A DNA stretch of 64,000 nucleotides from Nitrospirota bacterium. Its GTDB lineage: Bacteria > Nitrospirota > Thermodesulfovibrionia > Thermodesulfovibrionales > UBA6898. The notes under the pieces are model-generated. The model was not told the DNA's origin, made no database searches, and was given only the letters and a program-made list of their open reading frames with translations. This document shows, piece after piece, positions 1 through 64,000 of this stretch; within the stretch, counting starts at the first letter, position 1, and the number at the start of each line of letters is the position of its first letter. The DNA is taken from NCBI GenBank assembly GCA_016235245.1, contig JACRLO010000001.1, forward strand, positions 124,001 to 188,000. Direction: 5' to 3'. The position numbers and the translations under genes were made by a program.

Positions 1-530
1 GCTTCGCTCTCTTTCTTGAACCGGTCAGGAACAGCAACATCCTCGTCCTTCTCAGGTATTGCCGGCGCAGCAGCAAGCTCAACTTCGGGCTCGTCCATTA
101 CGAGGGGAGGAGGCTCGCTTGGCAAAGTCGGCTCAAGCTTTATGGTTTTTTCCATCTTGTCTTTATGCGGTTTGGCCAGCTTTTGAGCTTTCTTATGCTC
201 CTCTTTCTTGGCGACATCCTTATGCTCTGCCGCTGTTTCTGCCATAGGCTCCGTCTGAACTTCTGCCTTTATTTCCTCTATCTTCTGTTCTTCCATTTCT
301 GCTGCCTCTTTGGCAGGCTCAGGCATCGATTTCGGTTCTTCAACAGGAGGCGGAGGAGGCTCTACAGGCTCCAAAACGGCCAGAGTTCTTGCTATTTTGT
401 CTGCGATCGATGAATCGATGCTTGAGGAATGGGATTTCCCTTCAAAGCCCATGTCGGCAAGTTCGTCAAGGATGTCCTTGCTGTTTCTGTTCAACTTCTT
501 TGCTAATTCGTATATCCTGACTTTTGCCAT
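1..530 (-). CDS. infB: Translation initiation factor IF-2, N-terminal part (cut by window edge)
   Basis: The reverse strand opens with MAKVRIYELAKKLNRNS, which matches the IF2_N domain that begins bacterial IF-2, the GTPase that brings initiator tRNA to the 30S ribosome. After about 50 residues the protein becomes a low-complexity linker rich in Glu, Lys, Pro and Ala, also typical before the G domain. The GTPase core lies beyond the left edge, so only about 176 residues are visible. The ATG at 530-528 is the only sensible start. The gene is divergent from rpmB, with about 120 bp between them. No nusA precedes it here, unlike the common nusA-infB order. Confidence 0.88.
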   Translation of the reverse strand, partial: MAKVRIYELAKKLNRNSKDILDELADMGFEGKSHSSSIDSSIADKIARTLAVLEPVEPPPPPVEEPKSMPEPAKEAAEMEEQKIEEIKAEVQTEPMAETAAEHKDVAKKEEHKKAQKLAKPHKDKMEKTIKLEPTLPSEPPPLVMDEPEVELAAAPAIPEKDEDVAVPDRFKKESE

Positions 531-590
531 GTTGTTTTGTCCTTAGCTATGCGACGTGCTGCAGATAGAATACTGCGCCGAGTGATAATC

Positions 591-619
591 TTGTAACAAG
601 AGTTTTAAAATGTTATCAT
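591..619 (+). promoter_or_regulatory. Likely sigma-70 promoter of rpmB
   Basis: TTGTAA (591-596) and TATCAT (614-619) are separated by exactly 17 bp. They lie about 35 bp before the rpmB start, in the divergent gap with infB. This is a match by eye to the -35/-10 consensus; no transcript data support it. Confidence 0.45.
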
Positions 620-653
620 AACCAACTATGATTATGCAATGTAGAAAGGGGGA

Positions 654-848
654 ATGAACGTGGCAAGCTGTTATGCATGTGGCAAGAAAAAGACGGTTGG
701 CAATAATGTCAGCCATGCAAACAACAGGACGAAACGGCAGATTCTGCCGAATCTCCAGAGGAAGCGGATACAGACTGATGCCGGGATCAAGCGCGCCTAT
801 GTCTGCACACGCTGCCTGAGGACTGGAACGGTAAAAAAGGTCGTCTGA
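654..848 (+). CDS. rpmB: Large ribosomal subunit protein bL28
   Basis: This 64-residue basic protein carries the bL28 core [19 protein letters not shown]. It has two CxxC pairs (CYAC near residue 6 and CTRC near residue 51), so it is the zinc-binding form of bL28 rather than the cysteine-free form. It sits on the 50S subunit. A strong purine-rich ribosome binding site (AGAAAGGGGG) lies just before the ATG. Its stop overlaps the ATG of the next gene (TGATG), so the two are co-translated. Family assignment is firm. Confidence 0.95.
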
Positions 849-1297
849 TGAAAAAGGCTGAAACCGTTCTCGGCCCGATGCTGAAACAACTCGGGATCGA
901 GAACGGAGTGAGGCTTGAGCGGCTCCGCAACGACTGGTCTGACATCTTCGAAATAAGTATCTCTTCCCATATGTTTCCGGCAACACTTACCGAGGGGGAA
1001 CTGCTTCTGCATGTTGAATCACCCGCCTGGATGCAGCAACTTACGTATTATAAAAAAGAGATCATCCGGAAGCTTTCTTCATACGCTGTAACTGATGTTC
1101 GGTTCAGTCTGGGGAGGATCACGCAAAAGAAACCGAAGCAAGCAGCGGAGAGGCCGATGAGGCCGCTTTCGCCCGATGAGATTTCATTTGCAGCATCGGT
1201 CGTTGCCGACATCAGGAATGAAGCGCTGAAGGATTCCATCCGGAAGGCTATCGAAAAATCGCTCGCTGCAGACAGAAAACCAGGTCAAAACAGGTGA
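848..1297 (+). CDS. DUF721/DciA-like protein
   Basis: The 149-residue product resembles the DUF721 family. It has a helical N-terminus (VLGPMLKQLGIENG), a conserved tryptophan region (RLRNDWSDIF), and the stretch LLLHVESPAWMQQLTYYK, which matches the family's small alpha/beta core. In many bacteria DUF721 proteins (DciA) load or guide the replicative helicase DnaB; that role is known for the family and only inferred here. The C-terminus is a basic, Pro-containing tail followed by a helix. It overlaps rpmB by one base and is the last gene of this short plus-strand unit. Confidence 0.72.
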   Translation: MKKAETVLGPMLKQLGIENGVRLERLRNDWSDIFEISISSHMFPATLTEGELLLHVESPAWMQQLTYYKKEIIRKLSSYAVTDVRFSLGRITQKKPKQAAERPMRPLSPDEISFAASVVADIRNEALKDSIRKAIEKSLAADRKPGQNR

Positions 1298-1324
1298 TGT
1301 TGTAATGCCTCAGTAAAGAAAGAA

Positions 1325-1375
1325 ACCCACCCCTGCACCCCTTTTGGGAGGGGAGATAAGGGATGGGTCGTATTT
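1325..1375 (-). terminator. Hairpin-rich gap between DUF721 gene and clpX, likely clpX terminator
   Basis: Between the convergent ends of the DUF721 gene and clpX, the reverse strand reads CCCATCCC ... GGGGTGGG with inner C-rich/G-rich pairing, followed by GTTTCTTTCTTT. This fits an intrinsic terminator for the tig-clpP-clpX unit. Inner pairing is ambiguous because several C and G runs can exchange partners. Confidence 0.5.
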
Positions 1376-1422
1376 TGTGCTGTTATACCCCTTGTAACTG
1401 AAGGGTTACGCAATGCTCCAAA

Positions 1423-2664
1423 TTAAGCTGATTCTGCCTGCTTTTCGTACAGGAGAATCGGCTTTTCGTTTTTTATTACCGTGTCCTCGGTTATGAGACA
1501 TTCCTTGATGCCTTTTTGCGAAGGTATCTCATACATGACATCAAGCATGATCTCTTCAAGAATAGCTCGCAGACCGCGTGCTCCGGTCTTTCGCTGTATT
1601 GCCTTCCTCGCTATCGCAGATAGGGCTGTATCCGTGAACTTCAATCTCACGTTATCAAAAGAGAGCAGTTTCTGATACTGCTTGGTAAGCGCGTTCCTGG
1701 GCTCCGTAAGGATTTTTACGAGGGAAGCCTCATCCAGTTCTCCAAGCATGGTCACGACAGGAAGCCTTCCGACAAATTCAGGGATAAGTCCGTATTTGAT
1801 CAGATCACCCGGCTCTGCCATGCTGAGCACATCTGCAGTCTTCCTCTCGCTCTTTGGCGAAAGGGCGGAACCGAACCCTACGGTCTTTTTGCCCACGCGC
1901 TGCTCAACGATCCCGTCAAGGCCAGTGAATGCACCACCGCAGATAAAGAGAATATTTGTCGTATCTACCTGGATGAAATCCTGCTGGGGATGCTTCCTGC
2001 CACCCTGAGGCGGGATGCTCGCGATCGTCCCTTCAATGATCTTGAGAAGCGCCTGCTGAACACCTTCACCGGAAACATCCCTGGTAATGGAGGGGTTATC
2101 GGACTTCTTGCTGATCTTGTCAATCTCGTCGATGTATACGATGCCCCGTTGCGCCTTTTCTACATCATAGTCAGAAGCCTGAAGCAGTTTGAGGATAATA
2201 TTCTCGACATCCTCACCAACATAGCCTGCTTCAGTGAGGGTAGTAGCGTCAGCAATAGTAAACGGTACATCAAGGAGCTTGGCAAGCGTCTGGGCAAGCA
2301 GAGTCTTGCCTGTCCCGGTCGGACCAATCAGCAGAATATTGCTTTTCTGGAGTTCTACGTCCGATACACCAGGGCTGTATATTCTCTTGTAATGATTATG
2401 TACAGCGACAGAAAGTATCCTTTTCGCTTTTTCCTGGCCGATGACATAATCGTTGAGAAACGTATGGATCTCCCTGGGCTTCGGGAGTTTGGGCAGGGCT
2501 TCCGTACCGGTTTCAACCGCGAGCTCATCTTCAATGATCTCCTTACAAAGTTCAATACACTCGTTACAGATATATATCGTCGGGCCAGCGATGAGCTTCT
2601 TCACTTCTTCCTGACCTTTTCCGCAGAAAGAACACTTCAGCGCCTCGTCGTCTTTTCTTGCCAT
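1423..2664 (-). CDS. clpX: ATP-dependent Clp protease, ATP-binding subunit ClpX
   Basis: ClpX is the AAA+ unfoldase that feeds substrates to ClpP. The 413 residues have the usual layout. An N-terminal zinc-binding domain has C11, C14, C33 and C36. The AAA+ core has Walker A (GPTGTGKT), Walker B (VYIDEIDKI) and the pore-loop region near YVGEDVENI. The small C-terminal domain includes [11 protein letters not shown]. Length is normal for the family. The ATG overlaps the clpP stop (TAATG), so translation is coupled. With tig and clpP it forms the classic chaperone/protease operon. Confidence 0.97.
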
Positions 2665-3275
2665 TACTTCTGACTCTCCTGTTTCTTCTTCTTGTTGGTA
2701 GTGTCAATAACCTCGTCCACGAGGCCATAGTCCTTCGCTTCCCTGCCGGACATGAAGAAGTCGCGGTCCGTATCGGTCCTCATCTTATCGAGCGGTTGAC
2801 CGGTATGTGCTGCAAGTATCTTGTTAAGGGTATCCTTAACCTTCAATATCTCCCGCGCATGGATCTCGATGTCCGTTGCCTGCCCCTGGAAGCCACCCAG
2901 CGGCTGATGGAGCATAATCCGTGCATGGGGCAGAGAAAACCGCTTGCCCTTTGTGCCTGCGGTCAGCAGGAGAGCTCCCATGCTTGCTGCCTGGCCGATG
3001 CAATAGGTGCAGATGTCGGGCTTCACATACTGCATGGTGTCATAGATGGCAAGGCCTGAGGTTACGATGCCGCCAGGTGAATTGACATAAAGATGGATAT
3101 CTTTTTCCGGATCCTCTGTCTGCAGAAAAAGAAGCTGTGCAATGACCGTATTGGCAACATGGTCATCTATCGCTGTGCCAAGAAAAATAATTCTGTCTTT
3201 CAGAAGACGGGAATAGATATCATAGGCGCGCTCAGACCTGCCGGTCTGTTCTATTACGATAGGGATGACGCTCAT
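2664..3275 (-). CDS. clpP: ATP-dependent Clp protease, proteolytic subunit ClpP
   Basis: ClpP is the serine protease chamber that works with ClpX. Reading from [10 protein letters not shown] (203 residues), the catalytic triad is intact: S98 in [11 protein letters not shown]123 in [10 protein letters not shown] and D172 in TDRDFF. A longer reading frame starts nine codons upstream, but AAAGGAG lies at the right distance from the ATG at 3275, and family proteins begin with MxxIPxVIE. The tig stop is one base before this ATG, so the ribosome binding site sits inside the tig 3' end. Confidence 0.97.
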
Positions 3276-3276
3276 A

Positions 3277-4560
3277 TTACGCTCCTTTGGTGGTCTCAGC
3301 ACCGGACAGCAGGAAGTCGAGCACCTTTTCTTCTCTGATATTATGCCTGAGATTTTCGAGGGACCCGTCCCTCGTCATAAAAAGGTTAACGATCGCATCC
3401 GGTGTTGCCTGAAACTGCCTGGCTATGAGCGATATCCTGTCCTTGACCTCTGCCTCTGAAACAGTGATCTTCTCTTTCTCGGCTATCTCATCTAACAGAA
3501 GCGTTGCCTTTACATTCTTGATCGCTTTTGGCCTGAGCTTTTCAACAAGGACTGCATCTGCTTTTTCATTGGCCGGTTCACCCTGCGGCAGAGAACTTTC
3601 AGTCTTGCGCTCGCTGCTTATCAGGTGTTCCAGTTCTGCTTCAGCGAGAGATTCCGGGACATCAAAGGTATGACCTTCGATCAGCGTATCGATAATTTGG
3701 GCCTTTTGCTGTTTTTTCCCATTTTCCTGTTTTGCGGTCAGGAGCCCTTCCTTTATCTTCACTGTAAGGGCATCAAGGGAGTCACTGCCAAAGTCCTTTG
3801 CAAACTCATCGTCGATCTCGGGAAGATTCTTTTCCTTGACCTCCTTGATTGTTATGCGCAGCCTGTCGCCCTTGTCAGAATCCTCTTTCAGTTCCTTGCC
3901 TACGATCTCGGGGAGCGTGACCTCAACAATATCGCCTTTCTTTTTCCCTGTCAGGCTGTCAAGGATACCGCGCGGCGTAAGCCCGTTGCCAAGGTTCATG
4001 ACCTGATCCTTTTCCGCGGCAATCTCTGTTTCGCCTGAGGGATCAAGCTTCACATAATCAATAATGAGCAGGTCGTTTTCCCTGATCTCACGGTCAACAG
4101 CCTCAAAAACAGCCCTCTCGTTCTGCAGGCCTTTGAGCGTATCGTCCACCTCTTTATCATCAACAGATGCCTCGATCTCTTTAACCGTAAGGCCGCTGTA
4201 GTTCATCATCTCGATCTTCGGCCTTACTTCAACGGTAAGCGAAAAGACCAGCGGTTCATTTCTCTTGAGCGCAAGGTTCGTCTCGATCTTAGGCATTGCA
4301 ACAGGAGCAAGATCAGCCTCTTTTACTGCCTCTGCATAATAGGTCGGAATAAGTTTTTCAAGGAGTTCACTCTTTATGTCCTCACCGAATTTCTTTTCGA
4401 TCATACTCATCGGTGCCTTGCCGGGTCTGAACCCGGGAATACGTGCCCGCTGCCGGACATTATCTAAAGAACCGGCATATTCTTTTTCAAGAATGTCTGC
4501 CGGAATCTCGATTTTAAGCCGTTTTTTTGTGCTGCTGATATCCTCAATTATAGGGGCCAA
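3277..4560 (-). CDS. tig: Trigger factor (ribosome-associated chaperone, peptidyl-prolyl isomerase)
   Basis: Trigger factor binds at the ribosome exit tunnel and shields nascent chains. The 427-residue protein has the ribosome-docking signature GFRPGKAP near residues 43-50, an FKBP-type isomerase domain in the middle (about residues 150-240), and a long helical C-terminal chaperone region. The start codon is TTG at 4560, six bases after a GGAGG ribosome binding site, so this is a non-ATG start. It is the first gene of tig-clpP-clpX and is divergent from polA. Confidence 0.95.
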
Positions 4561-4634
4561 TGTTACCTCCGATGCCGTTTATCTACTCTAAAATAAGAAC
4601 GTATCTTTAGTCAATTTTAGGTATAATCTCATCA

Positions 4635-7295
4635 ATGGACCTCTATATTATCGATGGAAACTCCTATGTGTACCGGGCATACTACGCCATAAAGTCACTG
4701 ACAAACTCAAAAGGATTTCCTACCAATGCAATCCTCGGATTTACGAACATGCTTTTGAAGGTCATCAGGGAAAAGAAACCGGAAGGCATTGTAGTTTCTT
4801 TTGACTCACCGGCAATAACCGGACGGCATATGATGTTTGAACAGTACAAGGCAAACAGGAAGGAGACGCCTGCCGATCTTGTAGCACAGTTACCGCATAT
4901 CAGAAAAGTGATATCCGCCCTCCATATAAAGGTATTCGAGATGCCGGGATATGAGGCAGACGATATTATCGGGACTATAGCAAAAAAGGCTGCATCCGAA
5001 GGGTCGAATGTCTATATTGTCACGGCAGACAAAGATATGCTTCAGCTTGTTGATGACCGGGTCAAGGTCTATGATCCGATGAAAGACAGAATGCTTGACA
5101 AGGCATATGTCATGGAGAGGTTTGGCGTAGGACCTGAACGGGTTACCGAATATATGGCGCTTACCGGAGATGCTGCTGACAATATCCCCGGGGTCAAGGG
5201 AATTGGTGAAAAAACTGCAAAGGAACTCCTTGCCTCTTTTGCCAGCATAGAAGAGCTCCTTGAGCATCCCGAACGAATACCCAGGGAAAAGCTGAGGGCA
5301 ATGATTTCCGGGAGCCGGGATATGGTGATCATGAGCCAAAAGCTGGCGACGATAGATACTGCGGTGCCGATAGATTTTACTACCGCCGAGTTTGGCCTTC
5401 TTGATCCTGACTGGCTCGCCCTGCTGTCGTTGTTCAAGGAGTTCGAATTTACCAGTCTTATGAAACTTCTCCCTTCTCAGGCTACCGCTCCTGCAACCTC
5501 GAACAGACATTATAGTGCGGTCTTCTCGGCTGATACGCTCAGGGAAATAGCGGCATCAGTAAAGAGAGAACTTGCCTTTGACACGGAGGCGACCGGAAAA
5601 TACCCTCTCATCGACAGGCTTGTGGGGCTGTCTCTCTGCAATGACAGTGAGAAGTCATACTATGTTCCGATGGGCCATACTCAATCGCTCATGCCGGAAC
5701 ATGAGCAGCTGGGCAAAGAAGTAGTGATGCAGATTCTCAACCCCATTCTTGCGGATCCGAACATCAGCAAGATCGGCCATAACCTGAAATACGACCTGTT
5801 GATGCTTGCCAAAGAAGGAATCTCTGTTGACGGACCTCTTCTGGATACCATGATCGCAGCGTATCTCCTGAACCCCAACAAGGCAGGACACAGCCTTGAT
5901 GAAGTATCCTTTGAATATCTTTCGAAAAGAAAAAAGTCCTTTATGGAAGTCCTGAAAAAGCGGCCGAGTTTTGCCGACGTCCCCATTGACGAGGCTGCGC
6001 CATACGCTGCAGAGGACGCTGCACTTGCCTTTGAGCTTAAGGATCTGCTCTTTGAAAGACTGAAAGAGGGCGGGCTTGAGTCGGTATATTTAACCATTGA
6101 AATGCCGCTCATCAAGGTGCTTGTTGACATGGAAACTGCCGGGATAAAGATACAGGAAGGTCTTCTGGAAGAAATGTCAAAAGAACTTGCCGCTGACATA
6201 GCTGCGATCGAAAAGCGGGTCTATTTCCTTGCCGGCGAGGAGTTTAACATTAATTCTCCAAAACAATTAAGCGCCATCCTCTTTACCGGGCTCGGCCTGA
6301 GCCCAAGCAGAAAGACAAAAACAGGGTTCTCAACAGGCGTGGATGTGCTTGAAGAACTTGCAGAGTCTCATGAGCTCCCAAGGGAAGTCCTTCACTACCG
6401 GAGCCTCACAAAACTGAAGACCACCTATATAGATGTGCTGCCCGCCCTGGTGAACCCGCGGACAGGCAGACTGCATACGTCCTTCAATCAGACGGTAACT
6501 GCAACAGGAAGGTTGAGCAGCAGCGACCCGAATCTCCAGAATATTCCGGTAAAGGGGGACTGGGGGAAACGGATACGGGCTGCATTTGTTGCAGAACAGG
6601 GGAACCTGCTTCTTTCTGCTGACTATTCACAGGTAGAACTCAGGATCCTGGCGCACTTGAGCAATGATGCCGGGCTGATAGCGGCCTTCAGGGACAATAT
6701 CGACATTCATACGAGGACAGCGGCCGAGATCTTTGGTGTTCCTCTTAAAAGTGTTTCGCCCGAGATGAGAAGGACTGCAAAAACAGTCAATTTCGGCGTA
6801 ATCTACGGCATATCGTCATTTGGTCTCTCAGAGACGCTTAATATAGGCAGAAAAGAGGCTGAACAGTTTATCAAACAGTATTTTGACCGCCATCCAGGAG
6901 TAAAGCAGTATATCGAACAGTTAATAGCAGAGACCACGGAAAAAGGATATGTCACAACGCTTTTCGGCAGAAAGCGGCCTGTCCCTGAGTTGAAGAACCA
7001 GAACAGGAATATCCGCCAATTAGGCGAAAGACTGGCTGTGAATTCGCCCATCCAGGGAACTGCAGCAGATATAATCAAACTTGCCATGATACATATCAGG
7101 GGGCGCCTAAGAGCAGAATCTCTGCAGGCGCGAATGATACTGCAGGTCCATGACGAACTTCTGTTCGAGCTTCCAGCGTCAGAACTGCATACGGTGGGAC
7201 GTATTGTTCGGGAAGGAATGGAGGGGGTTTTGGAACTCTCCGTGCCCCTGAAAGTGGATATAGGCCATGGTCATAACTGGGCCGAGGCCCATTGA
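4635..7295 (+). CDS. polA: DNA polymerase I with all three domains
   Basis: The 886-residue enzyme fills gaps and removes RNA primers. An N-terminal 5'-3' nuclease domain runs over about residues 1-290 (MDLYIIDGNSYVYRAYYA, GYEADDIIGT, TADKDMLQL). The proofreading domain keeps its metal ligands: D316 and E318 in FDTEAT, the NLKYD motif and YAAEDAALA. The polymerase domain shows motif A with D663 (LSADYSQVELR), the O-helix region RRTAKTVNFGVIYG, and motif C with D840 and E841 (VHDELLF). Both nuclease activities therefore look intact, unlike in many bacteria that have lost proofreading. A TATAAT box lies only eight bases before the ATG, so its role as promoter is unclear. Confidence 0.97.
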   Translation: MDLYIIDGNSYVYRAYYAIKSLTNSKGFPTNAILGFTNMLLKVIREKKPEGIVVSFDSPAITGRHMMFEQYKANRKETPADLVAQLPHIRKVISALHIKVFEMPGYEADDIIGTIAKKAASEGSNVYIVTADKDMLQLVDDRVKVYDPMKDRMLDKAYVMERFGVGPERVTEYMALTGDAADNIPGVKGIGEKTAKELLASFASIEELLEHPERIPREKLRAMISGSRDMVIMSQKLATIDTAVPIDFTTAEFGLLDPDWLALLSLFKEFEFTSLMKLLPSQATAPATSNRHYSAVFSADTLREIAASVKRELAFDTEATGKYPLIDRLVGLSLCNDSEKSYYVPMGHTQSLMPEHEQLGKEVVMQILNPILADPNISKIGHNLKYDLLMLAKEGISVDGPLLDTMIAAYLLNPNKAGHSLDEVSFEYLSKRKKSFMEVLKKRPSFADVPIDEAAPYAAEDAALAFELKDLLFERLKEGGLESVYLTIEMPLIKVLVDMETAGIKIQEGLLEEMSKELAADIAAIEKRVYFLAGEEFNINSPKQLSAILFTGLGLSPSRKTKTGFSTGVDVLEELAESHELPREVLHYRSLTKLKTTYIDVLPALVNPRTGRLHTSFNQTVTATGRLSSSDPNLQNIPVKGDWGKRIRAAFVAEQGNLLLSADYSQVELRILAHLSNDAGLIAAFRDNIDIHTRTAAEIFGVPLKSVSPEMRRTAKTVNFGVIYGISSFGLSETLNIGRKEAEQFIKQYFDRHPGVKQYIEQLIAETTEKGYVTTLFGRKRPVPELKNQNRNIRQLGERLAVNSPIQGTAADIIKLAMIHIRGRLRAESLQARMILQVHDELLFELPASELHTVGRIVREGMEGVLELSVPLKVDIGHGHNWAEAH

Positions 7296-7354
7296 TAATA
7301 TTTTGTATAAATGTTCCTTAAATTTGATAGAATAGCTTCAACAGGGTTAACCTC

Positions 7355-8692
7355 ATGAAAACCAAAGATCAAAAAAACAATTCCAAGAAGACACCAGAGG
7401 GCACAAAAAAGACTGCGGCGAAAAAGGCCGCTCCTGAAAAGTCCACCAAGTCTTTTGATGCAAGGACCGCAACATCAGTAAAATCAACTTCTATTAAAAA
7501 TAATGCGACGACAAGAAAGATCAAACAGAAACCTGACATAGCAAAGCCTGTTGCAACGAAGAAAACCGTAGTGGCAAAGGTAATGGTAACGCCAACACCT
7601 GTCATTACAACAAGGAAGGCTGCGACTAAGAAAACATCAATCCCTGTTAAGGTTGAGGTCAAGGCCAAGGCTAAACCAATAACCTCGATCACCAAGGCCG
7701 CTAAGGTAACGACTAAGCCTGTCATTACACCAAAGAAGGCTGCGCCTAAGAAAACATCAATCCCTGCTAAGGTTGAGGTCAAGGCCAAAGCTAAACCAAT
7801 AACCTCGATCACCAAGGCCGCTAAGGTAACGCCAACTCCTGTCATTACGCCGAAGAAGGCTGCGCCTAAGAAGATGCCAATTCCCGCTAAGGTTGAGATC
7901 AAGGCCAAGGCTAAACCAATAACCTCGCTTACCAAGGCCGCTACCGTAAAGCCAATTCCTGTCATTACGCCAAAGAAGGCTGCGCCTAAGAAGATGCCAA
8001 TTCCCGCTAAGGTTGAGGTCAAAGCCAAGGCTAAACCAATAACCTCGCTTACCAAGGCCGCTGCCGTAAAGCCAATTCCTGCGGCAAAGGCAGAGAAGAG
8101 CGTTATTGGAGCAAAGAAAGAATCTGCCTCTCTAAACCAATCGTTAAAATCAGGTAATTCAGGAAAAACGTATGAGGCAAAAGAAGTAACTGGCTCTAAA
8201 GCAGAGAGGTATCCTTCAAAAAACTCCCGGGCAAGACTAAAAATATTCCTGCCTGAGCAGGATATAACTGAAGAGGAAGCAGCGGAAATCTTTTTCGGAG
8301 AACTTCCCGAAGAATATGGTGAAAATTCCGTAATTGCGCTGGCCGTTGACCCAAACACGGTCTTTGTGGACTGGGAGGTCGTTCCAAAGGATATTGCCGA
8401 TATGGAGGGGGATCTGAATCTTAGATTCTATGATATTACGGGCATCGAATTGAATGACTGGAATGCACATGCTGTTCTTGATATCCCGATTAACAGACGA
8501 GTAGGGAGCGGCTTTTTTGACATACGCATGCCGGGGCGGGATATCGTTGTTGCCGCCGGTATACTCAAGCCGGTTGGCGGATTCATGCCGATCGTACGGT
8601 CAGGGATGGTATCCTTCCCTGCTCTTCTGACTTTCGACGAACTTGGCATCGCGCAAAAACTCTTTGAAGCAGGCATCCCTGTCGGGTACTGA
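7355..8692 (+). CDS. DUF4912 protein with histone-H1-like Lys/Ala/Pro repeat arm
   Basis: Two parts are visible in this 445-residue protein. Residues 1 to about 285 are a Lys/Ala/Thr/Pro-rich, strongly basic arm like bacterial histone-H1-type tails, containing four near-identical 40-residue repeats with motifs such as TPKKAAPKK and VEVKAKAKPITS. Residues of about 300-445 fit DUF4912 (FVDWEVVPKDIADM, SGFFDIRMPG), a domain of unknown function. The basic arm suggests binding to DNA or RNA or another polyanion; this is inference. The repeats are nearly identical at DNA level, so the arm probably expands and contracts quickly. It follows polA by 60 bp on the same strand. Confidence 0.75.
   Translation: MKTKDQKNNSKKTPEGTKKTAAKKAAPEKSTKSFDARTATSVKSTSIKNNATTRKIKQKPDIAKPVATKKTVVAKVMVTPTPVITTRKAATKKTSIPVKVEVKAKAKPITSITKAAKVTTKPVITPKKAAPKKTSIPAKVEVKAKAKPITSITKAAKVTPTPVITPKKAAPKKMPIPAKVEIKAKAKPITSLTKAATVKPIPVITPKKAAPKKMPIPAKVEVKAKAKPITSLTKAAAVKPIPAAKAEKSVIGAKKESASLNQSLKSGNSGKTYEAKEVTGSKAERYPSKNSRARLKIFLPEQDITEEEAAEIFFGELPEEYGENSVIALAVDPNTVFVDWEVVPKDIADMEGDLNLRFYDITGIELNDWNAHAVLDIPINRRVGSGFFDIRMPGRDIVVAAGILKPVGGFMPIVRSGMVSFPALLTFDELGIAQKLFEAGIPVGY
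7585..8084 (+). repeat. Tandem 120-bp repeats inside the DUF4912 gene
   Basis: The same block recurs with an exact 120-bp period (for example the aligned segments beginning at 7621, 7741, 7861 and 7981), about four units plus a partial one. Units differ at a few positions only. Being a multiple of three, unit gain or loss keeps the frame. Confidence 0.9.
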
Positions 8693-8770
8693 TCTGAAAA
8701 TTCTGCAAACTAATTGCCGATTGTCACATCCTTTCCCAGTACGCTGACGCACTGCCACAGGCGGAAAAAG

Positions 8771-9610
8771 TCAGCAGTTACTGAAGACGCATCCTGAGCA
8801 TGCGGTTGTATCCCTTTCCCCCCTACAGATCCCGGAAACACCGTGATGACAGAGGGCAAAATCATACTTAAGCGGGTCTTTTGGGTCGAATTGTTTCAAC
8901 GCGCCGGTTATCTCAACCGCTGTCTTCCAGTCTGCCGAATTTCTTTTGGTGAAACCAAGACACCGGGATATCTTCATGATATGCGTATCAAGCGGAATAA
9001 CCAGCTTATCCTTTGGAATTCTTTTCCATATGCCAAAATCAATGTCTTTGTCGCGAATCATCCAGCGAAGAAAAAGAGTCGATCGTTTGCAGGTGCTTCC
9101 CTTTGCAGGCGAAGGAAAGAATTGGAGAAGACCTGAGGGCTTAATGTTCCTGCCGTAGATCTTTGTTGTGTCCACGGAGAGAAACCGATCCATCATTGCT
9201 GCAAGGCCATTGCCGATGTTCTCATCCGTATTCCGGTAATGCTTCACAAAGATGTTTTCAAGAGAACGTTCTTTCCGAAGGATCGTCTTAAGTATAAAGA
9301 GAAGGCAGATGATATCTTCGTTTCTATTGAATCGGTACTGTATGCCCTGAAAACGTTTTGCCTGTCTGGCAACACTGAAATGGAGCAGGAAATCATAGGG
9401 GCTTTCCCCCATGATCGACAGGATCTTTTCGATAACAGGCTTGAAGAGTCCTATCCTGCCGTACGCAAAGCAGCATGCAAGGTACCCGGCGATCTCAATG
9501 TCTCCGATGTTTTTATAACGGTGTGGAAATTCGATCGGATCGTGGAGGATCCTCTGGCTGAAATCATATTCCCGGTAAAACCTGTTGAGTACGCTTCTCA
9601 GTTCAGACAT
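8771..9610 (-). CDS. TIGR02757/DUF2400 family protein
   Basis: The 279 residues match the TIGR02757 (DUF2400) family: a helical N-terminus (YREYDFSQRILHDPIEFPHRY), FAYGR, and PLDTHIMKISRCLGFTKR, a stretch that recalls helix-hairpin-helix glycosylases. The function of the family is not established. The C-terminus holds a run of cysteines spaced C-x8-C-x2-C-x4-C, similar to but not the same as the Fe-S cluster loop of endonuclease III. It is eight bases downstream of the kup stop on the same strand, so the two may be co-transcribed. Confidence 0.7.
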   Translation of the reverse strand: MSELRSVLNRFYREYDFSQRILHDPIEFPHRYKNIGDIEIAGYLACCFAYGRIGLFKPVIEKILSIMGESPYDFLLHFSVARQAKRFQGIQYRFNRNEDIICLLFILKTILRKERSLENIFVKHYRNTDENIGNGLAAMMDRFLSVDTTKIYGRNIKPSGLLQFFPSPAKGSTCKRSTLFLRWMIRDKDIDFGIWKRIPKDKLVIPLDTHIMKISRCLGFTKRNSADWKTAVEITGALKQFDPKDPLKYDFALCHHGVSGICRGERDTTACSGCVFSNC

Positions 9611-9617
9611 GCTGATA

Positions 9618-11435
9618 TTACATGATGACTTTTGTCAGGACACCATGGAGTTTCTTGGGAGGCAGCTTATAGAAATTAATGAAGGGCGGCGTGTTCCTCT
9701 TGATGAAATGAAAAAGTTTCCAGACCGGGTTGCTCGTTATGATGTCTTCAAGACCATAAAATACCGAGCGCTCTTCGATATCAGCCTCTCTCAGGATCTC
9801 TTCGACGTCCACCATTTCCATATATCCCATCTGCACCTCGAAGACCCTGAGTCCGTCCGAAAGATCAGGCTTGAAGAAGCCTGTCACGCCAAAAGGATCA
9901 TCACGTTTGATGATCGAAACGAAGATATTGTCTTCATAGACAATACCGTGATAAAACATGGTCTGGATAATGTAGAAGGGGATCTCCTTTGCATCTTTGA
10001 TCAGGAAGAGCGCTGTTCCGCTCACCTTGGAAGCAGAGGCATAGACCCTTCTGAATTTGTGCAGGAACTCCTCAAGCGGCATGAATTCCATCATCTTATA
10101 CAGCCTCTTCTGTCCCTCCTTATACAGGATAATCATGCCAAAGGGGATTGATGCGATTATGAGCGACCAATAGCCGCCATGAGGGATCTTGTAGAAATTT
10201 GAACTCAGGTATGCCACGTCAATGACCGTAACCAGCAGAGAAAGTGCTGAATAAAGGGGTTTCTGCTTCTGGGCGAAAATCCAGGTCATCATAATCCCGG
10301 TCAGGGTCATGGTACCGGTAACTGCAAGTCCGTATGCAGCGGCAAGCTTGCTCGACTCCTTGAATTCGATCATGATAAAGATGACCGACAAGAGCATGAA
10401 CCAGTTCACGGCGCCCAGGTATATCTGAGATCTGCGCTCCACCGAGGTATAGTCTACTTTGAACATCGGCATCAGCCTTGTTGTTATGCCCTGGTACACG
10501 ATCGAGAACATGCCGCTGATCATTGCCTGTGAAGCAATGATCGTTGCAAAGACGCTCAGGAGGAGGAAGGGCACGTATACAGGCCTGAAGGCATGAAAGG
10601 TCATCTCAAAAAGGATATTCTTTGCCTCAGGATGCTTCAAAAGATAGGCTCCCTGCCCCAGATAGTTCAGGACAAGTGCAACAAAAACAAGGACCCAGGC
10701 CTGCCTGATCGGTTTGCCCCCAAGGTGTCCCATATCAGCATAGAGGGCCTCACCACCGGTTGCACAGAGGATGATCTCGCCAAGTGCAATGAACCCCTTG
10801 ATCTTATTGTCCAGAAGAAACTTCATGCCCCAATAGGGGTTTAGTGCGTTCAGAACTACCGGAGATTCAAGGATATAGAATACCCCCAGGAAAGCAAGAG
10901 CTGAAAACCATATGATCATGATAGGGCCAAAAGCTCCGGCGACCTTTTCCGTCCCCTTGCTCTGAATAGCAAAAAGGCCTATGGCAATTACTGCCGAGAT
11001 AAGAACAATTGAACCCTTGGACAGGCTTTCAAGGCCGGGGATGAGCAGGGCGCCTTCAACAGCACTAAGGATACTGATAGCGGGTGTTATAACGCCGTCG
11101 CCAATCAGCAGCGCCACACCGATGATCGCAAGCATGGTCACGAACCCGTACATCTTCCGTGACTTGAGACTCGAAATGAGAATTTCTTTCAGCACAATCG
11201 TGCCGCCTTCGCCCCGCCGGCTGAGGTTCATGGCTATCCATGCATATTGTACGGTGACGAGCATGATCAGGGTCCAGACTATGAGCGAAAGCACGCCCAG
11301 GATATTCTCCTGGGTAGGCGGCTGAAACAGAAGAAAGACGACGGTGAGCGTATAGATAGGGCTTGTTCCGATATCGCCGAAAACAAGTCCGAGAGAACGA
11401 ATAATGCCTTTTACCGGTGAAGTCTTTTCAGACAT
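9618..11435 (-). CDS. kup: KUP-family potassium uptake transporter
   Basis: The 605-residue protein starts with the KUP signature GLVFGDIGTSPIYTL (about residues 16-30). It has about twelve hydrophobic segments in its first 440 residues, followed by a soluble C-terminal domain. KUP proteins import K+ with protons across the inner membrane. Length and architecture are normal. No regulatory element was seen upstream beyond the short divergent gap with the next plus-strand gene. Confidence 0.93.
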   Translation of the reverse strand: MSEKTSPVKGIIRSLGLVFGDIGTSPIYTLTVVFLLFQPPTQENILGVLSLIVWTLIMLVTVQYAWIAMNLSRRGEGGTIVLKEILISSLKSRKMYGFVTMLAIIGVALLIGDGVITPAISILSAVEGALLIPGLESLSKGSIVLISAVIAIGLFAIQSKGTEKVAGAFGPIMIIWFSALAFLGVFYILESPVVLNALNPYWGMKFLLDNKIKGFIALGEIILCATGGEALYADMGHLGGKPIRQAWVLVFVALVLNYLGQGAYLLKHPEAKNILFEMTFHAFRPVYVPFLLLSVFATIIASQAMISGMFSIVYQGITTRLMPMFKVDYTSVERRSQIYLGAVNWFMLLSVIFIMIEFKESSKLAAAYGLAVTGTMTLTGIMMTWIFAQKQKPLYSALSLLVTVIDVAYLSSNFYKIPHGGYWSLIIASIPFGMIILYKEGQKRLYKMMEFMPLEEFLHKFRRVYASASKVSGTALFLIKDAKEIPFYIIQTMFYHGIVYEDNIFVSIIKRDDPFGVTGFFKPDLSDGLRVFEVQMGYMEMVDVEEILREADIEERSVFYGLEDIITSNPVWKLFHFIKRNTPPFINFYKLPPKKLHGVLTKVIM

Positions 11436-11556
11436 AACATTCTATTATAAGAACTGAGATGCATTGAGGCAATATGCGGGCATTTCATACTGCATGGAAT
11501 AGGGAAATATCGTGTATAATGGTAAGAATTCGGGCTTTTTATCAAAAGGAGAACGT

Positions 11557-11886
11557 GTGCAGAATATCCCTATATCGCTTGCTGCTGCAGGCATGGTTCT
11601 GGCTAAAGAGATCAAGACCGACGATAATCCGGCGAGCCCTCCCATTTGCGGCAAGGGTGTGACCCTGAGCGATTCACTGATCAGCAGGCTCGCGAGCATG
11701 GGGGTTCAATCCGTTATTGTTGAGGGGCATCCTGTAATGCTTGAAGGAGAAAAATCGCTTGAAGAGACCCTCGATGTTCTCGATAAGCGCTTTGCAAAGG
11801 TGTCTTCAGATCCGCTGATGCAAAAACTCAAGGAAATTTACCGGAGGCAGATCATCAAATCTATGGGGAATGCTGATGGACAATAA
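11557..11886 (+). CDS. Small HDOD-linked hypothetical protein
   Basis: This protein of about 109 residues begins at a GTG preceded by AAAGGAGAAC; an upstream ATG in the same frame lacks a binding site. It shows VQNIPISLAAAGMVLAKEI and GKGVTLSDSLISRLASMGVQSVIVEG, a small beta-rich module often seen beside or fused to HD-GYP and HDOD proteins. I do not recognise a named domain with certainty. Its 3' end overlaps the HDOD gene start, so they are probably one signalling operon with the GGDEF-like gene that follows. Confidence 0.6.
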   Translation: MQNIPISLAAAGMVLAKEIKTDDNPASPPICGKGVTLSDSLISRLASMGVQSVIVEGHPVMLEGEKSLEETLDVLDKRFAKVSSDPLMQKLKEIYRRQIIKSMGNADGQ

Positions 11887-12739
11887 GCGGGCAGAGATCA
11901 GGAGCATCATCAAGGATACAAAGTCCCTGCCGACGCTTCCCGGCGTTATTGCAAAACTTACCTCGCTTGCCGAAAACAGCAAGGCGTCGGTCAATGAAAT
12001 GGCGCGGGTAGTCTCCTCAGACCAGGTCCTCTCTGCCAAGGTCCTGCGGCTGGTGAACTCCCCCTTTTATGGTTTTTCCGGACGGGTCTCTACGATCTCG
12101 AATGCCTTGATACTTCTCGGGGTCAATGTGGTGAAAAGCCTCGCACTCAGCAGCTCTATCTTCGAAATGATGGAGAAGAACACGGTGGGGCTCTGGGAGC
12201 ACTCCCTCGGCGCCGGTGTTGCGGCAAACATCATTGCGAGGAAGCTGGAACTGCCTGAGATAGAAGAGATATCAACGGCGGCGCTGCTTCATGACATAGG
12301 CAAGGTTATTATCAAGATCAAGCTTGAGTCCGATTACGACCATCTCATTGCACTGATCAAAGAGAAGGATATGTCCATGCTCGAAGCAGAAAAAGATCTG
12401 CTTGATGCCGATCATGCAGAGATCGGTGAATGGCTTGCGCGCTCCTGGTTCCTTCCGGAAAAGCTGATCGAACCGATCGCTTTTCACCATGACGTCGAGC
12501 GTGCGTCGACGCAGCTCGTCAAGACCGCTGTTGTCCATGTCGCCGACGTGCTGGTAAAGGCAAGCGGTTTTGGGTTCAGCGGCGATGATTATGTCCCCCG
12601 CATTCAAGCTGTCGCATGGAATAAGTTAGGACTGAACGAGATATTCCTCGAGGAGATCGTCGGAGAACTCGAAGACAAGCTTGTCGACTGCAAAAATTTC
12701 AGTCTGGAGATTCAGTCAGAAGGTGACACAAAAACTTAG
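11870..12739 (+). CDS. HDOD domain signalling protein
   Basis: The 289-residue product is an HDOD protein: LPTLPGVIAKLTSLAEN, SSDQVLSAKVLRLVNSPFYGF and ALLHDIGKVIIKI are typical of the family. HDOD domains are related to HD phosphohydrolases but usually lack full catalysis and act in regulation. Here HDIGK and the later AFHHDVE histidines are retained, so some metal binding is possible. It overlaps the small gene before it. The ATG at 11876 is an equally possible start. Confidence 0.85.
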   Translation: MLMDNKRAEIRSIIKDTKSLPTLPGVIAKLTSLAENSKASVNEMARVVSSDQVLSAKVLRLVNSPFYGFSGRVSTISNALILLGVNVVKSLALSSSIFEMMEKNTVGLWEHSLGAGVAANIIARKLELPEIEEISTAALLHDIGKVIIKIKLESDYDHLIALIKEKDMSMLEAEKDLLDADHAEIGEWLARSWFLPEKLIEPIAFHHDVERASTQLVKTAVVHVADVLVKASGFGFSGDDYVPRIQAVAWNKLGLNEIFLEEIVGELEDKLVDCKNFSLEIQSEGDTKT

Positions 12740-13646
12740 GATAGCGGTCATATCAAAGGACCGTGACTTTTCCTCCCAGCTCGGGCTTTGGCTCGAGGGC
12801 AAGGGATTTCAGCCAATTCTGCTGCATGAACTCGGCAGCGTACTCGGCATCATCTATGGTGATCCGCCGGACGTTGTGATTGCTGATCTTCGCCATGGTG
12901 GAAGCGAAATACAGGATCTCATACGGGATTTTAAAGGCGACAGTTATTTCAGTATGCTTCCCGTCATCGGCATATTTGAAGAAAATGCTGATGAGACTTT
13001 TACCTGGTCGGACTGTCCTCTGGATGATTTTATCACGCACCCGTTTAACCATAGTGTATTTTTCAGCCGCATCAACCTTTCTCTTCAACGTATAGAACGG
13101 GTCCTTGATAACAACCCTCTCACCAAACTTCCCGGTAATACTTCCATACAAAATGCGATCGAAAAGGCGCTTGGCAGAGATCTGGCTGTCTGCTATATCG
13201 ATATCAATAACTTTAAACCCTACAATGACACCTATGGATTTTCCCACGGTGATGAAGTGCTGCGGATGGTTGCCCGTATCATGGCGAATTGCGTGAGAGA
13301 TGCAGGGCCAGGTGGTTTTTCTGGCCACGTCGGGGGCGATGATTTTGTTTTCATCGTAACCCTCGAAAAAGCGGAATCAGTATGCCAGACTATCCTCGAC
13401 CACTTTAGAATAATTGTCTCCGACCTCTTCGGCGAAGAAGAAAAGGCAAGAGGCTCTTACCGGGCAAGTGACCGGCAGGGGAATGAACAGAATATCCCTC
13501 TCCTTGGAATTGCCATAGCGGTTATCCCGATGAATACTCCGAAAATGACCCACTTTGGAAAAGTAGCTGAGGTTTCGGCTGAGATGAAAAAATTCGCCAA
13601 GAAATCAGGTGAGAGTTGTTATGTTGTGGACAGAAGAAAGACTTAG
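12723..13646 (+). CDS. Degenerate receiver domain plus GGDEF-like domain
   Basis: About 307 residues from a GTG at 12723; an in-frame ATG at 12681 would overlap the HDOD gene more. The N-terminal 120 residues fold like a receiver (RIAVISKDRDFSSQL, VVIADLRHGG), but the usual Lys-Pro near the end is His-Pro (ITHPF), so phosphorylation is doubtful. The second half is GGDEF-like with GGDDF instead of GGDEF and no RxxD inhibitory site upstream. The D-to-E change may still permit diguanylate cyclase activity, or the domain may only bind nucleotide. It converges on rnr with a four-base overlap of the ends. Confidence 0.75.
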   Translation: MTQKLRIAVISKDRDFSSQLGLWLEGKGFQPILLHELGSVLGIIYGDPPDVVIADLRHGGSEIQDLIRDFKGDSYFSMLPVIGIFEENADETFTWSDCPLDDFITHPFNHSVFFSRINLSLQRIERVLDNNPLTKLPGNTSIQNAIEKALGRDLAVCYIDINNFKPYNDTYGFSHGDEVLRMVARIMANCVRDAGPGGFSGHVGGDDFVFIVTLEKAESVCQTILDHFRIIVSDLFGEEEKARGSYRASDRQGNEQNIPLLGIAIAVIPMNTPKMTHFGKVAEVSAEMKKFAKKSGESCYVVDRRKT

Positions 13647-15778
13647 GTCTGCAGGCCGAAAACGATCTCCCGTTCATCGAGGTCTACCCGGTCGATTCTC
13701 ACAGAAAGTTCCTGGCCTATTCTGAATGAGCAGTTCGTACGTCTGCCATACAGTCTCATGGTCCGTTCATTGTATTGGTAAAAATCATTGGTCATGGAAG
13801 AGATAGGAAGAAATCCCTCAACATAGAATTCGTTCAGACGTATCCTGATGCCATAGGACGAGACGCCGACGATCTTTCCGGCAAAGACAACTCCGACCCT
13901 GTCTTTCATAAACCATGCCCTCATTGCCTTGATCACCTGAAATTCGGCAGCATCAGCCGCCCTTTCCGTGCGCGATGAACTGAAGGCAATATCGGGAAGC
14001 ACCGTTTCGAGTTCTTTTTTCCGTTGATCGGATATGACCTTCCTTGTCAGGATCTCGCGCAGGAGCCTGTGTACGACAAGGTCAGGATAGCGCCGGATCG
14101 GCGAAGTGAAATGCGTGTATGACGTTGAGGCAAGGCCGAAGTGTCCGACATTGGTGACCGAATAGCGGGCCTGTTTAAGGCTCCGGAGGACAATGTAATT
14201 GATGATCTCTTCGTGGGGCGAGTCCTTTATTTCCCTGAGGATCGTCGAGAAATCCCTGACCGTTAACTTCCTGCCTGCAGTCCTTGAAAACTGTTTTACT
14301 ACGTTGATGACGTCCTCAAGTTTCAGCGGGTCAGGCTCCTCATGGATACGGTAGATGCAGGGAATACCGAGCTGTTCGATATGTCCGGCAACCGCCTCGT
14401 TGGCAGCAATCATGAACTCTTCAATGATCATATGGGCGAAGTTGCGTTCTGATTTTATGATCGCCTCAGGGCTTCCCTGAAGGTCGAGCAGGACCTCCGG
14501 TTCAGGCAGATCAAAGTCAAGGCTGCCCCGTTCGAATCTTTTTGTCCGGAGCAGATTGCAGAGCTTTTCCATGAGCTCAAAGTCTTTCAGAAGGGGGCCG
14601 TATTTATCACGCGTGGCATCATCCTTGTCGATCAGCACCTTCCTGACAGACGTATAGGTCATTCGCTCGTCGCTGTTGATCAGGCTGGCATAGAAGCGCG
14701 CAGCCAGACGATGCCCGGAACGATCAAAGTCCATCTCAACGGTAAAGGCATTCCGGTCCACCTTTGGCCTGAGACTGCAGAGGTCCTCTGAAAGTTCTTT
14801 CGGCAGCATCGGTATCACCCGGTCCGGCAGGTACACGCTGGTGCCGCGTTTTCGCGCCTCAAGGTCAATGGTCGAGTTCCATGGCACGTAATAGCCCACA
14901 TCGGCGATATGTACCCAGAGTTTGTACCCATAGTCAGAGAGCGCTATGGAGACGGCATCGTCAAAGTCCCGGGCGCGTTCGCCGTCTATGGTGACCGTGA
15001 TAAGGTCTCTCAGATCTCTTCTTTTCTCTGCGATCTTTTCCTGTCCCCTCTTTGCCGTAATAGAAGGGACTGAGGTATCTAATGAAGCAGCGAGCAGTTT
15101 TGCCTCATCACTGACCGCTTTGGGGAACCTCCTCGGCAGACTGAACTCATCGATAATCAGTTCAACCTCTCCTGCAGGGTCCTCCGGCTTTTTTACGATC
15201 CTTGTGATCCTGGCTGCAGGAGGTCTTTTATCAGTAGGAAAGGAAGTGATCTCTGCGATCACCATGTCTTTGTTCTTTGCCATACCCCTGTCCTGTGGAG
15301 CAACATAAAGGTCAAAGGGAATGGATTTGTCTTTTGGTTTTACAAAAGAGCCTGCCTTTGTGATATCAAAGGTGCCGAGCACCTTGGCATGGGCCCGCTC
15401 AAGAATCCTCATGATGCGTGCTTCGCGCTTTTTCCAGTTTTCGACCCGCACCATGACACGGTCACCTTTCATGGCGCCAAGCGTACCCTTCGGCGGGATG
15501 AAGAAATCCCGCTCCCCCGGTTTTTCAGAAATCACAAAGCCGTACCCGTCACGGTGGGCTGCAAAGTACCCTGTGGCAAGATTCATCTCTTCAGCCGGGC
15601 CGTACAGGCCTTTCCGGTTCAGGACGATCTCGCCCTGCCTGAGCATGTCCCTGAGCAGCCTCTTTAATGCACGGGTCTCAGGCTTGCTCAGCCCCATACG
15701 GTGTGCAATGTCTTTAAAGAGCAGAGGGCGTGACGTCTTTCCCCTGAAAAAGGCGAGTATCGTTTCTTTAGTCAGCAT
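13643..15778 (-). CDS. rnr: Ribonuclease R
   Basis: This is a 711-residue 3'-5' exoribonuclease of the RNase II/RNB superfamily. In order: a winged-helix N-terminus (about residues 1-65), cold-shock-like OB domains (YGFVISEKPGERDFFIPP), the RNB catalytic domain with its aspartate cluster (TIDGERARDFDDAVS), and a C-terminal S1 domain (VVFAGKIVGVSSYGIRIRL). Length fits RNase R better than RNase II. It degrades structured RNA. The ATG follows GGAG, and it ends in overlap with the GGDEF-like gene on the other strand. Confidence 0.95.
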   Translation of the reverse strand: MLTKETILAFFRGKTSRPLLFKDIAHRMGLSKPETRALKRLLRDMLRQGEIVLNRKGLYGPAEEMNLATGYFAAHRDGYGFVISEKPGERDFFIPPKGTLGAMKGDRVMVRVENWKKREARIMRILERAHAKVLGTFDITKAGSFVKPKDKSIPFDLYVAPQDRGMAKNKDMVIAEITSFPTDKRPPAARITRIVKKPEDPAGEVELIIDEFSLPRRFPKAVSDEAKLLAASLDTSVPSITAKRGQEKIAEKRRDLRDLITVTIDGERARDFDDAVSIALSDYGYKLWVHIADVGYYVPWNSTIDLEARKRGTSVYLPDRVIPMLPKELSEDLCSLRPKVDRNAFTVEMDFDRSGHRLAARFYASLINSDERMTYTSVRKVLIDKDDATRDKYGPLLKDFELMEKLCNLLRTKRFERGSLDFDLPEPEVLLDLQGSPEAIIKSERNFAHMIIEEFMIAANEAVAGHIEQLGIPCIYRIHEEPDPLKLEDVINVVKQFSRTAGRKLTVRDFSTILREIKDSPHEEIINYIVLRSLKQARYSVTNVGHFGLASTSYTHFTSPIRRYPDLVVHRLLREILTRKVISDQRKKELETVLPDIAFSSSRTERAADAAEFQVIKAMRAWFMKDRVGVVFAGKIVGVSSYGIRIRLNEFYVEGFLPISSMTNDFYQYNERTMRLYGRRTNCSFRIGQELSVRIDRVDLDEREIVFGLQT

Positions 15779-15922
15779 AGTATATGATTACTCCTGAGGC
15801 ATTAATGACTGTCAGAATAATAGGCGATACCGGGAAAAAACGACGGTAATTGCGCGTATTCCGCGTCCTTAACAGCATAGCTTCATTTTACCTCCGGGAG
15901 CGGGAAATGGACAGGTGCCGGA

Positions 15923-17266
15923 TTACCCTGTCTGTTTATCTGCCGCCAGGACAAGGTCTTTAAGGGTCTGTCTGTCCAGCGAAAGGGTAATTGCATCTTC
16001 AATATGTTTTATAAGCTCATCGATCTCGGGAATTGACGCATGTAATCGGGAGGCAGCATCCGCATCCTCACCCGAAATTCTGATTGCACTGATGATCTCA
16101 TGCAGCGTGATCGTCTCCAGGTCCTTCGCAGGGAGATATGCAGACGGCTCGCTGCTTGTCGGGACAAGCAGACCTCTTTCCTGAAGGATTGTCAGCACCT
16201 CATGCACAAACTCCAGCGGCATGCCAAGCTTCTGCGTCAAGGAAGCAATGTGCCAGTGTTGATGATTGCCGAGAAAACTCTGTCCCACAAGGAACATGAT
16301 CGCAAGGGCAAGCTTTTCTTTCAGCCTATCGCTTAAGGTCATGACCTTGCGGCCCGGATCAAACTGCTGAGGATGCTGCATGTAGAATGAGACCCTGGCT
16401 CCGATGAGCAGAGTAAGGAAGTTCCAGTAGAGCCAGATGAGGAAGAGTATGAGCGTTGCAAAGCCTGAGTAAATTGCCGAGTACTGGGCCGAAGATGCGA
16501 TAAATGAGGTGAATATCCAGCCAATGGTCTGCCAGAGGATGCCCGCCGCAATGCCGCCGGCAAGGGCTGACCTGAACCGCACCCTGGTATTGGGAAGCAG
16601 CATATAGATCACGGTAAAGGCTGCAGAAATAAAAAGATACGGGGCAAGCCTGCTGATCATATATATAACAGGGCCCAGCATCTGGATAGCCATAATTTTT
16701 TTCATGATCGTGCTGCTCATGAGCGATGTTGTTATCCCGAGTGCGGAAAAGATCAGCACTGGCCCCACAAGAAGAACGCTCATGTAGTTACTGAACCGCT
16801 GAGACAATCCCCTCGTACCCTTGATGTTCCAGATGTAATTAAGCGCACTCTCAATCTTCTGTACCGTGGAGATGACCGTATACATAAGTGCGGACAGACC
16901 GATTGAGCCGAGGACGCCGATCTTGACATTCTCGACAAAACCGATGATCTTCATTGAAAGTTCAACGCCGTTGTCTCCAAGGGGTTCAAGAAAATAATAG
17001 AGAAAAATCAGGAAGCGGGTATGAACGCCAAAAGCCTTCAGAACGGAAAAACTGACTGCCAGAAGCGGAACAAAGGAGAGGAGTGTTGTGTAAACAAGAC
17101 TCATCGCTCTGAGGATTAGCTGCTCTTCTGAAAAACCCTTGATGGCGATGTAGATGAGCCGGGATGCCTTGATCTCAAGAGACCTTGCCTTGCCGGCCAA
17201 GGGGGCATCTGTTTTCCAAAGCTTCTGGATGAAGAAACCATCTATCTTTTCGCCGATAGTTGCCAT
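15923..17266 (-). CDS. YihY/BrkB family inner membrane protein
   Basis: The 447-residue protein has an N-terminal region with about six hydrophobic helices and YihY/BrkB features (AMSLVYTTLLSFVPLLAVSFSVL, SALNYIWNI, TVIYMLLPN, WLYWNFLTLLIGA). The last 130 residues are a soluble winged-helix-like tail (ALAIMFLVG ... KLGMPLEFVHEVLTILQERG). The family was once misannotated as RNase BN; its transport role is unsettled. It lies between rnr and the phosphofructokinase gene on the same strand. Confidence 0.85.
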   Translation of the reverse strand: MATIGEKIDGFFIQKLWKTDAPLAGKARSLEIKASRLIYIAIKGFSEEQLILRAMSLVYTTLLSFVPLLAVSFSVLKAFGVHTRFLIFLYYFLEPLGDNGVELSMKIIGFVENVKIGVLGSIGLSALMYTVISTVQKIESALNYIWNIKGTRGLSQRFSNYMSVLLVGPVLIFSALGITTSLMSSTIMKKIMAIQMLGPVIYMISRLAPYLFISAAFTVIYMLLPNTRVRFRSALAGGIAAGILWQTIGWIFTSFIASSAQYSAIYSGFATLILFLIWLYWNFLTLLIGARVSFYMQHPQQFDPGRKVMTLSDRLKEKLALAIMFLVGQSFLGNHQHWHIASLTQKLGMPLEFVHEVLTILQERGLLVPTSSEPSAYLPAKDLETITLHEIISAIRISGEDADAASRLHASIPEIDELIKHIEDAITLSLDRQTLKDLVLAADKQTG

Positions 17267-17349
17267 CGACTACATAGTATCACAAGCCCTGAAGGGTGGA
17301 AGAACTATCGCTGAAAAAATTAACCCCACACCCTGCCAGCCGGTGCCGA

Positions 17350-18564
17350 TTAGAGATGCCGAACGATCTTGTCCTTCACTTCCGTAAAGGCGTAGGTGTA
17401 TTTCTCGGGCTTTCTGCCAAAGCAAGTGCCGAGGCTTTCGTAAAGTCCGATCTCGGTAATATCAACCTCTCTGCGCTTGATCGCCTCAGAGGTATCCTTA
17501 AAGTAGATCTGGTTGCCATCAACGTTAGCCACCGTCACTCCAGCCTTGCCTGAAGTCAGAAGCAAGACTGCTGCTGCGCCTGTCTTGTATCCAAAGACAA
17601 CATCATAGGCTGATGAGCCGCCGCAGCGGACAAGATGTCCAGGCGTTACTTCCCTCACTTCGGGAACCTCATAAACACCCGGCGCGTACATGCCGGTCTT
17701 TTTCATGAACTCGATCACCTCGGGGTCTGACTTGAGCCGCTTTTCGAGCTGCTGCCTGACGAATTTGCCTGCCCCTGCCAGTTTTTTGTGGCCGAATGCA
17801 TCTACGCCGGCTGATTCATCATAGAGCATTTCGCCATTCGCAATTTTCAGGCCCTCGGCCACAACCATTATGTAGGTCCCAGCCTTGACATCGCTCCTCA
17901 TGACCCTGCCGAAATAGGTCATCTTCATATGCTCATATACCACATCGAAATCCACAGGAATCTCGGGGATGAGTATGCAGTCAGCCTCTGCTCCGATGCC
18001 GCCGCGGAAGGCAGTATGGCCGACATATCTGCCGAAGACCTCAACGACCATCACCCGGTTGTGACTCAGTCCGGTGGTCTTAAGGTCCCTGGTAAATGTC
18101 GCAATCCTGTTTATAGACGAGTCACCGCCGACACTGTATGGCTGAAGGTCGAGGTCCATAGTCTTGGGCACATGGATGCAGGGTATGCCCTGTGACGAGA
18201 GGTCAACGACAACACTGCCGGTGTCATCTCCACCGCTTATTACGAGTGCGTCAATACCGAACTTCCTGAGGCCTTCCTTGATGCGGTCATATTTCTTTTC
18301 GTCCTTTATCTTGCTGATCTTCACCCGTGAATGGCCCGCCTCAGAGCCGGCGAGAGACGCTTCGATGCGGCTGACACGCTCTGCGTTAAGGAAAACCACC
18401 TCAGGGAGCTCAATGAGGTTATAGAGCCCCGCATAACCGTTAGGGATGACAACAGACTCGATACCAAGGGCATACGCCTCTCTGGCAACTCCCTTGATTA
18501 CCGCATTCAGGCCGCCGCAGTCGCCGCCGCTTGTGATGATTCCTATGCGCTTTATCGATGCCAT
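17350..18564 (-). CDS. pfkA: PfkA-family 6-phosphofructokinase, pyrophosphate-type residues
   Basis: The 404-residue enzyme phosphorylates fructose 6-phosphate. It begins at MASIKRIGIITSGGDCGG; GGAGG lies seven bases before this ATG, so twelve upstream in-frame codons are excluded. The two positions that separate donors read SGGDDTG and VPKTMDLD. In the family, Asp and Lys at these sites (E. coli Gly104 and Gly124) go with pyrophosphate use, Gly with ATP. The catalytic TMD aspartate and the VVEVFGR loop are present. I infer a PPi-dependent enzyme, which would be reversible; donor choice is not proved. Confidence 0.85.
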   Translation of the reverse strand: MASIKRIGIITSGGDCGGLNAVIKGVAREAYALGIESVVIPNGYAGLYNLIELPEVVFLNAERVSRIEASLAGSEAGHSRVKISKIKDEKKYDRIKEGLRKFGIDALVISGGDDTGSVVVDLSSQGIPCIHVPKTMDLDLQPYSVGGDSSINRIATFTRDLKTTGLSHNRVMVVEVFGRYVGHTAFRGGIGAEADCILIPEIPVDFDVVYEHMKMTYFGRVMRSDVKAGTYIMVVAEGLKIANGEMLYDESAGVDAFGHKKLAGAGKFVRQQLEKRLKSDPEVIEFMKKTGMYAPGVYEVPEVREVTPGHLVRCGGSSAYDVVFGYKTGAAAVLLLTSGKAGVTVANVDGNQIYFKDTSEAIKRREVDITEIGLYESLGTCFGRKPEKYTYAFTEVKDKIVRHL

Positions 18565-18693
18565 GAAACCCTCCTGAGTGGTTATTGGTTCTCTGTACAA
18601 AGAAGTTTATATTATAAGGGGAGATTTTTTAAAGAGCTTGGCAGGGGTCCTTCTGCTGGCAGGGCCCGCATCAGCAAAATTTACCCGCCGTGG

Positions 18694-21513
18694 TCAATCA
18701 GCCGGCAGATGGATGTCAAACGCATCTCTTACGGCTTTTCTTCTGCTTTGGAGATGCCCTGTTAATCCCTCTTCATCCTTAAATCCCATGAACTCGGAAG
18801 CGCTTTTGAGGCTTTCTTCATCTCTCTTGAGCACAGCTTCTCCCCGTAATCTCAGAAGGCATTCGATGGTGCGGAAGAAGAGATAGGCATCCTGTAACAT
18901 CTTTGCCTCTGCCTGAATGACAATTTCTGCATTTGCAAGTCTGCGGATTGCTGCAAGCGTGTTCTGGACAAGAAGAGTCTTATGCCCTGCACAGTTCTTT
19001 AACTGCAGGAACTGGACCATAAACTCGATCTCTTCGATGCCGCCGGGGCCGAGTTTGATATCATAACCCTCAGACTCTTTGGAGCGCTCGCGCATAATCC
19101 TCTGGCGCATCTGTCTGATGTCAGAGGCATTTACCTTTGAGCCGTGAGCAATAAGTATTTCATGCGCCAGTTGCATAAACGCACAACCTGTCTTCATATC
19201 TCCGGCAACAGGCCGTGCCTTAAGCAGCGCCTGAAACTCCCAGAAGGCGGCTGACTCCGCATAATATTTTCTGAAGGCCTCGATTGATGAAACAAGAGGG
19301 CCTTTAGAGCCTGCAGGCCGCAGTCTCGTATCCACGCTGTATGCAATGCCATCCCGTGTGTATGAGATAAGCATCCGAAGCAGTTTTTCTGCAGCCCTTG
19401 TCTGTTCGATCTGAACATCGCCCCCGGACACAAAGATGAGATCAAGGTCAGAACCGAAGGCGATCTCCCTGCCGCCCAGTTTGCCAAAGCTCACAACCGC
19501 CATACCCTGCTGTCCCTCGCCGCACTGCGTAAACGATGAGGAGAGAACCGCCTCTGCTGTCCTGCTCAGACCTTTCGTTGCTTTAATCAGATCTATCTTC
19601 TTCCTGAGGAAAAGCAGGCCAATCCTGATCTCTTCCATCTGTTTTATCAGTCTGACCGCATCGCTTATTGATCCGCCTTCTGACAGGGCCTCTCTTATCT
19701 CTGCCTGCAGTCCGCCAAGGCTCTTTCGCAGGGTCTCCTGCCAGCCTATCATTTCGAGATATTGGGGCCGGGCCATGAGCATCTTTGACAGATAGTTGCT
19801 CTGGGAAAAGACATAGACAATACGATCAATGAGTGTCCTGTTTTTGCTGAAGACCTCAAGGTAAGACTCGTTTGTACTGAGGAGTTCGGCAAATGACTGA
19901 ATATGGTTCAACGCAATATCAGGGTTGCCGGACTTGAGGCTGCTGTCAACAAACATGGGGAGGATATCTGAGAGGAGTCTTCTTCCCCTCAGGGTCTGAA
20001 AGTTGAAGGTGCTGTCCCTGATCGACCTGATGTTCCTCAGGGCCCTGCCAAGATCTTTCAGCCCTGCGACAGAGAGGAACTCCTTCAGTTCAGTGTCAGA
20101 AAACTCTTCATCAAAAAGCGTATGGCCAGTTGAGGGCTCTTCTTTTCTGGCACCAAAGAGAGAATCATAGATGGTGCGCACCTGTGTCCTTCTCTTTTCA
20201 AGATCATCGGTAAACCGGCTCTTTGATGCATAGCCCATCTTCCGGCTTAGCCCTTCCAGCTCTGCATCCCCAACAGGCAGGGTATGTGTCTGCAGGTCAT
20301 TTACCTGCTGCAGCCTGTGCTCAAGGGTCCTGAGGTACCGGTAATTGCCGGAGAGAATGCCATAGTCGTCCCCACCGATAAGCCCTTTTTGAAAGAGGCG
20401 GTGCAGTATCTTCAGTACATTCCTTGCCCGAAGCAGCGGCTCGCGTCCTGCATAGATGAGCTGAAGAGCCTGACTGAAGAACTCTATCTCCCTGATACCG
20501 CCATAACCCCTCTTGATATCCGTCTTCTTGAACGTTGCATCAATGCGCGTCTTGAGCTTGCTGATCTCGTCAATGGCAGTGAAGTCGAGATATTTCCTGT
20601 ACACAAAGGGTCTGATCATCTCCATGAAATCTCTGCCGAGCCCCTCATCTCCAGCAACAGGACGGGCGCGCAGGAGCATTGCCCGCTCCCAGGCCCTTCC
20701 CCAGGATTCGTAATACATCTCATAGCCTCTGAGGGCAAGGGCTATTGCTCCTCGCTGCCCCTCAGGCCTCAGCCTCAGATCGACCCTGTACACAAACCCT
20801 GCCTCAGTGTTCTGGGAAAGAAATTTTGAAAGCTCTTCTCCTATCTTGCAGTAATACTCATGGTTCGATATTCTGTTGGTGCGTATGCCCTGGCTATTGA
20901 GCCCGCCTGAGGTCTCGCCGATCTCTGTGTTATACACATACATGAAATCAACATCAGAACTGAAGTTCAGCTCTTCTGCGCCGAGTTTCCCAAGCGCGAT
21001 CACCGAAAATTTCTCGTCTTCAGGGGTTCCATAGATGCTGCTGACATACTGCCTGACGATATGCAGAGATCCTTCGATGATCACATCTGCAAGGCAGCTC
21101 ATCTCGAACATGATATCCACCAGATCGGCCTTTTTCAGAATGTCCCTGAGCGTTATTTTCAGGATTTCTTTCAGCCTGAACCTGCGGACAGCGTTCATAT
21201 AAAGAGGAAGTGATGTCCTCTGAGGAGCATCTCCAACAGCATCAAACTCCTGCTTCAGAGCCAGGGCGATATCCTCCCTTTCTGAAGCACTCTCCATGGT
21301 GTTGATTGCGGCAATAAGGTCTTCAGGATGCGTAGTGCTGTAGTTTGCGAGAAACTGGCTGTAGCTAAAGAGAAGGGAAATGCTTCTGATATGCTCCTGA
21401 AGCTCTTCGGCTCGTTCAGGATTCTCCTCAAGAAACGATGAAAGGTTCTTAACCGCCCTCTCGGGATCGGGCGTCGCAGCCGCGGCTTCTTTAAGGATTA
21501 TCTCGTTCATCAA
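18694..21513 (-). CDS. glnE: Bifunctional glutamine synthetase adenylyltransferase/deadenylase
   Basis: GlnE controls glutamine synthetase by adding and removing AMP. Its 939 residues hold two nucleotidyltransferase domains. The deadenylase-side one near residues 165-190 has ALGKLGAEELNFSSDVDF. The adenylylating one near residues 675-700 has SFGKLGGREIAFGSDLDL. Each is followed by a helical GlnD-PII-uridylyltransferase-like region (GYGGIREIEFFSQALQL; KLGPGGIEEIEFMVQFLQL). Both G-G-S-D/D-x-D centres look intact and the length is that of a full enzyme. glnA or glnB is not nearby. Confidence 0.95.
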   Translation of the reverse strand: MMNEIILKEAAAATPDPERAVKNLSSFLEENPERAEELQEHIRSISLLFSYSQFLANYSTTHPEDLIAAINTMESASEREDIALALKQEFDAVGDAPQRTSLPLYMNAVRRFRLKEILKITLRDILKKADLVDIMFEMSCLADVIIEGSLHIVRQYVSSIYGTPEDEKFSVIALGKLGAEELNFSSDVDFMYVYNTEIGETSGGLNSQGIRTNRISNHEYYCKIGEELSKFLSQNTEAGFVYRVDLRLRPEGQRGAIALALRGYEMYYESWGRAWERAMLLRARPVAGDEGLGRDFMEMIRPFVYRKYLDFTAIDEISKLKTRIDATFKKTDIKRGYGGIREIEFFSQALQLIYAGREPLLRARNVLKILHRLFQKGLIGGDDYGILSGNYRYLRTLEHRLQQVNDLQTHTLPVGDAELEGLSRKMGYASKSRFTDDLEKRRTQVRTIYDSLFGARKEEPSTGHTLFDEEFSDTELKEFLSVAGLKDLGRALRNIRSIRDSTFNFQTLRGRRLLSDILPMFVDSSLKSGNPDIALNHIQSFAELLSTNESYLEVFSKNRTLIDRIVYVFSQSNYLSKMLMARPQYLEMIGWQETLRKSLGGLQAEIREALSEGGSISDAVRLIKQMEEIRIGLLFLRKKIDLIKATKGLSRTAEAVLSSSFTQCGEGQQGMAVVSFGKLGGREIAFGSDLDLIFVSGGDVQIEQTRAAEKLLRMLISYTRDGIAYSVDTRLRPAGSKGPLVSSIEAFRKYYAESAAFWEFQALLKARPVAGDMKTGCAFMQLAHEILIAHGSKVNASDIRQMRQRIMRERSKESEGYDIKLGPGGIEEIEFMVQFLQLKNCAGHKTLLVQNTLAAIRRLANAEIVIQAEAKMLQDAYLFFRTIECLLRLRGEAVLKRDEESLKSASEFMGFKDEEGLTGHLQSRRKAVRDAFDIHLPAD

Positions 21514-21575
21514 TTACCATGATACACGATTCAACAGAGTGCTGGAAGGCTTGAAACTTTTCAGCCTGCAGGCCG

Positions 21576-22436
21576 CTATTTCCTCTCGCTCTCCCACAAT
21601 CTCGGGTCGATTGAGTCTCTGATGCCTTCACCAAGGAGGTTGTATCCGACAACGGTGATAAGGATAGCAAGGCCGGGGAAGACCGAAAGCCACCAGGCGA
21701 TCTCGATATTGTCCTTGCCGAGGGTGAGGATATTGCCCCAGCTTGGTGTTGGCGGCTGAACACCGATGCCAAGGAAGCTGAGCGCTGATTCCACAAGCAC
21801 TGCACCTGCAATGCCGAGCACTGCCGATACCAGAACCGGCGCCATGCTGTTGATCATGATATGTCTGAAGATGATGCGCAGATCGCTTGCTCCAAGAGCA
21901 CGGGCAGCAACAACATAGTCCCGCTGTTTTACAGAAAGAAACTCTGCACGTACAAGACGGGCAACGCTCATCCATCCGGTCAGCCCGATAACGATCATGA
22001 TGTTCCAGATGCTCGGCTCTACAAAGGCAATAACGGCGAGAATAAGGAAAAAGGTCGGAATGGTAAGCATGATGTCTATGAAGCGCATGATAATCCGCTC
22101 TGTCCATCCGCCATAGTACCCTGCAACAGCGCCGAAGATAATGCCGATAACTGATGCGATACCTACTGCCACAAACCCCACTGCGAGGGATATGCGCGCT
22201 CCCCATATCATTCTGCTCAACACGTCCCTGCCGAGGTCGTCGGTACCAAGCGGATGGTGGATATCCGGCGGCATCAGAATATGCTTCCTGTCAATATCGT
22301 TCGGTTTATAGGGTGCGACAAGCGGAGCAAAAACTGCTGCCACGAAAAGGCAGAGCACAATAATCGCGCCTGTAACAGCGAGCTTGTTCTGTTTAAATCT
22401 TCTCAAAAAGAGGCTGCCAGCGTACTCTGTCTTCAT
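21576..22436 (-). CDS. Peptide/nickel ABC importer, inner membrane permease (DppC/OppC type)
   Basis: The 286-residue permease has the OppC/DppC layout: a short cytoplasmic N-terminus, about six membrane helices, and the EAA coupling loop ([19 protein letters not shown]) that docks the ATPase. [19 protein letters not shown] is typical of this branch. Its ATG overlaps the stop of the OppB-like gene (ATGA). No ATPase gene (OppD/OppF) is found next to it, so the importer must borrow ATPases encoded elsewhere or they lie outside the window. Confidence 0.9.
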
Positions 22437-23434
22437 CTCTCTGTCCTTATTCTGGGATCAGCCAACATATATCCAATATCAGCAAGCAGGTTCCCGATAA
22501 GCGTCAGGAAGGCGCCGATCGTAAGTATTGCCATGATCAGGGAATAATCTCTTGTCATAACACCGTTGAAGAACAGCTGGCCCATCCCCGGGATACTGAA
22601 GATATTTTCGAAAATAACGCTGCCGCCGATAAGGCCGGGCACTGAAAGGCCGACAAGGGTGATGAGCGGAAGCAGCGCATTTCTGAAGGCATGCCTATAG
22701 ATGACCGTCCTTTCAGGCAGACCTTTGGCCCTTGCAACCGTCACATAGTCCTGACGGATAACTTCAAGCATGCTGGAGCGCATATAGCGCGAGTCACCCG
22801 CAAGACCGCCGAAGGCGATAACGAAAAGCGGCAGGACAAGGTGCCGCCCCAGATCAAGCATCTTTCCCCATAACGGTAGGGAAGCATATTTCATCGACTT
22901 GAGGCCGGAGATGGGGAGCCAATCAAGATATACACCAAAGAACATCATCAGCAGAAGTGCAAGCCAGAAAGAGGGCATCGCAAAACCGAGAAAGACCGTT
23001 GTTGTGGTGATCTTGTCATAGAGCGTGTTCTGGTGTGTGGCTGAGGAAATGCCGATAGGAATGGCGATCATAAGAATGATGATCATTGCGATCAGGTTCA
23101 GCATGAAGGTGATAAAGAGCCTCCGGTCAAGCAGGGGCTGTTTGGTGTCCCAGATCTTCTGCATCACCGGACGCCTGTCCATCGAAAAAGACTCTCCAAA
23201 ATCGAGCTTTACGATCCTCTTGAGCCACATGCCGTATTGGACAATGATCGGTTTATCGAGGTTGTACAGCTTTTCGAGACGTTCCCTTGCCTCAGGCGTC
23301 ATCTTGGGGTTCATTTCCGAAAGCGCATCAGTCGGCTTGCCCGGCGCAAGATGGATGATGAAAAACGATATGAGTGTAATGCCGAACAGGGTCGGTATCA
23401 TCTCAAGCATGCGCTTTAGAAGGTATTTGAGCAT
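22433..23434 (-). CDS. Peptide/nickel ABC importer, inner membrane permease (DppB/OppB type)
   Basis: This permease of 333 residues begins [19 protein letters not shown], the standard OppB start; the upstream extension in frame is not used because this ATG overlaps the stop of the binding-protein gene (TAATG). It contains the periplasmic loop with HLAPGKPTD and the coupling loop [23 protein letters not shown]. It pairs with the OppC-like permease just downstream. Substrate (peptides, nickel complex or other) cannot be read from the sequence. Confidence 0.9.
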
Positions 23435-25083
23435 TATGGCACCATGGTATGCCGCTGCAGGGGTTTTGGCACATACCACTTCGGCAGATTATAGCTTATG
23501 CCTATGGCAGTGGGCTTGATGCCCTTAATTCGGGCATGCACGATCGGCGTAGCATCAGGCACATAGAGGAAGATGTAGGGTACCTCGTCGGCAAGGATCT
23601 CCTGGATTCTGAAATAGGCCTTTTTCCTCTCATCCAGATTAAATGTCCTTCTCCCCTTTTCGAGCAGCTGATCAACCTCAGGATTACTGAAGCTGATAAA
23701 GTTCAGCTCCTTCTCCTTTGTCTTGGAAGAATGCCAGATATCATACTGGTCAGCGTCGAGGCCGATCGACCAGCCCAGAAGCACTGCCTCAAACCGTTTC
23801 TTGTCGATGAACTGGTTCACAAATGTTGACCACTCAACCGTCCTGATCTCGACCTTTACGCCGATCTTTTCAAGCCGGGACTGGATGATCGTTGCTGTGT
23901 TCTTGCGCAGGTTGTTGCCCGCGTTCGTGAGGATCGTGAAGCTGAACGGTTTGCCGTCCTTGTCAAGGATGCCGTCTCCGTCCCTGTCTTCCCATCCAGC
24001 CTCTTTCAGGAGTTCTTTTGCCTTTTCGGGATTGTAGTCGTATTTCTTCACGTTCGGGTTATACGGCCAGGTGTTCGGCACATACGGGCCTGTTGCAGGA
24101 CTGCCAAGACCGAAGAGCACCACATCAACGATCTCGTTTTTATCGATGGCATAGGACATGGCCTGTCTCACCCTTTTATCACTGAACCACGGATGTTTCT
24201 GGTTGAAGGCAAGATGCGTGTAGCTGAAGGCCGGATACCGGTATTTCCGAAAGTTGTTTTTGAAAAAGGCGTTGTCCGTCTGCTTGGTATACTGGATCGG
24301 CGTCAGGCCCATGGTATCCACCTCTCCGGTCTTGAGCACAAGGAACATGGTTGCAGGGTCAGGTATCACCTTGTAGATGTACCGGTCAATGTAGGGGCGT
24401 CCTTCAAAATAGTCCTTGTTCGATTCGAGGACCAGTTCCTGGCCTGATACCCATTTGGAAAGTTTATAATGGCCAAGCCCCACAGGATTTCTGACCAGAT
24501 CGCTCTTGGTGATGTCTTTGCCTTCAAGCAGATGCTTAGGCAGGATAACGAGGCTTGTCCAGCTTGTGAGCGCAGGAGCAAACGGCTTATCATAGGTAAC
24601 ACGGAATGTGCGTTTGTCCAGCACCTCCGCCTTTTTGACCTGAAGAAAATCTTCTTTATATGCAGAGGGCGTTTTTTCATCGATAATGGTTTTATACCCG
24701 AACATCACATCCTCTGCAGTAAATTCGGCTCCATCAGTCCATGTGACGCCTTTTCTGAGATGAAAGGTGATCACAAGGCCGTCCTTTGAAATGTCCCATG
24801 ATTCTGCAAGGTCTCCGATAACGCTCAGGTCAGTATCATACTTGACCAGTCCGCTAAAAATGAGGCCTGAGACATTGTGCGAGGCGCTGTCGCTGGCAAG
24901 CATCGGGATAAGATTCGAGGGTTCGCCGATGACACCCTCAATGACTGCATCACCGTATGCAGGCTGATCGGTTGCTGCCTGCAGATCAACAGCTGTTTCG
25001 GATACACTCATTTTCTGCTTGCAGCCCGTAGCAAGCAGTATGAAGATCAGGATGATGGTAGTCCAGGAGGAGGCCATTGCCAT
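23434..25083 (-). CDS. Family 5 extracellular solute-binding lipoprotein (peptide ABC importer)
   Basis: About 549 residues from the ATG at 25083; a TTG twelve codons upstream is an alternative start. The N-terminus is a hydrophobic stretch ending in LLATGC, a lipobox, so the protein is a membrane-anchored lipoprotein. It matches SBP family 5: [66 protein letters not shown]. It delivers substrate to the two permeases that follow with overlapping starts and stops. Ligand unknown. Confidence 0.9.
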
Positions 25084-25276
25084 GGAATAAGGATACTGTA
25101 ATATTTTCCTGTTTTGCAATCCGGGGAATAACTGTTTGCAGTGAACGCCCTTTCAGATTGTTTTTTGCCGGGCAATGCAAGAGAAAAGAACGAAAAACAT
25201 GGCTGTTATTGTCCCATGCTTTGGCCTGCTGCTAAATAATGTATTCGAAATCCCTGTTTTTATTATAATATTGATA

Positions 25277-25663
25277 ATGCTCGTTGGCTATAACACCAAC
25301 ATATCCTACAAGGGAACCGTTTATCACGTTCAGACCGAAGACAGCGGCCTCAGGAATCCGCATATCATCACCCTGCTGTATAACAAGGGGACCATCCTTT
25401 CCAGAAAAAAAGTGAGCTACGCAGAAATAGCAGCATCCCCCGACTACAAAGAAATAGTACAGGGAATGATGAAAGAACAGCACAAGGCGATGATCAAGGA
25501 GTTGATTGCCGGCAAACATACCCGGGATGAAGCTGCTCCACCGCCGGCGCAGGAGCCTGCGGCGGAATCGACTGTTACTCTCCCGGAACCTGACAAAAAA
25601 CAGATAACAAAAAGCCTCGATGATATCCTCCTCGACTACATCATGAAGGAAGAAGAAAAATAG
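25277..25663 (+). CDS. Conserved hypothetical protein upstream of ftsE
   Basis: From the ATG at 25277 (128 residues, starting MLVGYNTNISYKGTVYHVQTEDSG) this resembles a family of short hypothetical proteins that I associate with delta-proteobacteria and relatives; I know no function. A longer frame from 25175 adds a hydrophobic segment, but it has no better ribosome binding site. Residues 1-60 look beta-rich, then a charged helix and a Pro/Ala linker, ending in an acidic helix. It ends directly before ftsE, so it is probably in the ftsEX operon. Confidence 0.6.
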   Translation: MLVGYNTNISYKGTVYHVQTEDSGLRNPHIITLLYNKGTILSRKKVSYAEIAASPDYKEIVQGMMKEQHKAMIKELIAGKHTRDEAAPPPAQEPAAESTVTLPEPDKKQITKSLDDILLDYIMKEEEK

Positions 25664-26344
25664 ATGGAACAGTCAGGCCCTATGATACATTTTGAAAACG
25701 TCACCAAGGAGTATGAACTTCAGACAGCCTTGCGGGATGTGACCTGCTCCGTCGAAAAAGGAGAGATGGTGTTTCTGACAGGGCCCAGCGGTTCAGGCAA
25801 AACAACCATGCTCAAGCTCGTGTATCTTGCAGAACTGCCTGACCAGGGCAACATTACGATCGCCGGATGGGAAACCGGCTCGCTGAAAGAGTCGAGCATC
25901 CCGTTTGTGCGGCGCAATATCGGCGTTGTCTTCCAGGACTTCAGACTCCTCGATAACCGAAATATTTTCGAGAACATTGCACTGGCGCTCAGGATCCGCG
26001 GCATTGGTGAACGGGAAATTAAAATGCGGGTCTTTGAAGCGCTCAAAACCGTCAATCTCCGGCACAAAGCTGACAGTTATCCCAAAAGACTCTCAGGGGG
26101 AGAGCAGCAGAGGATCGTGATCGCACGGGCTATCGTTGCTGAGCCGACGGTCCTGCTGGCTGATGAACCGACCGGCAACCTCGATCCTGAGACGGCTGAA
26201 GACGTGCTGAAGACATTTAAGGACATTCATGCCAAAGGCACGACCATCCTGATCGCTACGCACAATCGGGAACTCTATATGAACTCGGGCAAAAGGGTTC
26301 TGCGGCTTGAATCCGGATCCCTGGTAAGCCAGGAGGTATGCTGA
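25664..26344 (+). CDS. ftsE: Cell division ATP-binding protein FtsE
   Basis: The 226-residue ABC ATPase has Walker [11 protein letters not shown]-loop [12 protein letters not shown], signature LSGGEQQR, Walker [13 protein letters not shown] and the switch histidine in ATHNRE. The QDFRLL stretch is typical of FtsE rather than of general exporters. FtsE with FtsX transmits ATP hydrolysis across the inner membrane to activate cell-wall hydrolases at the septum. Its stop overlaps the start of ftsX. Confidence 0.94.
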
Positions 26345-27219
26345 TGCTGACGTCCTATGCGTTTAAGCTCGCAATGCAGAGCCTGAGAAAAGACAAGTGG
26401 ATCAACCTGCTGTCGATGCTTACGATCTTTGCCGGACTATTTATCATCAGCATCAGTTTCTTCGTCTTTTATAATATCGAAATAGCAACGCGGAACCTGC
26501 CTGAGAAGTTTTCCATGGTCGCATACCTCGACGCCAATCTCAGTCAGGAGAAGGTTGATCAGGTGGTCAGCGCGGTCAAGGCCAAACGGGCAGTCTCCTC
26601 AGTCAAGTTTATTCCCCGTGAGGAAGCGTTCAGGGAGCTCAAAGGCATGCTTAAGAATTCCCAGTATGTGCTTGAAGGGCTCGATGATAATCCCCTGCCT
26701 GACTCGCTCGAAATAAAGCTGAAGAGAGATGCCATGGGCTCTGAATCGGTCAAACAGCTCGCAGAGGAGACGAAGAAGATCAAGGGAGTCTCAGAGGTCG
26801 ATTACGGTGAAAAGTTCCTCGATGCCCTGCAGAACATCAAGGCAGGAGTGAAGATAACCGGACTTGTCCTTGCCATTATCCTCTGCACCGGGATTGTATT
26901 CGTCTGCTATAGCACCGTAAAGATCCTCTTTTATCGAAGAACTGATGAGATCGAGACCTTCAAGCTCCTCGGCGCAACAAAGGGCTTCATCCGGGCCCCC
27001 TTTATTATTGAAGGTGCGGTTATCGGGATAACGGCAGGGCTCACGAGCCTTGCTGCCATATTTCTTCTTCATCATTTCCTGTTCCTCAGGCTCATTATCT
27101 CTCTGCCGCTTTTCAAAACCGTCCTCTTTCCTTCCAACGGATTTTTCCTCCTTCCCCTGATCGGCATGTTCCTCGGCGTTTTCGGCGCAGAGATCGCTCT
27201 GGGAAGGCTCAAATACTGA
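26344..27219 (+). CDS. ftsX: Cell division transmembrane protein FtsX
   Basis: FtsX forms the membrane part of FtsEX. The 291-residue product has one N-terminal membrane helix (about 25-45), a periplasmic domain (about 50-160) that in the family binds EnvC, and three C-terminal helices. I start at the ATG at 26344, seven bases after AGGAGG; an ATG two codons earlier is too close to that site. KLLGATKGFIRAPFIIEGAVIG is the typical FtsX coupling and helix stretch. The gene after it encodes an EnvC-like protein. Confidence 0.92.
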   Translation: MLTSYAFKLAMQSLRKDKWINLLSMLTIFAGLFIISISFFVFYNIEIATRNLPEKFSMVAYLDANLSQEKVDQVVSAVKAKRAVSSVKFIPREEAFRELKGMLKNSQYVLEGLDDNPLPDSLEIKLKRDAMGSESVKQLAEETKKIKGVSEVDYGEKFLDALQNIKAGVKITGLVLAIILCTGIVFVCYSTVKILFYRRTDEIETFKLLGATKGFIRAPFIIEGAVIGITAGLTSLAAIFLLHHFLFLRLIISLPLFKTVLFPSNGFFLLPLIGMFLGVFGAEIALGRLKY

Positions 27220-28349
27220 TGTTCTTTGCCGCTCTCCTTATCCTTGCACTCGCCTGTCCTTCGATCTCCCTTGCGGCGCCAACTGAACTGGAGTATAAAA
27301 AAATCCAGGAGAAGATCGATGAAGAGAAAAAAAAGCTGACTGCGGCCCAGGAGCGCGAGGCCTCAGTCTTAAACGAGCTTGATGAAGTGAATAAGAGGCT
27401 GAGTATCGCCGAAACAGACCTCAGAAAATACCGGTCAAATCTGAGGCAGACAGAGACCACCATCGGCGGCATTGCCATCGAGATGGAAAAGATTAAACGC
27501 AGCCTCGAGCGGCAGAAGAACTGGATCAGGAGAAAGCTCCGGGCCATGAACCGACTCGGTTATGGAGGAGATGTCCTGACGCAGGTGCTGAGCGCCGGAG
27601 ATATGGCGCAGCTTATGCGGACATGGAAATACCTTGAGCACGTCACCCTCTATGAAAACAGGATTCTGAAAACATACCGGGACAACCTTCAGAAGCTGGA
27701 TGCAGAACAGAAAAAACTCGAAGGCCTCAAGATAGAATTCAAGACGCGGCAGGATAAGGTCAGGTCAAAAGAGGCGGAACTCGCGGAAAAGAAAAAAGAA
27801 AAAGAGACCATCCTCTATTCTGTCAGAACAGAGAAGGCTACGCGGCAGAAGATGATCTCTGAGCTGAAAGAGGCCTCACGCAGAATGCTTGATATCATCA
27901 GGGAATCGACAAAGACAGACAACTACGAAGGCAAGGGCTTTACCCAGCTCAAAGGGAAACTTCTCTGGCCTGCAGACGGGAAAATAGCAATCCCCTACGG
28001 CTCACACAAAGACCCGCAGTTTGATACACCGGTCTTCAGAAACGGCGTCCATATTCAGACAGACTCATCCGGAGACGCGCGTGCTGTGTACGGGGGCAAA
28101 GTGATCTTTGCCGAGTGGTTCAAGGGGTTCGGTCAGCTCGTTATCATCAACCATGGCAGCGGCTACCACACGCTCTACGGCAACCTTTCCGAGATTTTTT
28201 CAAAGGTTGGGGATATAATAAAAGAGAACCAGGTAATTGGAAAGGTCGGGACATCTGGCGTCCTCAACGCTCAGGGAATATACTTTGAGATCCGGTACAA
28301 AGGCAAACCACTTGACCCGGCCCAATGGCTGAAAAAGAAAAAGAGATAG
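27219..28349 (+). CDS. EnvC-like amidase activator (coiled coil plus inactive LytM domain)
   Basis: The 376-residue protein has a signal peptide ending near SLAAP, a long coiled coil (about residues 25-235), and a C-terminal M23/LytM domain. The metal ligands of active M23 enzymes are missing: the HxxxD site reads FRNGVHIQTD and the HxH site reads TLYGNLS. It therefore probably does not cut peptidoglycan but turns on amidases, as EnvC does in E. coli. The ATG overlaps the ftsX stop (TGATG), which matches a partnership with FtsEX. The catalytic loss is read directly; the activating role is inferred. Confidence 0.88.
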   Translation: MFFAALLILALACPSISLAAPTELEYKKIQEKIDEEKKKLTAAQEREASVLNELDEVNKRLSIAETDLRKYRSNLRQTETTIGGIAIEMEKIKRSLERQKNWIRRKLRAMNRLGYGGDVLTQVLSAGDMAQLMRTWKYLEHVTLYENRILKTYRDNLQKLDAEQKKLEGLKIEFKTRQDKVRSKEAELAEKKKEKETILYSVRTEKATRQKMISELKEASRRMLDIIRESTKTDNYEGKGFTQLKGKLLWPADGKIAIPYGSHKDPQFDTPVFRNGVHIQTDSSGDARAVYGGKVIFAEWFKGFGQLVIINHGSGYHTLYGNLSEIFSKVGDIIKENQVIGKVGTSGVLNAQGIYFEIRYKGKPLDPAQWLKKKKR

Positions 28350-28368
28350 ATCAGGAGGTCGTATCAGC

Positions 28369-29667
28369 ATGTTTAAGATAAAGAAGCAGACATTTCTTGT
28401 ATTCTTCCTCGTCCTGGCAGTAGCAACCACAGGCATAGTCCTTGGCAGACTGTCAGTCACCGCAGTAAGCGCTGAAGGCGAGGGGTATGAGGAGCTTAAG
28501 ACCTTTACCGAGGTCCTTTCCATGGTAAAGAAGCACTATGTAGAAGACGTAAAGTCAAAAGACCTTGTATATGGCGCGATCAGGGGCATGCTCAGCTCTC
28601 TTGACCCGCACTCAAGCTTCATGACCGCAGAAGGATACAAGGATATGCAGGTTGAAACAAAGGGCGAATTCGGCGGTATCGGCATCCAGATCGGGATGAA
28701 AGAAAACCTGCTGACAGTCATTGCTCCCATTGAAGACACGCCTGCATACAAGGCAGGTATCAAGGCAGGCGACAAGATCGTCAAGATTAACGCGGTAACC
28801 ACCCGTGACATGACGCTTCAGGATGCCGTATCAAAAATGAGAGGAGCACCGAAAACCACCGTTACGGTCAGCATTATGAGGGAAGGCTGGAAAGAGCCCA
28901 AGGACTTCATCCTGACACGGGAGGTTATCAAAGTAAAAAGCGTAAAGTCAAAGGTCCTCGAAGGCGGTATTGGGTATGTAAAGATCAATCAATTTCAGGA
29001 ACAGACTGCAAATGATCTTGCTGCTGCCATGAAGAAACTGGAGGAAGAAAAGATAACGTCACTCGTCCTTGACCTGAGAAACGATCCGGGAGGTCTGCTC
29101 AACAGCTCTATTGACGTGGCAAGCCAGTTTCTGGGAAAAGGCAAGCTGGTTGTGTACACCAAGACCAGGGCAGGTGAGAAGTCCGAGTTCCTCACAAACG
29201 GTGACAGCCATTTTACACTCCCCATGGTTGTGCTCGTGAACCAGGGAAGCGCAAGCGCATCGGAGATCGTAGCAGGCGCGCTTAAAGACTGGAACAGGGC
29301 TGTGATCCTCGGGACCGTGACCTTTGGCAAGGGCTCTGTTCAGACGGTAATCCCCCTCACCGACGGCTCAGGCCTGAGACTGACGACCGCAAAATACTAC
29401 ACTCCAAAGGGCAAGTCTATCCAGGGAACAGGCATTACGCCTGACATCATTGTTAAGCTCGAGGCAAAGAACGGCGCCAAGGAACACCCTGTGCTGAGGG
29501 AAAAAGACCTTGCGCACCACCTGAAGAACGAGCAGGGCGACGCAAAGGATGCGGAGAAGGAAACTGCGCCTATGGAAGTGGACGAGAAAGACGATATCCA
29601 GCTTCAACGGGCAGTGGACATACTTAAGACCTGGAATGTCTTCAAGGAACTGCCGAAGGCATCGTAA
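28369..29667 (+). CDS. S41 family C-terminal processing protease
   Basis: The 432-residue protein has an N-terminal membrane helix or signal (about 8-25), a PDZ domain (GIGIQIGMKENLLTVIAP to ILTREVI, about 100-185) and an S41 catalytic domain. The Ser-Lys dyad is S296 in GSASASEI and K321 in TFGKGSVQ, 25 residues apart as in CtpA/Prc. It acts in the periplasm on protein C-termini. It is 20 bp behind the EnvC-like gene, a common grouping with ftsEX. In other bacteria such proteases control hydrolase levels; that link is inference here. Confidence 0.93.
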   Translation: MFKIKKQTFLVFFLVLAVATTGIVLGRLSVTAVSAEGEGYEELKTFTEVLSMVKKHYVEDVKSKDLVYGAIRGMLSSLDPHSSFMTAEGYKDMQVETKGEFGGIGIQIGMKENLLTVIAPIEDTPAYKAGIKAGDKIVKINAVTTRDMTLQDAVSKMRGAPKTTVTVSIMREGWKEPKDFILTREVIKVKSVKSKVLEGGIGYVKINQFQEQTANDLAAAMKKLEEEKITSLVLDLRNDPGGLLNSSIDVASQFLGKGKLVVYTKTRAGEKSEFLTNGDSHFTLPMVVLVNQGSASASEIVAGALKDWNRAVILGTVTFGKGSVQTVIPLTDGSGLRLTTAKYYTPKGKSIQGTGITPDIIVKLEAKNGAKEHPVLREKDLAHHLKNEQGDAKDAEKETAPMEVDEKDDIQLQRAVDILKTWNVFKELPKAS

Positions 29668-29766
29668 CGGCAGTGATGGGTAAAGGGTGATGGGTAATGA
29701 GAAAGGACAGGCAGATTTCTTTCGGGTGCTCATCACTGATCACACATTACGCATTACTGGTTTGAA

Positions 29767-30453
29767 ATGGCACGCATAATTTTCGATATAGAGACCGCTG
29801 GAAAGGATTTTGATTCCCTGGAGCCGGCCGTTCAGGATTACCTGCTTAAATGGGCTGAGACGGAGGAGGACAAAAAAGACGTAAAGGAGAGCCTCTCATT
29901 CTATCCTCTCACGGCAGAAATCGTTGCGATCGGCATGTACGACCCTGACAAATGCAAAGGATCTGTCTTTTTTCAGAATAATGCTGATCCGCTTCTGCCC
30001 TTTGAAGAAGAAGGCGTTACCTACGAAAACGGCACAGAACAGGAGATCATTCAGCGGTTCTGGGAAACCATAAGGGGCTATAACCAGTTCGTCACCTTTA
30101 ACGGAAGAGGCTTTGACTGTCCCTTTATCATGGTCCGCTCGGCCGTGCATAAGATAAAACCGCTCCGCGACCTGATGCCGAACCGGTATGGCGACGCACA
30201 TATAGACCTTTTTGACCAGCTCACCTTTTTTGGCGCATCACGCAGGAAGTTCAGTCTTGATATGTGGTGCCGGGCCTTTGGTATCAAGAGCCCAAAGGCA
30301 GAAGGCATCACCGGCTATGAGGTGAAAGACCTTTTCAAGGCAGGAAAACATATGGACATTGCCCGGTACTGCGCAGGGGATCTTAAGGCAACCGCCGAAC
30401 TCTTTGCGGTCTGGGAGAATTACATCAGGATACCGAACCAGAAGAAGTATTAA
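29767..30453 (+). CDS. Predicted 3'-5' exonuclease, PolB-like RNase H fold
   Basis: This 228-residue protein has DEDD exonuclease marks: FDIETAG at the N-terminus, FNGRGFDCPFI in the middle and YCAGDLKATAELF near the end. These correspond to Exo I, II and III of the domain found in family B DNA polymerases. The protein is the stand-alone form. DNA or RNA substrate is unknown. Its last four bases overlap the end of the convergent kinase gene. Confidence 0.85.
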   Translation: MARIIFDIETAGKDFDSLEPAVQDYLLKWAETEEDKKDVKESLSFYPLTAEIVAIGMYDPDKCKGSVFFQNNADPLLPFEEEGVTYENGTEQEIIQRFWETIRGYNQFVTFNGRGFDCPFIMVRSAVHKIKPLRDLMPNRYGDAHIDLFDQLTFFGASRRKFSLDMWCRAFGIKSPKAEGITGYEVKDLFKAGKHMDIARYCAGDLKATAELFAVWENYIRIPNQKKY

Positions 30454-31499
30454 CCGTCCAGATATTCATTCACCCTCTCCACCTCAAACCGTTCAGCGGA
30501 AAGAACACTCCTGGCGAAATTAAATATCTTTGTCCTGGCCTCTGCACTCAGGTCAGGATAAAAGACAGGGTTTGCAACAACTGCGCAGCGGAAGGCGAAA
30601 AAGGGAGCGGTCACCTCAACGATCTCCGGATCTCCGGAACACCGGATGTACTCGCTAAAAAACAGCTTCAACCCTTCAAGGTAGGTACCCCTCACCTCAC
30701 CATAATGCCTGACCGAGAAAAAAATGTAGTTGATCACCAAGGCAGTGACGTCATCAGCAGGCTCTCCCCAGGGGCCGCGGCTCCGGTCAAGGAGAATGAA
30801 TTCATGCGTCGCCTCTTTAAACCATATATTCCCCGGATGGAAGTCTCCATGGATCTGAGAAAGCCTTTTATAACGCGGCTTCAGTTTATATGACCAGTCA
30901 ACCGACCTTTTAACAATATCCGCCATCTCTTCATACGGGAGCGTCCCATCAGGATATATGTCAAAGACACCCATGAGGCATTCGCCATGACCAACCGTAT
31001 CACGCAGCTTCCGCCAGTAAAGGGTCTTTGATCCCTTCTTCACCGCATGTATCCTGCCAAGGTAGGCTGCCATTGACCTGATCTTTGCGATGTCCCTGTC
31101 ATCAAGCTGCGCCTTGCCTGCAAAATCAGTCAGGTCATTGAAATAATCCCTGCCTTCGACCTTCTCCATCATGAGATAATATTCTTTTCCGCCGCCGATC
31201 GATTTCACGGTCCCGTCTTCCATCTCTGCAAGCACATCTATTGCGTTCACATGGTTCGGCAGATTGGCATATTCATCAAGGTCCTGGAGAAAGACCGCTG
31301 CCCTGTCAGAGGAATAGTCATGGCCAAAGCCCTCGGACAGAAGCGACTTCACTACATATGATTTAGAGCCCTTCTTTGTCAGCATCTGTACGAGAAACCC
31401 CGATCCCTGGACCCCTGAACCGAGCTTCCTGATCTCTACGTTGCTTATATCCCTGAATTCCTTCAGGACATAGGCCTTTATCGCTTTTTCATTAATCAT
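30450..31499 (-). CDS. APH-family phosphotransferase of unknown substrate
   Basis: The 349-residue protein is an aminoglycoside-phosphotransferase-like kinase. The catalytic loop IHGDFHPGNIWF and the metal site ILLDRSRGPWGEPADDV are both present, and YYLMMEKVEGRDYF is the hinge. Family members phosphorylate small molecules or proteins (choline, homoserine, fructosamine, antibiotics); nothing here identifies the substrate, and there is no resistance context. A DRS replaces the more common DFE/DWE after ILL, a mild deviation. Confidence 0.8.
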   Translation of the reverse strand: MINEKAIKAYVLKEFRDISNVEIRKLGSGVQGSGFLVQMLTKKGSKSYVVKSLLSEGFGHDYSSDRAAVFLQDLDEYANLPNHVNAIDVLAEMEDGTVKSIGGGKEYYLMMEKVEGRDYFNDLTDFAGKAQLDDRDIAKIRSMAAYLGRIHAVKKGSKTLYWRKLRDTVGHGECLMGVFDIYPDGTLPYEEMADIVKRSVDWSYKLKPRYKRLSQIHGDFHPGNIWFKEATHEFILLDRSRGPWGEPADDVTALVINYIFFSVRHYGEVRGTYLEGLKLFFSEYIRCSGDPEIVEVTAPFFAFRCAVVANPVFYPDLSAEARTKIFNFARSVLSAERFEVERVNEYLDG

Positions 31500-31568
31500 A
31501 AATAATTCGTATATCCCTGAATCAGGATATCACAAGAGAACCAGCCTGACAATGGACAGAGACCCAAG

Positions 31569-31715
31569 AGCGGGGACATCGTCATTGCAGAGGTTGACAG
31601 CGAGTTGACCATGAAATAGTTAAAGAAGCACGGGAAGAGCGTCACCCTGATCCCTGCCAAACCTCTCTATAAATCTATCAGGCCGAAAAAAGAGCTCAAG
31701 ATCGCAGAGACATAG
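31569..31715 (+). pseudogene. Decayed LexA/UmuD-like fragment
   Basis: One frame reads SGDIVIAEVDSELTMK, a TAG stop, then LKKHGKSVTLIPAKPLYKSI and a short basic end. This matches the C-terminal peptidase S24 domain of LexA/UmuD proteins (GDIVVA...VDGE.TVKRL..). The catalytic lysine stands just before the stop. There is no N-terminal DNA-binding part and no start. It is a remnant with an internal stop, lying in a 500-bp gap between the kinase gene and the next plus-strand gene. Confidence 0.6.
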
Positions 31716-31730
31716 TAACAGCATTACGGA

Positions 31731-31866
31731 TCATATCGCATCAACTGCTTTGAGTAACCCCACGAATTTGTCGACAAGGATGGGGTTAAAGTCCTTTCCT
31801 GCCAGCTTGTGCAGGAAGGTTACAATTCTTGTAAATTTCAGTTGCAGAAAAAAGTGCAGTCCTTCC
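31731..31866 (-). pseudogene. Possible decayed HD-GYP C-terminal fragment
   Basis: The reverse strand encodes FTRIVTFLHKLAGKDFNPIL followed by VDKFVGLLKAVDA and a stop. GKxFxPxLVxxF is the usual end of HD-GYP phosphodiesterase domains. It is closed upstream by a stop within 50 codons and has no start or HD motif, so I read it as a fragment. Evidence rests on one short motif. Confidence 0.45.
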
Positions 31867-32003
31867 TGTTATCAAGGCCGAAACTAACACTGCACATGTA
31901 AGCTGAACCTTTTCGATCAAGGAGGAACAATCTCAATTCTTTCCATTGACGCATAGAGAATCTTTAGGTCATTATTATCGCAACATGCTGATTTTACGTT
32001 ATT

Positions 32004-32207
32004 ATGAACGATAAGATTTTCATTGGCCTTATTAACAATGCAGCCCTGCTATTGTCACTCGGGCTGATCTACGATATTCTTTACCGTGCTGAACAAACAA
32101 TCCTTCCCCTTCTGAACAAGATCACCCCTGGTCTTATTATTGGTGTGATTGCCATAGTCCTCATGGCTACTCCGACCAAAGGGGAGATAATGGCAGAGAT
32201 TAATTGA
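32004..32207 (+). pseudogene. Truncated 5TM-receptor N-terminus
   Basis: The 67 residues begin MNDKIFIGLINNAALLLSLG and contain TPGLIIGVIAIVLMATP. This resembles the first two helices of 5TMR-LYT sensor domains, which normally continue for three more helices and are joined to kinase or cyclase domains. Here a stop follows directly. It may once have belonged to a signalling protein replaced by the haem-sensor cyclase downstream. A genuine small membrane protein is the alternative. Confidence 0.5.
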
Positions 32208-32283
32208 ACGGATCTCTCCCGAGTCCTGCGATACGTGCATCATTACAGATCACGACTGAAACTTGCTTTTTGGAGCTTATCGA

Positions 32284-33507
32284 ATGAATCTCGAAAAAGA
32301 GACAAAGATTTATCGGACATTCCTGGTATCCGTCAGTCTCACTATCGCCCTATGTCTTTCAGCTGTTTTCCTCGGCTTTTCCATAAGGACAAAGCATCTT
32401 ATATTTGATGAAATCCTGGCAAATGCACGCGCACATTTTAACGACATAGTAATGATGCGCAAGTGGAACGCACGGCATGGTGGAGTTTTTGTAGAAAAGA
32501 AGAACGGCATTGTCTCAAATCCCTATCTCGAAAACCCTGACATAAAGACCGTTGAAGGAAAGATATACACAAAGAAGAACCCGGCTCTCATGACCCGCGA
32601 AATATCTGAATATTTCAAGAAGGAAGACCGGTTCTCGTTTCATATAACCAGTCTGAAACTGATGAATCCCAATAACAGGCCGGATGAATTTGAAATTGAA
32701 GCCCTTAAACAGTTTGAGGGAGGTCTTAAAGAACAGTATACGACAGAACGGGTTAATAACCGCACGTATTTCAGGTATATGGCTCCACTCTATATTGAAC
32801 AAGCCTGCCTCCAATGCCACCGCAGGCAGGAGTATGCAGTTGGTGATGTGCGTGGAGGTATCAGCGTATCCATGGACGTTGAGGAGCTGCAGGGAAAACT
32901 TAAATTCAACGCATTGATAATAGGCCTATTCGCATTAACAACGCTTGTGCTGCTGTTTTCTCTTATCTGGTATTTTACGGCCAGACTTATCAGAAGTATT
33001 TCTGAAGCGCGCAGAAAGATTGAACATATGGCAGTAACCGATGAACTAACAGAGCTGTTTAACAGGAGACAGTTGATGTCGAGGTTCAGGGAAGAATTTT
33101 CACGGGCTGCCCGCCTGCATCTGAACCTGGGATGCATCATATTCGACATTGACAACTTTAAGAAGATTAATGATACATACGGACACCAGAGCGGAGATGC
33201 CGTACTTAAAATAATTGCGGCAAGAACAAAAGAATCGATTCGTAATTACGACGTACTCGGGAGGTATGGCGGGGAGGAATTTCTCTTGATACTGCCTCAC
33301 ACCACAAATGAGGATTTGCTTCAGATAGCAGAAAGGACAAGGCAATTGATTGCAGACAAACAGATTGAAGCCATTTCAGTAACGATAAGCCTCGGAGTAT
33401 CGTATTTGCAGGATGGAGACCAGTCTATAGAATCTCTGATAAAGAGAGCTGATGAAGGTCTTTATGAGGCAAAGCGCTTGGGCAGAAACAGAGTTGTAGC
33501 TGTTTAA
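32284..33507 (+). CDS. Haem-type DUF3365 sensor diguanylate cyclase
   Basis: About 407 residues from the ATG at 32284, eight bases after GGAG (a TTG seven codons earlier is rejected). Layout: membrane helix (about 12-33), periplasmic DUF3365/Tll0287-like domain with a CxxCH haem site at C175, C178 and H179, second helix (about 208-232), then GGDEF with active-site GGEEF at 329-333. An RxxD inhibitory site (RNYD, 320-323) lies upstream, so c-di-GMP product inhibition is expected. The haem suggests redox or gas sensing; this is inferred. Confidence 0.88.
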   Translation: MNLEKETKIYRTFLVSVSLTIALCLSAVFLGFSIRTKHLIFDEILANARAHFNDIVMMRKWNARHGGVFVEKKNGIVSNPYLENPDIKTVEGKIYTKKNPALMTREISEYFKKEDRFSFHITSLKLMNPNNRPDEFEIEALKQFEGGLKEQYTTERVNNRTYFRYMAPLYIEQACLQCHRRQEYAVGDVRGGISVSMDVEELQGKLKFNALIIGLFALTTLVLLFSLIWYFTARLIRSISEARRKIEHMAVTDELTELFNRRQLMSRFREEFSRAARLHLNLGCIIFDIDNFKKINDTYGHQSGDAVLKIIAARTKESIRNYDVLGRYGGEEFLLILPHTTNEDLLQIAERTRQLIADKQIEAISVTISLGVSYLQDGDQSIESLIKRADEGLYEAKRLGRNRVVAV

Positions 33508-33581
33508 CCGATTAGTGTCGTTTGCATGAAATCGATTTTCTGGAATAAATTATTTTGCGCTCATTTAATAATTACCTTATA

Positions 33582-33610
33582 ATGTTATTGAAATTAAACT
33601 TCAATAACAT
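33582..33610. promoter_or_regulatory. Perfect 11-bp inverted repeat before the DUF4143 ATPase gene
   Basis: ATGTTATTGAA, seven bases ATTAAAC, then TTCAATAACAT. The ATPase ATG is ten bases downstream, so a bound protein or a folded RNA would block translation or transcription. The same spacer and nearly the same arms recur at 60136-60164 before a decayed copy of the gene start. Confidence 0.7.
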
Positions 33611-33620
33611 CGGAGAGCTA

Positions 33621-34892
33621 ATGGACTTACAAAGCTTTAACCCTTGGTGGAAGACAGGAAAGATATCCCCTGAGTTTATTGGAAGGAAAAGAAAAATATT
33701 CAAAGAGATTGTTCCGTATATAGACAAGCGCCAGATCGTGCTGTTCACAGGGCTAAGAAGGGTCGGAAAGACAACCCTCATGTATCAGATCATGGATGAA
33801 CTCATCGGAAAGAATACGAACCCTTATCATATTCTCTATTTCTCATTCGACGAGATGAGATACGACCTCGAAGAGATCATCAGACAGTATGAGGCTGAGG
33901 TGCTCCGGGACGATATCTCAAAGAAGAAAGTCTATATATTCCTCGACGAGATACAGAAGCTTGAGGGCTGGCCTTCAAAGGTGAAACTCCTCTATGATGC
34001 AAACCCGAAATTAAAAATATTTCTGACCGGCTCAGCACAGATAACCATGTGGCAAGGCACAAGGGAAAGCCTGGCAGGAAGGTTCTTTGATTTTATGATC
34101 AAACCCCTGGACTTTGAGGAGTACCTTGATTTCAAAGAGGCTGGGATAGACAAGCACAGGGAGAAGATCTTCGAGAAGGATCTGAAGAGGCATATGGCAG
34201 TATTTCTGAAGACCGGTGGGTTTATCGAGGCACTTGATATGGAGGAGCCTGTGCTCAGGAAATACCTCAAAGAGAGCCTTCTTGAGCGGGTTATCTTTGT
34301 GGACATTCCGCAGACCTTTAAGCTCGACCTGCCCGATCTGCTTATGAAGCTGCTGACCATTACTGCTTCAAGGCCAGGCTTTTATCTTGATTACAAAAAT
34401 CTGAGCAATGACCTTAATATTGACCAGCGGACTATTGCAAATTACATCTCATATCTTGAATATGCCCTGTTCCTGCAGAAGCTGTACAATTATTCTCCAA
34501 ATCTCCTCACCAGCGAGAAAAAAGTGAAAAGGCTCTATCTCTGCAATACAGCATTTACGTTGGCGCTGAACCAGCAGGCCGATCTGCCGGCAGTACTTGA
34601 GCAGTTCTTTGTAAACAGCCTCAATGCCAAGTTCTTTCTGAAGACCCCGCAGAAAGAGGAGATCGACATAATCCATGCCCATGATAATATTGTGCTGCCA
34701 GTGGAGATTAAGATCAAGGCAAAGATAGGCAGGGATGATGTGAAGACACTATTTAAATTCCTTGAGAGGAACAAGCTTAACAAGGCTCTGCTTGTCACCC
34801 TTGACACTGAGACGAAATTCGAGATGGAGGGCCTTTTGATCGAGGCTATTCCTTATTGGAAATACTGGAGCATCAGGAATAAGATAAGCTGA
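33621..34892 (+). CDS. DUF4143/AAA_14 family ATPase
   Basis: From the ATG at 33621 (423 residues, MDLQSFNPWW) this is a complete AAA_14 plus DUF4143 ATPase. Walker A is GLRRVGKTT (44-52), Walker B is KVYIFLDEIQKL, and FLTGSAQIT is sensor I. The C-terminal DUF4143 part has YISYLEYALFLQKLYNY and a restriction-like fold with EIDIIHAHDNIVLPVEIKIK. The family is abundant in anaerobes; its cellular role is unclear. In-frame codons upstream would run through the palindrome and are not used. Confidence 0.87.
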   Translation: MDLQSFNPWWKTGKISPEFIGRKRKIFKEIVPYIDKRQIVLFTGLRRVGKTTLMYQIMDELIGKNTNPYHILYFSFDEMRYDLEEIIRQYEAEVLRDDISKKKVYIFLDEIQKLEGWPSKVKLLYDANPKLKIFLTGSAQITMWQGTRESLAGRFFDFMIKPLDFEEYLDFKEAGIDKHREKIFEKDLKRHMAVFLKTGGFIEALDMEEPVLRKYLKESLLERVIFVDIPQTFKLDLPDLLMKLLTITASRPGFYLDYKNLSNDLNIDQRTIANYISYLEYALFLQKLYNYSPNLLTSEKKVKRLYLCNTAFTLALNQQADLPAVLEQFFVNSLNAKFFLKTPQKEEIDIIHAHDNIVLPVEIKIKAKIGRDDVKTLFKFLERNKLNKALLVTLDTETKFEMEGLLIEAIPYWKYWSIRNKIS

Positions 34893-35386
34893 ATATCACG
34901 TTTTTATCACGTTCAGAGGGGGAGACACATGCAGAAACCGTGTAACCCTTGAAAAGATTGGCGGTCCCAACGGGAATCGAACCCGTGTTTTAGCCTTGAG
35001 AGCCCTAAATGGGCAATTTTGCTAAGTGGGCCTTCTACCTGTATTTTTATGAATTATACACTATTTTCAAGGAGTTTTGTCATTCCATCCTTTGCGGTAT
35101 TTTCCCGCATTTTATACCTATTTGGAAATTATTGGCTACATTTTGGCTACAGTGTCCAGCGGGAAAATATGGCGGCATCGCCTCTTAAATCCAGCCTTTT
35201 TCGCCACCGTAAATGAGCCGACAAGTCGGACATGGCTACCATTTGACTCTTGATTTAGGCTTGTCATATTTCATGGCCAAAACAGCCATTGACGTAATCC
35301 ATGCCTTAATTATGCTTTGTGTGGTGGAATGCAAGCATTACAATTCAAGTCCAAGCCTTCTTATACGCAGGCATGCAAGCACATAT
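34893..35386. other. Gene-free stretch around the tRNA-Glu fragment
   Basis: Apart from the tRNA-Glu 3' fragment I see no gene here. Next to the fragment is an AT-rich stretch with repeated TTGGCTACA (near 35133-35150), which is common beside element ends but not diagnostic. Short open frames in 35019-35627 have no ribosome binding site and no recognisable protein. Confidence 0.5.
34959..35004 (-). repeat. 3' half of a tRNA-Glu gene, probable integration scar (att-like)
   Basis: Reverse strand: anticodon loop CTCTCAA (anticodon CUC), 3' anticodon strand, full T-arm ACGGG-TTCGATT-CCCGT, acceptor 3' strand TGGGACC, G and CCA. The D-arm, the 5' acceptor strand and the 5' anticodon strand are absent; the sequence to the right does not pair. 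Tyrosine-recombinase elements often use this very half of a tRNA gene as attachment core, so this is probably a leftover junction. No integrase gene is visible. Confidence 0.65.
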
Positions 35387-35857
35387 TTATCGCCGCAATG
35401 TCGCTATCAGTCGTTTTGGCTGGAGCAGCAGGTCAACAGCATCCATGGGTGACATTACAAAAATCTTAGCTGCTGTCAGCGCTTCCACGGAACACCCCTC
35501 CTTCAGACAGACAACAACCCCTATGCCTGCAGCTTTAAGCATCCGGGCATCGTTGTTCCCGTTTCCTATTGCAACAACCTTTTCGGCGCCCAGAGATAAG
35601 ACATATCGCTCTTTCTGTCCGGTGTGATCCGGGCCGTCAAGAATATGAACTGTGCACTTAATACCCTCAAGCTCCTTGTGTGCTTTGCCAAAGGTATCGG
35701 AGGTCAGCACATGCACATGAACTTTTTCTGCAAGTTCGTTAAGTTTTTCTCGAACACCTGATAGAAGAACTCCATCCTCGGAAAGGGTGCCGGAAAAGTC
35801 AGAAACAAAATGGTCTATATCCAGTCGTATATTGCCTGGAATTTCAACACTGATCAT
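35387..35857 (-). CDS. Soluble HAD-family protein resembling P-type ATPase core (COG4087-like)
   Basis: This 156-residue protein has a HAD fold. DFSGTLSEDG takes the place of the DxDGT motif I, TSDT is motif II, and AIGNGNNDARMLKAAGIGVV is the motif III/IV aspartate loop typical of P-type ATPases and Cof phosphatases. There is no cap domain and no membrane segment. Such soluble pieces are grouped as COG4087; substrate unknown. Motif I has Ser where the second Asp usually stands, as in P-type ATPases, so phosphatase activity may be weak. Confidence 0.78.
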   Translation of the reverse strand: MISVEIPGNIRLDIDHFVSDFSGTLSEDGVLLSGVREKLNELAEKVHVHVLTSDTFGKAHKELEGIKCTVHILDGPDHTGQKERYVLSLGAEKVVAIGNGNNDARMLKAAGIGVVVCLKEGCSVEALTAAKIFVMSPMDAVDLLLQPKRLIATLRR

Positions 35858-35974
35858 GCTTCATAGTATATCAATTGCTGAAATCTAAAACATATTGCAT
35901 AATTCTATACATAACATGCCTTGCATCGAGATAAACTATTTTACTCATATAGTATAACTATTCGATAATTATGT

Positions 35975-36520
35975 ATGGATTTGAAATTAACTCACTTTTC
36001 TTCTGCTGATTGCAGGCCAAGCCATTCAAGGGCTATCGAGAGGGGCAGTGGTAACATTATTGTAATCCGTGATCTGCCTGTAAGCACTCATGTAAAGCCA
36101 CTTTTATGGATAATGGCCGGGTCTATTCCTGTAATCGCTGTCGTCAGCGTTATCACATCGCAGAGTTTTATTGCCGTTCTCGCTCTTATTCTTGTTATTC
36201 TCGGTTCAATTGCATTCATGTCACGGCAGGCTATCACGGAAATCAACCTTGCTGACAGGATGATCAGAAAGACATGGAGGATAGGAGCCTATGCGAGACA
36301 GAAGGTTTATCCCCTTGAAGACTTTGTGACTGTAGAAATAAGAGACAAGGGCCGAATGATAGAAGGCTATTCGCTTCCTTTGTTTTCCGTGCAACTTATT
36401 GGAAGAGGGAAAGAGATCGCAATATATTCGACGAATGATTCCGAAGAAGCAAAGGTCATGCAAGCAGAAGTTGCAGCCTTTCTGAAACAATCCGCGCTAT
36501 CGACACAGCGAGTTCAATAA
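35975..36520 (+). CDS. Membrane protein with PH-like tail, unknown function
   Basis: The 181 residues have two adjacent hydrophobic helices (about residues 41-60 and 64-83, PLLWIMAGSIPVIAVVSVI and VLALILVILGSIAFM), followed by a beta-rich domain with NLADRMIRKTWRIG and KEIAIYSTNDSEEA that could be a bacterial PH-like domain. I do not recognise a named family. It ends 17 bp before the LysR gene on the same strand. Confidence 0.6.
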   Translation: MDLKLTHFSSADCRPSHSRAIERGSGNIIVIRDLPVSTHVKPLLWIMAGSIPVIAVVSVITSQSFIAVLALILVILGSIAFMSRQAITEINLADRMIRKTWRIGAYARQKVYPLEDFVTVEIRDKGRMIEGYSLPLFSVQLIGRGKEIAIYSTNDSEEAKVMQAEVAAFLKQSALSTQRVQ

Positions 36521-36537
36521 GTTATTCTACTTCCATA

Positions 36538-37419
36538 ATGGACATACACCATCTCAGGGTTTTTGCGGCGGTATTCAAACATAAGAGCTTTTCGAAGGCT
36601 GCTGAGGAGCTTAACCTCACCCAGCCGACGGTAAGCGATCATATCAGGTCACTTGAAGAAGAACTGAATTGCAAACTCTTCGACCGGCTGAGCAGGCGAA
36701 TCATCCCTACCAAAGAAGCTGCTGTTCTCATAGGAAAGGCTCAGGAGATTATAGACAGGGTCGAGGGATTCAGGGATGTTCTCGGAGAGTTCAGAAAAGA
36801 CCTTTCTGGCCATCTCGTTATCGGCGCCAGCACGATCCCTGGAACATATATTCTTCCCGGCATTACAGCTTCATTCAGGCAAAAGAATTCTTCTGTTCTC
36901 TTTGAGGTCGTTGTTTCTGATTCCCGCGCAATTATTGACAAGGTTGCAGGGGATGACCTACTGGTCGGAATTGTGGGCGCCAAGCTCGAATCAAAACAAG
37001 TTGATTACAGACCTTTTCTTGATGATGAGCTTATTGTGGTTGCATCCGGCTCATTTGACACGAAAAAAAATATCGCTATCGGGGATATTGCCAACCAGCC
37101 CATTGTCATGAGGGAGCAGGGCTCAGGCACAAGAAGAGAATTTGAAAAGATCCTTGAAAAAGCCAGGATCGATTTTCAGCACCTCAATATTGTTGGCATA
37201 TTCGGTTCGACTGATGCCGTTAAACAGGCTGTTAAGGAAGGCATGGGCATCTCGATAATTTCACGCAGGGCCGTGAAGGATGAACTGAAATGCGGCATGC
37301 TCAAAGAAATCACAATCAAGGACGCCGACATGAAGCGGCAGTTCTATATTATCACCCACCGCAAGCGGACCCTTCCGCATATATATAAGATATTTCTGGA
37401 ATATCTGCTTCGGAAATAA
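36538..37419 (+). CDS. LysR-type regulator, selenium-metabolism type
   Basis: This 293-residue LysR protein has a winged HTH (FSKAAEELNLTQPTVSDHIRSLEEEL) and an effector domain beginning LVIGASTIPGTYILPGI. That motif is typical of LysR proteins found beside selenium-metabolism genes (selD, yedF). The effector is unknown. It resembles the second LysR at 49315-50208 in length, start (MDI..L.VF) and C-terminus (R-KRTLPHIYKIFLEYL vs NKNRTLPRIYQSFLLYL), so the two are paralogues. Its neighbours here are a membrane protein and a convergent CbiM gene. Confidence 0.85.
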   Translation: MDIHHLRVFAAVFKHKSFSKAAEELNLTQPTVSDHIRSLEEELNCKLFDRLSRRIIPTKEAAVLIGKAQEIIDRVEGFRDVLGEFRKDLSGHLVIGASTIPGTYILPGITASFRQKNSSVLFEVVVSDSRAIIDKVAGDDLLVGIVGAKLESKQVDYRPFLDDELIVVASGSFDTKKNIAIGDIANQPIVMREQGSGTRREFEKILEKARIDFQHLNIVGIFGSTDAVKQAVKEGMGISIISRRAVKDELKCGMLKEITIKDADMKRQFYIITHRKRTLPHIYKIFLEYLLRK

Positions 37420-37466
37420 TCAATTGCCCTGCGGTGACTACGTTGTCTTATCTATGTTTTCAGGCA

Positions 37467-37506
37467 AATAAGGCCACGTCCATAGAACCTGTGGAGTGGC
37501 CTTATT
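37467..37506. terminator. Bidirectional hairpin between LysR and CbiM genes
   Basis: AATAAGGCCAC (37467-37477) pairs perfectly with GTGGCCTTATT (37496-37506), and inner TCCA/TGGA extends the stem. It lies between convergent genes and its ends are A/T-rich on both strands, so it could end transcripts from both sides. Confidence 0.7.
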
Positions 37507-37522
37507 ATGCCAGATTTTTGCT

Positions 37523-38575
37523 TTATGGTATCGCTTTGCGCCGTATTGCCCTGATCACAAATCCGACCACCAGAACAGTAGCCAAAACAATGAATGAGCC
37601 GATAATTCCGGAAACGGACGTGCTTGGCTCTATCGCCGGCCAAGTCTCTTCTTTTTTCCCTTCCTGAGCACTTTCAGCTTTTTCTCCGGGTTTTCTAAAC
37701 CCATAATCAGGAAGAAATGCCGTAATCCCCTGAATCCTTATTAATGCTGGCATCATGCCGTGTTCCTGCTCGGGGAGTTCCGGCTTCCCAAAAGTTTTTT
37801 CTATGGACCATTCAAGACCGTCAGGGTTTGAAGATGCAAACCAGGAAAGCGCGCCGCCAGTCAGAGCAGCTACAACCAGCAAGCTTATCAGGACCTTTCT
37901 GAGAGGGATATCAGGGGCAAGCGGCAGGGCCGATGATGTGCTTTCAAGGATTTCCGGTCTGGCAGTCTTGATGAAATTTATTACGCCCGCAGTTACAAGC
38001 CCCTCGACAAAACCAATTCCAAGGTGCACCGGTTGCATTAACAGAACGAAGGTACCGAATGGCAGTTCGCTCCTTCCCGACAGCATTGTCTCAATGACCA
38101 CGGAAAAAGCACCCAACTGAAGGGCGATCACGCCACTAATCAAGGCAGCTATCGTAATCCTTTTAGGGCTGCTTCCTGCCTGGACTAACGGCTTGTAAAT
38201 CAGGGGATAGGCTATGAAGCATGGGTATATGCCCAGGTTCCAGATATTACAACCCAGTGCAAGAAGGCCTCCGTCTGCAAAGAAAAGGGCCTGGACTGTA
38301 AGGACCGAGGCCATTACGATAAACGCAGCATAGGGGCCAAGTATTACCGCGAGAATCATACCACCGCCAAGATGCCCGCTTGACCCTGTTGCCGGAATCG
38401 TGAAATTGATCATCTGCGCTGCGAAGATGAAGGCCCCGAGAACGCCCATCAGCGGAACCATTCTTTCGTCCATAGAATCCTTCAACTTCTTTGAGCAATA
38501 GGCAATTGTTCCTAATGCTCCCGCCCAAAACGTTGTGCCAACTGCAGGTGAAAGTAAAGCATCTGCCATATGCAT
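37523..38575 (-). CDS. CbiM/NikM-type metal importer component fused to PDGLE domain
   Basis: The 350-residue protein starts MHMADALLSP; the N-terminal Met-His-Met is the metal-binding end of CbiM/NikM S-components of ECF transporters, with GSSGHLGGGMILAVILGP as the second conserved site. About six helices follow. After residue 220 a PDGLE domain (SNPDGLEWSIEKTFG) with a further helix replaces the separate NikN/CbiN partner. A GGGAGG site precedes the ATG. It imports Ni2+ or Co2+. No CbiQ or CbiO gene is in the window. The porin-like gene upstream is separated by about 10 bp, so they share an operon. Confidence 0.88.
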   Translation of the reverse strand: MHMADALLSPAVGTTFWAGALGTIAYCSKKLKDSMDERMVPLMGVLGAFIFAAQMINFTIPATGSSGHLGGGMILAVILGPYAAFIVMASVLTVQALFFADGGLLALGCNIWNLGIYPCFIAYPLIYKPLVQAGSSPKRITIAALISGVIALQLGAFSVVIETMLSGRSELPFGTFVLLMQPVHLGIGFVEGLVTAGVINFIKTARPEILESTSSALPLAPDIPLRKVLISLLVVAALTGGALSWFASSNPDGLEWSIEKTFGKPELPEQEHGMMPALIRIQGITAFLPDYGFRKPGEKAESAQEGKKEETWPAIEPSTSVSGIIGSFIVLATVLVVGFVIRAIRRKAIP

Positions 38576-38587
38576 GATAATTCCTCC

Positions 38588-39328
38588 CTAAAACCTGAAG
38601 GCAATGCCTGCCAACAGGGTATAATCTGCCTCTGCCTTATTCAAGCCGGCTTTCACACCGAAATCAATATCAAAACTATCCGTTACTTTGTAGATCAGTC
38701 CGCCTAACACAAAAAGAGGGTGCGTGCTGGATTCTTTGTCTGGATTGGTCTCACCACCGACATTGCCGACTATCTTGATACTCTTTGCGGCTGCATATTC
38801 TAATGCCAGAGAATAATGGAATATATCGCGCAGCTCTGAGCGGTTCAGAACGTATCCGAGATTGAGATGAAAGGTGAATGGTTCCAGTTCCTTTGTAGTT
38901 ATGAGAAAGAGGCTATAGGTTGGTTTGCCGTCGCCAAAGCCTTTGGCCTCATCTCCAGTTGCCAGTGTCATTCCGGGCTTTAGTGCGAGGCTCAGACCTT
39001 CATGCTCATAGAAGCGCCATTTGAGAGCGAGGGAAAGATCAGATATTCCGTCTTCCCGATTCCAGTGACCGTTTTCATCTTTTTCGCGCAGAAATATGTA
39101 GGGAGAACCGATGACGAGATCAACATTGTCCAGAAGTCCCGTAGAAAGTGTAGCGCCAAGTGCGGTTTCGGTATTTCCATTATCATTTGCATGTTCTGCA
39201 TTTACCTCGATCTGGAACTTCCCTTTGCCCTGTGTGCCGGTGTCGTCGGTGATGAGCGGATGCGCTGCATATGCCGGCGAAATGAAAATGCTCAGCATGA
39301 GACTTAATGCCATTAAGAATTGCTTCAT
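38588..39328 (-). CDS. Outer-membrane beta-barrel transporter-like protein
   Basis: The 246 residues start at the ATG at 39328, seven bases after GGAGG. A signal peptide ends near SPAYAAHP. The rest is a chain of alternating beta strands with charged turns (FQIEVNAEHANDNG, LSLALKPGMTLATGDEAKG) and a C-terminal Phe (AGIAFRF), as in barrels of the outer membrane. The layout fits the putative MetA-pathway/transporter barrel family. Being in one operon with a CbiM/PDGLE protein, it may let metal complexes cross the outer membrane; this is inference. Confidence 0.75.
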   Translation of the reverse strand: MKQFLMALSLMLSIFISPAYAAHPLITDDTGTQGKGKFQIEVNAEHANDNGNTETALGATLSTGLLDNVDLVIGSPYIFLREKDENGHWNREDGISDLSLALKWRFYEHEGLSLALKPGMTLATGDEAKGFGDGKPTYSLFLITTKELEPFTFHLNLGYVLNRSELRDIFHYSLALEYAAAKSIKIVGNVGGETNPDKESSTHPLFVLGGLIYKVTDSFDIDFGVKAGLNKAEADYTLLAGIAFRF

Positions 39329-39402
39329 GAACAAACCTCCGTATTATCTTTTTCTGATAAAATAGGAGCGGGAAGAGTTGCGCCTTGCATCATTTCCCGC
39401 CC

Positions 39403-39433
39403 GGCAGGGGACCTCTCCACAGGTACCCCTGCC
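39403..39433. other. GC-rich hairpin in the leader of the barrel/CbiM operon
   Basis: GGCAGGGG (39403-39410) pairs with CCCCTGCC (39426-39433), with ACCT/AGGT inside. A run of six T follows on the plus strand only. On the minus strand the hairpin is in the 75-130 bp leader before the barrel gene, followed by a second stem CGGGAA/TTCCCG. No plus-strand gene needs a terminator here, so it may end antisense transcription or form part of a leader control element. Confidence 0.45.
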
Positions 39434-39459
39434 TTTTTTGTTCTATACTCACCTCCTTT

Positions 39460-40161
39460 TCATTTTGGTTTTGTCCACCAGTACATTCCGACATGGGCAT
39501 TTTCTTTGATGCATAGATGATCGTTCTCAAAGCACAACCTTGCCTTTATATCGAGTTCTTCGTGGACGGAAAGATGGCTACCTTTCTTGTACGTGTGATG
39601 TTCCAATACCTCTGCCATCTGGTGATAGGCAAAGGAGCTCTCTGTTTCGTAGGATTTGGTAAAGAGCATGGAATAATTGCCATATTGCCAGGGCAGTTTA
39701 ATTTCGGGCAACCGCTCGGTGATAACAAAAATGTTTTTAGCCCCTGTCTTAAAAGTTTTTCTCAGAGACTGCTCAAAGCCTGCGCCTGTGAGATGAAGAC
39801 TGTTACAGGCCATGACGAGGTCATAATCTGCAAAGTAAAATGAAGGGACATCCTCCCAACGCCTTTCGTCAATAGTGATCCAGTCGATCCCCCTCTGCAT
39901 GGCCTCCTCAAAGAGCAGGTTTCTCATGCCGATCGATGGCTCTATTGCTGTCACTACGCATCCCATAGCGCAGAGCGGAAAAGCAAGAACGCCATTGCCG
40001 GAACCGACATCGAGAACCTTCCAGCCCGGCTCAATCATGGTGGTGAGCGTTTCGATAATCCTGTTGTGATAGTGGTTATGCTCCATCCAGAGCTTGTACC
40101 ACGGAGCGTATCCGTCCCAGAATGTGACGCTTGCTGTTCGGCTGCAGACTGTATTAGGCAT
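39460..40161 (-). CDS. Class I SAM-dependent methyltransferase
   Basis: About 233 residues from the ATG at 40161 (MPNTVCSRTASVTFWDG), preceded by AGGGAGGATTT. An open frame extends 75 codons further but has no start signal and crosses a hairpin terminator. Motif I is VLDVGSGNGVLAFPL; AIEPSIGM and DLVMACNSLHLTG are motifs II and IV. The substrate is unknown. Its place between metal-uptake genes and a leader with a terminator suggests joint metal-linked control, but the sequence does not prove this. Confidence 0.82.
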   Translation of the reverse strand: MPNTVCSRTASVTFWDGYAPWYKLWMEHNHYHNRIIETLTTMIEPGWKVLDVGSGNGVLAFPLCAMGCVVTAIEPSIGMRNLLFEEAMQRGIDWITIDERRWEDVPSFYFADYDLVMACNSLHLTGAGFEQSLRKTFKTGAKNIFVITERLPEIKLPWQYGNYSMLFTKSYETESSFAYHQMAEVLEHHTYKKGSHLSVHEELDIKARLCFENDHLCIKENAHVGMYWWTKPK

Positions 40162-40239
40162 AAATCCTCCCTGTATAAGGAATACGTATTCTCCTTCATG
40201 GAGGTTCTGGCCTTCTCGGCTGGATGATAAATTATTCAA

Positions 40240-40290
40240 ATAAAAAGGGCCATGAATACCGCACCTTCTGGTGCATGCCTTCATGGCCCC
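40240..40290 (-). terminator. Intrinsic terminator in the leader of the methyltransferase gene
   Basis: On the minus strand GGGCCATGAA...TTCATGGCCC (40289-40280 and 40256-40247) with an inner GCACC/GGTGC hairpin is followed by TTTTT. It stands 80 bp before the methyltransferase ATG and about 60 nt after a likely promoter. An upstream GTGCATG can pair with the inner CATGCAC, so an antiterminated form is possible. It could also simply end the CbiM operon. Confidence 0.65.
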
Positions 40291-40357
40291 TGATCTTTCT
40301 TCATGCACGCCCTGCTGTTCGTCAGCACTGGCGTTACTCTTAAGTAAGATATTTGAA

Positions 40358-40386
40358 GAATAATCCATGACCATTGGCTTTGTCAA
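40358..40386 (-). promoter_or_regulatory. Likely sigma-70 promoter of the methyltransferase leader
   Basis: On the minus strand TTGACA (perfect -35) is 17 bp from TTATTC. The transcript would start near 40350 and carry a leader of about 190 nt containing the hairpin terminator. Confidence 0.45.
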
Positions 40387-40439
40387 TATTGCGAATATGG
40401 ATTACTGCAGATCAGCTACATCCACAGGAACCCATACAA

Positions 40440-40751
40440 TTACGCTCTGGGAGATATTCGTAATTGCTCTTCATTTCCTATCTCTGGCGACTTTGTCGTT
40501 AGCAATACACGCCAATAATATCCGGCTGCAAAGCCTCCAACTGTACCAGCAAGGAGAAATACGAAGAGCAGCAGATCCCCCTGGTCAGTATTTATCAAAG
40601 GCTCAGCGGCTTCCCTGCCATGCTCCTTTGCATATTTTTCAATGACAGATTCATCAACGCCGGGCCATTTCTCAGAAGCAAAGACGTGAGCGCTGCAGAT
40701 AGCTAAAAGCAGCAGGCAACTGCATAACACACAGATAGTGTTAAGTTTCAT
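40440..40751 (-). CDS. Small CbiN-like membrane protein of the cobalt importer
   Basis: The 103 residues contain a signal-type first helix, a short soluble part (KWPGVDESVIEKYAKEHGRE, DQGDLLLF) and a second helix (FLLAGTVGGFAAGYYW). This two-helix shape is that of CbiN-type auxiliary subunits that stabilise CbiM. The ATG overlaps the CbiM stop (ATGA), a strong sign of partnership. Exact family not certain. Confidence 0.7.
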   Translation of the reverse strand: MKLNTICVLCSCLLLLAICSAHVFASEKWPGVDESVIEKYAKEHGREAAEPLINTDQGDLLLFVFLLAGTVGGFAAGYYWRVLLTTKSPEIGNEEQLRISPRA

Positions 40752-41509
40752 ATTGCCACCTCCTCTGCTTTTAACACGCGCATCTTAACCAGCAGGTCAG
40801 GTCTCTTTTTATAGAGAAGGACAACCATGCCCGCTGTCATAGCGCCTTCGAGTATCCCCAAGGGAAGCTGCGTCGGAATAAATGCAATGGCAATTTTTGA
40901 AAATAGAGGGACAAACTGGGCATCGCCTTTTAGTCCTGCTGCAAGCTCCGCAGATGTCGTGATATAGGTTGCCCAGTCTGCAATGAGACCTGCAATAAAC
41001 CCTGAAACTGCAATGTTGACCCTAATACTTCGTAATGACCTGAAAGTAAGATAACCTGCAAATGAGCCCATAATTCCCATCGAAACTATGTTGGCGCCCA
41101 GTGTGCTGAGACCGCCATGAGCGAGAAAAAGGGCTTGGATGAGAAGAGCGACGGATGCCACAACTACGCTGATCGAAGGACCAAGCAAAATCGCCGACAG
41201 ACCTGTCCCGGCAGGATGTGAACAGGTGCCTGCTGTTGGCACAGGCACAGGCATGCAGGAGATGATGAAGACAACCGCAGCCATTAGACCTACGAGGGGT
41301 TTAAATGACAGGTCCATTGTAGCCTGTTTCTTAATACGATAAAGCCCGTAGGCAACAAATGGAGCAGCGGCCAGAAAGCATAATGCAGCCCAGTTGAATG
41401 GCAATATCCCTTCCGAGATATGCATTGCATAGGCATTTTCATGTGCCAGCGCCAGCAACGACAGGACAGTAAATGTAAAAAATATTTTCCGGATTGATTT
41501 AGTATGCAT
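40748..41509 (-). CDS. cbiM: Cobalt ECF transporter component CbiM
   Basis: The 253 residues begin with a cleavable signal (ending near NAYA) and then MHISEGILPFNW. In CbiM this Met-His follows the signal peptide and its N-terminus binds the metal. TCSHPAGTGLSAILLGP is the second metal site and about six helices follow. A cobalamin riboswitch upstream supports Co2+ as substrate. Partner ATPase and CbiQ are not in the window. Confidence 0.92.
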   Translation of the reverse strand: MHTKSIRKIFFTFTVLSLLALAHENAYAMHISEGILPFNWAALCFLAAAPFVAYGLYRIKKQATMDLSFKPLVGLMAAVVFIISCMPVPVPTAGTCSHPAGTGLSAILLGPSISVVVASVALLIQALFLAHGGLSTLGANIVSMGIMGSFAGYLTFRSLRSIRVNIAVSGFIAGLIADWATYITTSAELAAGLKGDAQFVPLFSKIAIAFIPTQLPLGILEGAMTAGMVVLLYKKRPDLLVKMRVLKAEEVAI

Positions 41510-41525
41510 TATTTTTTTATCCTTT

Positions 41526-41783
41526 TTAGGCTGTGATTGGTATTTGAACCGATTTATTTTGATAGATCATACCAGTGACGGCTTCAAGAATGTAGTCGTA
41601 GCCTTCTTCGGTATGTGGGATAAAACAGTTGGAACAGTCTTTTATGCCGTTTTTGAGAACAAAGTCACCGCCGCAATCAAGCAGATAAAGCGGACACCAG
41701 CAAAACAGGCATGACTTCCATTCTGTGAAATTGTGACACGGATAAAAACTGCAGTCTTGATGAATAAAATACTTATAGTTCAT
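41526..41783 (-). CDS. Cysteine-rich small domain protein (zinc-ribbon-like, cobalamin-linked)
   Basis: The 85 residues carry about eight cysteines in the pattern CxxxxC (DCSFYPCH), CLFCWCPLYLLDCGG and KDCSNCFIPH. This matches the cysteine-rich small domain family (PF04071/COG2158), which is often near or fused to cobalamin-synthesis proteins; biochemical role unknown. It is the first gene after the cobalamin riboswitch, with GGGAGG before the ATG, and 16 bp before cbiM. Confidence 0.82.
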   Translation of the reverse strand: MNYKYFIHQDCSFYPCHNFTEWKSCLFCWCPLYLLDCGGDFVLKNGIKDCSNCFIPHTEEGYDYILEAVTGMIYQNKSVQIPITA

Positions 41784-41821
41784 TGCATAGATTCCTCCCT
41801 CGGGAATTGTTGGGTTATTTT

Positions 41822-41985
41822 GGATAGGTCTTCCGGCTTAGGGCTTATTGTACTTCTGTCTACTTGCCCGCCTTCCCATCAAAGTGTTACCTTTGACAGT
41901 GGCTTATGGTTGGGCTTTCGTTCCCTTTACGGCTGCGGGGCAGCGGGAGAATTTCACTCCTCTTCCCTGGCTTCCTCTGAAGCTA
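41822..41985 (-). promoter_or_regulatory. Cobalamin (B12) riboswitch
   Basis: On the minus strand the conserved core is clear: GTGAAATTCTCC, GCTGCCCCGCAGCCGTAA, AAGCCACTGTC, GATGGGAAGGC and AAGCCGGAAGACC (the B12-box order). Outer boundaries are approximate. It lies before the Cys-rich gene and cbiM, so cobalamin should switch off cobalt uptake. Confidence 0.93.
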
Positions 41986-42094
41986 CGAATGGTTCTTCTT
42001 GTTGATTTCTGTTTTATCGCCTCCTTCAATAAGCGTTGTTTGAACAAGCATATATTTTCTTATGATGATTTTTCAAGGTAATAAACTGAAAAAC

Positions 42095-42262
42095 TTATCC
42101 CAGGTTTCTTGTAACTGCAGTAGCATCTTCCGCCGTCTCTCGCTCAGTCACCTCAAGGTCAGGAGATACTGCCTCAGGGTTAATGTCTCTGAATAAATTG
42201 CTCACATCGCCTTCGGCCTTAGGCTCAATCGCCTTAATCTCACTAAAGCCGATATCAAACAT
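42095..42262 (-). pseudogene. Shortened TatB remnant lacking the membrane helix
   Basis: A 55-residue frame starts MFDIGFSEI, the exact opening of TatB, and then goes straight into an acidic, Pro-containing tail (KAIEPKAEGDVSNLF ... TAVTRNLG) like TatB C-termini. The membrane span and amphipathic helix are missing, which fits an in-frame internal deletion. It lies 65 bp downstream of tatA, the usual place for tatB. It is probably non-functional, or an assembly artefact joining the two ends. Confidence 0.6.
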
Positions 42263-42326
42263 AGATTAATTCTGTTGCTCTCGACAGCATCATGCCATTA
42301 CCAACAATATAATATGTGCGTAATGT

Positions 42327-42545
42327 CTAAGCATTTGCACCGCTTTTTTCTTTTTCGGCAGGCCCATTTTCTGCCGCACCCTGTCTGGGAGTAACGTCAA
42401 TCTCATCAGGCTCAATTGATGCCTTCTTGAAATTATTTATCGCCTTTCCCATTCCACTTGCAAGTTCCGGCAGCCGCTTGGCTCCAAACAGAACCATGAC
42501 TATTACCAATACGATCAACAACTCCTGAAATCCAAGTCCAAGCAT
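42327..42545 (-). CDS. tatA: Twin-arginine translocase subunit TatA
   Basis: The 72-residue protein has the TatA/E layout: a short N-terminal membrane helix ([18 protein letters not shown]), the [17 protein letters not shown] hinge and amphipathic helix, and an acidic tail. TatA oligomers make the pore for folded, Tat-signalled proteins. GGGAGG precedes the ATG. It is immediately downstream of a Tat-exported cytochrome-like protein, its probable client. TatC is not in the window. Confidence 0.93.
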
Positions 42546-42600
42546 AATATGCCTCCCTTTTTATATTTGTGGGTCAGCTGTCCCCCACACCATTAATAAT

Positions 42601-42640
42601 TAACACAAGGGGGCATATAACTTCTGCCCCCCTTGTGTTA
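42601..42640 (-). terminator. Hairpin between cytochrome-like gene and tatA
   Basis: TAACACAAGGGGG (42601-42613) pairs with CCCCCTTGTGTTA (42628-42640) with a short loop. The flank on the minus strand is AT-rich but has no clean U-run, so it could be a weak terminator or an mRNA stabiliser separating the two genes. Confidence 0.55.
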
Positions 42641-42652
42641 GTGCGGTTAGAA

Positions 42653-43450
42653 TTATTTCTTTGCCGAGGGTGGGGTGGGTATATTTGACCCGTGGCATTC
42701 ATTGCAGTTTTGCTGCGCCGTAATGCCCATGTTGCTTGCAGGCTTCCAGTTAGATTTCTGCTTATAGGTGCCGTCCTTCCAGGCATTCAAGTCTTTGACA
42801 AGGGCGTATGCTACGCTCGCTGCAACTCGCGCACAACGGTCCTTTCTCTCCGGACTGCTTATGGCGTAGCCTGACTCTTTCATCCACTTGCCGACCGATA
42901 CATGACAAAGCGGTGAATTGCTGGTTGTCTGAATGATCTTTGCTTGTTGCCTCGGTTCTTTAGGAGAAAATGTCGGAAGCTTTGTTTCTGAGTACCACTG
43001 CAGGATATCCGCTCCGATTGCTGCCCCGTTTTCACATTCAGGTCCTGCTATTCTTGGTCCTATAATCGTATTTGCTACTATGTTTGCCCCTGCATTAGAA
43101 CCGCATACCGTTCCCCAGCCGACCATCCCTCCCTCAAGGAAAACATAAGCGTCAATAGGGAATGACTTATAGGGTTCGCCCACCTTTTCCCTGAGTTGGC
43201 TGAATACACTGCTGATTACCGCAGCGCCGCAAAAAACACGGTACCATTCGTTATAGGCCAGCTCAGCAGTCTTTTCAGGATCAAGCTTTTCATATGGCCA
43301 TGGCCATTTTTCTGTAGATCCGCCCTTTGCTTCTGCTTTTGACAAAAATCCCAGCCCCCCGGCTGTCAGTGCCGCAATTCCTGCAACTCCCGCTGCACCT
43401 TTGATAAGTCCTCTTCTTGATACATTTTCGTCTAAAAACTTCATGTCCAT
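42653..43450 (-). CDS. Tat-exported split-Soret-like cytochrome (C_GCAxxG_C_C family)
   Basis: From the ATG at 43450, eight bases after GGAGG (265 residues). The N-terminus has a twin-arginine signal (SRRGLIKGAAG) and a hydrophobic helix ending near AEAK. The body has the C_GCAxxG_C_C-type pattern (VFCGAAVISSVFSQL, TVCGSNAGANIVAN, PLCHVSVGKW) and ends with a CxxCH haem site (C249, C252, H253). This matches split-Soret cytochrome c of sulfate reducers. Role in electron transfer in the periplasm is inferred. tatA follows, and a switch-like leader lies upstream. Confidence 0.85.
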   Translation of the reverse strand: MDMKFLDENVSRRGLIKGAAGVAGIAALTAGGLGFLSKAEAKGGSTEKWPWPYEKLDPEKTAELAYNEWYRVFCGAAVISSVFSQLREKVGEPYKSFPIDAYVFLEGGMVGWGTVCGSNAGANIVANTIIGPRIAGPECENGAAIGADILQWYSETKLPTFSPKEPRQQAKIIQTTSNSPLCHVSVGKWMKESGYAISSPERKDRCARVAASVAYALVKDLNAWKDGTYKQKSNWKPASNMGITAQQNCNECHGSNIPTPPSAKK

Positions 43451-43535
43451 ACGCGTTACCTCCTCTAAGGTTTTTAGGACGTTTCCGCTTCTGATGAAAC
43501 GGATTATATAAAGCTCACAATTTCTACGTGTTTGT

Positions 43536-43589
43536 AAAAAAAGTGGCTCCACTCTGGAGTTATTTTTAGATAATTGCCGAAGTGGAGCC
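43536..43589 (-). terminator. Terminator hairpin competing with a folded leader
   Basis: On the minus strand GGCTCCACT (43589-43581) pairs perfectly with AGTGGAGCC (43553-43545), followed by ACTTTTTTT. The 5' arm overlaps the stems P1 and P2 of the upstream structure, so only one form can exist at a time. The 27-nt loop is long for a terminator. Confidence 0.6.
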
Positions 43590-43682
43590 GAGTTTAACGG
43601 GGAGAAAAGTCTGAAGAAAGGACTTTTCCCATACAGGTGGAGAGCCTGTATCTCTGAAAAAACGATTACTCGGGAACTTCGG
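43577..43682 (-). promoter_or_regulatory. Unidentified structured leader, possible riboswitch
   Basis: The region folds with outer stem CCGAAGT/ACTTCGG (43577-43583 with 43676-43682), inner stem CCGAGT/ACTCGG (43588-43593 with 43668-43673) and two enclosed hairpins, GAAAAGTC/GACTTTTC and ATACAGG/CCTGTAT. It is about 130 nt before the split-Soret-like gene. I could not match it to a riboswitch class I know. Confidence 0.5.
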
Positions 43683-43692
43683 AATAAATGGA

Positions 43693-43974
43693 TTAAGCTT
43701 GTGGAGGACGTTCTTGTTTGAAGATAATTACTGAGGGACTAAATACAGAATTGGTTTGCTCCATGTATCCTGAAAATACAAGAGGGACTATAATGAGGGA
43801 ACATTCCTGGATGGCAGGACTGTCCGCGTTCACTGACATAAAGGAACCGGAGGCATGGCAGACATCGAGTGCAACAAGAAATGAGCCGCTTTCAGAAGGC
43901 GACGCAATAATAGTGAGCGGTGAGCAGAGAGCTAAAAATAGAACCATCAGCAGGATTAGCGCACATTTTTGCAT
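43693..43974 (-). CDS. Small secreted hypothetical protein
   Basis: The 93 residues open with a signal peptide (ALILLMVLFLALCSPLTIIAS). The mature part has DVCHASG, QECSLIIVPLVFSGYM and a C-terminal PPQA. Similar short exported proteins occur in anaerobes; function unknown. There is no good ribosome binding site, and it lies directly upstream of the structured leader, so start and expression are uncertain. Confidence 0.5.
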   Translation of the reverse strand: MQKCALILLMVLFLALCSPLTIIASPSESGSFLVALDVCHASGSFMSVNADSPAIQECSLIIVPLVFSGYMEQTNSVFSPSVIIFKQERPPQA

Positions 43975-44205
43975 CGCATTATTTTGGCACTGATTTCATG
44001 ACACAGTCAACGTCAAATTGTAATTATTAAAGAATGACTGCAAACAAGAGGCATGGATCTTCTTCCCTGCCTCTCCGATCATTTCCCGAATCCGATCTCT
44101 GTTCATCATTAAAAGGCAAGCATTAGCTACAGACCTGTTGCCTTGACTATATGCTCATGGCAGTTTCCCTCTCAATCGCCTGGAGCGCATGGCCGACATG
44201 CTGAA

Positions 44206-44541
44206 TTAGCTAAAGTCCGGAAACGCCTTCAATGTGAGCAATCTGCCGTTGCCGATATCAATACTGACTGAAAGAATGCCGCCTTCAATGTACTGAATGG
44301 AAAAATCGCGAAAGCCGGTCTGTGCAAAGCGTTTCGCATTTGAAGGACACCCTCCCTGGCATCCGGCTATGCCTCGTGTCATTTTTGGGATAAGACTGTC
44401 GAGATCGAACCCATCAACACTGATGCCCTTTGAGGATGCAAACTGCACGATCTGTGTGATCATATTCTGAAGGTCATAATTAAACGGATTGTCAATCTGT
44501 ATGGGAAGAGTATCCTTGTCAATGCCTACCTCAAATAACAT
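44206..44541 (-). CDS. Conserved hypothetical protein with GCQGGCPSN motif
   Basis: This 111-residue protein has an N-terminal helix, GCQGGCPSNAKRF in the middle (two cysteines four apart) and a beta-rich end with FSIQYIEGGILSVSIDIG. AGAGAGGTGTTGA precedes the ATG. I know no function; the Cys motif could bind metal or a cluster. It is upstream and divergent from the tRNA-Cys gene, in the region of selenium- and sulfur-linked genes. Confidence 0.55.
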   Translation of the reverse strand: MLFEVGIDKDTLPIQIDNPFNYDLQNMITQIVQFASSKGISVDGFDLDSLIPKMTRGIAGCQGGCPSNAKRFAQTGFRDFSIQYIEGGILSVSIDIGNGRLLTLKAFPDFS

Positions 44542-44863
44542 TCAACACCTCTCTGTATAAGCAATTTCAAAAAATATCCAGCTACTCAGTCTGAATTTAG
44601 CTGTGTCAATTTACTCGGGTGTAGCCTATACATCCTGATTAATGAATAGACTGTATCTATTTGTATAATAGATTTCATTTATCTTAAACTTTACCATATT
44701 CGCCGTTATCATGTGGAGGAGGCTTTCGATATTCATGGCAGGACTGATTATGTTCGATTTTATCCCTCGGTCAATCATCAAGAAGATACAAGATCACACT
44801 CAAGGAATAGGTTGACCCCAAGTCGCGATGCAAATTGAAACAAGATTGAAAGTTCACTATAAC
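44542..44863. other. Gap between divergent gene and tRNA-Cys
   Basis: About 320 bp with no supported gene. A TATAAT at 44664-44669 may be a -10 box without a clear -35. TTGAAA-N17-TATAAC ends at the first base of the tRNA and would start transcription inside it, so it is probably not the promoter. Confidence 0.5.
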
Positions 44864-44957
44864 GGGGAGTAAGGGGATGGTCCCCACCTGGTCTGCAAAA
44901 CCAGCGTTATAGCCATAAAATGGCTATTGTGTGTTCGATTCGCACTACTCCCCTCCA
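44864..44957 (+). tRNA. tRNA-Cys(GCA) with long variable arm, selenocysteine-tRNA-like fold
   Basis: The 94-nt gene folds as follows. An 8-bp acceptor stem GGGGAGTA/TACTCCCC. A D-arm GGGG-ATGGT-CCCC. An anticodon arm CTGGT-CTGCAAA-ACCAG with GCA at 44895-44897. A 7-bp variable stem ATAGCCA-TAAAA-TGGCTAT. A T-arm GTGTG-TTCGATT-CGCAC. Position 73 is U and CCA is encoded. GCA and U73 are the main CysRS identity elements. Ordinary tRNA-Cys has a short variable loop and 7+5 bp; here the 8+5 stack plus long arm recalls bacterial tRNA-Sec. It could also be drawn with a bulged U at 44946. Confidence 0.85.
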
Positions 44958-44982
44958 AAATTCATGAAAAAAAGGAGAAATT

Positions 44983-46278
44983 ATGTCATCAACACAGTTT
45001 GAGATTAAGAGTTATCCCGATATGTGGGAAAGTCTGGGAATGGATGTGGCAAGGTTTGAAAAGATGCGCTGTGTTTTGGGAGATGTTTTTCAGACTACGT
45101 TTCTTTCCCAGGAAAACCGTCCGCAGCGGATGGACTATTTTAACTGGATTGTCTCTGAAATTCACGGAGGCCGTATCAGGGAGATACTGGATGCAAAAAA
45201 GGAGGGCCGCCCGGTTGTGGGCACCTTCTGTGTGTATGTTCCGGAGGAGCTTGTTATTGCAGCAGGAGGTATCTGTATCGGGCTCTGCGGAGGCTCACAG
45301 GGTCCGATACCTGATGCAGAAAAAACCCTTCCAAGGAACATATGTCCCATGGTCAAGTCCGCTTATGGGTTCAAGGTCGCCAAGGTCTGCCCATATTTCC
45401 AGTCTGTTGATTTTGTGTACGGAGAGACGACCTGCGACGCCAAGAAAAAGACTTGGGAGTTGCTTAACAGAGAAGTGCCGACCTATGTGATGGAGATACC
45501 TCAGATGAAGCGAGAGAGAGACCGGACCCTCTGGTTTGAGGAGGTTAAGGACTTCAAGGCACAGATAGAGAAGGTCACCGGCAAGACAATAACTGCCGAA
45601 GCCGTTACTGAGGCAGTTAAGATCATGAACAATAAGAGAAAGGCCCTACAGCGTCTGAACAGGCTGCAGCACCACAATCCATCGCCCATAAGCGGGAAGG
45701 ATGTTCTTCTTATTGAGCAGATCGCATTTTACGATGATCCCGTGCGGTTTGCAGAAAAGGTGAATCTGCTTTGTGATGAACTGGACGAAAGGGTCAAAAA
45801 AGGTATAGCCGTTGCTCCTGCCAGTGCGCCGAGGGTCCTGGTTTCAGGCACGCCTATGGCGATGCCGAACTGGAAGGCCCACAACCTTGTCGAAAAGGCA
45901 GGCGGCATAGTGGTGAATGATGAAAGCTGCATCGGCACCCGCTATTTTAAAGACCTGATGGATGAGAATATGACTGACCTTGACAGTCAGCTCAAGGCAC
46001 TGACTGACCGGTACATGAAGATAGACTGCTCCTGCTTTACGCCAAATGACGACCGTGTTGATCAGGTTCTGAAGGAATATCGTGACTCCGGCGCACAGGG
46101 TATTCTTCACTATTGTCTTCAGTTCTGCCATACCTATAACATCGAGGCAATCAAGATCAAGGAGGCCTGTGAAAAGGCAGGGATACCGTTTCTTGCAATA
46201 GAGTCGGACTATTCGCCCGAGGATATCGGCCAGATGCAGACCAGGATAGAGGCATTTCTTGAGCAAATAAAGGGCTGA
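44983..46278 (+). CDS. Double-cubane-cluster anaerobic reductase (HgdB/BcrB family)
   Basis: The 431 residues match the 2-hydroxyacyl-CoA dehydratase D-subunit family in its single-gene, double-cubane form. It has many cysteines (GGICIGLCGG, ICPMV, VCPYFQ, TTCDAKK, DESCIG, DCSCF, HYCLQFCHTYNI) that could hold the [8Fe-9S]-type cluster. Such proteins do ATP-driven low-potential reductions with an activase. AAAGGAGAAATT precedes the ATG, 25 bp after the tRNA. The natural substrate is unknown. Confidence 0.9.
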   Translation: MSSTQFEIKSYPDMWESLGMDVARFEKMRCVLGDVFQTTFLSQENRPQRMDYFNWIVSEIHGGRIREILDAKKEGRPVVGTFCVYVPEELVIAAGGICIGLCGGSQGPIPDAEKTLPRNICPMVKSAYGFKVAKVCPYFQSVDFVYGETTCDAKKKTWELLNREVPTYVMEIPQMKRERDRTLWFEEVKDFKAQIEKVTGKTITAEAVTEAVKIMNNKRKALQRLNRLQHHNPSPISGKDVLLIEQIAFYDDPVRFAEKVNLLCDELDERVKKGIAVAPASAPRVLVSGTPMAMPNWKAHNLVEKAGGIVVNDESCIGTRYFKDLMDENMTDLDSQLKALTDRYMKIDCSCFTPNDDRVDQVLKEYRDSGAQGILHYCLQFCHTYNIEAIKIKEACEKAGIPFLAIESDYSPEDIGQMQTRIEAFLEQIKG

Positions 46279-46279
46279 C

Positions 46280-47017
46280 ATGGTAGTTGGAGTTGACCTC
46301 GGATCAAGGACAATCAAGGTAGCTGCTGTTGAAGACAGCCGCCTTGTTGATTTTCGGATAGCTGAGAGCGGCTACGATCCTCATCGCCAATCCCTTGAAA
46401 TGATAAAGGGATATCATCCGGCAAGAATTATTGCAACCGGATACGGCAGGCACCTTGCCAAGAGACATTTTGCTGATGACGTGATCACTGAAATAAAGGC
46501 GCATGCGCTGGGAGCCCGACACTTTTTTCCGGAATGCAGGACCATTGTTGATGTTGGAGGCCAGGATACCAAAGTCATAGCGCTTGACGAAAGCGGCAAG
46601 GTGCTCAATTTTCAGATGAATGACAAGTGCGCTGCAGGAACAGGAAGGTTCCTTGAGATTATGGCCTCGTCGCTCGGGTATGGCCTCTCTGAATTTGGCG
46701 CAGAGGCACTGAAGGGGAAAGGTGATGTCAGAATCAGTAATATGTGTACCGTCTTTGCCGAGTCAGAGGTGATTTCGCTCAAGAACCATGGGACACTCCC
46801 TGCTGATATTGCCAAGGCAGTGCATATCTCAGTTATTGAGCGGCTGGTGGCTATGCTTGCCCGTGTCGGATACGAAGACACCGTAGTCTTTACAGGAGGG
46901 GTGGCAAAGAATCCGGCTGCTGTAAATCTCCTGAAAGAAAGACTGGATATAAGAATACTGCTTCCGGAGCCTCCGGATATTGTCGGCGCACTCGGCGCTG
47001 CGCTTTATGGAACCTGA
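46280..47017 (+). CDS. Acyl-CoA dehydratase activase (HgdC/BadF family ATPase)
   Basis: The 245-residue ATPase has the ASKHA fold: DLGSRTIKVAAV at the start, VDVGGQDTKVIALD and FTGGVAKNPAAV. C117 in NDKCAAGTG and C156 in SNMCTVFAESEV are the ligands of the [4Fe-4S] cluster shared between two subunits. It passes electrons to the reductase encoded one base upstream, driven by ATP. Family assignment is firm. Confidence 0.93.
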   Translation: MVVGVDLGSRTIKVAAVEDSRLVDFRIAESGYDPHRQSLEMIKGYHPARIIATGYGRHLAKRHFADDVITEIKAHALGARHFFPECRTIVDVGGQDTKVIALDESGKVLNFQMNDKCAAGTGRFLEIMASSLGYGLSEFGAEALKGKGDVRISNMCTVFAESEVISLKNHGTLPADIAKAVHISVIERLVAMLARVGYEDTVVFTGGVAKNPAAVNLLKERLDIRILLPEPPDIVGALGAALYGT

Positions 47018-47033
47018 TGATAAGGATGTGCTT

Positions 47034-47873
47034 ATGATTGACAGCTCAATAATGCTTGATGATACTACCTTTGCGAAAGAGATGCTTGCAAAGCCATCGT
47101 TATCAAATGCTGACATGGTATTCGTTCTTCGCAATCTGCTTCGGATGAAATACTATCCTGTTGCAGTAAAGTTCTTCTTTGATCAGGATGAACTCAAGAT
47201 TTTTAAGCTAAATACCGAATTCAAGGGGTCGGCCCATCCGTTTACTTTTTGTCACTATCTTGCTGCCTCGCGTCAGAGAGGTGATATCCTGCTGACTGAG
47301 GCAAGGGGGATAGGATGTACAAATGCTCAGTATGTATTTGGCTGGCGGGAGTTCGATGAATCGGAAATCAAAAGCCATCAGAAATATGCGAAGGACAAGG
47401 CCCAGGCCGAGCGGATAGCGAGAAATAAAAAGCGATTAGGGCAAAGGCTTCTTGCTATTGCAACTGCGCCACTCCATAAAGCGTCTTATGTTCCTGATGT
47501 GATGCATGGGGTTTGCGATGTGCTGCAATCCTATCACTTGGGCAATGACTGGTCAGCAGCAATGGATACCTTTCCGTTTGAGATGACAATGACTGCGAAC
47601 AGCTCTGCATGTCACGGGGCTGTGTCTGTTTTCTTGAATAACAGGCCTAACATTACACCCATGTGCAGCGGTAGCTACACAGCAGGAAAGACAGAGCAGG
47701 GCGAACTCAACTGGATTTGGCCAGGAGATCAGCTTGAGCCTACTGTAAGATGGATGCTTGAACGCACAGTGCGAGACAAAGGGGTGTCTTTCCCTCGCAC
47801 GGGGGAAACATATCCCGGCTTTAATATGTGCAAACTCTGTCCGTTTCTTGTTTGGACAAAACCAAAAGAATAA
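47034..47873 (+). CDS. DUF169 family protein
   Basis: The 279 residues from the ATG at 47034 (AAGGAT upstream; an ATG at 47007 is an alternative that overlaps the activase) match DUF169: YYPVAVKFFF, FCHYLAASRQRGDILLTEARGIGC and SACHGAVSVFLN. Cysteines are spread along it and MCKLCPFLVW at the end has a CxxC. DUF169 proteins accompany anaerobic redox genes; function unknown. Its position behind the activase suggests work with the double-cubane reductase. Confidence 0.85.
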   Translation: MIDSSIMLDDTTFAKEMLAKPSLSNADMVFVLRNLLRMKYYPVAVKFFFDQDELKIFKLNTEFKGSAHPFTFCHYLAASRQRGDILLTEARGIGCTNAQYVFGWREFDESEIKSHQKYAKDKAQAERIARNKKRLGQRLLAIATAPLHKASYVPDVMHGVCDVLQSYHLGNDWSAAMDTFPFEMTMTANSSACHGAVSVFLNNRPNITPMCSGSYTAGKTEQGELNWIWPGDQLEPTVRWMLERTVRDKGVSFPRTGETYPGFNMCKLCPFLVWTKPKE

Positions 47874-47887
47874 CGCAAGGAGATATC

Positions 47888-48622
47888 ATGAATACAATGC
47901 ATAGGAAGGTTGCCGGTTATCTGTTGTTCTGCCTGCTCGCTCTCGTTTCTCAGGCAGCAGCGGATTACAGCCTCATTGATACAGCTCAACTAAAGGCAAT
48001 GTTCGACGCCAAGAAAGATTTTACACTTGTAGATGCACGGACAAAGGAAGAGTATGATGAGGCCCACATTGTGAAGGCCATTAATGTATCGGAAAAAGGC
48101 TTTGAGTCTTCGTCATCTCAATTACCTTCCGACAAGAACGCTCTCCTCGTCATATACTGTAACGGTGTCAAGTGCGGGAAGAGCAAAAAGGTCGCTGCCA
48201 AGACAACGGCCGCGGGATATACAAACATCACAATCTATGCTGATGGGTTCCCCGTATGGGAAGAAAAGGCATTGCCCATAACCGCAGGGCCTGATTATAG
48301 TAAGAAAATTGAAACAACCAAGCTCAAACCGGCAGAGCTGAAACAGATGATCGACAGTAGTGCAAAGGACTTAGTTATTGTGGATGTTCGGGATGAGTCT
48401 GAATATCGAGAAGGGCATATCCCCACTGCCATAAACATTCCGGTGGAAACTTTTGCAGCGAAGTCGGAAGTTCTGCCAAAGGAGAAGAAGATCATCGTTT
48501 ACTGTAATACTGGCGGGAGGAGTTATACTGCATATAGAAAGCTGATGAAGCTGGCTTATCCGAATATATATCAGACAATCTTTGCTGACTGGAAAGAGGC
48601 AGGGCAGCAGGTAGAGAAATAG
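47888..48622 (+). CDS. Exported tandem rhodanese-domain sulfurtransferase
   Basis: The start is the ATG at 47888 after AAGGAGATATC (244 residues). A signal peptide ends near QAAADY. The first rhodanese domain has C91 and C96 (YCNGVKCGKSKK); the second has C206 in VYCNTGGRSY. Both active-site loops keep the catalytic Cys, so each could carry a persulfide. It is likely periplasmic and may supply or remove sulfane sulfur (or selenium) for the neighbours. Confidence 0.9.
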   Translation: MNTMHRKVAGYLLFCLLALVSQAAADYSLIDTAQLKAMFDAKKDFTLVDARTKEEYDEAHIVKAINVSEKGFESSSSQLPSDKNALLVIYCNGVKCGKSKKVAAKTTAAGYTNITIYADGFPVWEEKALPITAGPDYSKKIETTKLKPAELKQMIDSSAKDLVIVDVRDESEYREGHIPTAINIPVETFAAKSEVLPKEKKIIVYCNTGGRSYTAYRKLMKLAYPNIYQTIFADWKEAGQQVEK

Positions 48623-48631
48623 GAGGTTAAC

Positions 48632-49219
48632 ATGGTAATCGACGCAAGAGATCAGGGCTGTCCGAAACCGGTTATGATGGCAGAAGAAGCCCTTTCGAAA
48701 ATCAAAGAAGGCATTATCGAGGTTATTGTTGATAATGAAGGTTCGGCGGATAACCTTGCATGGTTTGCAAAAAACCATGCTTTCTTTTCCGAGACAATCA
48801 GAGACGGCAACGACTGGCGCGTGAAGATAGTGAAAGGTTATGCATGCGCGCCCACAGCTGCGACCGAAAAAGCACAGGCGTCTGAGAAAACCTTATTTCT
48901 TGTGGTAGGTACAGATACGATGGGAAAGGAAGAAGAGCTTGGCAAGATTCTCATGAAAGCCTATTTTGAGACCATGAAGACCTACAAGCAGATTCCGCAC
49001 ACAATCTTTTTTCTGAACGCCGGCGTGAAACTTACCACTACCAATGCCGACATCTATCCGATTCTGAAAGAGATCGAGGCTATGGGTGTTGAAATGTATT
49101 CTTGCGGAACCTGCCTTAAGCATTACAACCTTGAGGGCGAGTTGAAGGTTGGACACAGAGGAACAACAAACCATATCGTAGAGGGCATGAAGGATTTTGA
49201 TAAGACCGTATGGATTTAG
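48632..49219 (+). CDS. yedF: YedF family selenium-metabolism protein (TusA plus DsrE-like)
   Basis: This 195-residue protein joins an N-terminal TusA-like domain (DARDQGCPKPVMMAEEAL, C10) to a DsrE/F-like domain with SCGTCLKHY (C158, C161). This TusA-DsrE layout is TIGR03527/YedF, found in genomes with selenium metabolism. AGGAGGTTAAC precedes the ATG and it follows the rhodanese gene by 9 bp. selD, selA or selB are not in the window, so a selenium role is inferred from the family. Confidence 0.88.
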   Translation: MVIDARDQGCPKPVMMAEEALSKIKEGIIEVIVDNEGSADNLAWFAKNHAFFSETIRDGNDWRVKIVKGYACAPTAATEKAQASEKTLFLVVGTDTMGKEEELGKILMKAYFETMKTYKQIPHTIFFLNAGVKLTTTNADIYPILKEIEAMGVEMYSCGTCLKHYNLEGELKVGHRGTTNHIVEGMKDFDKTVWI

Positions 49220-49314
49220 CATCTTTAGAACGTCTTGCTGTTTTGCGGCATAGTAGGAGCGCAGTCAGCTTATCCAGTTGAAAAAAATGCATGCAATAGT
49301 GCTTCATAGGTGAT

Positions 49315-50208
49315 ATGGACATCTATCAGCTTCAGGTCTTCTCTTCGGTATACAGGCTTCGCAGTTTTTCAAGGGCCTCGGAAGAACTCCATATCACCCA
49401 ACCTGCAGTCAGCATGCATATCAAGAGGCTTGAAGAGGATCTTGGTATAAGGCTCTTTGATCGCTCAGGCCAAAAGACTATTCCAACAAAAGAGGCGGTC
49501 GTTCTCCATGAGCGTGCAGAGGAGCTCATAAGTAAGCTCAATGACATAAAAGACGACCTTAGACAAGAGAAATCCGATATAGAAGGCCTCCTGACCATAG
49601 GAACAAGCAGTTCAACCGGCGCCTATATGATCCCCTTTATCGCTGCCGAGTTTCAAAAACTCCATCCGAAGGTTTTTTTTCAGCTGGTTGTAAAGGGCGC
49701 CCCTGAAATCTATCGCCGCCTGATAAGCGGAGAGCTCCCTGTGGGCGTGGTCGAGGACAAGAAAGAGCGCGAAGGGATAGTTGTGCAGCATTCGATTATA
49801 GATGAAATGGTGCTTGTAGCTGCGCCTGAGCAGATCAAGAAGAAGGTAATAACCCCACTGGGTATCTTTCGCATCCCGCTTCTTATGCGGGAGGACGACT
49901 CGGACGCCCGAAAGAGCATGGAGAAGCAGCATATGCTGCATAATATAGCTCTCAAGGGGCTCAATGTTGTGGCGATACTCGGTTCCACCGATTCTCTGAA
50001 GGAGGCTGTCAAGGCAGGACTTGGAGCTGCGATCATCTCAAGGTTTGCAGTAAAAGGAGACCTTGAGGCAGGGCTCCTGGAGGAAATTCGCATCCGCGGC
50101 GTGAAAATGAAAAGACCCCTATATGTAGTTTCGAACAAGAATAGAACCCTGCCTCGAATCTACCAGTCCTTTCTTTTATATCTCAAGGATAAACTTCCTT
50201 CTTCCTGA
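49315..50208 (+). CDS. LysR-type regulator, selenium-metabolism type
   Basis: The 297 residues have a LysR winged HTH (FSRASEELHITQPAVSMHIKRLEEDL) and an effector domain with GTSSSTGAYMIPFIAAEF. It resembles the regulator at 36538-37419. It is 95 bp after yedF on the same strand and so probably controls this operon or the next one. The inducer is unknown. Confidence 0.85.
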   Translation: MDIYQLQVFSSVYRLRSFSRASEELHITQPAVSMHIKRLEEDLGIRLFDRSGQKTIPTKEAVVLHERAEELISKLNDIKDDLRQEKSDIEGLLTIGTSSSTGAYMIPFIAAEFQKLHPKVFFQLVVKGAPEIYRRLISGELPVGVVEDKKEREGIVVQHSIIDEMVLVAAPEQIKKKVITPLGIFRIPLLMREDDSDARKSMEKQHMLHNIALKGLNVVAILGSTDSLKEAVKAGLGAAIISRFAVKGDLEAGLLEEIRIRGVKMKRPLYVVSNKNRTLPRIYQSFLLYLKDKLPSS

Positions 50209-50334
50209 TATCAAAAACCTATAAGCACCGATTATAGCTTTTGCCTTTCACTATTAATATTTACAATTAGACTGCAATTTTCTCCAGCCGTTATTATATA
50301 AAGACTCTTTATAACCTACGTTAAGCAAAAAAAG

Positions 50335-50410
50335 GCTGTCATTCCGGCAGTCCTTAACCCGGAATCCAGCGTTTTAAAGATATTTGGATACCGGATCAAG
50401 TCCTGTATTA
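50335..50410. repeat. Degenerate REP/MITE-like fragment
   Basis: The stretch CATTCCGGCAGTCC ... CCCGGAATCCAGCG ... GGATACCGG resembles the short palindromic repeats common in intergenic DNA of many bacteria. Only one copy is in the window, so its status as a genomic repeat is a guess. Confidence 0.35.
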
Positions 50411-50461
50411 CGAAAAAACAATTTATATGCTGATTCTAAATAGCAAAAAGGGAGAGATATT

Positions 50462-51484
50462 ATGAAAAGATCGAATGTGTTGATACTAATGTGTATAGCT
50501 TGTGCCATTGCGCTGTTTAGCTCTGTCGCCTTTGCAAAGGAAAGACAGGGCACGGTGACAATTCAGATGAATGTAAATGCCCCTGCTGATGCAAAGAATG
50601 TGCGTGTCTGGATTCCCTATCCTATGTCCGACAGGAATCAGGACATAACAAACGTGAGCGTATCCGGCAATTACGCGGCATCAGCGGTTTACAGCGAGCC
50701 CAAAAGCAAAAGCGCTATGCTTTATGCGGAATGGAAAGAGCCGGCAAAGGATAGGACCCTGATATATACATTTACAGCAAAACGCAGTGAAGTGATAATG
50801 AAAGATATACCGAAGAAAGAACTGCCGCTTTCAACAGAGGAATTCAAGACCTACCTTGACAACTCCTGGCTCGGCGCTTCAGAACCGAAGGTAAAGGCCG
50901 AGGCCGCAAAGATCATAAAAGGCAAAAAGACTACACAGGCCAAGGCCAGGGCGATTTATGACTGGGTGGTCGATAATATGAGACGTGATCCAAATACGAA
51001 AGGCTGCGGACTCTGTGATGTCGAAAGGCTTCTTACAGAGAAGGCAGGAAAATGCGCTGACGTGCACTCTGTTTTCACGGCGCTCTGCCGGGCTGCCGGT
51101 GTGCCTGCAAGAGAGGTATGGGGAATAAATCTTCCGACAGCTAAAGAAGGTGATATGACCAAGATGCAGCACTGCTGGGCCGAGGTATATATCCCCGGTC
51201 AGGGCTGGGTTGTTGCTGATCCTGCGCTTGTTCATAAGGCGGCGCTGACCAAGAAGATGACTCCGGAGGAACTGAAGAAGGCAAAAGAACGTGATTATTA
51301 TTTCGGTTCTATCGATGAAAACAGGATACAGCTGGGCCGCGCCGAGCATGTTGTGCTGAACCCGCCCCAGTCCGGAGCGCCTCTTATTTATTTCATGTAT
51401 CCCTATGCTGAGGCGGACGGCAAACAATTGGGTGAAGACCTCTTCGGCTTTAATATCGGCTACAAAATAAGTTACAAGGAATAA
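50462..51484 (+). CDS. Exported transglutaminase-like protein
   Basis: This 340-residue protein has a signal peptide ending in VAFAKE. The transglutaminase-like core holds the triad: C198 in GKCADVHSVF, H237 in MQHCWAEVY and D253 in VVADPA. An N-terminal beta domain (about 28-115) precedes it. Such proteins cut or rearrange peptide or isopeptide bonds; substrate unknown. It ends 13 bp before the radical SAM gene. Confidence 0.87.
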   Translation: MKRSNVLILMCIACAIALFSSVAFAKERQGTVTIQMNVNAPADAKNVRVWIPYPMSDRNQDITNVSVSGNYAASAVYSEPKSKSAMLYAEWKEPAKDRTLIYTFTAKRSEVIMKDIPKKELPLSTEEFKTYLDNSWLGASEPKVKAEAAKIIKGKKTTQAKARAIYDWVVDNMRRDPNTKGCGLCDVERLLTEKAGKCADVHSVFTALCRAAGVPAREVWGINLPTAKEGDMTKMQHCWAEVYIPGQGWVVADPALVHKAALTKKMTPEELKKAKERDYYFGSIDENRIQLGRAEHVVLNPPQSGAPLIYFMYPYAEADGKQLGEDLFGFNIGYKISYKE

Positions 51485-51497
51485 CGCGGACGGCAAA

Positions 51498-53468
51498 ATG
51501 AACAGTAAGAAAATATTGTTTATTACCCCGCCCTACCACTGCGGAGTTGTCGAGGTGGCAGGCAGATGGGTGCCGCTGACGTTTGTTTATCTTGCAGGTG
51601 CGGTCCGGAAGGCAGGCTTCGAGCCGGTGATCTATGACGCAATGACAAAGCATCATGGCTTTGCAGAGATCGAAGAGCGAATCAGGAAGGAAAACCCAAG
51701 GTTTGTTGCGACCACAGCGATAACCTCTACCGCCCCGGATGCGCTTGAGGTGCTGCGTATTGCAAAGGATATAAATCCGGAGATCATTACGATTATAGGT
51801 GGAGTCCACCCCAACTTTATGTACGGGGAAATACTTTTAAGCGGCTCCTGCGACTATGTGGTGCGGGGTGAAGGAGAAGAGACACTCCCTGACCTGCTTA
51901 TATCGCTTCAGGAGGGCAGCAACCCTTTACGCGTGGCCGGAATCGCATACAAGGAGGGGCATAAGATCCTGGCTACCAGCAAGAGGCCTTTTATTGAGGA
52001 CCTCGACAGTCTTTTAACTGCGTGGGACCTCATCGAGTGGAAGGACTACCGCTATTTTGTTATTCCAGGAAGCAGATTGGGAGCGGTCAGCACTTCGAGG
52101 GGCTGCAACCATAACTGCACCTTCTGTTCTCAACAGAAGTTCTGGAACCAATCCTGGCGCGGCAGGAAACCTGAGAGTGTCGTTGCAGAGATAGAAGAGC
52201 TCTATACCTCATACGGAGTGAATGTTATTTTGCTGCCGGATGAGTATCCGACAAAGGACCGGCAGAGGTGGGAGAGGCTGCTTGACCTTCTGATAGAAAA
52301 AGGCCTTGGTGTGCATCTGCTCATGGAGACCAGGGCGGAGGACATACTGCGCGACAGGGACATCCTTCATAAATACAGGGCTGCGGGGATCATTCATGTG
52401 TACATTGGGGTGGAGGCCACAAACCAGGCGACTCTTGACCTGATAAAAAAGGATGTATCTGTTGAGACCGGGGTTGCTGCGCTCAATCTCCTGCATGCTC
52501 ATGGCATTATCACCGAGACGAGCTTTATTCTCGGGTTTCCTCATGAGACGAAAGAATCCATCGAGCGGACCCTTTCTCTGGCAAAGCATTACAATCCTGA
52601 TTTCGCGCATTTTCTTGCCCTTGCACCGTGGCCTTATGCGGACATGCACAAGGAGATGAAGCCTTTCATTGTAGATAAAGACTACAGGAAATATAACCTG
52701 ATAGATCCGGTGATCAAACCTGCGGCAATGACACTGCATGAAATAGACCGCGCGATAATATCCTGTTACCAGCAGTTTTATATGAGCAAGATGACCGAAA
52801 TCATGTCTATGGATGACAAATTTAAAAAAGACTATCTTATCCGCTCCATGAAACTGATGATGTCGAGCTCCTTCATTAAGGACAAGATAGGAAGCCTCGG
52901 CGTCATTCCGCCCCAAGTCATGACCCTTCTTAAGACAGTGGAGCAGTCATCTGTATCGGTTGAAGGCCAGTCGGACTTCGTTCTTATGGCCGCGAGATCG
53001 ATTGCTATCGATGCGCCGGTTGATGCGGTCTTTAGTCTTGTGGCGGATCCTGCCAACTGGCCCAAGTTTATCTCCGGGCTCACAGAGATCAGAGGAATTG
53101 ATTCCGACACGATAACCAATGGCAGTTCCTTCGGCTGGACGTACAGGATCGGCGGATTCACTGTCAGGGGCAATGGCACAGTAGTTGATTATGAAAACGG
53201 CAGGGCGCTCACACTCCGGATGCATAACATGATGCCGCTCGAAAAGACAATCCGGTTCGAGGAGTTCGGGGCAGGCACAAAACTCTTTGCTGAGGTTGGC
53301 CACCGCTCGCCAGGAAAGGCGTTAAGTGTTGTATTCAATCTTATACGACGGACTGTAAACACCATGGAGGCCAATGCAGTCCTTGCAAAGGTTAAGGAAT
53401 TATGTGAGGGCAGGAAGGAAACCGAAATGCCGGTCACTTCAAGGTGTCCGGTTAAACGCTTTCTGTAA
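51498..53468 (+). CDS. B12-binding radical SAM protein fused to SRPBCC domain
   Basis: The 656 residues have a cobalamin-binding Rossmann domain (about 1-130, ending with IIGGVHPNFMYGE), then the radical SAM core with CxxxCxxC at C203, C207 and C210 (CNHNCTFC), a linker, and an SRPBCC/polyketide-cyclase-like domain from about residue 497 (APVDAVFSLVADPANWPKFI). The layout recalls BchE-type cyclases, which act on tetrapyrroles or similar large rings; the SRPBCC end suggests binding of a hydrophobic ligand. The reaction is unknown. Confidence 0.9.
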   Translation: MNSKKILFITPPYHCGVVEVAGRWVPLTFVYLAGAVRKAGFEPVIYDAMTKHHGFAEIEERIRKENPRFVATTAITSTAPDALEVLRIAKDINPEIITIIGGVHPNFMYGEILLSGSCDYVVRGEGEETLPDLLISLQEGSNPLRVAGIAYKEGHKILATSKRPFIEDLDSLLTAWDLIEWKDYRYFVIPGSRLGAVSTSRGCNHNCTFCSQQKFWNQSWRGRKPESVVAEIEELYTSYGVNVILLPDEYPTKDRQRWERLLDLLIEKGLGVHLLMETRAEDILRDRDILHKYRAAGIIHVYIGVEATNQATLDLIKKDVSVETGVAALNLLHAHGIITETSFILGFPHETKESIERTLSLAKHYNPDFAHFLALAPWPYADMHKEMKPFIVDKDYRKYNLIDPVIKPAAMTLHEIDRAIISCYQQFYMSKMTEIMSMDDKFKKDYLIRSMKLMMSSSFIKDKIGSLGVIPPQVMTLLKTVEQSSVSVEGQSDFVLMAARSIAIDAPVDAVFSLVADPANWPKFISGLTEIRGIDSDTITNGSSFGWTYRIGGFTVRGNGTVVDYENGRALTLRMHNMMPLEKTIRFEEFGAGTKLFAEVGHRSPGKALSVVFNLIRRTVNTMEANAVLAKVKELCEGRKETEMPVTSRCPVKRFL

Positions 53469-53689
53469 GGAAAATGCTCCATGTAAATAGCTGGGCATAT
53501 CTGCTGGCTGCCATACTGATTGATGTAGTCATCACCACATCGATGATTTGTCGCAGGGTTTTGCGAGGTTAGTGCCCTCAGCTCTGATCATCATTTTTTT
53601 ATAGCCAGGCGGTCACAGCATCGATGATATCATAAAACAACTCTTTCGACCAACTGATCTGACACCAACTGATCAGGAATAGGATCATA

Positions 53690-53719
53690 TTGTCTGATAT
53701 GAACGTGAACAAGTATACT
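53690..53719 (+). promoter_or_regulatory. Likely sigma-70 promoter of the decarboxylase-like gene
   Basis: TTGTCT and TATACT are 18 bp apart, 32 bp before the ATG at 53751. Confidence 0.45.
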
Positions 53720-53750
53720 TATAAAGCGTTATTATGATAGGGAGGAACAA

Positions 53751-54566
53751 ATGAAATTTGCTCTAACAGTGATTAAAAATAAGGTTATTGCCTTAAGGTA
53801 TGTGTCACTGATAGTTCTGTGTTTAGTAGCGGTTGTCGGTACCGCAATTGCCATTAACTCGGTTAAGGAAGGTCTGGTTGAGTATGTCGGCGCGCAAAAA
53901 GATATCTTCAAATCCGGTAAGGCTGCAAGCGTCATATCTCTGGAGGACTTGGCAGATAAAAAGGGCCTTTACGCAATGGGACCAGTTGATGGGCTGGATG
54001 GCGAGATCACCATTTTTAATTCTATTCCCTATATCACTAAAGTGCGCGGCAATGATTACACGCTGGACAAGACATTTAAACACGGCGCGTTCTTCCTCGT
54101 CTGGTCGGAACAGGCAACTTGGAATGACGTGAAGGTGCCAGTAACGGTAAAAAGCTATATAGACCTTCAAAAGTTTGTTAAAGAGCAGGCTCGGGATGCA
54201 GGAATTGATGTAACAAAACCTTTCCCGTTTCTGCTTGCCGGGGCGCCTGCGGAGATCAAGTGGCACATTAATGTGGATCGCACCGAGGGCAAGCCAATCA
54301 CCAAGGAACTTTTTTTGAAGTCAAAGGAGCCCTATATCACAAAGAATGAGCCAGTTGATATTATCGGGTTCTACTCCGACCATCATGCAGGCGTGTTCCT
54401 AACCCAGTTCTCTCCTGCAATCAAGGAAGGCTCCGGCATGGAAAATATGATCCATATTCATCTGATATCGAAGAAGAGCAAGGCCGCGGGTCATATTGAT
54501 GACATTACGTTTGGCTCTGACATGGTGCTTCGTTTACCAAAACCTGGAATTACCCCGATTCAGTAG
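53751..54566 (+). CDS. Membrane-anchored acetolactate-decarboxylase-like protein
   Basis: The 271 residues start with one membrane helix or uncleaved signal (VSLIVLCLVAVVGTAIAI). The body resembles alpha-acetolactate decarboxylase: GLDGEITIFNSIPYI, SDHHAGVFLTQFS and IHIHLISKKSKAAGHIDDITF, where the HxH and following GH fit the zinc ligands of that family. It is outside the cytoplasm by its anchor, unlike metabolic BudA, so the reaction may differ. Confidence 0.75.
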   Translation: MKFALTVIKNKVIALRYVSLIVLCLVAVVGTAIAINSVKEGLVEYVGAQKDIFKSGKAASVISLEDLADKKGLYAMGPVDGLDGEITIFNSIPYITKVRGNDYTLDKTFKHGAFFLVWSEQATWNDVKVPVTVKSYIDLQKFVKEQARDAGIDVTKPFPFLLAGAPAEIKWHINVDRTEGKPITKELFLKSKEPYITKNEPVDIIGFYSDHHAGVFLTQFSPAIKEGSGMENMIHIHLISKKSKAAGHIDDITFGSDMVLRLPKPGITPIQ

Positions 54567-54735
54567 ACATTCATAAACTACCACACGCAGTCGCCTTTTC
54601 GAATTTGGTTAGGCGCGTGCCCGAATACACAAATACAAACGCGCAGACAATAAATTCAATCCAAAGAAGCATCCTTCACCTTGCCCTGAAAAAAATTAAA
54701 TGCAAATATTTTCCGCAGTTTTTATAATACAGGCA

Positions 54736-55536
54736 ATGAAGCTTATCTTAATAGCACTGGCCTGTCTTGTTAGCATTTTTCCTGCAACGGGTATGTCATC
54801 CTCTTTATCAGACATAGGCTATCAGGGTACGCATATCCTCACCCACGGGGCACTTGAAGACCTGGCAAAGGCTTTTGAGAAAAAATACGGTGTTCATGTT
54901 TATGTTAAAGGCGGCGGGTGTGCTGACGGCATTGCGGTTGTGGTTAAAGGTGAGCATGAGATGGGCGGTCTATGTTGCCCCTTGCCGTCGGAGAAAGCTC
55001 GGAAACTTAACCTGATCCAGCATAAGATTGCGGTTGATATCAAGGCGGTCATGCTGCATCCCAAGAACCCTTTGAACAACCTTACCCTGAAACAGGTGGC
55101 AGACATACATAACGGCAAGATCACCAACTGGAAGCAGGTCGGAGGGCCTGAGAAGCCGATTGCCCTGATTTTTAGGGACCATTGCAGGGATATGGCGGAA
55201 CCTGTACGGGAAGTGCTCGGCATAAAAGGGCCGGTAGCAAAAAAAGCTATTGTCGTAAAAACAGACAAAGAAGTTATCGAATATGTGGAGAAGTTCCATG
55301 GTGCGATAGGCATTGCTCCCAGGGTGTTCGCACAAGAGGCGAAAGTGAAGATAGTGAGCGTTGACAAGATCGTTGCCACTCCTGAAAATACTGAGAAAGG
55401 CTTGTATCACCTGAAAGGTGACCTTTATATCATTACCAAGGGCCAGCCGGATGGGCTCACAAAGAAATTCATGGACTTTGTCCTGAGCGCTGAAGGTCAG
55501 GCAATCATCGGCAAAAACTTTGCCAAAGCGAAATAA
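54736..55536 (+). CDS. PstS-like periplasmic substrate-binding protein
   Basis: From ATG 54736 (266 residues), the signal ends near ATGMSS. The body is a PBP-like (PstS family) domain: THGALEDLAKAFEKKYG, VKGGGCADGIAVV, LTLKQVADIHNGKITNW, FHGAIGIAPRVF. No Pst permease or ATPase genes are near. It is followed at 9 bp by a histidine kinase, so it may be a sensory partner rather than an importer part. Ligand unknown. Confidence 0.82.
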   Translation: MKLILIALACLVSIFPATGMSSSLSDIGYQGTHILTHGALEDLAKAFEKKYGVHVYVKGGGCADGIAVVVKGEHEMGGLCCPLPSEKARKLNLIQHKIAVDIKAVMLHPKNPLNNLTLKQVADIHNGKITNWKQVGGPEKPIALIFRDHCRDMAEPVREVLGIKGPVAKKAIVVKTDKEVIEYVEKFHGAIGIAPRVFAQEAKVKIVSVDKIVATPENTEKGLYHLKGDLYIITKGQPDGLTKKFMDFVLSAEGQAIIGKNFAKAK

Positions 55537-55544
55537 AGGATTTA

Positions 55545-57275
55545 ATGAAGGACCTATGGAATAAACTGTCGATCAGATATAAGATCATCTCGATCATTGT
55601 TGTCACCATCCTGCTCGTCACAGTCACAATTCTTCCCGCTGTCTCTTACGTTGTCAGAGACGCCCTTCTCAATCAGCAACAGAACCATCTGGAGAGCGTG
55701 AAGAATCTTGTCACAAAACTCTTTGAGGACTACCAAAGCAAGCTTACGAACTACACAAAGCTTTTCAGTAATGATAGGGAGATAAAAGATAGCCTCTTTT
55801 ATCACATCGAGCTTTCCGGTGAACGCGAGCACCCATTGAGAGCTATAACCCGGTTGTTCAAGTCGTTTGATGTCAGCACCCTTGAGATCGGCGATATTCG
55901 GGGCCGGGTCGTTGCTGTTGCTGAAACGCCTGACAGGTATAACGATGACAGGTCACAGGATTCGCTCATAAAAACCGCACTTCTGGGCAAGGTGATGTCC
56001 GGCATCGTGCTGACGAAGCAGGGATTCATCATTAAGGCATCAGCTCCCATCTTTTACAATGAGAACCAGATTATCGGTACAATCACCGCCGGCATACTCC
56101 TTGATGACAGTCTGCTTTCAAAGATAAAGCTGTTGAGCAACACCGATCTTGTTATTGTCGACGCTTCAGGCAGTGTCATATCTTCCACCCTGAAGACTCA
56201 AGGGCAAACTGATAGCAAGACTCTTTCAGAAAAAGACCTTTCAGGCAAGCTGCTCATAAAGTTTCCTCTCACCGATAAGACCAATGCTGCTATCGGAACC
56301 ATTATGATCATTCAGGAAGACAGGCTGCCGGGTATTATTTCGAAAACTCATCTGACCCTTCTGCTGCTCCTTCTGACCATATCCGCCGGGTCGGTCTTTG
56401 TTCTGTTCCTTGTACTGAACAAGGTGATGCGGCCTGTGGTAGAACTACGCGAGGGAGCCGAAAGAATCGGAAAGGGAGAGTTCGGTCACAGGATCGAAAT
56501 TGCATCAAAGGACGAAATCGGCGAGCTTTCAGTGGGTTTTAACAAGATGGCTGCGAATCTTGGAAAAATGCGGAGCATGGAGGAGCGGCTTTATCAGTCT
56601 GAGCGGCTTGCGGCAATCGGCAAGTTTGCCGCGGGCATTGCACATGAGATAAATAATCCCATTGGTAACGTGATCGGCATTGCCAAACTAAGGCTGAGAA
56701 ATACTGAAGACCCTGCTGCGCGGGAGGACCTTGAATCGATCATCAAGGATTCGGGCAGGTGCGCAAACATAATCAAGGACCTGCTTGTATATTCCCGGCA
56801 GTCCTCCCCGAAGAAAGAGATGACATCGCTGACCTTTCTTATTGACGGTGCAATTAAAACTGTAATGAATCAGGCCAACTCAAAACAGATCGAGATCGTC
56901 AGGGAGATTGATACCGGTCTTCAGGATATCATTGTCGATCCGCTCCAGATGAGCCAGGTGCTGAGCAATATCCTGCTTAATGCAATCCAGTCAATTGAAT
57001 CATCCGGCAGCATTACGATCAGGACTGCCGTCATAAGCGATAACATGGCCGAGATTTCGATATCGGATAACGGCATCGGCATCAAGGATGAGATTAAGGA
57101 CAAGATATTCTATCCGTTTTTTACAACAAAGGCAGTGGGCGAAGGCACTGGCCTGGGACTTGCTATTAGTTACGGCATAGTCCAGAACCATGGAGGCGAG
57201 ATCATTGCAGAGAGCGGAAAAGGAAACGGGAGCACTTTCAGGATCAGGCTTCCCATGGGAGAAGGAAATGGATAG
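55545..57275 (+). CDS. Sensor histidine kinase with periplasmic Cache domain
   Basis: The 576 residues have helix 1 (about 12-33), a Cache-like sensor (about 35-270), helix 2 (about 270-295), HAMP, HisKA with H367 in AGIAHEINNPIG, and an HATPase domain with N, G1 and G2 boxes (NILLNAIQS, DNGIGIKDE, GTGLGLAISYGI). It overlaps the start of the sigma-54 regulator by eight bases, so they form a two-component pair. The binding protein upstream may provide the signal. Confidence 0.93.
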   Translation: MKDLWNKLSIRYKIISIIVVTILLVTVTILPAVSYVVRDALLNQQQNHLESVKNLVTKLFEDYQSKLTNYTKLFSNDREIKDSLFYHIELSGEREHPLRAITRLFKSFDVSTLEIGDIRGRVVAVAETPDRYNDDRSQDSLIKTALLGKVMSGIVLTKQGFIIKASAPIFYNENQIIGTITAGILLDDSLLSKIKLLSNTDLVIVDASGSVISSTLKTQGQTDSKTLSEKDLSGKLLIKFPLTDKTNAAIGTIMIIQEDRLPGIISKTHLTLLLLLLTISAGSVFVLFLVLNKVMRPVVELREGAERIGKGEFGHRIEIASKDEIGELSVGFNKMAANLGKMRSMEERLYQSERLAAIGKFAAGIAHEINNPIGNVIGIAKLRLRNTEDPAAREDLESIIKDSGRCANIIKDLLVYSRQSSPKKEMTSLTFLIDGAIKTVMNQANSKQIEIVREIDTGLQDIIVDPLQMSQVLSNILLNAIQSIESSGSITIRTAVISDNMAEISISDNGIGIKDEIKDKIFYPFFTTKAVGEGTGLGLAISYGIVQNHGGEIIAESGKGNGSTFRIRLPMGEGNG

Positions 57276-58638
57276 GCCGCTCAGAGTCTTGGCTATAGAC
57301 GACGAAGAGACCATGCTGAGGATAATCAGGCGGTCTCTTGAACCAGAGAACTGTGTTGTCGAGACTTTCGGCAATGCCTCTGCTGCAATAGAGAGACTTC
57401 GCAGCGGTGACCCTGTCGATATTGTAATAACAGACCTCATGCTGCCGGACATTGACGGCTTCAAGGTGATTGAGGAGGCGCATAAGGTTGACAGAAACAT
57501 ATTCGTGATCGTGATCACCGCCTATTCTTCTGTCGAGTCTGCAGTAAAGGCTATACGATCAGGCGCATATGATTTTATTCCGAAACCCTTTGACCCCGAA
57601 CATATAGCGATCGTTGTCAGGCGGGCTGCTGAAACACGAAGTCTGAAGCTCGAAAACATAGGCCTGAAAAGACAGCTGGAGGGTCTGCCGGGCACAGGCG
57701 AAATAATAGGCTCAAGCCTTGCTATGCGCCAGGTATTCAGCATGATCGAAAAGGTCAAAGACACAGATGGAACCGTTCTGATCATAGGGGAAAGCGGTGC
57801 CGGCAAGGAGCTTGTTGCGCGGGCAATCCATTATGGCAGCAAAAGGGCACAGAGGCCCTTCATAGCTATCAATTGTGGCGCACTGCCTGACGAGCTTCTG
57901 GAGTCCGAGTTGTTCGGTTACGAAAAAGGCGCATTCACCGGGGCGGTTAATAAAAAAACAGGCCTGTTTGAGACAGCTGACGGAGGCACGTTGTTTCTCG
58001 ATGAGGTCAGCAGCATAAGCCCGATGATGCAGGTAAAGCTGCTCAGGTTTTTGCAGGAGCGGACCTTTATGCGGCTCGGGGGTAATGAAACTATAGGCGT
58101 TGAAGTCAGGGTTATTGCAGCTACGAATGAATATCTTAAAGATGCCGTGGACAGGGGAGCCTTCAGAAAAGACCTTTATTACCGGTTGAATGTCATCCCA
58201 ATCGAGATCCCGCCCTTGCGGGAAAGAAAAGAAGATATCCCGCTTCTCATCAGACATTTTATGAAGAAATTCTCTTCCAAAATGGAGAGGAATATCTCAG
58301 GCATAAACAGGGATGCAGAAGAGCTACTCAAAAGATATAAATGGGAAGGCAATGTGAGAGAGCTTGAGAATGTTATTGAAAGGGCGATTACGATGACGGA
58401 TGATCATCTCATCACCACGGAGGACCTGCCCGATGAAATCAAAACTGAAAGTGAAGCACTGCCGGCAAGTTCTGCAGCGTATCCAAAAAACCTCACCCTT
58501 TTCGATCTTGAACGGCTTCATATTGCGGATGTTTTAAAGTCCGTAGGCGGCAACAAGAGCAAGGCTGCCCGCATTCTCGGAATCGATTACAGCACCCTCC
58601 GCAGGAAGCTTAATGCCATGGACATATCCGTAGAGTAA
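57268..58638 (+). CDS. Sigma-54-dependent response regulator (NtrC family)
   Basis: From ATG 57268 after GGAGAAGGAA (456 residues). The receiver has phospho-acceptor D56 (VITDLMLPDIDG). The AAA+ domain has Walker A GESGAGKE and the sigma-54 contact loop GAFTGA. The end is a Fis-type HTH (KSKAARILGIDYSTLRRKL). It is paired with the kinase it overlaps. A sigma-54 promoter lies about 125 bp after it, before the beta-propeller gene, which is probably a target. Confidence 0.95.
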   Translation: MDRPLRVLAIDDEETMLRIIRRSLEPENCVVETFGNASAAIERLRSGDPVDIVITDLMLPDIDGFKVIEEAHKVDRNIFVIVITAYSSVESAVKAIRSGAYDFIPKPFDPEHIAIVVRRAAETRSLKLENIGLKRQLEGLPGTGEIIGSSLAMRQVFSMIEKVKDTDGTVLIIGESGAGKELVARAIHYGSKRAQRPFIAINCGALPDELLESELFGYEKGAFTGAVNKKTGLFETADGGTLFLDEVSSISPMMQVKLLRFLQERTFMRLGGNETIGVEVRVIAATNEYLKDAVDRGAFRKDLYYRLNVIPIEIPPLRERKEDIPLLIRHFMKKFSSKMERNISGINRDAEELLKRYKWEGNVRELENVIERAITMTDDHLITTEDLPDEIKTESEALPASSAAYPKNLTLFDLERLHIADVLKSVGGNKSKAARILGIDYSTLRRKLNAMDISVE

Positions 58639-58762
58639 ATTGCGCTGGTTAGTGCATTTTGCCTCAGTATTTTGCCCATAGTCCAAAGGCTTACGTTTCC
58701 CCTCCCTCGGTAATCTGCCTGTTCCAAGCCTTTTCTGCACAATAAATTGGAGAACTCACTTC

Positions 58763-58779
58763 TGGCATGATAGGTGCAA
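58763..58779 (+). promoter_or_regulatory. Sigma-54 promoter of the beta-propeller gene
   Basis: TGGCATGATAGGTGCAA has GG and GC exactly ten bases apart, as the -24/-12 elements require (consensus TGGCAC-N5-TTGC). The gene starts about 84 bp downstream, and a sigma-54 activator is encoded just upstream. Confidence 0.7.
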
Positions 58780-58862
58780 TAAAACTCGTGCGTGGAGGTG
58801 ACAAAGAACTTACAATGTATTGTCTTTACATAATAATCAAAACCAACCTGAGGAGGTAATGT

Positions 58863-59967
58863 ATGAGGAGATTTCTAAAGTATTGTTTTGTCGCCTTGAT
58901 TGTCGTTGGCCTGAGCAGTCTTGCGTATGCAGCGGTAGCAAAATGGATCTTCGTGCCGAATGCGGCGTCAAAGACCCTTTCATTTGTTGATCCGCAGAAG
59001 GATATGGTCATTGGCCATTGTGAGACCGGGGCTACAGGCTGGCTTGCCTGTCTTACGCCTGATCTGAAAAAAATCTATGTCGGTGAAAACGGAGGCGACT
59101 CTTTCACGGTTATAGATGCAATGACTCACAAAACCCTGAAACACATCAAAACAGGAAAGAACGTCAAGCATCCGCTTGTAACCCCTGACGGCAAGTATGT
59201 TCTTATCAATCATACCGGCGAGGTGAAAGCTGTCCTCTTTGATGTCAAGACCGACAAAGAGCTGAAGACCTTTGCTGTTGATCACCAGAACAAGGAGCAA
59301 AAAGGCCCGTTGATGATGCACTCAGCGTTTACCTGGGACAGCAAGTTCGCTTTTGTCCAGTAACAAGCAGGTCTGGATTGTGTATGAAGGCAACGATGCT
59401 GCTAAGATCAAGCCGTCCGTTTCGATTGTCGACATGGCCACCTTTAAGGAGGTAAAGAAAATTGAAATCCCTACCTCTGAGGGCGAGGTTATTGAAGGCC
59501 ATCACGGGATATTCACACTGGACGGGAAATTATTCTATTACTGTAATCGCGGTCCTGGTCCGAAATTCGGCGGTTCAACTGTTGCGGTTATCGACGTTGC
59601 ACAGCAAAAGGTCATTAGAACCATCAAGGCTGCAAATGGCGTCGGGCATCCGTATCTGACCCCTGACGGCAAGTATGTCGTCCTTACACCTTACGGCTCC
59701 AATATCATTACCATCGTTGATGCCGGCACCGGTCTCAAGCTCAAGGACGTAGCAGTCGGCAGCGGCAACCATGTAGGCCATATCGTTTTCAGCGCTGACA
59801 GCAAGAAGGCCTATGCGACGAATGCCTCAGACGGTGCTTTGTATGTTATCGATATGCAGACACGTGAGGTCGTAAAAGGCATTCCTACAGGCGACAAGGC
59901 CGCGCAGGTCATCAACACATACACCAATCTGTTTGAGGTGCCCGGAGTATACAAGCACGCTCACTAA
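58863..59967 (+). pseudogene. YncE-like beta-propeller protein gene with a frameshift
   Basis: The first frame (166 residues) has a signal peptide (VGLSSLAYAAVAK) and propeller repeats (KTLSFVDPQKDMVIG, HPLVTPDGKYVLIN), then stops at KFAFVQ near 59363. The second frame goes on from SNKQVWIVYEGND at about 59359 with more repeats (HPYLTPDGKYVVLT, KAYATNASDGALYVIDM) to 59967. Removing one base near TTTTGTCCAG joins them into one protein of about 367 residues. It is a mutation, sequencing error or rare recoding. Such propellers bind metals or polymers in the periplasm. Confidence 0.75.
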
Positions 59968-59975
59968 TTCATAGA

Positions 59976-60010
59976 AAGGGACGGCCTAAGTATATTCAAG
60001 GCCGTCCCTT
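59976..60010 (+). terminator. Terminator after the beta-propeller gene
   Basis: AAGGGACGGCCT (59976-59987) pairs perfectly with AGGCCGTCCCTT (59999-60010), 12 bp, followed by TATTG. Strong stem but poor U-run. Confidence 0.7.
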
Positions 60011-60135
60011 TATTGATCCAAATCAGAGCACTCCGCCGATTGTTCCCTGCGCAGTTGCCGCGCCGGCAGTCGCCGGACTGCCAAAAGGCCCGCTTGCACA
60101 TAGTGCACTTACTGTCACATCTCAGCAGCAATATA

Positions 60136-60164
60136 ATGTCATTGAAATTAAACTTCAATGACAT
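60136..60164. promoter_or_regulatory. Second copy of the ATPase-gene palindrome
   Basis: ATGTCATTGAA, the same spacer ATTAAAC, then TTCAATGACAT: one paired change per arm compared with 33582-33610, so symmetry is kept. It precedes a decayed ATPase gene start at the same distance. Confidence 0.7.
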
Positions 60165-60174
60165 CTGAGGGTAA

Positions 60175-60228
60175 ATGGCTTTTGCAGAGCTTTAACCCCT
60201 CGTGGATGACCTGAAAGGTATTGCGTAG
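60175..60228 (+). pseudogene. Remnant of a DUF4143 ATPase gene start
   Basis: Ten bases after the palindrome an ATG leads into sequence closely matching the first 50 bases of the ATPase gene at 33621 (shared GAGCTTTAACCC, GTGGA, GAAAG), with one inserted base and several changes. In the shifted frame it reads LQSFNPSWMT then a stop. The rest of the gene is lost; the restriction-modification gene begins right beyond. Confidence 0.6.
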
Positions 60229-60265
60229 AAAATTATATCGCCTTCTCTTGCTGTAAGATTCTTGC

Positions 60266-63200
60266 TCATCGACCCTCCACGATCTTTATCTCCTCCTCTG
60301 TCAGTCCATAGAGCTCATAGACCAGCTGATCGATCTGCCGATCTGTGGCCACGATCTGCCGCTGGAGGGCGGTCGTTTCGTGGGCGGTCTTGATTTCCGG
60401 TAGGCGCTTATTGAGGGTGAGCATTTGGTTAACAAGAGAAACAATTTTATCGTGCTTAATCTTATCATTGTGGTCAGATTTATTAATTGGCCGTATAGGC
60501 AGTTTAAGTACATCCTGCCTAAACCATCTAAGTCGTCCGCCTTTATCCGCATCGCCGAGAACAGCTGCGATCCGCCTATAATATGAAAACATAAGCTTAG
60601 AATTTAACAAAGCCAGTAGGTACAAATCATCCGTTGGGATAAAATATATCGTGTTGGCAAAATACAACCCGCTCGTGTCAAATGCAATTCGGCTTTCTTT
60701 CGCAATGTCGGGATAAACAATTTTAGGCTTTTCAAATTTACCATAATAATCACAGGCTCTCAACTCCCACCAGTAATCGCCTTTGTCTGCGCGCTTAGCG
60801 GCCTTAAGGGCAAAAGGCTCAAGATGCTTTGCTAACGAAGGATAATTATTTGAAAACCACTCCCATGGCGTATGAGCTTTATCTATGTGCTGATTTGTCC
60901 AACCTTTCGGAATCAATATTAGATATCGACCTCTACTATTAATAATATATTTTCGGACATCATCGCCAACTGCGAAAGGCTTAATAAATTCTGAAGCCTT
61001 TTTGTCTTCCGCTATCAATTTGTTTTTGGTAGCCTCGTCAATAACAAAGGCTTCAGTTAACCCTGTAAGAACTCCGCGCAAGATCATAACATTAGAGTAA
61101 TGACTCAGTGGCACACCAATCTGATTCATTTTTTCAATAATTGACATTTCTTCCTGATTAGCGAGAGTCCAACTATCACCTGATATCGACTTGCTATCAA
61201 GATTAGCACCGACTAAATCTACTTCTTTCGTTAATGTTTCAAAATCAAGTCGCTTAATAGGGGCATAAGTAAACGCTTGTTCTTTCGACGGTCTATTCTG
61301 CGTCAAATATACAGCAGGAAATGTAGCCGCATTTTGAAATACAGGCAGTTCACCGAAATCGACAATTTTGATCAGGGTCGTTTTCGTTGCAAGAAAATCA
61401 CGAAGTGGTTTGCCGTAGTTAGACCGCATAAATTTATTGGCACAGATCATTCCGTAAAGGCCATCCTTGCGCAATAGACAATGAGATTTCTCAATAAAGT
61501 AGACATACAGATCAGCTGTGCCGGCAAAAGTCGAAAACTTCTGTTTAGCATATGTTTTAAATTCTTCACCCAAGGTCTCTTGACGAACGTACGGCGGATT
61601 TCCAATCACTGCATCAAAGCCGCCCGCCTTCATAATCTCTGAAAATTCCTTTTCCCAGTCGAAGACGTTGATGCGCAGGCGTTCTTCGTCGTCCAGCAGG
61701 TTTTGCTGTTGATAAAAATCCGGCCCTATAAGCGAGTTGCCGCATTTAATGTTGTCGCCGAGATCGGGAAGGGCGCGTTGATGAAACAGACGAAGCTCTG
61801 CTTTAAGGGTCTGATCATTCTCGCCTTCGAGGACTTTAAGGAGAAGCGAAAGCTTTGTCACTTCCACTGCCTGGGAGTCTATATCCACCCCGTAGATATT
61901 GTTCAGGAGAATGCGCTTTTTCTCAGTTGTGGTGAGATGCCAGTTAGGCGTCCGTGGATCGGGCGAAGGGCCTTGGTAAATCGGCGGATGTTTTGCCTTG
62001 GCACATTTTTCAGGATCGTTTTCGATGTACCATTTCAGATGCCAGTCAAGGAGATATTGATAGGCTCCGAGAAGGAATGAGCCGGACCCGCAGGCCGGAT
62101 CGAGTATCTTTAGTCTCTCAATTTCTTTCGGCTTCTTGCCCTCAACCAGCTTCCCAACCGTATTTTTGACGATGTAGTCAACGATGTACGTGGGAGTGTA
62201 ATAGACGCCGCCAGCCTTTCTGAGCTCCGGTTTTTCTTCAACCTTTGCCTGATGTCCTGAGGTAAGGCGAATGACCTTGCCGAGCAACTGTTCATACACC
62301 TGGCCGAGGATATCTGCAGAGAGGACAGAGAACTCATATGGGCTCTCAGGGTAGTAAAGCCGTTTGATAATATCCTTAAGCGGCTTATCGTCAATGGTAA
62401 TATTAAGAGTAAGATTGTCGGGCTCCTCGTGACGGTCCTTCTCGCGTTGAAAATGGAACAGGCCGGAGTTGTAGCGGTCATCAGCCTGAGTGAAGAGCTG
62501 CACAAGCCGTCTGTAGATGTTCGTGCCGTTAAGCTGCATCTGGAGCCTGCCATACTCTTCAATGCCCCGGTCTTCGCAGATCCTCAAAAAAACAATGCGG
62601 TCTATGGTGCGCTGCACCGCGAAGTTCAACTCGCGCTGGGAAAGGTCTGCATTGCGAAGCGCAATATTCCGGGCGAGCATGTCGCGCCAGTCTTCTATCT
62701 CGGAAAGAAAGGCGTTGTCAACCGTTGCGGTTCCCTTCTTGAGCTTCGAGGATTCTGAATACTTGTCAAAAGAGCCTTTGAGTAAGGCCTCCCGTGAAAA
62801 GATAGCGACGAGTTCATCCCATCTGGCCTGATAGTCTTTATACGTCAGGTAAAGCACCCTGCCGGTGGATGCCTTATCTGTTTGGGCCGGTTTTATGCGG
62901 CAGTCGTAGACAGCAAATTCCTCGAAATCCGTTAGGATGCTTAAGGGCAGCTTTGCGGACCAGGCATATCGCCTAAGTTGAAAGGCCGGGCTGACATCTT
63001 CTTTGAGGTTGATTGATGGCTTTTTTGCTTCGACGAAGAATTTCTTGACGCCCCCGACGCGGAAGCAGTAATCCGGGGCCTTTGTTGCGCCGCCGATCTT
63101 AAGCGCATCTTCGTGAATCACATCCTTGTACGCTTCGGCGTAGCCCTGTTTGTTGTCCACGTCCCAGCCCAGGGCACAAAAGAATGGATCGAGAAATTCG

Positions 63201-63298
63201 CGTCTGAGTTGTGTTTCGTTGTATTGGCCGGACAGATAGGACTCCCGGTTCCGCTCAAACCGTTCGATCAGATCAGAGATTTCTTTCGGCAGTTCCAT
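60266..63298 (-). CDS. Single-chain restriction-modification enzyme (Type IIG-like)
   Basis: This 1010-residue protein has an N-terminal PD-(D/E)xK nuclease (D76, E90 and K92 in PDYCFRVG and FFVEAKKP), an N6-adenine methyltransferase with motif I near residue 400 (ILDPACGSGSFLLG) and catalytic NPPY near residue 566 (DAVIGNPPYVRQE), and a C-terminal TaqI-like target-recognition region. Both activities in one chain is the Type IIG plan. The ATG overlaps the stop of the ATPase gene upstream. No separate specificity gene is visible. Confidence 0.9.
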   Translation of the reverse strand: MELPKEISDLIERFERNRESYLSGQYNETQLRREFLDPFFCALGWDVDNKQGYAEAYKDVIHEDALKIGGATKAPDYCFRVGGVKKFFVEAKKPSINLKEDVSPAFQLRRYAWSAKLPLSILTDFEEFAVYDCRIKPAQTDKASTGRVLYLTYKDYQARWDELVAIFSREALLKGSFDKYSESSKLKKGTATVDNAFLSEIEDWRDMLARNIALRNADLSQRELNFAVQRTIDRIVFLRICEDRGIEEYGRLQMQLNGTNIYRRLVQLFTQADDRYNSGLFHFQREKDRHEEPDNLTLNITIDDKPLKDIIKRLYYPESPYEFSVLSADILGQVYEQLLGKVIRLTSGHQAKVEEKPELRKAGGVYYTPTYIVDYIVKNTVGKLVEGKKPKEIERLKILDPACGSGSFLLGAYQYLLDWHLKWYIENDPEKCAKAKHPPIYQGPSPDPRTPNWHLTTTEKKRILLNNIYGVDIDSQAVEVTKLSLLLKVLEGENDQTLKAELRLFHQRALPDLGDNIKCGNSLIGPDFYQQQNLLDDEERLRINVFDWEKEFSEIMKAGGFDAVIGNPPYVRQETLGEEFKTYAKQKFSTFAGTADLYVYFIEKSHCLLRKDGLYGMICANKFMRSNYGKPLRDFLATKTTLIKIVDFGELPVFQNAATFPAVYLTQNRPSKEQAFTYAPIKRLDFETLTKEVDLVGANLDSKSISGDSWTLANQEEMSIIEKMNQIGVPLSHYSNVMILRGVLTGLTEAFVIDEATKNKLIAEDKKASEFIKPFAVGDDVRKYIINSRGRYLILIPKGWTNQHIDKAHTPWEWFSNNYPSLAKHLEPFALKAAKRADKGDYWWELRACDYYGKFEKPKIVYPDIAKESRIAFDTSGLYFANTIYFIPTDDLYLLALLNSKLMFSYYRRIAAVLGDADKGGRLRWFRQDVLKLPIRPINKSDHNDKIKHDKIVSLVNQMLTLNKRLPEIKTAHETTALQRQIVATDRQIDQLVYELYGLTEEEIKIVEGR

Positions 63299-64000
63299 CA
63301 GCTATCCTGACTTGTAAGCAGCCACTCCCACAGGGGAATGACATATAGCTTCCCGGCCTCTGTTGTTATTTCTTCCTTATGCTCCGATGTCACTATTGTC
63401 CCTTTTTTGAGAGAAAATCTTTTCATGGCTTCAACCAGTCCTCTTATTTCACGTTCCCTTGTGTCTGAGGATTCCATATCGTAGGTTACATTCAGAAGAT
63501 GCTCTTTCCCTGCCGATGTGTAATAGAAGTCTACTTCATGTTTGCCTTTGAAATAGTAAATTTGTTCCGCTTTTCTCCTTAATTCCAGGAATACGATATT
63601 TTCAAAGATTCTTCCTCTGTCCATCGAAAAAGGATAATCCATGGCGGTCTTGAACCCCACATCAACACTGTATATCTTTCTCGGGTTCCTCCACTGCTCC
63701 CGCAGTGATTTTGCATATATCGGAACCGTAAACAAGGCGTAGGCGTCTTCAAGGTAGGAAATATACTCGTATACGGTATTACGGGAGATGCTTAGCCCTT
63801 CGGATTTAAAGGCATTATAGAGCTTGTTGAAGCTTACAAGCGTCGAAACATTGGTGTAGCAGAATTTGATCAGCCGCTTAAGGAGAAAGGTGTTCGAAAT
63901 GCTATAACGCTCTATCACATCTCTGTACATGATGAGATCGATATATTCCTGAAGGGTCTTCATATAAACAGCCTGGTCGTAATTTACGATCTCCGGGAAT
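63298..64000 (-). CDS. DUF4143 ATPase, C-terminal part (cut by window edge)
   Basis: The frame is open to the right edge (reading FPEIVNYDQAVY before the first in-frame Met), so this is the end of a longer protein. LQEYIDLIMYRDVIERY and NTVYEYISYLEDAYALFTV are DUF4143 features, and EVDFYYTSAGKEHLLNV is its nuclease-like fold. The AAA part lies outside. Its stop overlaps the start of the restriction-modification gene, so they are co-transcribed. Confidence 0.85.
   Translation of the reverse strand, partial: FPEIVNYDQAVYMKTLQEYIDLIMYRDVIERYSISNTFLLKRLIKFCYTNVSTLVSFNKLYNAFKSEGLSISRNTVYEYISYLEDAYALFTVPIYAKSLREQWRNPRKIYSVDVGFKTAMDYPFSMDRGRIFENIVFLELRRKAEQIYYFKGKHEVDFYYTSAGKEHLLNVTYDMESSDTREREIRGLVEAMKRFSLKKGTIVTSEHKEEITTEAGKLYVIPLWEWLLTSQDS

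Follow-up and report, generated by a model that had tools for sequence, protein, structure and literature searches.

A tRNA-Cys(GCA) of the selC* class with an 8/5 acceptor branch, linked to selenium-handling genes in Nitrospirota

The tRNA gene and its neighbors

In the window, i.e., the whole 64-kb stretch of DNA analyzed here, ARAGORN identifies a tRNA-Cys gene with anticodon GCA at exactly 44864–44957 on the forward strand, and no further tRNA genes. The tRNA has a body like that of tRNA-Sec. Additional cysteine tRNAs with a tRNA-Sec-like body, U73 and a GCA (or UCA) anticodon are documented as the “selC*” class (PMC7609411), so the first-pass annotation, made from the sequence alone, was sound in stating that rare minor cysteine tRNAs of this type had been reported in bacteria. 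The tRNA and its neighbors are as follows:

44206–44541 (−): small divergent protein; a 44% identical relative (L039:4310-4639) adjoins a second selC* copy
44864–44957 (+): selC*-type tRNA-Cys(GCA) with an 8/5 acceptor branch, long variable arm, U73 and encoded CCA (ARAGORN, Rfam, minimum-energy cloverleaf, covariation)
44864–44871 (+): 5′ strand of the 8-bp acceptor stem, GGGGAGUA (sequence and minimum-energy fold)
44895–44897 (+): anticodon GCA (ARAGORN, position 32 of the gene)
44909–44927 (+): variable arm, an 8-bp stem with an AAA loop (sequence and minimum-energy fold)
44929–44945 (+): T arm, GUGUG-UUCGAUU-CGCAC, with a 5-bp stem and no A51a bulge (sequence and minimum-energy fold)
44946–44957 (+): 3′ strand of the acceptor stem, UACUCCCC, followed by U73 and CCA (sequence)
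44983–46278 (+): double-cubane-cluster anaerobic reductase, starting 25 nt past the tRNA (NCBIfam NF040772, 496 bits, cut-off 350)
46280–47017 (+): partner ATPase of the acyl-CoA dehydratase activase type (TIGR00241, 224.7 bits)
46980–47873 (+): DUF169 protein (Pfam PF02596; ORF as listed, with the true start probably further in)
47828–48622 (+): two-domain rhodanese, a Cys-type relative of rhodanese selenoprotein families (Pfam PF00581; NF041203 and NF045694 below cut-off)
48632–49219 (+): YedF, a sulfurtransferase-like selenium metabolism protein (TIGR03527, 190 bits, cut-off 110)
49315–50208 (+): LysR regulator of the selenium-metabolism type (LysR_Se), just under the curated cut-off (NF040786, 247.7 bits, cut-off 250)

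The 25-nt gap between the tRNA and the reductase contains no terminator-like site, and the tRNA is probably co-transcribed with the selenium-handling genes. In the sections of a comparative genomics study that we draw on here (PMC5322559), YedF, this LysR subfamily and a 2-hydroxyglutaryl-CoA dehydratase-like subunit are tied to selenium use, as are an activase, DUF169 and a transglutaminase-like protein; we found no mention in those sections of a selC*-type tRNA beside these genes.

Several other features of the window were recorded. A split-Soret-type cytochrome (C_GCAxxG_C_C) is encoded at 42653–43552 (−), and its relatives adjoin selC* in 14 of 70 loci. A BchE-like B12-binding radical SAM protein with a C-terminal polyketide-cyclase-like domain is encoded at 51498–53468 (+), and a relative lies directly 3′ of selC* in locus L112. 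A cobalamin riboswitch at 41812–41997 (−; RF00174, 70.2 bits) is upstream of genes resembling those for cobalt/nickel transport membrane proteins (40748–41509 and 37523–38575).

A tRNA-Sec-like body with cysteine identity

The first-pass annotation had proposed that the gene combines CysRS identity (GCA anticodon and U73) with a tRNA-Sec-like body, and ARAGORN, Rfam and the sequence agree on this. It had also suggested a scan with the tRNA-Sec model; the gene matches the Rfam model RF01852 from end to end with 47.5 bits, just exceeding the gathering score of 47. The 8-bp acceptor stem (GGGGAGUA/UACUCCCC) and the 5-bp T-stem (GUGUG/CGCAC, with one U-G pair) that it described are both borne out by the sequence and by the minimum-energy fold. 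The D-arm (GGGGA-UGG-UCCCC) is compact and Sec-like, and the anticodon arm is CUGGU-CUGCAAA-ACCAG. The long variable arm also stood, but its stem, given as 7 bp, has 8 bp in the minimum-energy fold (AUAGCCAU-AAA-AUGGCUAU), with 7 bp applying if a 5-base loop is preferred. Folded by itself, the sequence adopts an 8/5 cloverleaf with this 8-bp variable stem as its minimum-energy structure (z −4.8), and none of the shuffled sequences folded as well. The putative identity elements for CysRS are GCA, U73 and G1-C72.

The host genome (G000), a 3.25-Mb draft that is 96% complete, was searched for other cysteine and selenocysteine tRNAs, as the annotation had advised, and has both a normal tRNA-Cys and a true selC. 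The tRNA is thus not the only tRNA-Cys of the organism, the circumstance in which the annotation would have given up a specialized role: a normal, short-armed tRNA-Cys is encoded at G000:C20:27745, the only normal tRNA-Cys gene found, and a true tRNA-Sec(UCA), scoring 70.9 bits to RF01852, at G000:C7:39335. A second long-armed tRNA-Cys(GCA) is located at G000:C20:72111 (L039:4112-4205, reverse strand). Three substitutions separate the long-armed copies from each other: an A-U to G-U change and a C-G to U-G change, both of which keep pairing, and one change in the variable loop. Given the normal tRNA-Cys, the tRNA-Sec and the second copy, the window tRNA is an additional tRNA. A LysR gene and a gene related to that of the small divergent protein flank the second copy, which is followed by a short, degraded remnant of a rhodanese gene and an intact yedF.

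Conservation and spread of selC*

We built a covariance model from the two long-armed copies and searched 230 genomes of the same taxonomic class. There were 80 matches scoring at least 55 bits, in 77 of the 230 genomes (about a third); ordinary tRNA-Sec scores lower with this model, at about 46–52 bits. ARAGORN recognizes 27 of the 30 best loci, all 27 with anticodon GCA; for the three that it misses, the alignment shows GCA as well. GCA, U73 and CCA are kept in the relatives examined. Over 43 aligned sequences, host tRNA-Sec included, 97% of stem cells are paired, compared with 51–64% in slid controls, in an alignment fitted to the covariance model, which leans toward structure. Changes on both sides occur in 21 of 30 pairs, covariation is seen in all five stems, and the five pairs of the T-stem are 100% paired. 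On the evidence of this alignment, the covariation in every stem shows the window tRNA to be maintained by selection.

Independent matches come from contigs of Thermodesulfovibrio, Thermodesulfovibrionales and other Nitrospirota; a small number are from Chloroflexota and Actinobacteriota. In a survey of 197 Chloroflexota genomes, only 2 have selC*. A pattern search of contigs gave 73 matches, about ten of them unrelated. Genomes of the same genus yielded no strong match. Two selC* tRNAs are 119–127 nt long, with a greatly extended variable arm (L144:5271-5397 and L132:2174-2292), and one selC* gene lies in a tRNA array (L092).

Linkage to selenium genes

Neighbors of selC* were assigned by tblastn with the proteins of the window or a few others. 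At least one selenium-linked gene (YedF, LysR_Se, double-cubane reductase, SelD or SelB) lies within 1.5 kb of 39 of 70 distinct selC* genes. Within the same distance of 43 control tRNA loci there is no genuine selenium-linked gene, with only one short LysR-like match and EF-Tu matches. Extending the distance to 5 kb brings the number to 43 of 70; the remaining 27 loci lack such a gene within 5 kb, and many of these are cut by contig ends. YedF is found within 5 kb at 32 of 70 loci, at 24 of them downstream on the same strand and at 13 with selC* no more than 300 nt upstream. LysR_Se is found at 21 loci, 16 of them with the regulator upstream on the same strand, with matches at 40–48% identity that could include other LysR subfamilies. 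The activase (11 loci), the reductase (10), SelD (6) and selB (6) also occur within 5 kb.

The linkage recurs in Chloroflexota (L167, L178, L190). At L167, selC* has a TusA-like gene on one side and YedF on the other, and a gene that resembles YedE (named by eye) is also close by. In three Actinobacteriota loci (L146, L175, L188), a VKOR-like gene, also named by eye, is directly 3′ of selC*, next to a cysteine-cluster gene. These data support the conclusion that selC* belongs to a selenium-handling module comprising YedF, LysR_Se, the double-cubane reductase and its partner, SelD and sometimes selB. Neither this neighborhood nor the link to selB, which lie in the flanks of the tRNA and in related genomes, featured in the first-pass annotation. 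We found no description of this neighborhood; the review of the class (PMC7609411) does not cover YedF, selenium metabolism or operons, and papers from 2016–2018 may note it.

A genome from another family (G032) has the same tRNA type and a reductase 93% identical to that of the window, whereas its CysRS paralog is 60% identical. Because of this difference, the comparison suggests that the tRNA-headed operon may have moved between families as a unit.

SelB and CysRS as possible partners

A single SelB is found in most genomes of the class and likewise in most of those with selC*; five genomes of one Nitrospirota family (f10) have two or three. At six loci, all from this family, selB is directly downstream of selC*(GCA), less than 300 nt away on the same strand (L237, L238, L239, L240, L148 and L150, from genomes G099, G100, G105, G112 and both selC* contigs of G113). 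The proteins encoded there, which we refer to as SelB*, form one clade (100/98) nested inside the SelB of family f10. SelB* keeps the residues of the Sec/aminoacyl pocket, and its altered conserved residues are mainly in the C-terminal winged helices, which in known SelB are the part that binds the mRNA hairpin (PMC8124441).

There is no selB at the window locus, and no SelB was found in the host draft genome. SelB is present in all seven genomes of the same genus that were searched. It was not found in 5 of the 77 genomes with selC*, the host included, all five of which are drafts, versus 18 of the 153 others. Since the host has tRNA-Sec, an assembly gap is the likely but unproven explanation.

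A CysRS paralog without the anticodon-binding domain (P0001; 405 amino acids; L055:1507-2724, reverse strand; G000:C18) was considered as a dedicated partner enzyme of selC*. It is 30% identical to the housekeeping CysRS and occurs in 36 of the 230 genomes. We rejected it as its distribution does not track that of selC*: selC* occurs in 15 of the 36 genomes with the paralog versus 62 of the 194 without, and the genomes of the same genus that lack selC* all carry the paralog.

Possible functions

We favor, tentatively and with somewhat less than even confidence, the reading that selC* is a functional, additional tRNA-Cys that acts as a cysteine-loaded adaptor within the Sec/SelB branch and is connected with selenium handling; the shape of its body and its gene linkage point in this direction. 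Housekeeping CysRS would charge it with cysteine, as GCA, U73 and G1-C72 suggest. The 13-bp acceptor/T branch and Sec-like D-arm would make it a client of SelB, instead of or besides EF-Tu; this dependence on SelB is what we infer from the tRNA and its linkage. UGC/UGU codons would then receive Cys from this tRNA in a context regulated by selenium, making it a Cys counterpart of the Sec decoding branch. Against this reading stand the single SelB of most selC* genomes, the five selC* drafts in which no SelB was found and the 27 loci without a selenium-linked gene within 5 kb, as well as the following two observations. EF-Tu antideterminants are known for E. coli tRNA-Sec, and none of that type is evident in the window tRNA. 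Folding scans of the linked genes (34 YedF and 14 split-Soret) found no SECIS-like or structured region after Cys codons.

A bolder version, which we consider unlikely, is that selected UGC/UGU codons receive Cys (or Sec) through SelB from a GCA tRNA with a SelB-type body. Selenium would govern the production of this tRNA along with that of YedF and, in one family, of a dedicated SelB paralog with an altered mRNA-binding domain. If true, a single cell would read one sense codon in two different ways. Insertion at odd codons, which the first-pass annotation had left as a possibility, is not favored: the relatives checked all have GCA, which reads UGC/UGU and not UGA, and opal suppression is therefore argued against. 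The selenium clusters in Nitrospirota and Chloroflexota, the extra SelB and the GCA anticodon point to the selenium/SelB branch and away from stop-codon suppression. Moreover, the linkage provides candidate partners (SelB, SelB*, YedF and LysR_Se) that make the role of selC* testable.

Other explanations differ in what they make of the body and of the linkage. The tRNA might be an ordinary extra cysteine isoacceptor that works through EF-Tu and increases Cys decoding for the cysteine-rich redox proteins of the module, its Sec-like body being inherited baggage. Its GCA anticodon serves the same codons as that of the normal tRNA-Cys, for which a single gene was found, and the neighbors are often cysteine-rich redox proteins, i.e., the split-Soret cytochrome at 14 loci, the double-cubane reductase at 10 and the VKOR-like protein at the Actinobacteriota loci. 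However, an ordinary isoacceptor would need neither linked selenium genes nor an extra selB copy, and compensatory changes preserve the 8/5 body, the compact D-arm and the long arm, all of which recur in other phyla; we regard this explanation as somewhat unlikely. That selC* instead carries selenocysteine strikes us as very doubtful. CysRS would have to mischarge free Sec onto selC* and SelB to capture it, leading to Sec at UGC/UGU without SelA. In vitro, CysRS is able to load tRNA-Cys with Sec (PMC11431864), and both the Sec pocket kept in SelB* and the linkage of selC* to selenium genes would fit, but no SECIS-like signal follows the Cys codons of the linked genes and the same genome encodes a true tRNA-Sec(UCA).

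A role outside the ribosome is quite unlikely. Kept off EF-Tu, selC* could donate Cys to the YedF/reductase pathway or signal the Cys or selenium state to it, or the gene could be an operon leader RNA, as the reductase start 25 nt past the window tRNA and the 13 loci with YedF less than 300 nt downstream might suggest. Yet neither a donor nor a leader would need the anticodon loop, U73 and CCA, which are strictly kept. In addition, selC* is also found upstream of selB, the split-Soret and VKOR-like genes and unrelated genes, and in the tRNA array at L092; these neighbors vary too much for the leader RNA of one gene, which we reject. Finally, a functionless relic of tRNA-Sec or tRNA-Cys in decay is scarcely credible: spread is patchy, with genomes of the same genus lacking a strong match, and the rhodanese gene after the second copy is degraded, but both copies are intact, differing only in a loop and at sites that still pair, and covariation among relatives is strong.

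Comparison with known systems

The selC* class of tRNA-Cys was reportedly described by Mukai et al. in 2017 (Nucleic Acids Res 45:2776), and an 8/5 form of cysteine tRNA is said to be part of that account. The window tRNA has the marks of the class: a tRNA-Sec-like body, U73 with GCA, and presence in addition to a normal tRNA-Cys. The hallmark of selC* is a modified 8/4 branch with a bulged A51a, the bulge being dispensable for charging (PMC7609411). The window tRNA, by contrast, has a fully paired 8/5 branch, with a T-stem of 5 pairs and no A51a bulge, and is therefore filed as an 8/5 variant rather than a typical member. It is a real, additional tRNA-Cys of the selC* class, in the 8/5 form. 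Members have been reported in anaerobes of the Firmicutes, Thermodesulfobacteria, Nitrospirae and Proteobacteria, with a second selB following in some lineages (PMC7609411). The selC*–selB* loci of family f10, with anticodon GCA, parallel the pairs of Syntrophobacterales and Desulfobacterales described there. A dedicated CysRS* without the anticodon-binding domain is reported for Desulfobacterales only (PMC7609411); unlike selC* of that order, Nitrospirota selC* has no linked dedicated CysRS*. The review makes no mention of YedF, LysR_Se or the double-cubane reductase, to which selC* is linked in Nitrospirota.

The window tRNA resembles bacterial tRNA-Sec (selC, RF01852) in its 8-bp acceptor stem, 5-bp T-stem, long variable arm and compact D-arm. 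It differs in having U73 rather than G73 and GCA rather than UCA, and so lacks the UCA and G73 (SerRS identity) that mark tRNA-Sec. Mukai et al. reportedly described, in 2016, an Aeromonas salmonicida tRNA-Sec with the sense anticodon GCA that is charged with Ser and then converted to Sec. This tRNA shares a Sec-type body and cysteine anticodon with the window tRNA, the U73 of which, however, argues against SerRS. Lastly, allo-tRNAs (8/4 and 9/3), found in the same searches for tRNA-Sec, also have a non-canonical acceptor branch; whereas their branches have 12 bp and their identity is mostly Ser, the window tRNA has a 13-bp branch and Cys identity.
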